Assembly: GCA_002731375.1 (NCBI GenBank)
Contig: PCBT01000077.1
Coordinates: 25,670-59,845, forward strand
Direction: 5' to 3'
From: Rhodospirillaceae bacterium
GTDB taxonomy: Bacteria > Pseudomonadota > Alphaproteobacteria > GCA-2731375
DNA: 34,176 nucleotides
Each line of letters starts with the position of its first letter. Within the stretch, counting starts at the first letter, position 1. This document shows, piece after piece, positions 1-34,176 of this stretch. Below the pieces are notes generated by a model. That model was not told where the DNA came from. It worked only from the letters and a program-made list of their open reading frames with translations, and searched no databases. The translations under genes and the position numbers were made by a program.

Positions 1-2
1 GG

Positions 3-233
3 CACAATGGGGTCCACTACATGGCGGGTTGTAACGGCGCGGGCGTCGCCATGATGACTTATCTAGGCACCCAAACGGCATTGAAGATCCTGGACAAGGC
101 GAACCGGCCCTGTGCCTTTGACGAGCTGCCTTTCCATAGCCGGCCCGGCTACACCGGGCACGCATGGTTCCTGCCCATCGTCTCGGGCTATTACGCCCTG
201 CGTGACCGCATGGATCGGGCCCGGGCTGCCTGA
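3..233 (+). CDS. FAD-dependent oxidoreductase (DAO family), C-terminal end only
   Basis: The reading frame is open from the left edge of the window to the TGA at 231-233, so the start and most of the protein lie outside. About 76 residues are visible. The segment GCNGAGVAMMTYLG is typical of the C-terminal FAD-binding closure in glycine/D-amino-acid-oxidase-like flavoproteins, where a glycine-rich turn contacts the cofactor. The following stretch (PFHSRPGYTGHAWFLP, then a helix ending RARAA) fits the usual tail. Members oxidise amines or amino acids with FAD; the substrate cannot be told from this end. The gene converges on the acetoacetate-decarboxylase-like gene on the other strand. Confidence 0.75.
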   Translation, partial: HNGVHYMAGCNGAGVAMMTYLGTQTALKILDKANRPCAFDELPFHSRPGYTGHAWFLPIVSGYYALRDRMDRARAA

Positions 234-252
234 ATTTTTTTCGCTCACGCCA

Positions 253-268
253 ATGTGCTAAAGCACAT
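253..268. terminator. Short hairpin between convergent genes, possible terminator
   Basis: A perfect 6-bp inverted repeat (ATGTGC, 4-nt loop, GCACAT) sits in the 86-bp gap between two convergent genes. A run of seven T lies upstream of it on the plus strand rather than downstream, so this is not a textbook Rho-independent terminator on either strand. The position is what makes a termination role plausible. Confidence 0.25.
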
Positions 269-319
269 CGCTTCGCAAGTTTTACGGGGTAGCTTAGTCG
301 ATTTGAAAATTCGATTCGG

Positions 320-1132
320 CTATTCGGCTGCGGCGGCCTTGCCGGCCCTTTGTCCGAAGGTATCGCCCGACGTATCAAGCGCCGGCCAATAGTCCATGCG
401 GCCATGGGCGTATGGCAAAAAATCGGCCGCGGGAATGGTGCCAATGGCGCGGGCGCGGGCATTCAGGTCGCCTTCGATATAGCTTGCCGCGACCACCTCC
501 TGTATCGGAATTTCGTGCAGCGGATCATGCACCGTGCCGGCCAGGATCAAGGTGCCCTGGGCCGTGCGGTTTAGGCGTAAATCATTGTCGAATTCCGCGA
601 TGGTCAAAACCGCATCCGCCTCCAGGCCATGGCCATCCACGGACGGTTGCGCCTTGATATTGAAGGTGGCGCCCTGGTTCCGCGCGGGCCCAGTGTCCTC
701 GCCCAGACCAAGCGACAGATCCATCAAGCGTACGCCCATACGGTCCACGGTGCCGTGCAACTGATTGCCGGTTATCTTCAGTTCGATAACGGCTTGCTTT
801 TTCGGCTCGCCAAACAGATCCCGGCCAAAGACGATGGCGTGATCGGTGCTCATGAACATGGTCAGTACGTATGCCGCTTCCACCGCGCCATACCGCGCCG
901 GCATGGAAATGGTTGCCCCGGAAAAGTCACCGACGCAGTTGGAGCCGAACTCGCCAATCGTTACCGCGACCATGGGTTGCGCGCCCGGGGCCAGCCCCGG
1001 CGGCAGGACCTGTTCGACAAATTCCGGCGTGGTTAGAAAACTCAGATGCGCCCGTCGCGCGCCGGTGAAGCGCGGCGTTGCTAAAACTTTTTCGATGGCG
1101 GCGATTTCCTCGGCGGTTTTGACGAATGCCAT
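320..1132 (-). CDS. Acetoacetate decarboxylase family protein
   Basis: A 270-residue cytoplasmic protein of the acetoacetate decarboxylase (ADC) superfamily. ADC removes CO2 from beta-keto acids through a Schiff base on a lysine whose pKa is lowered by a neighbouring lysine. The sequence GRDLFGEPKK at residues 103-112 matches the family's active-site signature, with Lys111/Lys112 as the paired lysines. Length is close to the usual 245-270 residues, and the N-terminal 25 residues look like an extension. Family members also include decarboxylase-dehydratases and aldolases, so acetoacetate itself is not proven as substrate. The gene is last in a leftward series and lies downstream of a broken cNMP-binding gene; it probably has its own promoter in the 1133-1233 gap. 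Confidence 0.85.
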   Translation of the reverse strand: MAFVKTAEEIAAIEKVLATPRFTGARRAHLSFLTTPEFVEQVLPPGLAPGAQPMVAVTIGEFGSNCVGDFSGATISMPARYGAVEAAYVLTMFMSTDHAIVFGRDLFGEPKKQAVIELKITGNQLHGTVDRMGVRLMDLSLGLGEDTGPARNQGATFNIKAQPSVDGHGLEADAVLTIAEFDNDLRLNRTAQGTLILAGTVHDPLHEIPIQEVVAASYIEGDLNARARAIGTIPAADFLPYAHGRMDYWPALDTSGDTFGQRAGKAAAAE

Positions 1133-1317
1133 GATGCCCCTCCCTGTTCCAAGCCATGTTTGATTGTGGACGGCCCCGCGTCAAGTCATGAGGTAGTTTG
1201 ATGCCAGGCGGCATGTACTCACCGTAGTAATGTTTAGAAAATTCTTAAATGTAAACCTCTATAAAGTCTGGAAAATCCATATGTTAATGGAACTTGATAA
1301 GTGGAGAGTGCTGTCAT

Positions 1318-1576
1318 GGCCTTGATCGTGGTCAGCACGCTGGGGCTGTCGCCGAAGGTGCCGGTGCGGATATCCATCGCCCCGCTGCGCAAAATGTAGG
1401 CTGTGTCCGCAACATCGTTTTCGTCGAATATCTTCTGGTTGGCCTCGTAGCCTTTTTTGGAAATGGGTATTTTCAGGCTTTTCAAGCTTGGGTGCGCGCT
1501 GTTCATCATCATTCAGCGAAGCTCGTAAAATTTCGTCCGCGATCTTTTCGCCCGTGCTTTTTCCGTTGCCCATCAT
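1318..1576 (-). pseudogene. Cyclic-nucleotide-binding domain protein, frameshifted and truncated
   Basis: Two overlapping minus-strand frames together spell the start of a cNMP-binding protein. The frame from 1576 gives a plausible N-terminus (MMGNGKSTGEKIADEILRAS). The frame around 1500-1318 then gives KKGYEANQKIFDENDVADTA, followed by YILRSGAMDIRTG and VLTTIKA, which is the first half of a cNMP-binding beta-roll. The frames differ by one base, so a frameshift lies near residues 21-30. The domain then stops just before the phosphate-binding cassette (normally GE-A-) and no related sequence follows, so the 3' half is lost. It follows trpS by about 90 bp on the same strand. The protein would have been a small regulator or sensor; as it stands it cannot bind nucleotide. 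Confidence 0.65.
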
Positions 1577-1668
1577 TCAAAGCCTTTCTCACCCGGCGCA
1601 GGATCAAATAGGGAGCGCGGGCAGGCTAGACTGATAATATGCAATGATGAAATTGTGGTTAACGTGTC

Positions 1669-2670
1669 TTAACGAACGTTTAGGAATCCAACCGCATCGT
1701 AAACCTCGCGTAGGACCGGGCGGGCCAGGGCTTCGGCCCGTTCGGCACCATTCCTTAGAACCCCATCCACATGCTCGGGGTCGGCCATCAGGCGCCGCAT
1801 CTCGGAACCCACGGGGCCAAGCTTCTCCACCGCCACATCCGTCAGGGCCTTCTTGAAATCTGCGAATTGCTTGCCGCCGTATTCCGCCAATACATCTTCT
1901 GGCGTGATATCGGCCAGGGCGGCGTAAATGGTGATCAGGTTAGCGGCCTCGGGCCGGCCTTCGAAACCTTCGACGCTTTCGGGCAGGGGTTGGGGATCGG
2001 TCTTGGCCTTGCGGATTTTCTGAGCGATCTCGTCCGGGCCGTCGGTCATGGTGATGCGGGAATAATCCGATGGATCGGATTTGGACATTTTCTTGGCGCC
2101 ATCGCGCAGGCTCATCACGCGGGTGGCTTCGCCAAAGATCAATGGCTCGACAATGGGAAAGACCTCTTTGCCGAAATCGTTGTTGAACTTTTGTGCCACG
2201 TCCCGGGTCAATTCCAAGTGCTGTTTCTGATCCTCGCCCACGGGCACATGCGTGGCCTTGTAGACCAAGATGTCTGCGGCCATGAGCACGGGGTAAACGT
2301 AGAGGCCGGCGGAGGCGTTCTCCCGGTGCTTGCCGGCCTTTTCCTTGAATTGTGTCATCCGGTTCAACCAGCCCAGGCGCGCCACGCAATTGAAAATCCA
2401 GGCCAGTTCGGCATGCGCCGGCACCTGGCTCTGATTAAAGATGATATGGCGCGCTGGATCGATCCCGGCGGCCAGAAAGGTGGAGGTGACTTCACGGGTG
2501 TTGGCCAGTAGCTCGCCTGGGTCCTGCCAGACCGTGATGGCGTGCATGTCGACGACGCAGTAGATGCACTCATAATCGTCCTGCAGGCGCGCGAAATTAC
2601 GGATAGCGCCCAGGTAGTTGCCCAAATGCAGGTTACCCGTGGGCTGCACCCCGGAAAAAATTCGCTTCAT
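1669..2670 (-). CDS. trpS: Tryptophanyl-tRNA synthetase
   Basis: A 333-residue class I aminoacyl-tRNA synthetase that charges tRNA-Trp with tryptophan using ATP, in the cytoplasm. The HIGH-type ATP motif is at residues 10-18 (PTGNLHLGN) and the KMSKS loop is intact at 194-198. [13 protein letters not shown] near 146-157 is a typical TrpRS tryptophan-pocket segment. Length matches bacterial TrpRS. It is the fourth gene of a leftward run that begins with murJ. In many alphaproteobacteria murJ and trpS are directly adjacent; here two unrelated metabolic genes lie between them. An essential housekeeping gene with no sign of damage. Confidence 0.97.
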
Positions 2671-2740
2671 GGTTTTCTGACCCTAAAAGATGGATGGCAG
2701 GTTATTGCCCAGCTGAGCGTGAGGGTCAACCGCCGCTTTG

Positions 2741-3739
2741 TCAAAGGCCGTGACTGTCCTTGCCGACATCGCCGCTTTGGCCAAAAAGATCGCGAAACGG
2801 CTGCCAGTACATGCCCTTGACGCTGTGATAAAGGCCTTCGGTACCGTCACCCAGGCCCATGGCGAAATGTTCGTGTTCCCTTGGCACATACAAAGTGCCG
2901 AACAAACGGTCCCAAAAGGCAAGGCCAAAGCCGATGTTTTGGCCCCAGTGGCGTTCTTCGACGCTGTGATGGATCTGATGCTGGGCCGGCGAGATAAAGA
3001 TTTGGTTTAGAACCGGTCCAAAGCTAAGCCAAACATGGCTGTGACGCAGGTTGCCGATCAAGTTGTAGATGAAAATCAACGCGTGCAGGCCAAAGAACAG
3101 ATAGAAGCCCGCTGCTCCCCCAGACCAGTAGTTGAAGGCGCCGTTGACCAGGCCGGTGGCGAAAGCGGGGAAAGACGACATCAGGATTAAATCCACCGGA
3201 TGCACCCGATAAGCAGTGAACGGGGTTAGGACTTCAGCCGAATGATGCACCTTGTGAAAATGCCACAGCACGTCAAAGCGGTGCTGGACGTAATGCGCCA
3301 TATAGCGGCCAAAATCGTAAGCCAGGAAAAACACTACCGTGTAGAGCAGTGTTGTACCTGTGCCGGTGCCTTGTTTAGAGCTGGCGCCAAGCAGCGCGGC
3401 TAGCCCGCTTTCTGCCAACGTGCCCACCCAGGCGCCCGATAGAATCAATGGTGCGAAGATGGCGGGAAACAGCACGCCGTTGATGTAATAGAATTTGTAG
3501 TCGGCCTTGGCCGAGACATGGCCCCAGATTTCACGGCTGAAATAACGCCCGAAAAAGTTGGTTGCGCCGTCTTCGCGGTTGCGCAGAAAGACCACCATGG
3601 CCAGAACCAAGGCCGCCGCCAGAAACGGCCAGTATAAAAAGGAATCATGCTGGTTGAAGGCGAACAGTGGTTTGATCAGTGCCGATACGACGTCAAAGAC
3701 CAGGCGCGGTAAACCCTCCAACTGATCTGGATCAGGCAT
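2741..3739 (-). CDS. Sterol desaturase / fatty acid hydroxylase superfamily membrane protein
   Basis: An integral membrane di-iron oxygenase of the fatty acid hydroxylase superfamily, about 332 residues from the chosen start. The histidine clusters that bind the two irons are present: HYVQH and HKVHHS in the middle, and HQIHHS later. At least four hydrophobic segments precede or surround them (for example FLAAALVLAMVVFL and TTLLYTVVFFLAYDFG). I place the start at 3739 (MPDPDQLEG) rather than the upstream in-frame 3793. This leaves an 8-bp overlap with the stop region of the CaiB-type gene, as expected for translational coupling. Members hydroxylate or desaturate sterols, fatty acids or carotenoids; the lipid substrate cannot be named here. 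Confidence 0.85.
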   Translation of the reverse strand: MPDPDQLEGLPRLVFDVVSALIKPLFAFNQHDSFLYWPFLAAALVLAMVVFLRNREDGATNFFGRYFSREIWGHVSAKADYKFYYINGVLFPAIFAPLILSGAWVGTLAESGLAALLGASSKQGTGTGTTLLYTVVFFLAYDFGRYMAHYVQHRFDVLWHFHKVHHSAEVLTPFTAYRVHPVDLILMSSFPAFATGLVNGAFNYWSGGAAGFYLFFGLHALIFIYNLIGNLRHSHVWLSFGPVLNQIFISPAQHQIHHSVEERHWGQNIGFGLAFWDRLFGTLYVPREHEHFAMGLGDGTEGLYHSVKGMYWQPFRDLFGQSGDVGKDSHGL

Positions 3740-4916
3740 TGTTCTTCCCAACGGCGTTACTCGCCAGAAGGGAGGCGATCTCGTCCGCGCCATAGCCGGC
3801 CTCGGCTAGGATAGTGTTGGTGTGCTGGCCGATATGGGCGCATTCGGTCAATTCGTCGGCGCTGTCGATCTTGGGCATGCCTGGAATATTGACGATGGGT
3901 ATGCGGCCCATCTCGGGATGTTCGACCCAGGCGACGCCATTCACCGCCGCCACATGCTCGTCCTTGAGATAGTCGCCATAATCGGAGATGGCTGAATTCA
4001 TGACTTCCGCCTCGGTCAGTAGATCACACCATTCGGCGGTGGTTTTCTTCAGAAACTCGGCCCGGATCATGGGCATCAATTCGGCCTCGCGTTCCACCCG
4101 CTTGTCCCTGGTATTGAAGCGCGGGTCGTCGATCAATTCCTCCAGGCCCAAGACCTCACACAACGAGACATAGTGGCGGTCGCGCATGGCGGTGATGTTG
4201 ATATGGCTATCGGCTGTCTTCATGGTACCGACTGGAACGTACAGAACCTGGGGTGCGCCCTCCTCGATGAAGTATTCCAACACCTTGGCACCCTGGAAGG
4301 CGGCGGCGGATTGCATCAGGGAGCAATCAATATAGGCGCCTTCGCCAAAACGCATGCGTCCGATCAGGGCCGAGGATATGGCCTGGTAGGCATACAGGCC
4401 GGTCATCACGTCGACGGCGATCATGCCGATCCGTTGCGGCGTGCCTTCGGCATCGCGGTTGATCGACATCCAGCCGGAAAAGGCCTGGATCACCGAATCC
4501 GTGACTGGCTGATCGCTATAGGGCCCTTCCTGGCCAAAACCGGTAACGGAAAGATAGATCACATCCTCCCGCTTCACCTTTATATCCTCGTAGCCCAAGC
4601 CAAAGCGCGCCATCACGCCGGGGCGGAAGCTTTCCACCACGATATCCGCCTCCGCCGCCAGTTTCTGAGCCACCGCACGGCCATCTTCGGACTTCAGATC
4701 CAGGGCGATGGAGCGTTTGCCCCGGTTGAAGGTCACCGCATGGGCGCATAGATCGCCATACATCTTGCCCAGCGAGCGGCCCCAATCACCGTCCAAGGGT
4801 TCCACCTTGGTGACATCGGCGCCATGTTGGGCCAGCAACATGGTGGCATGGGGTCCCGCCACGCCTTGGGTTGCATCGAATACCTTGATGCCAGAAAGCG
4901 GTTTACGGTCGGTCAT
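3732..4916 (-). CDS. CaiB/BaiF family (class III) CoA transferase
   Basis: A 394-residue class III CoA transferase, which moves CoA between carboxylic acids through a covalent aspartyl-CoA intermediate. The N-terminus (LSGIKVFDATQGVAGPHATM) and VESFRPGVMARFGLGY are diagnostic. The catalytic aspartate is Asp169 in AVDVMTGLYA, at the same number as in formyl-CoA transferase. The substrate is unknown; the family includes carnitine, formyl, succinyl and mesaconyl CoA transferases. The gene overlaps the hydroxylase gene by 8 bp, so the two probably act on the same pathway or at least share a transcript. It begins 46 bp after the murJ stop. Confidence 0.92.
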   Translation of the reverse strand: MTDRKPLSGIKVFDATQGVAGPHATMLLAQHGADVTKVEPLDGDWGRSLGKMYGDLCAHAVTFNRGKRSIALDLKSEDGRAVAQKLAAEADIVVESFRPGVMARFGLGYEDIKVKREDVIYLSVTGFGQEGPYSDQPVTDSVIQAFSGWMSINRDAEGTPQRIGMIAVDVMTGLYAYQAISSALIGRMRFGEGAYIDCSLMQSAAAFQGAKVLEYFIEEGAPQVLYVPVGTMKTADSHINITAMRDRHYVSLCEVLGLEELIDDPRFNTRDKRVEREAELMPMIRAEFLKKTTAEWCDLLTEAEVMNSAISDYGDYLKDEHVAAVNGVAWVEHPEMGRIPIVNIPGMPKIDSADELTECAHIGQHTNTILAEAGYGADEIASLLASNAVGKNNA

Positions 4917-4962
4917 TTCATCATCCGTTAAAATGCTTCAGGGTTTAATTATCCATAGCGGT

Positions 4963-6513
4963 CTAGCGCCGTCGTGCCAATAGGGCCTTGATCTCGTCCC
5001 ATCGCACGGCACGCAGGATCACGGCGGCCAGGGCATAGCTGAGCATGCCTGCCACCACCAGAGCAGCCAGGGCTGGAATGCGTTGCATTTCGCCGCCCAC
5101 AAGGAACGGCGCCGCCAAAAGATCCTTCAGCCACCATAGAACTAGCGCCATGATCAGGGCCGCGCTCAGGGCCCGCCCCAGACGCTGTATCAACCGTGTG
5201 TCGGGAACCAGATCGCCCCGACGGTACAGGATCCAGGATAAAAGGCCCACATTTAGCCAGGCCGCGATGGCGGTGGCCAGCGCTAGGCCGGCGTGGGCCA
5301 GAAACTGCATCAGGATCAGGTTCCCGATCACGTTGACCAGCATGGCCGCGATACCGACCAGAACCGGTGTGCGGGTGTCGCGGCGGGCGAAAAAGGCCGG
5401 CCCCAGCACCTTGACCAGAACATAGGCTGGCAGTCCCACGGCATAGGCGGTCAAGGCAAAGGCCGTGGCGCGGGCGGCAGCTGCGTCGAACTGGCCGCGC
5501 TGAAACAGGGTCAAGATCAACTCGTCCGCCGTCAAGAAGAACGCGAACATCGCCGGCAGGGCCAGAAACAGCGTCAATTCAATAGCCCTGTTCAGTGCCT
5601 GAAGCGCGCCGGGTTGGTCGTTTTGCGCCACTAGGCGGGACAGCAGGGGCAGGATGGCCGTGCCTACCGCCACGCCGACCACGCCGATGGGTAGTTGGTT
5701 CAGGCGGTCGGCATAAAACAGGAATGAGACCGAGCCCTTGGGCAGCAACGATGCCAGGATAATATCAATCACCAGGTTGATCTGCACCACGCCGGCGCCA
5801 AGTGCCGCCGGCAGCATCAGATGCAACAACTCGCGTATCTTGGGTGTCAGACGTGGGCGCGGCAGGCGCAGGTTCATGCCGGCCCGCTGGCAAGCCACGG
5901 ATAGCCAGACGAGTTGCACCACTCCCGCCACGGCGACGCCCCAGGCCAGGGCATGCCCCGGACTGGGCAGGTGGGGGGAGAGCAGGGTGATGGCCGCGAT
6001 CAGGCAGATATTCAACAACACTGGCGTTGCGGCCACGGCGGCGAAACGCTGCAGAGAATTCAGCACGCCGCCCATGAGCGAGACCAGCGAGATGAACAGC
6101 AGATAGGGGAAGGTGATGCGGGTGAAGGCTACGGCCAGATCAAAACGTTCGGGATCGTCCACGAAGCCCGGCGCCAATACTTGCATTAGCCACGGCATGG
6201 TGAGCTGTGCCAGGGTGACGAAGAGAAACAAGGTTAGTAACAGGAAACTCAATGCCTGCTCGGCGAAGGCCTGGGCCCGCGCGGGCCCATGGTTCGTCAA
6301 TAAACCCGAAAAAAGCGGCACGAAACCCGCGTTGAAGGCGCCCTCGGCGAATAGGCGGCGGAAAAAATTCGGCAGCTTGAAGGCGACGAAAAAAGCATCC
6401 GCCACGAGCCCCGTGCCCAGGATGCCCGCGATCAGGATGTCGCGTGCAAAGCCAAGTATGCGGCTCACCATGGTGTAGCCGCCCACGGTGGCGAAGGCGC
6501 GAAACAAATTCAT
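4963..6513 (-). CDS. murJ: Lipid II flippase MurJ
   Basis: A 516-residue polytopic inner-membrane protein of the MurJ/MviN family, which flips lipid II across the membrane for peptidoglycan synthesis. The start MNLFRAFATVGGYTMVSRIL and the segment GFARDILIAGILGTGLVADA are hallmark MurJ sequence in TM1-TM2, including the conserved Arg and Asp. FFVAFKLPNFFRRLFAEGAF is the signature that follows. About 14 hydrophobic segments run to the C-terminus, which ends in a basic tail (LLARRR). Length is normal. It heads the leftward group leading to trpS. The AT-rich gap upstream (6514-6850) should hold its promoter. Confidence 0.97.
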   Translation of the reverse strand: MNLFRAFATVGGYTMVSRILGFARDILIAGILGTGLVADAFFVAFKLPNFFRRLFAEGAFNAGFVPLFSGLLTNHGPARAQAFAEQALSFLLLTLFLFVTLAQLTMPWLMQVLAPGFVDDPERFDLAVAFTRITFPYLLFISLVSLMGGVLNSLQRFAAVAATPVLLNICLIAAITLLSPHLPSPGHALAWGVAVAGVVQLVWLSVACQRAGMNLRLPRPRLTPKIRELLHLMLPAALGAGVVQINLVIDIILASLLPKGSVSFLFYADRLNQLPIGVVGVAVGTAILPLLSRLVAQNDQPGALQALNRAIELTLFLALPAMFAFFLTADELILTLFQRGQFDAAAARATAFALTAYAVGLPAYVLVKVLGPAFFARRDTRTPVLVGIAAMLVNVIGNLILMQFLAHAGLALATAIAAWLNVGLLSWILYRRGDLVPDTRLIQRLGRALSAALIMALVLWWLKDLLAAPFLVGGEMQRIPALAALVVAGMLSYALAAVILRAVRWDEIKALLARRR

Positions 6514-6850
6514 CGCAAATGCATAGCGGAATTATGGGGCTAGAAAAAGACACTTGGCGGTCAGAGGAGGTTTTCCGAACCGGCACTTAATCTATTCATA
6601 TTGTGTCATGAGAGGGCAATTTAGAGAAATAATACATTGCATAATATAATTTCCATAATGAACTGATCAAAAGACATCTCCGTACTTACGGGAAAAAATA
6701 GAAATGAATAAAAGCTGTAAATATACAAAAATACTTTAAATATAATTAGTTATATGGATAATTTAATAGAGTAGTCGAGGCTAATTTCGATCATATGAAA
6801 ACATCTAAAAAATGATGATCGAAATTATAGCATTTTAATATCTTGGTAAT
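6514..6850. other. AT-rich gap upstream of murJ
   Basis: About 340 bp without a supported gene. From about 6590 to 6850 the sequence is strikingly AT-rich with long A and T runs, unlike the surrounding GC-rich DNA. It contains the 12-bp inverted repeat listed separately and a small palindrome (CCGTA, 2-nt gap, TACGG) near 6679. The murJ promoter is expected in its left part. The right edge meets the truncated end of the metallophosphoesterase pseudogene. I see no reading frame of recognisable family and no RNA gene. Confidence 0.6.
6783..6826. repeat. 12-bp perfect inverted repeat in AT-rich DNA
   Basis: AATTTCGATCAT at 6783-6794 is matched by its exact reverse complement ATGATCGAAATT at 6815-6826, with a 20-nt A-rich spacer. 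The flanks nearly extend the match (GCT on the left, AGC two bases further out on the right). It could form a hairpin in RNA from either strand or act as a binding site for a dimeric protein. No T-run follows that would make it a clear terminator. Confidence 0.7.
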
Positions 6851-6954
6851 CGCTCGCTACCATAATTGCATACGAGGAACGTTAAACTCTTGTGATGCGT
6901 TTGGCTTGCTGCGAAACAGAATACCCAAGCCTCTGGGGGAAATAAATCGCCTTA

Positions 6955-7408
6955 TCAACGATATCGCGGTCATTGCGATTACGTCCGGATTCAGCCCGTT
7001 CACCCGTCCGACGACGACTTGGACATAGTCGCGCTTGATCGTGGAGCCGATATGCAGGTTGGAAATCTGGGCGGTGGCAAACCCCGGAACCGCAACGGCG
7101 CTTTCCTTTTGCCAGCTTGCTATGTTCGGCAGCGGCATGGCGGCATCACGCATGATCGTGAAAACCAGAAGCGATGAGGCCCAGCCCATGGTCAGGCCGC
7201 CGGCTCAGATAAGGCGGTCGATCACGCTCTGGTTGACGAAAAAGACCCTCGAAAGGGTTCCGAACGGGATCAGCAGGGATGACAAGATCAGCCCCATGCC
7301 GCCCAGGATTTGCAATTCGCCAGCCACTGGCAGGTCGGGTAGCAGGAGCCAGGCCGGATAAATGTGCAGCAGGAAGATGATCTGAAAGGCACGAATGGCA
7401 ATACGGTG
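6955..7408 (-). pseudogene. Membrane-anchored metallophosphoesterase (YaeI/YkuE-like), broken
   Basis: Three pieces read in order on the minus strand. First, 7408-7208 encodes hydrophobic segments (FLLHIYPAWLLLPDLP, then LQILGGMGLILSSLLIPFGT) ending at a TGA at 7205-7207. Second, the same frame continues past that stop with MGWASSLLVFTIMRD, another membrane helix, and then the phosphoesterase opening ISNLHIGSTIKRDYVQ and VNGLNPDVIAMT. Third, the expected GDIVD follows only after restoring one missing base near 6966; beyond it the match ends. So there is an in-frame stop, a 1-base deletion and loss of the rest of the catalytic domain. The first metal-binding motif normally reads D-x-H and here reads N-x-H. 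The assignment rests on motif recognition. Confidence 0.72.
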
Positions 7409-7510
7409 CTAACCCGCCCGCCTGCGGTGGGTAAAGTCCGAGGTGTCTTGGGCTTAGTCGGTCGCCATTGGTTCAATACAGTTGTGTCTGAATTTCAGAA
7501 AGGGTACTCG

Positions 7511-8596
7511 TCAGGCGGGCTGTTTCAGCCGCGTTTCCGAGGCGCCGGCGCCGCCGTCCATGACCTTTAGGTCGGCGTTTAGGACCACGCCCGGACAATG
7601 GATGCCCAGGGGACGTCCGTCAGCATTCAGGCCCTGTTGTTCCTCATAGACCGCCGGTAATGCCGGCCCTCCGGCGCAGGCGAGCCAAAGCCGTAGCAGA
7701 TGGCGGCTCTTTTCCGGCTCACCCCAATCTTCAAACGCGGTGCGGCTATGCAGGATGCTGTGATTGCTGACGAACTGCATGTCGCCGGGACCGAACGTAA
7801 TATCAAGGTGGAACTCCGGGTCATCGGCCAGGGCGTCGAGGTAGTCGAACGCCTCTTCCTGTTGTTCGGTGATCCGGGGCACTTCGTCAAACCTTTGCGC
7901 CTTGCGGATGCCGCTGCGGACGAAATTGGTGAACAAACGCCCTTCATGGGGATTAAAGACGGGCATGGGAAACCAGGGCTTGCGGCCTTGCGGAATTTCG
8001 TCCCGGCGGTCCCGGTATGATGGTTGCATCAGGATACGGGCCAGATCCGGCCGCCGTTCGGCCATGGCATTGTACAAGGCGAGGGAGGAAACAAGGCTGG
8101 ACAGTCCGCCCGACTTTGACGTCCGGACCGACAACAGCGCTACGATATCGCCGGAATCGCAATGATAGGGCAGCCGGGCGTTGGATTAATAGCCACGCGC
8201 GCTGGGCACATTAGGGTCAAAGCCCAGATCCCGGACATGACCCAGGGCATGCCCCTTGGCGTTCTGCGATACGGCAACTCCGACGTGCGCACCCACGGCC
8301 CAGAAAGCCCGCGCGGCCTGTTCCAAGGAATAGCGTTCGATAGGGAAACCCGTGATCAACATGAAGCCCTGGCCATGCAAAATAGTCTCGCGCATTTCCG
8401 CCAGCCGGGATGCCAAATACGGCAACGGCGCATCAGCCTTGGTGATGTCCACGATCGCCGTTTTTTCCAGTTCCGTGATGGCTCGGTCCAGATCATCGAT
8501 TTCATCCGGCGTCAGCTCAATCGTCCACCTCTCCGGCGTCCGCGCCAGTTCAGGACCGCTCCAGGCGCCATCGAAACGCGGCAGATCATCAGACAT
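7511..8596 (-). pseudogene. TauD/TfdA-type dioxygenase interrupted by one in-frame stop
   Basis: Two open frames, 8596-8186 and 8134-7511, are in the same frame and join through continuous coding sequence. Only the TAA at 8186-8188 breaks it. Reading through gives GY-stop-SNARLPYHCDSGDIVALLSV, in which homologous proteins commonly carry Gln at the stop, so CAA to TAA is the likely change. HCD is the iron-binding H-x-D motif, and NHSILHSRTAFED carries the distal His region. The full product would be about 361 residues, the size of the larger TauD/TfdA Fe(II)/2-oxoglutarate oxygenases. The upstream piece contains no metal ligand, so neither half could work alone. Single-base damage means a recent mutation, a sequencing error or stop-codon readthrough. 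Confidence 0.8.
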
Positions 8597-8701
8597 GTAA
8601 ATTCCCCCAATTATATTTGCCTGCCATTATCCAGGATCGCCCACATTTGGCAATCGCTCAACTTATGCGGCGAGGCGCATTGTTGCGATGAAATATTTCC
8701 G

Positions 8702-8720
8702 TAGCCCCTCGATGGGGCTA
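8702..8720. promoter_or_regulatory. 7-bp-stem hairpin in the leader of the UbiD-type gene
   Basis: TAGCCCC and GGGGCTA form a perfect 7-bp inverted repeat around a 5-nt loop, about 46 bp upstream of the decarboxylase start. It lies in the 170-bp divergent region between the TauD-like pseudogene and the UbiD gene. It may be an operator for a dimeric regulator or a leader hairpin; no T-run follows it. Confidence 0.4.
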
Positions 8721-8766
8721 GTATTCGCATCCAACGCGATATCCGAACAGTTGAGGTAAGCCCGCC

Positions 8767-10149
8767 ATGGCCAGGTCCAAGAACAGTCCCGCTCTGATCG
8801 CCGATCTCGGCGCCATCATCGAGGAGCTTGATAAAAAGGGCCGGCTGGTCCGGGTACGCTCCGAGGTCGATCCCAGGTTTGATCTGGCGGGCATTGCGGC
8901 GAAATATGAAGGCAGCCCTAAGGCAGTGTTGTTCGAAAACGTCAAAGGCTACGATCATCCCGTCTTCATGGGGCTTTATTGGTCGCGGGAGCTGTTGGGC
9001 CATATATTTTCGCGGGATGTGGACGATCTGCCGCAATATATCTCGGATTGTATCGGCAATTGGCAGGCCAATCCGGCTGACCCGGTGGTGGTCAAAAGCG
9101 GACCGGTGCTTGATGTTACCGAGCGCACGGTGAACTTGAAAAAGCTGCCCGTGCCGACTCATGCTCTGAAGGATGCGGGGCCGTATTTCGATGCCGCCGT
9201 GGTCATCGCCAAGGATCCCGAAACCGGCGTGCGCAACGCCTCCATCCAGCGCTTTCAGGTGGTCAACAAGAATACCCTGGCGATCAACATTGATGCCGGG
9301 CGGCATTTGGAACTGTATCTGGAAAAAGCCGCTAAACTCGGCCAGTCGCTGCCCCTGACTCTCAACGTGGGCGTGGGGCCGGGCCTGCATTTCGCCGGCG
9401 CCGCGCCGGCTGAGGCGGCGCCGGCGGACCGGGACGAGCTGGGCATCGCCAGTGAAATTCACGGTGCGCCGTTGGAACTGGTGCGTGGTGTTAAGTCCGA
9501 CGTCGAGATGGTGGCTAACGCTATGTATGCCCTGGAATGCGAAATCACGCCGGGCGAAACCATCAACGAAGGCCCTTTCGCCGAAGTTACCGGCTATTAC
9601 GCGCGCAAGGACAAGCGCCCCAAGGTCCGTGTGCTGAAGGTGCATCGGCGCAAAAAACCGATCTTTCATTCCATCCTGTCGGGGGCGGAGGTCTACAATT
9701 CCGTCGGCCTGTTGGGTGAAGCCAATGTCCTGAGCCTGCTGCGCAAACAGGTGCCCGGCGTGCGGGATGTCTATTTCACTCACGGTGGCTGCGGCTTTTA
9801 TCACGCCGTGGTGCAGATCAAACAAGTCCGGGCTGGCTGGGGCAAGCAGGCCATCATGGCCGCCTTCGCCGCCTTCGCGCCCTTGAAAATGGTGACTGTG
9901 GTCGATGACGACGTGGATATCCACGATCCATCGGACGTCGAATGGGCCATGATCACCCGGCTGGATGCTGCCACAGGAATCTTGAAGGTCGAAGACGTCT
10001 TCGGCCACGGCCTCAATCCGACATTCCCCGATTATCTTGGCACCAAGGTCGGTTTTGACGCCACGCGGCCATTTCCGTTTACGTCGGATTTCGAGCGTGC
10101 AACGGTCAAGGCCATCGATCTTTCAAAGCTGGATATAGTTAACCGGTAG
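8767..10149 (+). CDS. UbiD family decarboxylase (prenylated-FMN dependent)
   Basis: A 460-residue member of the UbiD/Fdc family, reversible decarboxylases of aromatic or alpha,beta-unsaturated acids that use prenylated FMN. The catalytic Arg-Glu-Glu set is visible: Arg162 in NASIQRFQVV, then Glu268 and Glu273 in NEGPFAEVTGYY with the usual five-residue spacing. The N-terminal LVRVRSEVDPRFDLAGIA and the later IFHSILSG and AIMAAFA segments are also family-typical. Start chosen at 8767 with GAGGT upstream at about 8754. No ubiX-type flavin prenyltransferase is seen in the window. It could act in ubiquinone synthesis, but its setting among catabolic genes suggests breakdown of an aromatic or unsaturated acid. 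Confidence 0.93.
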   Translation: MARSKNSPALIADLGAIIEELDKKGRLVRVRSEVDPRFDLAGIAAKYEGSPKAVLFENVKGYDHPVFMGLYWSRELLGHIFSRDVDDLPQYISDCIGNWQANPADPVVVKSGPVLDVTERTVNLKKLPVPTHALKDAGPYFDAAVVIAKDPETGVRNASIQRFQVVNKNTLAINIDAGRHLELYLEKAAKLGQSLPLTLNVGVGPGLHFAGAAPAEAAPADRDELGIASEIHGAPLELVRGVKSDVEMVANAMYALECEITPGETINEGPFAEVTGYYARKDKRPKVRVLKVHRRKKPIFHSILSGAEVYNSVGLLGEANVLSLLRKQVPGVRDVYFTHGGCGFYHAVVQIKQVRAGWGKQAIMAAFAAFAPLKMVTVVDDDVDIHDPSDVEWAMITRLDAATGILKVEDVFGHGLNPTFPDYLGTKVGFDATRPFPFTSDFERATVKAIDLSKLDIVNR

Positions 10150-10161
10150 ACCGGAATTAAG

Positions 10162-11733
10162 CTAGCGAGGCTTGCCGATGTGCCCGATCATCCAGGCTGG
10201 GCCCACGGCCAGAAAACCTACGAGGGAAATAGCCAGGAAGGTATCCTTGAAGGCCAGGGTGCTGGCTTGCGCTAAGACCACTTCGCCGAGATAGTTCAGT
10301 GCGCCGGCCTTCTGGATGACTTCCGGCAGACCGGTGCCAGCCAGCAGGTGGCGGATATTGCCCAGCAACTCTACGGTGGTGGCGTTGGCCCAAGTCTGGG
10401 TGTCGGTGAAGGCTTCACCATGATACTGGCTGCGTTGCAGGAAAAGCGCCGTCAATAAAGTTATGCCCAGACCGCCGCCAAAATTGCGGAAAAAGGTCCC
10501 GACGGATGCCGCGCGCGCCAGCTTGTCCGCCGACACCGCCCGCAACGCCGCCACGCTGAGCGAAGGAATGGCCAGGGAAAGGCCAACCCGGTTGACGGCG
10601 GTATAGGCTGCCATGACCCAGAATGTGGTGTTTACATCGACTGCCCGGATCATAAAAAAGCCAATACTAAAAATCAACAAGCCGGAGGCGATGGGGATAT
10701 GGGCCGGAATGGAGTCCGTGATGCGGCCCGAGAGCGGGAAGAAAATCATCATCACCACGCCCCCCGTGGCCAGCAACAGCCCGGCGCGGGTGGCGCTGTA
10801 GTTTTGGATAGTCTGCACGAAAATCGGGATGAAATAACCCGATGCGAACAGCCCCGCACCAAAAACGAAGCCCGCCATCATGGTCAGCGCGAACTGCGGG
10901 TTGCGGAACAGGCTCAAATCCAGCAGAGGATAGGGCGCGCGCAGTTCCCACAGAATGAAGACGAGCAAGCCTCCGGCGCTACCCCACAGACGGTAGACCA
11001 CGGAATCTGCGTCCCAGCCCACCCGTGGGCCATTGGAAATGGCGCTGAAGGCGCTGACGACGATGACCAGGATCAGCGCCAGGCCAATCCAGTCAAAGGG
11101 TGGCAGGCGCCGCGCCAGTTTCTTGGTCGGCATGAAGACCAGCCCCATCATCATGGCTGGCAGGCAAAATGGCAGGGGCAGGAAAAATAAATAGCGCCAT
11201 GAAATACTATCGATGGCGATGCCGCCGACGATCGGGCCAAAGGTGGGCGATAGCACGCTGACTAGGCCCTGAATGCCGATCGCCAGGCCACGCTTCTCTG
11301 GCGGAAAGACCGAGAACATGGTGAACATGGCCAAGGGCTGTCCGACGCCATTGGCCGCGCCCTGCAAGACACGCCCAACGATCAGAATATCGATGTTGGG
11401 TGCCACCGCGCTCATGAAAGAGCCGACGCCGAATATGGTTAGGATGGCGATAAACGTAATGCGCTGGCCCAGCACCTCGATTAGCCATGAACTGACCAGC
11501 ATCGAGACAGACATGGTGGCCAGAAAGCCGGTCGCCATCCATTGCGCCTGGTCCAGGCCAACGCCGAAGGCGCCGACAACCGAGGGCACGGCGACATTGA
11601 CCATGGACGAGGCCAGGCCCATGGCGATGCCCCCCGACATCACGGTCAGGGTCACCAGCCAGACATAGACCGGCCCAAAGCGTTGGCGCAGCGCGGCGCC
11701 GTCGGCGGTGGGGGTAGCGCCAACGATGCTCAT
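10162..11733 (-). CDS. MFS transporter, DHA2 (EmrB/QacA-type) family
   Basis: About 523 residues with 14 predicted membrane segments, characteristic of DHA2 drug:proton antiporters in the inner membrane. Family features include MSGGIAMGLASSMVNVAVPS in TM1, LGQRITFIAILTIFGVGSFM between TM2 and TM3, and GRVLQGAANGVGQPLAM in TM4 (motif C region). I take the ATG at 11733, which has AGGA six bases upstream, over the GTG at 11736. It starts 29-31 bp after the tartrate/malate-type dehydrogenase stop on the same strand, so the two are probably cotranscribed. Export of an organic acid or toxic intermediate is plausible; the substrate is not shown. It ends 12 bp from the convergent UbiD gene. Confidence 0.93.
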   Translation of the reverse strand: MSIVGATPTADGAALRQRFGPVYVWLVTLTVMSGGIAMGLASSMVNVAVPSVVGAFGVGLDQAQWMATGFLATMSVSMLVSSWLIEVLGQRITFIAILTIFGVGSFMSAVAPNIDILIVGRVLQGAANGVGQPLAMFTMFSVFPPEKRGLAIGIQGLVSVLSPTFGPIVGGIAIDSISWRYLFFLPLPFCLPAMMMGLVFMPTKKLARRLPPFDWIGLALILVIVVSAFSAISNGPRVGWDADSVVYRLWGSAGGLLVFILWELRAPYPLLDLSLFRNPQFALTMMAGFVFGAGLFASGYFIPIFVQTIQNYSATRAGLLLATGGVVMMIFFPLSGRITDSIPAHIPIASGLLIFSIGFFMIRAVDVNTTFWVMAAYTAVNRVGLSLAIPSLSVAALRAVSADKLARAASVGTFFRNFGGGLGITLLTALFLQRSQYHGEAFTDTQTWANATTVELLGNIRHLLAGTGLPEVIQKAGALNYLGEVVLAQASTLAFKDTFLAISLVGFLAVGPAWMIGHIGKPR

Positions 11734-11764
11734 CACATGTCCTGAAAACCTCTACGGCACATCA

Positions 11765-12844
11765 CTACAAGGCATCGGCGATGGCCTGGGCCAGGGTATT
11801 GGTGTCGGCTAGGCCGTCCAGGTCCGGCGTGCGCACCGAGCCATCGGCCAGCACGGCGGCGATGGCGGCTTCGATGGCGCGGGCGCCGTCGCCCTCGCCC
11901 AGATGGTCCAGCATCATCGCTCCGGTCCAGATCTGCGCAATCGGATTGGCGATGCCCTTACCCATGATATCGGGTGCGGAACCATGCACCGGTTCGAACA
12001 TGGAGGGATGCTCGCTTTCGGGATTTAAATTCGCGGCGGGTGCCAGGCCCATGCCGCCGACCACGGCGGCGCCCAGGTCGGAGAGAATATCGCCGAACAG
12101 GTTGGAGCCGACGACCACGTCGAACCAGTCGGGATGCTGAACAAAATGCGCCGAGAGAATGTCGATGTGGAACTGATCCGTGATGATGTCGGGGTAGTCC
12201 GCCGCCATCAATTCAAAGCGTTCGTCCCAATACGGCATGGTATGGATGATGCCGTTCGATTTGGTGGCCGAGGTCACCCGGCCCTGCTTGCTGCGCTCCG
12301 CCGCGCGTTTTGTCGCCAGCTCGAATGCGTGGCGCAGGATACGGTCGACGCCATGACGGGTGAAGACGGCCTCTTGGATCACGGTCTCACGCTCGGTGCC
12401 GGCATAGATGCGCCCGCCCATCTGGGAATATTCGCCTTCTGCGTTTTCGCGCACGATGACCATGTCGATATCGCCGGCTCCCCGGCCTGCCAGGGGACTT
12501 TCGACGCCCTCGAACAGTTTCAAGGGCCGTACATTAGCGTATTGGTCAAAGGCACGCCGGATCGGGATCAACAGTCCCCACAGTGAGATATGATCCGGTA
12601 CGCCGGGATAACCAACGGCTCCGAGGAAGATGCCGTCAAAGGCGGCCAGCTGTTCCGGCCCGTCGTCGGGCATCATCGCGCCCACCTTAGAATAACGTTC
12701 GCAGCTCCAGTCGAACTCGGTCCATTCAAAGCTAAAGCCTTGTTTTCTCCCCACTTTTTCCAGCACGGTTGCCGCCGCCGGCACTACTTCGTGGCCGATG
12801 CCATCACCTGGTATCAACGCGATTCGATAGTTCCGCTTACTCAT
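11765..12844 (-). CDS. Tartrate dehydrogenase / D-malate dehydrogenase (decarboxylating) family
   Basis: A 359-residue beta-decarboxylating dehydrogenase related to isopropylmalate and isocitrate dehydrogenases. The pattern SLWGLLIPIRRAFDQYANVR is the signature of the tartrate/D-malate branch (TtuC/DmlA), which oxidises D-malate or tartrate with NAD and a divalent metal. IVRENAEGEYSQMGGR gives the conserved substrate-binding region. FDVVVGSNLFGDILSDLGAA holds the metal-binding aspartates. FEPVHGSAPDIMGKGIANP is the NAD-binding segment. Length and start (MSKRNYRIALIPGDG) are standard. It precedes the DHA2 transporter on the same strand. 3-isopropylmalate dehydrogenase is unlikely because of the LWG motif and the absence of leu genes nearby. 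Confidence 0.92.
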   Translation of the reverse strand: MSKRNYRIALIPGDGIGHEVVPAAATVLEKVGRKQGFSFEWTEFDWSCERYSKVGAMMPDDGPEQLAAFDGIFLGAVGYPGVPDHISLWGLLIPIRRAFDQYANVRPLKLFEGVESPLAGRGAGDIDMVIVRENAEGEYSQMGGRIYAGTERETVIQEAVFTRHGVDRILRHAFELATKRAAERSKQGRVTSATKSNGIIHTMPYWDERFELMAADYPDIITDQFHIDILSAHFVQHPDWFDVVVGSNLFGDILSDLGAAVVGGMGLAPAANLNPESEHPSMFEPVHGSAPDIMGKGIANPIAQIWTGAMMLDHLGEGDGARAIEAAIAAVLADGSVRTPDLDGLADTNTLAQAIADAL

Positions 12845-12913
12845 TGGGAAATTGCTCCATCATTCGAAATTGGCTGTTTGTTCAAATCATACTACGGCAA
12901 GGCGACGTTCGTT

Positions 12914-13846
12914 TCACCTCTCAGGCCGAAAGGCGGGGAGAACCTGGTCCGCGATCATCGCCACGTTGGTGTCGATATAATCATCGGGACAGGCGGAGGA
13001 GACCAATATCAGGCTGGCGCCCGCATCAACATATTCCTGCAAACGTGCCTTGTAACGGTTGGGATCGCCAGCCAGGGCGAATTTATACACCAGCTTGGAG
13101 AAGTCCTGGGCGTACTGCGTGCTCAGGCGGTCGGCGGCGTATTGCACCGCCAGTTCGTGATCTTCATGGATGGCGGTAAAGATATAAAGGCCAAATGTAA
13201 AGTCCGACATATCCCGACCTAGATCTTCGCCATAGCCGCGGATTTTCGTGATGCTCTCGGCCAGCTGTTCGGGCGTATACATATAGGGTAGCCAGCCGTC
13301 GGCGTATTTCGCCGCCCGCTGCATGGCGGCCTCCGACCGTCCCGAAACCCAGATTGGCGGGCGCGGTTTCTGGATCGGCAAAGGTTTCAGGCTGAAATTC
13401 TCCAACTTGGTAAAACGGCCATCATAGGTCACATCGGTGCCCGACCAGGTGCGGGTGATGACCTCCAGCGCATCGTCGGTGCGGGCGCCGCGCTCGTTCA
13501 CCGGCACGCCGCAGGCCGCGAACTCATTCGGGAACTCACCGCCCACGCCCACGCCCAGGGAAAAGCGCCCATTCGAGGCCACATCCAGCGCCGCGCCCAT
13601 CTTGGCCAACAGGGCGGCGGGATACAGCGGCACCAGGGTTATGGCGCTCATCAACTGAATTTTCGTCGTCGCACCCGCTGCCACAGATAAAGAGATCAGG
13701 CCGTTCGCGGTATCGCCGTGAAAGCTGACATGCTCGCCGCAGCCCAAGACATCATAGCCCAGGCCTTCTATTTGCCGCGACAGCGCCTCGATATCGTGGG
13801 GCGCACGCAGGGTGGTGCCGAATTTGACGGTTTTGGTTTCTGGCAT
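12914..13846 (-). CDS. Luciferase-like (LLM class, F420-type) oxidoreductase
   Basis: A bacterial-luciferase-like flavin/F420 oxidoreductase of about 310 residues with a TIM-barrel fold. Family features include GLGYDVLGCGEHVSF, SAITLVPLYPAALLAKMGAA, SLGVGVGGEFPNEFAACG and PIWVSGRSEAAMQRAAKYAD. I choose the start at 13846 (MPETKTVKFG), preceded by a GGAGAAAGAA ribosome site, rather than the in-frame ATG at 13885. These proteins often act on small organic substrates, but the cofactor (FMN or F420) and the substrate cannot be read from sequence alone. It is divergent from the MDR dehydrogenase, with an 85-bp shared promoter region that contains an inverted repeat. Confidence 0.88.
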   Translation of the reverse strand: MPETKTVKFGTTLRAPHDIEALSRQIEGLGYDVLGCGEHVSFHGDTANGLISLSVAAGATTKIQLMSAITLVPLYPAALLAKMGAALDVASNGRFSLGVGVGGEFPNEFAACGVPVNERGARTDDALEVITRTWSGTDVTYDGRFTKLENFSLKPLPIQKPRPPIWVSGRSEAAMQRAAKYADGWLPYMYTPEQLAESITKIRGYGEDLGRDMSDFTFGLYIFTAIHEDHELAVQYAADRLSTQYAQDFSKLVYKFALAGDPNRYKARLQEYVDAGASLILVSSACPDDYIDTNVAMIADQVLPAFRPER

Positions 13847-13865
13847 TTCTTTCTCCCGCTCGTTG

Positions 13866-13885
13866 ATGCTCATGATATAGAGCAT
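13866..13885. promoter_or_regulatory. Inverted repeat in a divergent promoter region
   Basis: ATGCTC and GAGCAT form a perfect 6-bp inverted repeat with an 8-bp centre, located between the luciferase-like gene and the MDR dehydrogenase gene. The size and symmetry fit a dimeric repressor site that could control both genes. It lies upstream of both preferred start codons, which supports those starts. Confidence 0.4.
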
Positions 13886-13931
13886 GTTCAGTCAATTCGA
13901 TCAGTCTAAGCAGCAGAACGGAAGTAGGACA

Positions 13932-15056
13932 ATGGCACTTCAACTTCGCTCCACCATCAAAACCGGCGGCACCCTTGAAATCGTTCTGGCGGATGTGCCC
14001 ATGCCCGAACCTGGCGAGAACGAGGTCGTGGTTCAGGTCGAGGCAACGCCGGTCAATCCATCTGACCTTGGCCTGTTGTTCGGTGCCGCCGATATGAGTA
14101 CGGCAAAAATATCCGGTGCCGCCAACAGCCCCGTGCTTACAGCTGATGTGCCTGAAGCCATGATGCGGGCCATGGCCGGGCGTCTGGATCAATCCCTGCC
14201 TGTGGGCAATGAAGGCGCTGGTGTCGTGGTTGCCGCGGGCTCATCTGAGCGTGCCCAGGCCTTGATGGGTAAAATGGTCTCGGTCATCGGCGGGGCGGCC
14301 TATGCGCAATATAAGGTTTGCCGCGCCAACCAATGCCTGGAGATGGCGGATGGCGTGACGGCCGCCGAGGCGGCGTCGTGGTTCGTCAATCCCATGACCG
14401 CCCAGGGCATGGTGGAAACCATGCGCATGGAAGGCCACAGCGCCCTGGTGCATACGGCAGCCGCCTCCAACCTAGGCCAGATGCTGAACAAGATCTGCCT
14501 GGCCGACGGCGTTGATCTGGTCAATATCGTGCGCAAACCAGAGCAGGCAGCGATTCTGAAAGACATGGGCGCCAGGTATATCTGCGATATGTCTTCGGAA
14601 AATTTTATGGACGAGTTGATCGATGCCCTGGCCGAGACCGGCGCCACCATTGCCTTTGACGCCATCGGCGGCGGCAAGTTGGCGGGGCATATCCTGACCT
14701 GCATGGAAGCGGCCCTGAACCGCACGGCAACGGAATACAGCCGATATGGCTCCACAACGCATAAACAGGTCTATATCTACGGCGGCCTGGACATCGGCCC
14801 GACAGTGTTCAACCGTGGTTTCGGCATGATGTGGGGGGTGGGCGGCTGGTTGTTGACACCATTCCTGCAGAAGGCGGGCCGGGAGGTCGACAGCCGCATG
14901 CGCCAGCGCGTGGCGGACGAGATTAAGACCACCTTTGCCTCCACCTACACGAGGGAGGTCTCCCTGGCCGATCTGCTGAACCTGGATGCCATCGCCGTCT
15001 ACAACAAACGGGCCACAGGCGAGAAATTTCTGATTAACCCAACCTTGGACGATTAG
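13932..15056 (+). CDS. Zinc-binding-type (MDR) alcohol dehydrogenase / quinone reductase-like protein
   Basis: About 374 residues of the medium-chain dehydrogenase/reductase superfamily. The GroES-like N-terminus (NEVVVQVEATPVNPSDLGLL) and PVGNEGAGVVVAAGSS are typical, followed by a Rossmann NAD(P) domain (HSALVHTAAASNLGQMLNKI). The cysteine cluster of structural-zinc alcohol dehydrogenases is not seen, so it more likely resembles quinone oxidoreductases or enoyl reductases that use NADPH. I place the start at 13932 (MALQLRSTIK) with AGGA just upstream, not at 13884. An acyl-CoA ligase gene follows about 75 bp later on the same strand. Substrate unknown. Confidence 0.87.
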   Translation: MALQLRSTIKTGGTLEIVLADVPMPEPGENEVVVQVEATPVNPSDLGLLFGAADMSTAKISGAANSPVLTADVPEAMMRAMAGRLDQSLPVGNEGAGVVVAAGSSERAQALMGKMVSVIGGAAYAQYKVCRANQCLEMADGVTAAEAASWFVNPMTAQGMVETMRMEGHSALVHTAAASNLGQMLNKICLADGVDLVNIVRKPEQAAILKDMGARYICDMSSENFMDELIDALAETGATIAFDAIGGGKLAGHILTCMEAALNRTATEYSRYGSTTHKQVYIYGGLDIGPTVFNRGFGMMWGVGGWLLTPFLQKAGREVDSRMRQRVADEIKTTFASTYTREVSLADLLNLDAIAVYNKRATGEKFLINPTLDD

Positions 15057-15131
15057 ACCCTGCTTCATCGCCCGCTTTGACCGTGGCCGGATTTCAGGCA
15101 TGATTGCTGCGAAAGCCGGAAGGGAGGCGTT

Positions 15132-16667
15132 ATGAAAATCGCGGGCCTGTTGAGCCAGCATGCGGGCCGGACGCCGGATAAGGCGGCGGTCATTTATGGC
15201 GATGATGTTCTGAGCTTTGGCGAACTGGACCGGCAAAGCAACCGCATGGCTAACGCCCTTCTGGCCAAAGGGCTGCACCAGGGCGACCGGGTTATTCTTT
15301 ACGTGGGCAATTCATTGGAGCTCGTCGTTGCCGTGGCGGCCCTGTGGAAGGCAGGCGCTTTGCCGATCCCCATTACCACATGGACCGTGGGCCGGGAGTT
15401 GGCTTTTCTGGTCTCGGACTCGAAACCGTTCGCCGTGCTCTATGGACCGGAACAGATCGAAGAGGTGCGGGCTGCCGAACTGCCCGCCGATGTGCTGCAC
15501 ATCATGACCGTACCGTCGGAGCATGCCCTGGACCTGAAGGCATTGATCGAGGCCGGGGACCAGGTCCCGCCGCCGCACCTGCCCCCCCAACCCGATGATG
15601 CCATGATTGGCTATACCTCGGGCACGACGGGTCAGCCAAAAGGCTCGATCATGACCCATGCGAATTTAATCACGGCGCAATTGCTAGTCTCCACCTTCTG
15701 CCAGCAAGGCGGCGGCGATATTTTCATGATCATGACGCCGATCGCGCACCGGGTCGGCATGGCGCGGCTGGTGACTTGTTTTACCCTTGGCGCTTCCGTC
15801 GTGGTGATGCCCCGGTTTGAGGCGGCAGCGGCCATCGCGCTGATCGATAAATATCAAATCTCCATCATCTCTCTGGTGCCCACCGTGGCGCGGTTGCTGC
15901 TGGAACATATCGAGGCCACCGCCGCCGCTTGTCCCAGCCTTCGCACCATGACCGCCACCGGCGAGGCCTTTCCCGTCAGCCTGAAGGAACGCCTGGCGGC
16001 GGCGCTGCCCAACGTGGGCCTTTGGGTCTTTTACGGCATGACCGAGGGTGGCATCCCGGCGGTACTGCGCCCGGAAGAACAAACCTTGAAACCCACCTCT
16101 GTGGGCCGGCCCATGCCAGGCGTGGAAATCCGATTGACGGACGAGGCGGGCGGCCCGGTCGAGACCGGACAGTCGGGCGAGGTGCAACTGCGCAGCGGCG
16201 CGCCGGGCCGGGCTATGATCGCGCGGGAATATTTCAATCGGGCGGAAGCCAATGCCGTGGCCTACAAGGACGGCTGGTTCCGCACTGGCGATGTGGGCCG
16301 ATTTGATGAAGACGGCTATTTATATCTGGTGGACCGGGTCAAGGACATGATCCTCTCGGGCGGCCTGAACGTCTATTCTCGCGAGGTGGAGCAGGCCCTG
16401 GAGACGGCGCCGGCGGTGCGCGAGGTCGCCGTGGTCGCCGGCCCGGATGCGGAGTTTGGAGAATGCGTGGTCGCCTATGTGGCCCTGAAACAAGGACAGG
16501 CAACCACGGCGGGGGAACTGATCGCCCATTGTCGCGATTATATCTCCGGTTACAAAAAGCCGAAGTATCTTTTCCTGCTCGATGATTTGCCGCGCAACGT
16601 CAACGGCAAGGTGGTCAAGGCTACCCTGCGCGAGCGAACTGCGCGGGATATCGCCCTGTCTGGTTAG
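15132..16667 (+). CDS. AMP-binding acyl-CoA synthetase
   Basis: A 511-residue ANL-superfamily ligase that adenylates a carboxylic acid with ATP and then transfers it to CoA. The phosphate-binding motif GYTSGTTGQPKGS is at about residues 158-170, followed by the YGMTEGG motif. The hinge and ATP-ribose region reads GWFRTGDVGRFDEDGYLYLV, then DRVKDMILSGGLNVYSREVE. The C-terminal catalytic lysine sits in PRNVNGKVVK. Length matches medium-chain or aryl acyl-CoA synthetases. It lies downstream of the MDR dehydrogenase in the same direction and has a start at 15132 with AGGGAGG upstream. The acid activated is unknown; aromatic or branched acids are plausible beside a UbiD decarboxylase. Confidence 0.93.
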   Translation: MKIAGLLSQHAGRTPDKAAVIYGDDVLSFGELDRQSNRMANALLAKGLHQGDRVILYVGNSLELVVAVAALWKAGALPIPITTWTVGRELAFLVSDSKPFAVLYGPEQIEEVRAAELPADVLHIMTVPSEHALDLKALIEAGDQVPPPHLPPQPDDAMIGYTSGTTGQPKGSIMTHANLITAQLLVSTFCQQGGGDIFMIMTPIAHRVGMARLVTCFTLGASVVVMPRFEAAAAIALIDKYQISIISLVPTVARLLLEHIEATAAACPSLRTMTATGEAFPVSLKERLAAALPNVGLWVFYGMTEGGIPAVLRPEEQTLKPTSVGRPMPGVEIRLTDEAGGPVETGQSGEVQLRSGAPGRAMIAREYFNRAEANAVAYKDGWFRTGDVGRFDEDGYLYLVDRVKDMILSGGLNVYSREVEQALETAPAVREVAVVAGPDAEFGECVVAYVALKQGQATTAGELIAHCRDYISGYKKPKYLFLLDDLPRNVNGKVVKATLRERTARDIALSG

Positions 16668-16740
16668 ATCAAGTTACGGCGTGCTCCGGGTATCCAAGGC
16701 AACCAGTTCGTGCGGCAGCAGGGGGAATCTTTCGCTTCCT

Positions 16741-17211
16741 TCACGCGCGGGCAATCAGACCAGCCAGTTTGTCGAGGCTTTCGACGGGCCAGGTCAGATT
16801 ACGGTCAAATGCCGCCTGAAACGAGGGCACGTCTTCGGGCAGCCTGAACCAGGGCTGCATACTGTCGGTAAAGATGTGCGCGCCCGGCTTGATTTTGGCC
16901 GCATCGTCGAATGTGCCGGCGCGGATGATAAGCACCGGATCCGAGCGCATATGATAGATGCACCAGATATAGGTACTGCAATTGGCGCAGAAATGGATGT
17001 CGTAGCCGGCACCGCTGTCCGTGGGTAACATCACCGACCGGGTTTCACCCTCGATTTCGAAGTCCTGCCTTGCGACTGTGCTGTGGATCACGAAGGCACT
17101 GCCCGTTGTGCGCTGGCAGTCGGTGCAATGGCAGGCGTAAGTGAACAGCGGTGCCTCGTTCAGCCGATAGCGCACCCGCCCGCAGGCGCACCCGCCCGTC
17201 AGCGCCGCCAT
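16741..17211 (-). CDS. GFA family (glutathione-dependent formaldehyde-activating enzyme-like) protein
   Basis: A 156-residue zinc protein of the GFA/CENP-V fold. Zinc ligands are seen as GGCACGRVRY near the N-terminus, CHCTDCQR in the next loop, and FCANCSTYIWC in the middle. The family founder speeds formation of S-hydroxymethylglutathione, but most members are unassigned, so a formaldehyde role is not proven. The gene begins only 3 bp downstream of the nitroreductase stop on the same strand, so the two are probably one transcript. It converges on the acyl-CoA synthetase gene. Confidence 0.9.
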   Translation of the reverse strand: MAALTGGCACGRVRYRLNEAPLFTYACHCTDCQRTTGSAFVIHSTVARQDFEIEGETRSVMLPTDSGAGYDIHFCANCSTYIWCIYHMRSDPVLIIRAGTFDDAAKIKPGAHIFTDSMQPWFRLPEDVPSFQAAFDRNLTWPVESLDKLAGLIARA

Positions 17212-17214
17212 TAC

Positions 17215-17892
17215 TTATTCCACGTCCAGGAAGGTGGTGAATTCCTCGATCGCTAACTTGGAGACCCGGAATTCATTCTCCAGCGCCCCTTCATCCTCGA
17301 AGCCCATTGAGATGCCGCAGGCAAGCAGTTCCTCCTTGGGCATTTCGAGATGCTTGCGGACCACGGAATGGAACCAGGTAAAGGCAGCCTGGCCGCAGGT
17401 GTGCAAGCCTTCGCCACGGGCCCCGATCAGGATGTTTTCGATGAACATGCCGATGTCGATGTAGGTGCCAGTCGCCAGATCGCGATGAAAGGCAACGAAC
17501 AGGCCTATGGGGGCATCGAAGAATTCATAATTGCGGTTCATCTGGGCGTTGCGGGCGGCCCGGTCGTCCCGCGCAATGCCCAGCTTGTCGTACAGCCCGA
17601 AACCGGTTTCCTGGCGTCGGCTCTTAAACGGCTCGAACCACTTGGTTGGATAGTAGGGAAACTCCGGCTGGTAGTCATCCCGGTTGCCATTGGTGATGGC
17701 ATCCAGAATATCGGCGGAGATCGCATCTTTTTTCGCGCCGCCGACCACGTACAGCTTCCAGGGCTGGATGTTGTTGCCGCTGGGCGCCATGCCCGCGCCT
17801 TCGATGATGCGGCGCAAGCTATCCATGGGCACCGGTTTGGGCAGGAATTTTCGGACCGAGCGGCGGCTCATGATAGCGTCTTGAACTTGCAT
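17215..17892 (-). CDS. Nitroreductase family protein
   Basis: A 225-residue FMN-dependent NAD(P)H nitroreductase-fold protein. The opening IMSRRSVRKFLPKPVPMDSL carries the conserved FMN-phosphate-binding arginines, and EGAGMAPSGNNIQPWKLYVV supplies the Ser/Asn residues that contact FMN. IGMFIENILIGARGEGLHTC is the usual central helix region. Such enzymes reduce nitro groups, quinones or enones as homodimers. It lies between a nitronate monooxygenase gene (35 bp upstream) and a GFA protein gene (3 bp downstream), all leftward. The group looks like an operon, with nitro-compound handling as a reasonable but unproven theme. Confidence 0.92.
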   Translation of the reverse strand: MQVQDAIMSRRSVRKFLPKPVPMDSLRRIIEGAGMAPSGNNIQPWKLYVVGGAKKDAISADILDAITNGNRDDYQPEFPYYPTKWFEPFKSRRQETGFGLYDKLGIARDDRAARNAQMNRNYEFFDAPIGLFVAFHRDLATGTYIDIGMFIENILIGARGEGLHTCGQAAFTWFHSVVRKHLEMPKEELLACGISMGFEDEGALENEFRVSKLAIEEFTTFLDVE

Positions 17893-17927
17893 TTTGGATA
17901 GACTCCTAGGTTTGGTGTTTTCGCCGG

Positions 17928-18914
<987 letters not shown>

Positions 18915-18953
18915 TCACGTTTCTGTTGCTGCGATGGCTATGGACTGCTTTCC

Positions 18954-18965
18954 GCCTATATAGGC
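18954..18965. promoter_or_regulatory. 12-bp perfect palindrome between divergent genes
   Basis: GCCTATATAGGC is self-complementary over all 12 bases and lies in the 158-bp region between the nitronate monooxygenase and nudC starts. It may be a repressor site covering promoters on both strands; the central TATATA could also serve as a -10 element. No regulator gene lies next to it. Confidence 0.4.
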
Positions 18966-19063
18966 TGAATGTGACAGGGTTTGGAAGTTTTTCCCTGCAG
19001 TGGCGGTGGCGGGCCATGCTAGAAGAACAGTGCGATGTCATCGAAAGCAGGAAAAAATTTCAC

Positions 19064-19990
19064 ATGACCAATAGTATGCGCTATGCGGATGGCGATTTCG
19101 ACCGTGCGGCGGAATGCCGTGAGGACCCCGCATGGCTGGCCGCACGCCTGGCGCACGGCGCCTCCAAAGTTTATCCGATCTGGCGCCACCATTTTCTGTT
19201 CGAGGAGAAGCACATCCCCGTGGCCTTGGCCCCGACGGCGGCGGGACAATTGGCCGAATTGGCACAATCGGTGCTGTTGGGTGTGATTGATGATACGGCG
19301 TATTTTACCATCGATATTTCCGGCCTGTCCGAGGACGGACTGGCTGCGGCCATCGCGGGCACGGCCCATGATCTGCGCGATGTTGCCATGAACCTGTCCG
19401 ACCGGATGGCGGCCATGCTGGCGTTTGGCCGAGGCATGTCGGTCTGGCACGCGGATCATCAACATTGCGGCCATTGCGGCGGTCCAACCCAGGCCGAGCG
19501 CGCCGGCCATGCCCGGCGCTGTTTGGCCAAGACCTGCGGACGGCTGCATTTTCCCCGTACCGATCCCGCCGTCATCACTTTGGTCATTGATGGCGAGCGT
19601 TGTTTGCTGGCGCGCCGCGCCACCATCGATATTCCGCGCTTCTCGACCGTTGCTGGATTTGTCGAGCCAGGCGAAACCCTGGAAGACGCGGTGCGCCGAG
19701 AAGTGGCGGAAGAGGTTGGCGTTCTAACCGGTTCGGTAATGTACCGCGCCTCGCAGCCCTGGCCGTTTCCATCCTCGTTGATGATGGGTTTTTGGGCCCG
19801 AGCCACTTCTTCTGCGATTAAGGTTGATGGCGAGGAAATTGGCGAAGCCGCATGGTTCACGCGCGGCGATATCGAGCGGGCGTTGGCGGCGGATGAAATC
19901 ATTCTGCCGCCGGAGGATTCCATTTCACGCCGTCTGGTGGAGGATTGGCGCGACCTGCCTGAGGGTGCGATTATCAAAGGTTTGGAGTGA
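19064..19990 (+). CDS. nudC: NAD(+) diphosphatase / RNA deNADding Nudix hydrolase NudC
   Basis: A 308-residue NudC-type Nudix enzyme, which splits NAD(H) to NMN(H) and AMP and can remove NAD caps from RNA. A four-cysteine zinc finger is present (CGHCGG and a later CLAKTCG; Cys near 135, 138, 153 and 158). The Nudix box is perfect, G-x5-E-x7-REVAEEVG at residues 198-220. The NudC-specific motif SQPWPFPSS follows at about 230-238. I place the start at 19064 (MTNSMRYADG), which gives the usual length with an AGGA upstream; longer in-frame starts at 18926 and 19016 would cross the divergent promoter. It is divergent from the nitronate monooxygenase gene. Confidence 0.95.
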   Translation: MTNSMRYADGDFDRAAECREDPAWLAARLAHGASKVYPIWRHHFLFEEKHIPVALAPTAAGQLAELAQSVLLGVIDDTAYFTIDISGLSEDGLAAAIAGTAHDLRDVAMNLSDRMAAMLAFGRGMSVWHADHQHCGHCGGPTQAERAGHARRCLAKTCGRLHFPRTDPAVITLVIDGERCLLARRATIDIPRFSTVAGFVEPGETLEDAVRREVAEEVGVLTGSVMYRASQPWPFPSSLMMGFWARATSSAIKVDGEEIGEAAWFTRGDIERALAADEIILPPEDSISRRLVEDWRDLPEGAIIKGLE

Positions 19991-20152
19991 CGTAGCACAC
20001 ATTCGCACTGTATATTGGCTGATGATATTGCTACGCCCGGGAAACAGGGCTGAATATCGAACCTGGTACGGTTAAAGATGTAGTGCGCGCGGGGCCGCGC
20101 TGGTTGCTCCGCGCCAATTTTTTGGCCGCCGAATTTTTGGGGATGGTGTGAT

Positions 20153-20279
20153 ATGCGTCTTTTTATCGCACTGTTATTGCCGTGTTTTTTGTTTTTTATG
20201 ATTGGCAGCGATTTGGACTGTTTATGCGTTAAGCCAATTTAATATGGAAAAGCGCTTTGATGACTTGGATCCGTCCTGA
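20153..20279 (+). pseudogene. YqaE/Pmp3-like small membrane protein, internally deleted
   Basis: An ATG at 20153 opens MRLFIALLLPCFLFFMIG, which matches the first helix of a short alphaproteobacterial YqaE/Pmp3-like protein. The middle of the protein is missing. A different frame from about 20205 resumes with LAAIWTVYALSQFNMEKRF, which matches the usual C-terminal helix and tail, and stops at 20277-20279. So an internal loss of roughly 25 codons with a frame change has collapsed the gene. Read straight from the ATG, only 29 residues would be made. The call rests on recalled family shape (LLP-FFTIG, then AIW-VYALSQY). The rest of the 19991-20324 gap shows no gene; it has a GC-rich stretch near 20090-20115. 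Confidence 0.6.
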
Positions 20280-20296
20280 CCCAAAAGGCAGGACGG
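20271..20296 (+). terminator. 8-bp-stem hairpin before the thiolase operon
   Basis: CCGTCCTG at 20271-20278 is matched exactly by CAGGACGG at 20289-20296 around a 10-nt loop, followed by TTTC. The left arm overlaps the stop codon of the YqaE-like remnant, so it was probably that gene's terminator. It is 28 bp upstream of the thiolase start, so it could also act in the leader of the beta-oxidation operon if transcription begins upstream. Confidence 0.5.
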
Positions 20297-20324
20297 TTTC
20301 GGCGAGATAGGAAGGATTATCGAC

Positions 20325-21533
20325 ATGGCGGATGCCTATATTTTTGATCACGTGCGTACACCACGTGGAAAGGGGCGCGCTTCGGGCGCGCTGCACTCGG
20401 TGACGCCGATCGAACTGGCCTCGACCGCGTTGCGGGCGATCCGCGACCGCAATGATCTCGATACCGCCAATGTCGAGGACGTGATGATGGGCTGTGTCGC
20501 GCCAGTAGGTGAACAGGGCGCCGACATCGCCCGCGTCGCGGTGATCAATTCCGACTATGCCGAAAGCACCGCTGGGGCCCAGGTCAACCGCTTCTGTGCC
20601 TCGGGTTTGGAGGCTGTCAATATCGCCGCCGGACAGATCATGTCGGGCCAATCGGAAATGGCCATCGGCGGCGGCGTGGAAAGTATGAGCCGGGTGCCCA
20701 TGGGCTCCGACGGCGGCGCTTGGCCGACCGACCCGGCGGTCGCCTTCCGCAGCTATTTCGTTCCCCAGGGCATCTCGGCTGATCTGGTCGCGACCAAGTA
20801 CGGCTTCTCCCGCGATGATGTGGACAGCTATGCGGTGGAGAGCCAGAAACGGGCCCAGCGTTCCTGGGATGAAGGACGCTTCAAGGACGCCGTCGTGCCC
20901 GTGGTGGATATCAACGGTACCACTGTTCTGGGCCATGACGAACATATGCGGCCGGAGACCGACATGCAGTCCCTGGCCTCTTTGGAGCCATCGTTCATCA
21001 ATCATGGTGAGCAGTTCGGCTTCAACTCGGTCGCCATTCAACGCTATCCGGAGATCGAGAAGATTGAGCATGTGCATCATGCGGGCAATTCTTCCGGCAT
21101 CGTTGATGGTGCATCGGCTATGTTGCTGGGGACCAAGGAAATGGGCGAAAAGCTGGGCCTGAAACCCCGCGCCCGTATCCGTAGCTTCGCCTCCATCGGT
21201 TCCGAGCCGACGATCATGCTGACTGGGCCTTCATTGGCGGCGGAAAAGGCTCTTAACCGCGCTGGCATGGAAAAAGGCGATATCGAACTGTGGGAGCTGA
21301 ACGAGGCTTTCGCCGCCGTGGTCCTGCGCTTCATGCAGGCGCTTGATATTGATCATGACGAGATCAACGTCTGTGGCGGCGCCATCGCCATGGGGCATCC
21401 CCTGGGTGCGACCGGCGCGATGATCCTAGGCACGGTGCTGGACGAGTTGGAGCGTACGGGCAAGAGCACGGCGCTGGCCACTTTGTGCGTCGGCGCCGGC
21501 ATGGGTACGGCAACGATTATTGAGCGCCTGTAG
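20325..21533 (+). CDS. Acetyl-CoA C-acyltransferase (thiolase, FadA-type)
   Basis: A 402-residue thiolase that cleaves 3-ketoacyl-CoA with CoA to release acetyl-CoA. The nucleophile Cys91 is in [12 protein letters not shown], the active His is in NEAFAAV, His358 is in [10 protein letters not shown], and Cys388 is in CVGAGMG. All catalytic residues are present and length is normal. AGGAAGG precedes the ATG. It is the first gene of a rightward operon with a FadB-type enzyme, a dioxygenase and a crotonase, which points to degradation rather than acetoacetyl-CoA synthesis. Gene order (thiolase before the bifunctional enzyme) is common in alphaproteobacteria. Confidence 0.95.
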
Positions 21534-21569
21534 CGCCAGACCAAGAGACCAGACGCAGGGATAAAGACC

Positions 21570-23699
21570 ATGATGGATTACAATGTGGATGGCGACGGCG
21601 TTGCCACCATCACCTGGAATGTTTCCAACCGCCCCATGAACGTCATGAACGTGGAGACCATGACGGCCTACGCGGAGTGTGTGGAAAAGGCCGTCGCCGA
21701 CGAGAACGTCAAGGGCGTGATTATCGCCTCGGCCCACAAGGAATTTCTCGTTGGAGCCGATCTCTCCGTCATGGGCGATGGCGATGTCGCCATGCTGGAA
21801 GAGTTCATGCGCGTCCTGCATGGCATCTTTCGGCGTATGGAAACCGGCGGCAAGCCCTTCGTGGCCGCGATCAACGGCCATGCCCTGGGTGGTGGTTACG
21901 AGATCTGTCTGGCCTGTCACCACCGTATCGCCGCCGAAGATCGGAAGATCAAGATCGGCCTGCCCGAGGCCAAGATCGGCCTGTTGCCGGGCGGCGGCGG
22001 CACCCAGCGTCTGCCCCGCATGATCGGCATGCAACAGGCCCTGCCGTTGATGCTGGAGGGCCGGGAGCTGGCGCCGAAGGCCGCCTTGAACATGGGCATG
22101 GTCGATGAAATGGTGCCCGCTGGCGAACTGCTGGCCGCAGCCAAGACCTGGGTCTTGGGCGATGGGCAAAAGACCAAGGTTCAGCCCTGGGACAAGAAAA
22201 GTTTCAAGATGCCCGGCGGCGCCGTGCAATCACCCATGGGTCAGCAGGCCTTCGCCGCCGGCAACGCCATGCTGCACCAGCGCACCTATGGTAATTATCC
22301 GGCGCAGCGCAACATTATGTCCTCGGTATTTGAAGGCTGCCAGGTCGATATCGATACTGGCCTGACGATTGAAATCCGCTATCTGATCGCTACCGCCACG
22401 ACGCCGGAATGCAAGAACATGATTCGGCTGTTCTTTGCCATGACCGAGGCCAGCAAAGGCGCCGGGCGGCCCAAGGATATTCCGCCCGTCACGTTGAGCA
22501 AGGTCGGTGTTCTGGGCGCCGGCATGATGGGCGCGGGCATCGCCTATGTTACTGCCATGGCTGGCCTGGAAGTGGTTCTGTTGGATATGGAGCAGGCCGG
22601 TGCCGACAAGGGCAAGGCCCATGCCGAGGATTTGATAAAAAAACGTGTTTCGCGCCGCCGCATGGACAAGGACAAAGGTGAGGCCACGTTGGCGCGTATT
22701 CATGCAACCACAGATTTCGCCGATCTGGCAGGCTGTGATCTGGTCATCGAAGCCGTGTTCGAGGACCGCGCCATCAAGGCCGATGTCACCCAGAAGACGC
22801 TCGCAGTAACCGGCGACGGCATTACCTTTGCCTCCAACACATCGACCCTGCCGATTACTGGCCTGGCGAAGGCATCATCCCGGCCCGGCAATTTCATTGG
22901 CCTCCATTTCTTCTCGCCAGTGGACCGCATGCCCCTGGTCGAAATCATCATGGGCAAGGAAACGGGGGAGGAGGCTCTGGCCCTGGCCATCGACTATGTC
23001 AAGGCGATCCGCAAGACGCCCATCGTGGTCAATGACTCCCGTGGCTTCTATACCTCCCGCGTGTTCGGCACCTATGTGCGCGAGGGCCTGGCCTTGTTGG
23101 CGGACGGCGTGGCGCCGGCGCTGATCGAGAACGCCGGCAAAATGGCCGGCATGCCTGTCGGCCCCTTGGCCATGGCGGATGAGGTCTCCATTGATCTGAT
23201 GTACAAGATCGGCAAGCAGACCCAGGAAGACATGGGCGATGACTATATCGCGGTGCCCGGCGACGATCTGGTGCGCCAGATGGTCGATGATCTGGGCCGC
23301 CTGGGGCGCAAATCCTCCAAGGGCTTCTACGACTATCCAGAGAAGGGCGACAAGCGTCTGTGGCCGGGCCTAGCCGATCTGTGCCCGCCGGCGGCCGAGC
23401 AGCCAAACGTGGAGGACGTCAAGAAACGCCTGATGTACATCCAGTCCATCGAGACGGCCCGCTGCATGGAAGAGGGCGTGGTTACCGAAAAGCGCGATGC
23501 GGATGTAGGCTCGATCATGGGCTGGGGCTTCCCGCCCTTCCGTGGCGGCGTGCTCTCCCTGGTGGATACCATCGGCATCGAGGACTTTGTGGCCGAGTGT
23601 GATAGGCTAGCGCAGGCTCACGGCGCCCGGTTCAGCCCGCCGAAACTGCTGCGTGACATGGTAGCCAAGGGCGAGGGGTTTTACGGCAAGGCGGCGTAA
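21570..23699 (+). CDS. Bifunctional enoyl-CoA hydratase / 3-hydroxyacyl-CoA dehydrogenase (FadB/FadJ-type)
   Basis: A 709-residue fusion that hydrates enoyl-CoA and then oxidises the 3-hydroxyacyl-CoA with NAD, the middle steps of beta-oxidation. The N-terminal crotonase half has [16 protein letters not shown] with Glu111 and [17 protein letters not shown] with Glu133, matching the two catalytic glutamates. The dehydrogenase half starts near residue 312 with [16 protein letters not shown], the NAD fold, followed by the catalytic His in [17 protein letters not shown]. Two C-terminal helical domains complete it; the length is that of full FadB/FadJ. It lies 36 bp after the thiolase, its partner in the trifunctional complex. 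Confidence 0.95.
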
Positions 23700-23715
23700 A
23701 AGGGGCAGGGGAGAC

Positions 23716-24561
23716 ATGGGTCAAAGAATAGACGCCAGGCCGGTATCCGGCGCGTTGGGGGTAGAGATCCATGGTGTGGATCTGGGCGCTGAACTGGACA
23801 ACAGCACCATGGCCGCAGTTCGCGAGGTTTTTTTCGAACATGGCGTGGTGTTTTTCATGAACCAGGATTTGACGCCAGAGCAGCATCTGACGTTTGCCCG
23901 CCGGTTTGGTGGTATCGATGTCAACAAGTTCTTTGAACCGGTCGATGGTTATCCGGAAATCGCCCAGGTTCGCAAGGAGCCCAGTGATACCGCCAATATT
24001 GGCGGCGGCTGGCATACGGATCACAGCTATGATGAAGACCCGGCCATGGGCTCCATGCTCTATGCCAGGGAATTGCCCGAAAGGGGCGGTGATACCATGT
24101 TCGCCTCCATGTATGCCGCCTACGAGGCTCTGTCGCCGGGCATGAAGGAATTGCTCGCTAGCATGAAGGCGGTACATAGCGGTGCGCGCGCATTTAGCAC
24201 CAAGTCTCGTGCCAATGAAGAAAACCGCTCCGCGAAATTCAGGCTGTCGGATGTAGCCTTGAAGGAAGTGGAGCACCCCGTGGTCTGCACACATGCGGAT
24301 TCGGGGCGTAAGCATCTCTATGTCAACGGCGGTTTTACCACCCGCTTCGCCAATATGACCGAGGAAGAAAGCGCGCCGCTATTGCAGTTTCTGTTGCAGC
24401 ATGCGGCCCGGCCCGAGTTCACTCATCGTTTTCAGTGGCGGCCTGGCTCGCTAGCATTTTGGGACAACCGTTGCACCCAGCATTTCGCGCTGAACGACTA
24501 TCACGGCCAGCGCCGCCTGATGCATCGGGTCACCATTCAGGGCCAACGCCCCGATGCCTAA
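23716..24561 (+). CDS. TauD/TfdA family Fe(II)/2-oxoglutarate-dependent dioxygenase
   Basis: A 281-residue oxygenase very close in layout to TauD. The iron ligands are His100 and Asp102 in WHTDHSYDEDP and His256 in CTQHFALNDYHG. The 2-oxoglutarate-binding arginine is in RRLMHRVTIQG (Arg271, with Arg267 nearby). WDNRCTQH is the usual sequence around the distal histidine. Unlike the other TauD-like gene in this window, it is intact. The substrate is unknown: taurine, alkylsulfates, phenoxy acids and 2-hydroxylated lipids are known for the family. It starts 16 bp after the FadB-type stop, with GGGGAG as ribosome site, so it belongs to the beta-oxidation operon and may oxidise an acid or thioester that enters it. 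Confidence 0.92.
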   Translation: MGQRIDARPVSGALGVEIHGVDLGAELDNSTMAAVREVFFEHGVVFFMNQDLTPEQHLTFARRFGGIDVNKFFEPVDGYPEIAQVRKEPSDTANIGGGWHTDHSYDEDPAMGSMLYARELPERGGDTMFASMYAAYEALSPGMKELLASMKAVHSGARAFSTKSRANEENRSAKFRLSDVALKEVEHPVVCTHADSGRKHLYVNGGFTTRFANMTEEESAPLLQFLLQHAARPEFTHRFQWRPGSLAFWDNRCTQHFALNDYHGQRRLMHRVTIQGQRPDA

Positions 24562-24581
24562 TAATAAATCGAGGGAGTGCC

Positions 24582-25412
24582 ATGTCTTACAAGGAAGTTA
24601 TCTATCACATTGAAGACGCGGTCGCCGTTGTCACTCTGAACCGCCCGGATCGGCTCAATGCCATGACCTTGACCATGGCCGGCGAAATTCGCGCTGCTAT
24701 GCAGGAGGCCACGGACGATGACAATGTGCGGGTGATCGTCCTAACCGGGGCGGGCCGTGGTTTTTGTGCCGGCGCCGATGCCGCGCGCCTGCAGGGCCGG
24801 GCCGCCGGCAAGACGGTGGAAGAGGAAGAGCCGCTGCCGTTTACTGGTACTATCGAGGGTGGGTTGGAACTGCCCGAGGCCTTCGCAGCCAAATACGCCT
24901 GGATCGCGGCGGTGCCAAAGCCGGTGATCGCCGCCGTCAATGGAGCGGCGGTGGGCGTGGGCATGGTGTTGCCGATGTTCGCCGATATCCGCTTCGCCTC
25001 CGATACCGCTAAGTTCGGCACGGCCTTTACAAAACGCGGCTTGGTGCCTGAATACGGCCTGGGCTGGTTGCTGCCGCGCCTGATCGCGCCGTCAAAGGCG
25101 TTCGACCTGATGTACAGCGCCAGGTTGGTAGATGCGGACGAAGCTCTGGATATGGGCCTGGTGGACCGAGTCTACCCGACTAACGAACTGCAGGCCGCGG
25201 TGATGGATTATGCCCGCGAGATTGCCGAGGGGGTCTCCCCCCGTTCCACTCGCGTGGTCAAGGAAATGGTCTATCAAGGCCTGGACCAGGGTTTTGATAA
25301 GGCCATGGAAAACTGCCTTGCGGAGATGGAAGCAGCGCATACGTCCGAGGATTTCAAGGAAGGTATCGCCGCCTGGAAGGATAAACGCGCGCCAAATTTC
25401 AGCGGCAAATAG
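24582..25412 (+). CDS. Enoyl-CoA hydratase/isomerase (crotonase) family protein
   Basis: A 276-residue crotonase-fold protein. The start at 24582 (MSYKEVIYHIEDAV) follows a strong GAGGGAG; the same frame extends upstream inside the dioxygenase gene but is not needed. AVVTLNRPDRLNAM and GAGRGFCAGADAARLQG are typical and form one side of the oxyanion hole; AAVNGAAVGVGMVLPMFADI forms the other. The two catalytic glutamates of hydratases appear to be replaced: GVGMV stands where GGGCE is usual, and FGTAFTKRGLVPEYG where FGQPE is usual. So it may be an isomerase, hydrolase or another crotonase rather than a true hydratase. It is last in the beta-oxidation operon and abuts the convergent flavodoxin-like gene. 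Confidence 0.9.
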   Translation: MSYKEVIYHIEDAVAVVTLNRPDRLNAMTLTMAGEIRAAMQEATDDDNVRVIVLTGAGRGFCAGADAARLQGRAAGKTVEEEEPLPFTGTIEGGLELPEAFAAKYAWIAAVPKPVIAAVNGAAVGVGMVLPMFADIRFASDTAKFGTAFTKRGLVPEYGLGWLLPRLIAPSKAFDLMYSARLVDADEALDMGLVDRVYPTNELQAAVMDYAREIAEGVSPRSTRVVKEMVYQGLDQGFDKAMENCLAEMEAAHTSEDFKEGIAAWKDKRAPNFSGK

Positions 25413-25871
25413 TCAAAAAATTCCGGCTTCCAGGCCGGCGGCCATGGCGGCGCCGAGCTCGCGGCATTGTTCGACAAAGTCTTCCCGCCACTCCCCGCGT
25501 AGGATCATGGGTTCCTGCACGGCTCGCCAGCGCAGGCCGGTGACGATGCTCTCGACGCCGCGCTTGGTTCCCGTGCCATCGTGGCCGGCACGGATGAACA
25601 GGCAATAGGGTCGGCCCTGAGTTTCTTCCAGGCAGGGGTAATAACTGCGGTCGAAAAAATCCTTCAAGGCGCCACTCATATAGCCAAGGTTTTCCGTGGT
25701 GCCGAGGATGATGCCATCGGCGGCCAGTACATCATCGGGTCCCGCCTCAAACGGGTCGCGCGCGGCGATTTCGATTTCGCTGCTCTCGCTGGCGCCTTCA
25801 AGCACGGCATCGAACAGCCGTTTTGTGTTCGGCGAAGGCGCATGCGTTATAATTAGCAGCCGGCGTTTCAT
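25413..25871 (-). CDS. Flavodoxin-like / NAD(P)H-dependent FMN reductase fold protein
   Basis: A 152-residue protein with a flavodoxin-like fold. The first strand and phosphate loop read LLIITHAPSPNTKRLFDAV, the loop that binds the FMN phosphate. ADGIILGTTENLGYMSGALK followed by DFFDRSYYPC matches the second FMN-contact region of this family. It probably binds FMN and carries out small-molecule or quinone reduction, or electron transfer. The partner is unknown. Its stop is directly adjacent to the crotonase stop on the other strand with no gap, and it lies 12 bp after the HNH endonuclease gene, so those two are likely cotranscribed. Confidence 0.85.
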   Translation of the reverse strand: MKRRLLIITHAPSPNTKRLFDAVLEGASESSEIEIAARDPFEAGPDDVLAADGIILGTTENLGYMSGALKDFFDRSYYPCLEETQGRPYCLFIRAGHDGTGTKRGVESIVTGLRWRAVQEPMILRGEWREDFVEQCRELGAAMAAGLEAGIF

Positions 25872-25883
25872 GGTAGGCTGGTC

Positions 25884-26435
25884 TTAGGCTTCCAGCTCCG
25901 TATCCCAGTAGAGAAAATCGCTCCAGGACTCGTGCAGATAGTTGGGCGGAAAGGCCCGGCCCTTGTCGTGCAGCTGCCGCACGGTGGGTTGATGCGGCGC
26001 GATGCGCGGATGCATATCGCACGCCCTGGACATGCGTCCACCCTTGCGCAGGTTGCACGGCGCGCAGGCGGCGACGACGTTTTCCCAGGTGGTGCGGCCA
26101 CCCCGGCTGCGCGGAATGACATGGTCAAAGGTCAGATCATGGCTGGCGCCGCAATACTGGCAGACGAAACGATCGCGCAAGAACAGATTAAAGCGCGTAA
26201 ATGCTGGATATTTAGCCGGCTGGATGTAGCGCTTCAAGGCAACGACCGACGGCAATTCCATGGCGAAGCCAGGCGAGCGGATGATCCGGTCATAGGCCGA
26301 GAGCACCTGCACACGTTCTAGAAACACTGCCTTCACTACTTCCTGCCAGGACCACAGGGACAAGGGGTAATAGCTCAACGGCTGATAGTCAGCGTTGAGT
26401 ACCAGGGCGGGGCAACGTTCAAGTGAGGCCTCCAT
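25884..26435 (-). CDS. HNH endonuclease family protein
   Basis: About 183 residues with a C-terminal half HNH nuclease domain. FVCQYCGASHDLTFDHVIPR gives the first zinc-binding CxxC and the catalytic His. The Asn lies in TTWENVVAACAPCNLRKGG, which also has the second CxxC. The N-terminal part (ERCPALVLNADYQPLSYYPL) is typical of a widespread stand-alone bacterial HNH family of unknown cellular role. I choose 26435 as start because AGGAAGGAA precedes that ATG, rather than 26471. Not associated here with a restriction system, phage terminase or intron. It lies between an AlkA-type glycosylase and a flavodoxin-like gene on the same strand, so a DNA-repair role is possible but unproven. Confidence 0.9.
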   Translation of the reverse strand: MEASLERCPALVLNADYQPLSYYPLSLWSWQEVVKAVFLERVQVLSAYDRIIRSPGFAMELPSVVALKRYIQPAKYPAFTRFNLFLRDRFVCQYCGASHDLTFDHVIPRSRGGRTTWENVVAACAPCNLRKGGRMSRACDMHPRIAPHQPTVRQLHDKGRAFPPNYLHESWSDFLYWDTELEA

Positions 26436-26571
26436 TTCCTTCCTGCCTTCGTCAGTATTAATACGCGACAAATTTCCGACTCAAGTAATTCTCGCAATTT
26501 GACGGCGATTATGCCAGTGCGAATTACCAAATGCTGGGCTAAGGTATGGAGAACATACCCACTGTCGTGTT

Positions 26572-27198
26572 TTAGCCCGCCGTCTCGCGCCGGCTGATGT
26601 GGCGATAGTGCAGCCATAACAGGCGTGCGGCATAGGTGCGGTAGGGGCGCCAGGGCTCGGCCAGGGGGCCCATCTTCTTGATCGTGGGCCGCTCAGGCAG
26701 GCCAAGCAGGTCGCGCGAACCTTCCATCAAGGCGACGTCGGCGGCGGGCCAGATGTCGGGCCGCTGCAAGACGCCAAGCAAATAGATCTCGGCCGTCCAG
26801 CGGCCGATGCCCTTGATCTGGACCAGATCATCGATCACTGCTTCATCCGCCATGCTATGCAGCCTACGGAAATTCAGGCTGCCCGATGCCACCGCCTCGG
26901 CTAGGCTACGGGCATAGGCGGCCTTTTGCCGGGACAGACCGAACGCCCGCAAGGCATCGTCGTCAAGGGCCAGGACGGCGCCAGGGTTGACCGTGCCCAA
27001 ACCACGGCGCAGTCGGCCCCAGATGGCATCGGCGGAGGCGATGGAGACCTGTTGCTGCACGATGATTTTTAACATCGTCTCGAAACCACCCGGCCGCTTG
27101 CGCGAGGGCGGTTCGCCATGGCAGCGCAAAACCTCGGCGAAACGCGGCTCTAACAGTCCGACCTGATGGAAACCGTCCTCTATCAATTTAGTCGCCAT
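26572..27198 (-). CDS. DNA-3-methyladenine glycosylase II (AlkA-type, HhH-GPD)
   Basis: A 208-residue helix-hairpin-helix glycosylase that removes alkylated bases from DNA to start base excision repair. The HhH DNA-binding motif is LVQIKGIGRWTAEIYL at about 125-140, and the catalytic aspartate is Asp154 in PAADVALM. QQQVSIASADAIW in the N-terminal half is the usual conserved helix. The protein is shorter than E. coli AlkA because it lacks the N-terminal beta domain, as is common for this bacterial subgroup. No iron-sulfur cysteine cluster of the Nth/MutY type is seen. Its start overlaps the end of the 3-hydroxyacyl-CoA dehydrogenase gene by 11 bp. Confidence 0.93.
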   Translation of the reverse strand: MATKLIEDGFHQVGLLEPRFAEVLRCHGEPPSRKRPGGFETMLKIIVQQQVSIASADAIWGRLRRGLGTVNPGAVLALDDDALRAFGLSRQKAAYARSLAEAVASGSLNFRRLHSMADEAVIDDLVQIKGIGRWTAEIYLLGVLQRPDIWPAADVALMEGSRDLLGLPERPTIKKMGPLAEPWRPYRTYAARLLWLHYRHISRRETAG

Positions 27199-28084
27199 CA
27201 GCAGCGGGAGGTGCGGGGGGACGGTTGTCGTCGAGTAGTTGCAGCATCTTGGTCAACAGGGCGTCGGTTTTCTGGCGGTAGGCGGGCACGTCCATCTCGC
27301 GCCAGTCATAGAACCCGGTACCCGTCTTGGTGCCGAAATGACCGGCGGCGTATTTGCGCTGCACCACCGGGCTGGGCTCCCGGCTCAAATGCAGGATTGG
27401 GATCAACTCCCGCTGCGCCAGGGCATGGGTGTCCAGGCCCGAGAGATCCTTTTGCTCGATCATGCCAGTCACGCTCATACGCGGGCCCAACAACTGCTTG
27501 GCGGCCAGGTCGATATCCTCGGCGCTGCAAATGCCCCGGTCAATCAGGCTGTAGGCCTCGTGATAGATGGCTTGTTGCAGCCGGTTGATCAACAGCCCAT
27601 CCACCGGCTCTGACAGCGCGATGGGTTGCTTGCCGGCCTGGCGCAACATCGTCAGGGTCTTTTGAATGGTCGCATCATCGCTCTGCGCCACGGCCGCGAC
27701 TTCTACGATGGGTGTCACGTCGGCGGGATGGAAATAGTGCATACCGCAGAATTTCGCCGGAAAGCGCAAGGCATTCGCCAGTTTTTGCAAGGACAAGGAC
27801 GAGGTGTTGGAGGCAATGATCGAGTCGCCCTGATAGACTTCCTCGATCTGGGCATTCAGCTCCAGCTTCAGACCCATCACTTCCGGAATGGTCTCGACAA
27901 TCAGCTCCGGCGCCTCGCTGGGCAGGACGCCCAGGATATCAATGCCTGGTTCAACGCCGCTGACCACATTCGGGTTGCGGCTTAGAATAGCGGTCTTCAG
28001 GCCGGCCCGCGCGAACGAAAGCGCGATGCCTTTTCCCATGACGCCCGAACCAGCAACCAATACCGCAATCGTGCTATCCGACAT
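27188..28084 (-). CDS. 3-hydroxyacyl-CoA dehydrogenase family protein
   Basis: About 298 residues, single-function, unlike the FadB-type fusion upstream. VLVAGSGVMGKGIALSFARA is the NAD-binding fold, SNTSSLSLQKLA carries the conserved substrate-side Ser/Asn region, and GMHYFHPADVTPIVEV has the catalytic His. PVDGLLINRLQQAIYHEAYS begins the C-terminal dimer domain. I choose the start at 28084 (MSDSTIAVL), preceded by AGGGAG, over a 31-residue longer frame. It oxidises 3-hydroxyacyl-CoA (for example 3-hydroxybutyryl-CoA) with NAD. It overlaps the glycosylase gene by 11 bp, although the two functions are unrelated, and is divergent from gluQ. Confidence 0.92.
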   Translation of the reverse strand: MSDSTIAVLVAGSGVMGKGIALSFARAGLKTAILSRNPNVVSGVEPGIDILGVLPSEAPELIVETIPEVMGLKLELNAQIEEVYQGDSIIASNTSSLSLQKLANALRFPAKFCGMHYFHPADVTPIVEVAAVAQSDDATIQKTLTMLRQAGKQPIALSEPVDGLLINRLQQAIYHEAYSLIDRGICSAEDIDLAAKQLLGPRMSVTGMIEQKDLSGLDTHALAQRELIPILHLSREPSPVVQRKYAAGHFGTKTGTGFYDWREMDVPAYRQKTDALLTKMLQLLDDNRPPAPPAADGD

Positions 28085-28988
28085 GCTAGTCTCCCTAAAT
28101 CGTTTGTTGTTCCCTGATAACCCAATAGGCCCGCCCTTGTCACCGACCGACGTTCTAAGATTCGCCCCCAGCCCCACCGGGCCGTTACATTTGGGTAATG
28201 GATTTTCGGCCCTGTACAGCTTTGCGGCGGCGTGGCGTTTGGGCGGGCGCTTTTTATTGCGGGTGGAGGATATTGATCAAACTCGCTGCAGGCCCGATCA
28301 CGAGGCCGCCATGTTGGCGGATCTTGCCTGGCTGGGACTGACATGGGAGGAACCGGTGCGCCGTCAATCCGAGCATATGGCTGACTATGCCACGGCGCTT
28401 GAAACCCTGGCGGATGCGGGTCTGAGTTATCCCTGCTTTTGCACTCGCAAGGAAATTGTCCGGGAAATCGCCGCCGCGCCCACAGCTCCTCATGGCCCTG
28501 ACGGCGTCCTCTATCCCGGTACCTGCCGGCAGCTCGGCCAAGCGGAGCGCGAAGACCGGATCGCCGCCGGCGCCCCCTATGCCATTCGCCTTGATAGCAA
28601 TCTCGCCGCCCAACGGGCCGGCCCCGATCTGCACTGGCGGGACGAACAACAAGGCGTGCAGGAGCTGCAACCAAAAATGCATGGCGATGTGGTTCTGGCC
28701 CGCAAGGATACGCCCACATCCTATCATTTGGCGGTGGTGGTTGATGATGCCTTGCAAGGCATCACCAAAGTTACCCGTGGCGCCGATCTGTTCGCGGCCA
28801 CCCATGTGCATCGGCTTTTGCAGGCATTGCTGAGCCTGCCAACGCCGGCCTATGACCATCACCGCCTGTTGCGCGATGACGGAGGTACCCGTTTGGCCAA
28901 GCGCCATGGGGCCGTCAGCCTGGCGCAATTGCGCGATGAAGGCCAAGACCCGACAGCGCTGCGTCGAACCCTCGAGCTTGAGTGGTGA
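28083..28988 (+). CDS. gluQ: Glutamyl-Q tRNA(Asp) synthetase
   Basis: A GluRS-like protein of 283-301 residues without an anticodon-binding domain. It attaches glutamate to queuosine in the anticodon of tRNA-Asp. The HIGH-type motif is RFAPSPTGPLHLGN. The zinc site is CFC, then LYPGTC about 30 residues later. The KMSKS-like loop reads LAKRHGAVSL, as in GluQ rather than GluRS. The start is uncertain: the ATG at 28083 shares CATG with the divergent dehydrogenase start and has no ribosome site, while homologues usually start a few residues before RFAPSPTG, which would be a TTG at about 28137. The P-loop gene follows 21 bp later. Confidence 0.92.
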   Translation: MLVSLNRLLFPDNPIGPPLSPTDVLRFAPSPTGPLHLGNGFSALYSFAAAWRLGGRFLLRVEDIDQTRCRPDHEAAMLADLAWLGLTWEEPVRRQSEHMADYATALETLADAGLSYPCFCTRKEIVREIAAAPTAPHGPDGVLYPGTCRQLGQAEREDRIAAGAPYAIRLDSNLAAQRAGPDLHWRDEQQGVQELQPKMHGDVVLARKDTPTSYHLAVVVDDALQGITKVTRGADLFAATHVHRLLQALLSLPTPAYDHHRLLRDDGGTRLAKRHGAVSLAQLRDEGQDPTALRRTLELEW

Positions 28989-29009
28989 AATTTTAGAAAG
29001 GGAGATCGC

Positions 29010-29876
29010 ATGCCTGAAGCCACGGTGCTACAGCCGGATACCAAGATTGGCGCGGAAATGGCCACGGCAGCGGCAACGGCGCGGTCTATTTTTTATACGG
29101 GCCTTCCGGGCGTGGGAAAGTCTCTGTTCCTCCAGCAACAGACCCAGATGGCGGTGCGGGCTGGCCGGCGGGTGCATCTGCTGCAATGGGATATCGCCAG
29201 GGCGGCTTTCGAGACCGAGGCCATTTTGGCGAAGTACCCGGAGGTTGATGGGTTCACCCATCCCCTTATCCGCAAGGCAGCTGGCCTGTGGGCCCGGCGC
29301 GCGGTGCGGCAATGGGATGAATCATTCGTCGATCCACGGCACCTGCTGATTGGCGAGGTGCCGATTATCGGCAACAGATTTGTCGAACTGGTGCAGCGGC
29401 ATGACGATCCGGTGGAGCCGCTGTTGGCTGGAGCGGGAGCGATTTTCTTTGTTCCCGTGCCATCGGCGGAGATCAGGGCCGAAATCGAAGGCAAGCGCCA
29501 GGCATCGATCGCCAACCCAAAACATGCCAACGAAAGCCGCGATGCGCCGATCAACGTGCTGCGCCAGATCTGGCGTGATGCCAGTACCGCCGCCGCCATG
29601 CTTGGCCTTGTACCAGAGGCGCGACCGGCCGCCGGGGCCAGTTATGATGCACTGACCTATGAGCGTTTGTTTGCGCACCTGCTGCAACATCGCAACTGCC
29701 GGATATTGCATGTCGATACGCTTTATCCCACCGTTGGCTCGGTTTACGAGCTTAGCGTGCCGACCATTGAATTAACCGCGCCGCCGGCGGAGATATCCGC
29801 GATCATTATGGAGTTGGAGAATTCCGATAACCCAGACGCGATCAGCCAGGCGGTCGCGGATTGGCATAGGGTTTGA
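29010..29876 (+). CDS. P-loop NTPase of unknown function, downstream of gluQ
   Basis: A 288-residue protein I cannot assign. A clear Walker A motif, GLPGVGKS, is at residues 31-38, after a short strand (ARSIFYT). The next strand VHLLQWD ends in Asp, as in kinase-type P-loop proteins that bind substrate there. HLLIGEVPIIGN in the middle could be the Walker B strand. A charged stretch (AEIRAEIEGKRQASIANPKH) may be a lid. No AAA, ABC or GTPase signature (NKxD, LSGGQ) and no membrane segment are seen, so a small-molecule kinase or regulatory ATPase is a guess. The ribosome site is AAGGGAG. It is 21 bp after gluQ and codon use looks like its neighbours, so it appears native and expressed with gluQ. 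Confidence 0.85.
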   Translation: MPEATVLQPDTKIGAEMATAAATARSIFYTGLPGVGKSLFLQQQTQMAVRAGRRVHLLQWDIARAAFETEAILAKYPEVDGFTHPLIRKAAGLWARRAVRQWDESFVDPRHLLIGEVPIIGNRFVELVQRHDDPVEPLLAGAGAIFFVPVPSAEIRAEIEGKRQASIANPKHANESRDAPINVLRQIWRDASTAAAMLGLVPEARPAAGASYDALTYERLFAHLLQHRNCRILHVDTLYPTVGSVYELSVPTIELTAPPAEISAIIMELENSDNPDAISQAVADWHRV

Positions 29877-29907
29877 TAGCCAAGACAAAAGACGACTAGG
29901 CCAAGAC

Positions 29908-30650
29908 TTATCGGGCGCCGGCCGCGCGGAGCATGGCGATGATGCGCACCTCTTTTGCGCCTTAGCGCGGTGCAGGGCATTGAAACTATTGTTGTCGGTG
30001 ATATTGGCATCCGCCTTGCCGTTGATCAGGGCCGCGACAATCTCTTCATGGCTATTCCAGGCGGTCTGTATCAAAGGCGTCAAACCGCCTTCGCCCAGCA
30101 CATCGACCAAGGCGGCTTTGCACAACAGTGTGTGGGCGATATCCCGATAGCTATTGATGGTGGCCAGGATAGTGCCGTGCGGCCTAGATTATCCGCCGCA
30201 TTGATATCCACCCCGACATCCAGCAAGGGCGGAGTAAGCGAAAATGGCCCGCCAAGCCGGGATGATCATGTTGGTTCGGCCATCATCATCAATCGCATTG
30301 GCATCTACGTCGGAATCCAGGAATTCTTCCACGGCACCCGCATTCCCATCCTCGACGGCAACTGGTAAATCCCGCTCCTTCTCCACTTGCTTGCTCATGT
30401 ACATATGCGCCGCCAGAATGACCTTGCCCTTTGTTGCCGATGCTTGTGTCCAAGCTGAAGAGGGCGCGGGCTTCGATCCTGTCCTCGTCCGTGCCGACCC
30501 CCGCATTGTCATTTTGAGTAGGTGAAACATTGCCGGCACGTTGCCTTGCCGGATGGCCTTGCGGAAAAATTCCACAGCTTTCTTGGCATCTAGCTCAACA
30601 CCGCTTCCCTCGGCCATCACACTTGGGCCTGAAATATCCCGCCGCATGAA
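29908..30650 (-). pseudogene. Ankyrin-repeat / Sel1-repeat protein, multiple frameshifts
   Basis: Reading the three minus-strand frames in turn gives a continuous repeat protein. From the 5' end: a Sel1 repeat (AEGSGVELDAKKAVEFFRKA, then IRQGNVPAMFHL); a piece in another frame (GVGTDEDRIEARALFSLDTS); then ankyrin repeats (DLPVAVEDGNAGAVEEFLDS, INAADNLGRTA, ILATINSYRDIAHTLL, LGEGGLTPLIQTAWNSHEE, ADANITDNNSFNALHRAKAQ). A final frame change gives EVRIIAMLRAAGAR and TAA at 29908-29910. At least four frame changes are needed. Such proteins usually mediate protein-protein contact. The 5' end is unclear: 30651-30901 may hold further decayed Sel1 sequence but I cannot trace it. No other gene is seen in that gap. 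Confidence 0.8.
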
Positions 30651-30901
30651 GGCTTACCCGAAGGAAAGAGCAACGGCGACCGGCGTATTTATCGGCCACC
30701 GTCAGGTACAGAGGCGGGTCAAAACTTGGCCATCGATGTCGGCGGGGAGGGGTACTCGACATCGGGCCCCTGAGCCGTTAATCACAGGGCCTATAAGTTG
30801 TGTGCCATTTGCAGATGGCCCCATTGGTGAATTTGGCGAGTGACCCCAGTCACCGTTAGCCGCTTTCGCCGCCGCCGCCGGGGTTATCTGACCAGGACTA
30901 A

Positions 30902-32599
30902 ATGAGGATTATCATGCAGGCTGCTTACGCCCGGGACCAGGTTATCGCTGTCGAGGAATTATTGCCGCTTTGCGGCGCGGCCCTGGGGGCGGCGGATGAT
31001 TTGTTGGCGCGGGCCCGCCAAGGCGTCCGTGCCATGGTCTCGAAAGATGGCGCAATCGATGCCGGGCTGATTGAACAGCAGCAGTTCGCCGTGCATGGCC
31101 TGGCCTGGCTGGCGACCTATAACGAGGCCCTGCGGCAAAGCTTGGCCTGGGCCAAACAATTGGCGGGGGATGGCAAGTTCGGCGGCTTGGAGCGATTGCT
31201 TCTGCAATTGGGTTTTGGCGGCTATTTGACGGAAATGGCCAACGGCATCGCCATGAGCCAGATCGAAGTGGTGCGCCCGCTCGACCTTGGGCTTGACGAT
31301 GAGGACATGGCGGCCTTTCGCACCGATGCGGTGGAGCGGCTGATCGCCCAGGGCAACACCCAGGCCGGACGCGACCAGCTTGCCCTGCTGTTGGTCGAGG
31401 CTGCCGGCGGCGCTGAGTTCGGCGAATTGGGTCTGGACGAGACCCTATCGATGGTGCGCCAGCAATTCCGCCGTTTTACCGAGGCGAACGTAACCCCCGA
31501 TGCCCATGGCTGGCACATGCGCGACGAGTTGATCCCCATGGATGTGGTCGACGGGATGAGCGAGATGGGCGTGTTCGGCCTGACCATTCCTGAACAATAT
31601 GGCGGCCACGGCATGGGCAAGACCGCCATGTGCGTGGTCTCGGAAGAACTTAGCCGGGGCTATATCGGCGTCGGCTCTCTCGGCACCCGTTCCGAAATCG
31701 CCGCCGAGTTGATCCTGCATGGCGGGACGGAGGATCAGCGGCAGCATTGGCTACCCAAGATCGCCTCGGGCGAGATCCTGCCCACCGCCGTCTTTACCGA
31801 ACCGAACGTGGGCTCGGACCTGGGCAGCGTCGGCACCCGCGCCATCCTTTGCGGTGATGTTTACAAGATCCAGGGCAACAAGACCTGGATCACCCATGCT
31901 GCCCGCGCCGACATGATGACCCTGCTGGCGCGCAGCAATCCCGAGCAGCGTGGTTATCGCGGCCTGTCCATGTTCCTGGCCGAGAAACCGAGGGGTACGG
32001 TGGAGGAGCCGTTCCCAGCGCAGGGCATGTCGGGCGGCGAGATCGAGGTGCTGGGCTATCGCGGCATGAAGGAATACGAGATTGCCTTCGATGGCTTCGA
32101 GGTCGGGGCCGATAACTTGCTGGGCGGGGAAGAGGGCAATGGCTTCAAGCAGCTGATGGCAACTTTTGAATCCGCCCGTATCCAAACAGCGGCGCGGGCC
32201 GTGGGCGTGGCCCAGAATGCTTTTGAGCTGGGCTTGAACTACGGCATCGAGCGCCAGCAGTTCGGCGGTGCTATCGTGCGCTTCCCCCGGGTTGCTGGCA
32301 AGCTGGCCTGGATGGCGGTGGAGATTATGCTGTCACGGCAATTAACCTATTATGCGGCCCGGCAAAAGGATCGGGGCCGGCGCTGTGATCTGGAGGCGGG
32401 CATGGCGAAGCTGTTAGCGGCCCGGGTTGCCTGGTCGTCCGCCGACAATGCGGTGCAGATCCATGGCGGTAATGGTTTTTCATTGGAATTCCCCATCTCC
32501 CGCGTTCTGTGCGATGCCCGCATCTTGAATATTTTTGAGGGCGCGGGCGAAATTCAGGCGCAGGTCATCGCTCGGCGCCTGTTGGAAAGCCATAATTAA
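30902..32599 (+). CDS. mcd: (2S)-methylsuccinyl-CoA dehydrogenase-like acyl-CoA dehydrogenase
   Basis: A 565-residue acyl-CoA dehydrogenase with an extra N-terminal domain of about 170 residues. That domain contains FAVHGLAWLATYNEALRQSL and MSQIEVVRPLDLG, which I recognise from methylsuccinyl-CoA dehydrogenase (Mcd) of the ethylmalonyl-CoA pathway; ordinary acyl-CoA dehydrogenases are about 380 residues. The core has MGVFGLTIPEQYGGHG, TAVFTEPNVGSDLGSVGTRA for FAD binding, and IFEGAGEIQAQVIARR with the C-terminal glutamate (Glu546) that is the base in many family members. It would convert methylsuccinyl-CoA to mesaconyl-CoA, passing electrons to ETF. The start is 30902, or 30914, which has GAGG upstream. 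No other ethylmalonyl-CoA pathway gene is in view. Confidence 0.82.
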   Translation: MRIIMQAAYARDQVIAVEELLPLCGAALGAADDLLARARQGVRAMVSKDGAIDAGLIEQQQFAVHGLAWLATYNEALRQSLAWAKQLAGDGKFGGLERLLLQLGFGGYLTEMANGIAMSQIEVVRPLDLGLDDEDMAAFRTDAVERLIAQGNTQAGRDQLALLLVEAAGGAEFGELGLDETLSMVRQQFRRFTEANVTPDAHGWHMRDELIPMDVVDGMSEMGVFGLTIPEQYGGHGMGKTAMCVVSEELSRGYIGVGSLGTRSEIAAELILHGGTEDQRQHWLPKIASGEILPTAVFTEPNVGSDLGSVGTRAILCGDVYKIQGNKTWITHAARADMMTLLARSNPEQRGYRGLSMFLAEKPRGTVEEPFPAQGMSGGEIEVLGYRGMKEYEIAFDGFEVGADNLLGGEEGNGFKQLMATFESARIQTAARAVGVAQNAFELGLNYGIERQQFGGAIVRFPRVAGKLAWMAVEIMLSRQLTYYAARQKDRGRRCDLEAGMAKLLAARVAWSSADNAVQIHGGNGFSLEFPISRVLCDARILNIFEGAGEIQAQVIARRLLESHN

Positions 32600-32677
32600 C
32601 TTTGCAACCTGTAAAGTCGCCATGATTGCGCTTTCCAGGACGCGGCTGATTTGCTAAATGCGTTTGGTATTGGCAGA

Positions 32678-32722
32678 GGATGGGTGCGAGAGTGGTTGAA
32701 TCGACCGGTCTTGAAAACTGGT
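32678..32722 (+). tRNA. 5' half of tRNA-Ser(UGA), likely attachment site
   Basis: The sequence has a GGATGGG acceptor strand, a TG linker, a D arm closed by CGA/TCG around GAGTGGTTGAA, and an anticodon stem CCGGT/ACTGG around the loop CTTGAAA with anticodon TGA. This is a serine tRNA up to the end of the anticodon stem. The variable arm, T arm and 3' acceptor strand are missing; AT-rich DNA follows at once. It therefore cannot be a working tRNA. Because an integrase gene begins 80 bp later, this is best read as the chromosomal side of an integration site, with the other half of the tRNA at the far end of the element. Confidence 0.75.
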
Positions 32723-32731
32723 AAATAGTTG

Positions 32732-32792
32732 TTAAGTCATTGAATATACAATATATTACACAATGAATTGACTTACCAACAGGTTACCAACA
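32732..32792. repeat. Repeats upstream of the integrase, possible recombinase arm sites
   Basis: TTACCAACA occurs twice, at 32773-32781 and 32784-32792, 11 bp apart, about one helical turn. Just upstream, TAAGTCATTG (from about 32732) and CAATGAATTGACTTA (ending about 32775) form an imperfect inverted repeat. Such short repeats between a half tRNA and an integrase gene are where arm-binding or excisionase sites, or an autoregulated integrase promoter, would be expected. Confidence 0.45.
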
Positions 32793-32802
32793 ATATGGCG
32801 CC

Positions 32803-34035
32803 ATGCCAAGAGTAAGCACTTCAAAAACTCGACATAATCCCGAGGACCTGACCACCATCCGTGGTTACCCCGATACCCTGAAACTGTTCCGCATGCCGGC
32901 ATCCAAATTCTGGTACGTGCGGATGTTCATCTACGGCAGGGGCATCGTTAAGAAATCCACCCGATGTGAGAAACTCAGCGATGCCAGGGAATTTGCCATT
33001 TCCTGGTACGAAGACCGCCTACTGGAGAAGAAGCAACACAAAGCAATCGGTTCACAGTCCTTTGCGGTGTTTGCCGCCAGGTTACAGGAAACACAAAAAC
33101 GACAAATCTCCAGAGGTGAACTGGTTCCTGAGATGGCGGCGTATGACAAGCAACGCTTGGACAGGGATGTCCTGCCTCGTTTCGGTACAACCCATATCGC
33201 CAAGATCGACTACAAATCCGTGGATGAGTTTATCGATGATCTGAAGAACGACAGAGACCTCGCCCAATCCACCTTGAAGAAATACGTAGTGCTCATTCGC
33301 AAGGTGATGAAGGAAGCAGAACGTGAGGGTGTACTCGACCACATTCCCTCTCTACCCACCGTTAAACGCAACGACACCCCTCGACCCTGGTTCTCACCTG
33401 AAGAGTATCAACAGGTACTCAATGCCTGCCGTGAGTTAAGAGATAATCCACCTCCCAGGTACCAGTTCGATTTTGCAGAGATGTATGACTTCATCGTTTT
33501 CATGATCCACACCTTCCTCCGACCCAGTGAATGGAAGATGCTGCAGAACAAACACATCCGGTTTCTGCAGCAAGACGGGATAGAGCAACTGGTGATCTCG
33601 GTTCCCAACCCCAAGACCCTGAGGGCAGGGGGGCACATCGACAGTACCTCCACGGAGATTGCAGCGGAGGTTTATCGCAACAGACTCCTCATGAGGAATG
33701 ACGGAGCAAACGACTATCTGTTTCTCAATGAGATCAAAGACCGTGATTATGCCGGCGACAGAATGTCCAGCATGTTCAAGTTCGTGGTCGAGAGGGCAAA
33801 CCTTGAAAGGGACCGGTATGGGCAAAAGCACACAACCTATTCCCTGCGTCACTCTGCCCTGTGCTACCAGATCCTGAAGACCGAGGGCAGGGATCTGTTT
33901 GGATTGGCAAAGAACGCCAGAACCTCGGTGCTGATGCTGGAGAAGTTCTACCTCACCGATCTCTCACCTCAGATGCCGCAGTTTGTTGCTCAGTTGCGCA
34001 CCACCCAGACCCTGGAGACCAAGGGAGCGCCATGA
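32803..34035 (+). CDS. Tyrosine recombinase / integrase
   Basis: A 410-residue site-specific recombinase. The catalytic domain has the first arginine in TFLRPSEW (about residue 239), an arginine-histidine pair in YSLRHS (Arg349) where the usual HxxR has Tyr at its first position, and the nucleophile Tyr383 in VLMLEKFYLTD. The N-terminal half contains an arm-binding-like region and a core-binding SAM-like helical domain (about 75-185; FAARLQETQKRQISRG onward). Base composition is clearly less GC-rich than the neighbours, which suggests transfer. It starts 80 bp after the half tRNA-Ser and reads away from it. The last 140 bp of the window (34036-34176) are AT-rich and show no gene. The cargo of the element lies beyond the right edge. 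Confidence 0.92.
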   Translation: MPRVSTSKTRHNPEDLTTIRGYPDTLKLFRMPASKFWYVRMFIYGRGIVKKSTRCEKLSDAREFAISWYEDRLLEKKQHKAIGSQSFAVFAARLQETQKRQISRGELVPEMAAYDKQRLDRDVLPRFGTTHIAKIDYKSVDEFIDDLKNDRDLAQSTLKKYVVLIRKVMKEAEREGVLDHIPSLPTVKRNDTPRPWFSPEEYQQVLNACRELRDNPPPRYQFDFAEMYDFIVFMIHTFLRPSEWKMLQNKHIRFLQQDGIEQLVISVPNPKTLRAGGHIDSTSTEIAAEVYRNRLLMRNDGANDYLFLNEIKDRDYAGDRMSSMFKFVVERANLERDRYGQKHTTYSLRHSALCYQILKTEGRDLFGLAKNARTSVLMLEKFYLTDLSPQMPQFVAQLRTTQTLETKGAP

Positions 34036-34176
34036 AGGGTGAATTTAGAAGGAGAGAACTTGAAATCTGACTAATATTATTACTAACCCATTGATATTAT
34101 TGAAAAGTCTCGATTTCTGGGGTTTCGTTCTCCTATTTCCAAACTTTTTTCGTGCATATGGACTTTTAGAGTATCC

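Follow-up and report, generated by a model that had tools for sequence, protein, structure and literature searches.

The right end of the DNA examined here, a stretch of 34,176 nucleotides (G000:C77:25670-59845, hereafter the window), is one edge of a mobile element that splits a host tRNA gene at the anticodon. The explanation that we regard as likely, taken as a whole, is that an integrative element recombined into the anticodon arm of the host tRNA-Ser(UGA) gene, the window retaining the integrase-side end. The core would be so short (only ~10 bp) that neither junction rebuilds a tRNA. The host would survive on a complete tRNA of the same anticodon that the element brings, and the anticodon arm of this spare copy, altered or interrupted by an intron, would make it a poor target for the same integrase.

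The split tRNA gene and its integrase

For the window, the split gene with its 5′ half, the integrase and the mobility of the element are all observed. The 5′ half of the host tRNA-Ser(UGA) comprises 41 nt (32678..32718, + strand) and breaks off on the 3′ side of the anticodon arm. By sequence comparison these 41 nt are the same as the start of the intact tRNA-Ser(UGA) called by ARAGORN in the congener G004; starting with 32719, there is only scattered agreement with that gene. The anticodon TGA lies at 32712-32714, within the anticodon loop CTTGAAA (32710..32716, +), which is the presumed 7-bp overlap region of the crossover; this placement is drawn from relatives, whose common cores of 9-17 bp are situated on the anticodon arm. 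ARAGORN finds no tRNA in the 34,176-nt window, in agreement with the initial annotation, which held that the tRNA is not rebuilt on the integrase side. The host flank carries an acyl-CoA dehydrogenase gene (30902..32599, +; Pfam), which has orthologues in 11 of 11 genus genomes searched and served as the anchor for locating the empty site in congeners.

Beyond the tRNA half, the left arm of the element (32719..32802, +; GC 0.32) carries two direct repeats TTACCAACA at 32773-32781 and 32784-32792. These are presumed to be arm-type integrase sites, and similar repeats (ACCAAC or TTACACA) precede the integrase in relatives. The tyrosine recombinase gene (32803..34035, +; 410 aa) is identified by PHROG 1 integrase (E 1.5e-23) and by Pfam Phage_integrase (E 3.5e-5), the latter at 24.1 bits, under the curated cut-off of 27.1. 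Residues Arg240 and Tyr383, which we take to be catalytic, are invariant in alignments A1 and A2. AT-rich element sequence (34036..34176, +; GC 0.34) then runs to the end of the contig, which is also the end of the window, 141 bp beyond the integrase. GC is 0.592 in the window left of the tRNA half, 0.490 over 32719-34176 and 0.518 in the integrase gene. The initial annotation was thus accurate in describing a tRNA-Ser half, a nearby tyrosine recombinase (its ATG is 84 bp on) and a drop in GC from 0.59 to 0.49.

Element-free relatives, whose comparison had been proposed at the outset, contain an intact tRNA-Ser(UGA) at the same site, after the same acyl-CoA dehydrogenase gene (congeners G004 and G001). 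In G010 (Alphaproteobacteria bacterium isolate Arabian10_MAG_24), another species of the genus, an integrase occupies the same place, on a contig cut inside the gene. From the anticodon core onward, the window's genome (G000) and G010 are identical at 787 of 800 bp (98%), whereas only 22 of the 30 bp before the core are identical and the neighbouring dehydrogenase genes are 84.7% identical. Therefore the 5′ half is each host's own, the element is common to both and the breakpoint lies in the anticodon arm. This bears out two earlier claims, that the junction is one end of an integrated element and that crossover occurred at the anticodon stem-loop. Since the orthologous intact site is present in two congeners and the same junction in a third, the junction is not due to chance; on the evidence of these sequences it is a mobile insertion. 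The 10 other congeners show that this site is not fixed in the genus: in 7 of them a different stretch, without such a tRNA, follows the dehydrogenase gene.

Nine tRNAs of at least 82 nt occur in G000, with GCT, CGA and GGA as the serine anticodons among them. An intact tRNA-Ser(UGA) was found neither in the G000 assembly nor among the matches read in G010, and the G000 assembly likewise yielded no tRNA-Ser(UGA) 3′ half; with 115 contigs, 96.2% completeness and 6.66% contamination, such absence is weak evidence alone. The right flank of the G004 tRNA maps to G000:C36:66798-67666, and by eye the ORFs from there to the end of C36 resemble host genes. An isolated tRNA-Ser-like T arm with an acceptor 3′ strand, lacking the remainder of a tRNA, at G000:C93:11330-11354 was rejected as the far half, being without an element-like core before it. 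With strict filters, no group I intron was reported in G000. A tRNA-Ser(UGA) is normally required for reading UCA, so a functional one must exist somewhere. By analogy with the relatives described below, we predict a core of ~10 bases, an orphan 3′ half at the far end and a complete spare tRNA-Ser(UGA) in the part of the element that lies beyond the contig; since the contig stops 141 bp after the integrase, the window does not reach that end.

Relatives with both ends and a spare tRNA

Scanning the genome collection with short patterns returned five loci, including the contig of G010 itself. When 385 genomes of the class were searched with a profile, 28 had matches (44 match rows, from which 30 loci were read). 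At 11 of these 30 loci, the window included, the tRNA beside the integrase is split, being cut in the anticodon arm and left unrestored on that side; a complete tRNA stands just upstream of the integrase at 12, which is the canonical rebuilt state, and 7 loci have neither. Within the order of the window's integrase (15 genomes), G010 and three weak matches were found besides the window; within that of G243 (9 genomes), G243 alone matched. Two integrases compared with 50,697 phage records gave no match; distant relatives occur in five viral contigs, and plasmid records gave 25 integrase matches. For the four best plasmid matches, the surrounding 7-kb stretches contain no tRNA by ARAGORN; by eye, a tRNA 3′ half precedes the integrase in some of them, as it would in a conventional attP.

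On the integrase tree, the window falls in a supported clade (97/98) of six rows, all of them split and all with tRNA-Ser targets. A single origin of the split state was rejected, since five changes are needed on the 33-row tree, at least three of them forced by well-supported branches, with the bootstrap not settled. Restriction of the targets to class II tRNAs (Ser, Leu) was also dropped, because both target and spare of L117 are tRNA-Arg(CCU). One locus, L127 (G025:C1, ~2.944 Mb), combines rebuilding with a spare tRNA: one complete tRNA-Met(CAU) lies upstream of the integrase, and a second, different one, also complete, follows it at ~295 bp.

Five relatives have both ends, and in them the orphaned other half, the failure to rebuild and the spare tRNA are observed. 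L092 (Ser(CGA); ~11.8 kb, the measured 11,857 including a 41-base overlap of two stretches) has the 10-bp core CTCGAAAACC and is the only member of the window's Ser clade with both ends. L102 (core CGGACTTAAAATC, 20.4 kb) and L106 (core ACTTAAAATC, 27.5 kb) occupy Leu(UAA), and L093 of Bradyrhizobium sp. CCGUVB4N (core CGCTCGACTCAAAATCG, 46.9 kb) occupies Leu(CAA). L117, at Arg(CCU) (core ATTAGGAAT, 9.4 kb), is a mirror image with the 3′ half on the integrase side. None of the ten junctions contains a tRNA by ARAGORN, yet the host halves of all five elements, when joined, give a complete tRNA of the expected anticodon. Each of the five also carries a complete tRNA of that anticodon inside. The expectation that the 3′ half lies at the far end thus holds in four relatives, the fifth being the mirror image; the window's contig ends before that point.

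Adding G010, L090, L092, L093, L094, G130:C26 and the viral contigs L129 and L132 to the 11 split loci of the survey gives 19; at 11 of them a complete tRNA with the matching anticodon was seen downstream. The tRNA half of L132 extends a few bases past the anticodon arm. That of L110, an atypical tRNA, has TAA in the loop, and the spare, which contains an intron, is labelled Phe(aaa) by ARAGORN; after comparing the elements, we read half and spare as probable Leu(UAA). Because of the break past the anticodon arm in L132 and our own reading of the L110 anticodon, a strict count is 9 of 17. No spare tRNA was seen before the contig end in the 3.3 kb downstream at L101 or the 2.2 kb at L129. No far half was found in the sequence examined for L104, L107, L110 and L094, and the 5′ half at G130:C26 is decayed. 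Six of the 19 contigs (the window, at 34036-34176, G010, L090, L100, L126 and L113) end inside the integrase or at most 450 bp after it. These repeated stops suggest variable or multi-copy sequence downstream.

The spare tRNA would be expressed, and it would be required for stable integration, for which two genomes give an indirect hint. The element's Leu(CAA) in L093 (Bradyrhizobium) and Leu(UAG) in L094 (Sphingobium) are the sole copies of their anticodons among 10 and 9 listed tRNAs of at least 80 nt, respectively, in listings that could have missed intron-bearing tRNAs.

Two arrangements of tRNA fragments were observed besides these. The contig start L239 (G119:C8:1-5000) has four tandem tRNA-Ser(UGA) 3′ halves (T arms at ~34, 352, 790 and 1106), ~320-440 bp apart, with a similar AT-rich arm before each of the last three; it resembles an array of attachment units that are leftover or minimal. 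In L106, a stretch resembling a tRNA 3′ end, in which ARAGORN finds no tRNA, follows the split Leu(UAA) 5′ half and may be what is left of a further attachment site.

A MobA/VirD2-type relaxase and a TraG-like coupling protein are encoded among the 10 longest ORFs of each of L102, L106 and L093. Defence-type genes accompany them: type I restriction, AbiEii, a KwaB-like protein and the antirestriction protein ArdA in L102; SIR2-like, caspase-like and HipA genes in L106; GmrSD in L093. L092 and L117 (7 and 8 ORFs scanned besides the integrase) have TET-associated glycosyltransferase domains. No virion family was matched in any of these ORFs. A 1022-aa protein of L092 (L092:13669-16737) has matches to a C5 DNA methylase, a TET/JBP oxygenase (below cut-off) and a TET-associated glycosyltransferase, which suggests that DNA hypermodification may be encoded on the element.

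Other explanations can be set against these relatives. Rebuilding could proceed in mirror image, with a 5′ half at the far end of the element completing the host 3′ half, as in pTN3-like archaeal integrases. The window displays the integrase side alone, 5′-type restoration is rare but real (PMC8371274) and a 5′ fragment occurs in 159 of 3919 Islander islands (PMC4383910). This is nevertheless unlikely, as the far junction is not a tRNA in any of the five relatives with both ends, and in G119, a Ser(UGA) relative, the stretch with 3′ halves holds no tRNA by ARAGORN and has element-like DNA before them. The initial annotation had also considered that the tRNA was sacrificed because another copy exists, which would place a second chromosomal tRNA-Ser(UGA) outside the assembly and none on the element. 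G243 (L100), one of the window's closest relatives with a Ser(UGA) target, does combine a split copy with an intact tRNA-Ser(UGA) on another contig; the downstream stretches of L101, another of these relatives, and of L129 are without a visible spare, and 7 of 10 other congeners do not have the gene at this site. Yet G004 and G001 have it intact at this very position, no intact Ser(UGA) turned up among the matches read in G000 and G010, and the relatives bring their own copy. We consider such a sacrifice decidedly unlikely; what stands of the suggestion is that in the relatives a complete copy does exist, supplied by the element itself. Least probable is a dead remnant or an artefact of assembly or binning, with a decayed or chimeric junction. 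Although the assembly is in 115 contigs and this one ends just after the integrase, the same junction appears in the separate assembly of G010, the integrase frame is open, and 98% identity joins two genomes whose flanks have diverged.

Possible escape of the spare tRNA

Under the preferred explanation, insertion into the anticodon arm compensated by an element-borne tRNA, the spare should itself be a poor target. In five Leu(UAA) elements, a group I intron sits in the anticodon loop of the spare. The RF00028 scores are 52.2 (L102), 44.5 (L104), 56.0 (L106), 50.7 (L110) and 38.7 bits (G130:C26), three of the five lying above the cut-off of 50. The anticodon-arm exons of the L102 spare equal the host target sequence, so the intron alone distinguishes the two arms; in L106 one outer base is different. 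The spares of L092, L093 and L117 are intronless and have anticodon stems unlike that of the target, and by eye the same holds for L094 and L107. The case for protection is weaker in L092, where the difference is confined to the two outer stem pairs and the 10-bp core is the same as in the target.

As a control, 30 group I intron loci were read in the 385 genomes: an integrase of this family lies within 1.5 kb in four and at 2.1 kb in a fifth. Around five further tRNA-Leu(UAA) genes with introns, the 1.5 kb read contains no such integrase, so these introns also occur without an element.

The intron or the altered stem could stop the element from attacking its own spare tRNA. More specifically, immunity would come from hiding the anticodon loop, by a self-splicing group I intron in the 7-nt loop of the recombination site (Leu UAA) or by a recoded stem (Ser, Leu CAA, Leu UAG, Arg); we put this forward tentatively, as a possibility that falls slightly short of probable. 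If true, selection would keep an intron as an integration shield, in bacteria and on the attacking element itself. The introns of archaeal tRNAs are of the endonuclease type. Randau and Soell are credited with proposing that they guard against integration (PMC4390854). No description of intron-bearing replacement tRNAs on such elements was found in the literature searched, mostly outside subscription journals.

Known systems and implications

The closest known system is tRNA-dependent lysogeny, described in 2024, with genetics, for the actinobacteriophages Fionnbharth, LeBron and Gaia (Guerrero-Bustamante and Hatfull, PMC10865867). As there, a tyrosine integrase targets a host tRNA and, in the relatives, no tRNA is rebuilt at either junction. 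In the window, a tyrosine integrase has its attB in a tRNA gene; rebuilding is absent from its left junction and from both junctions in five of five relatives. The cores are of similar length (8-17 bp in the phages, 9-17 bp in the relatives), and a tRNA with the anticodon of the target is borne by the phages (PMC10865867) as by the five relatives with both ends. Gaia closely resembles L093 in that its target is tRNA-Leu(CAA) and a tRNA-Leu(CAA) of its own lies downstream of int. The phages use Lys, Ile2 and Leu(CAA) targets, whereas Ser, Leu and Arg are targeted here in Alphaproteobacteria. Unlike the phages as portrayed in the accessible parts of that paper, three elements here have relaxase and coupling-protein genes, and the spares bear introns or altered stems. 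The word "intron" appears once in its text, and the available passages do not concern the spare tRNA (PMC10865867).

Restoration of the tRNA upon integration is what the available parts of a review (PMC8371274) and a database paper (PMC4383910) state. Islander-type islands share the target region and recombinase type with the elements described here, but at one of their junctions the tRNA is restored, and a single fragment remains (PMC4383910); the five relatives with both ends have fragments at both junctions. Islander searches for a complete tRNA plus a fragment, and was thus not built for the present arrangement (PMC4383910). The initial annotation called this junction unusual: it does depart from the pattern of the island catalogue, although the principle had already been published for actinobacteriophages (PMC4383910; PMC10865867). 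In Caldiarchaeum, a disrupted tRNA-Thr likewise shows a 5′ tRNA fragment and a recombinase gene, followed 1.8 kb further by a complete tRNA of this kind that contains an intron, and the authors suggest that introns block further integration (Sugahara 2012, PMC3293823). That case is archaeal and, in the passages available, is read as a tRNA reconstituted at the junction (PMC3293823), whereas in the five relatives with both ends the spare lies inside the element and both host halves are found.

The principle is therefore known, the host group and the kinds of element are new, and so are the intron-bearing or stem-altered spares. Whole-tRNA replacement, published for phages of Actinobacteria, now also covers Alphaproteobacteria and elements that carry mobilisation genes. 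This suggests why such islands can escape catalogues that seek a rebuilt tRNA and one fragment. A concrete and testable explanation also follows for the presence of group I introns in the anticodon loops of tRNAs, namely that they interrupt the target of an integrase.
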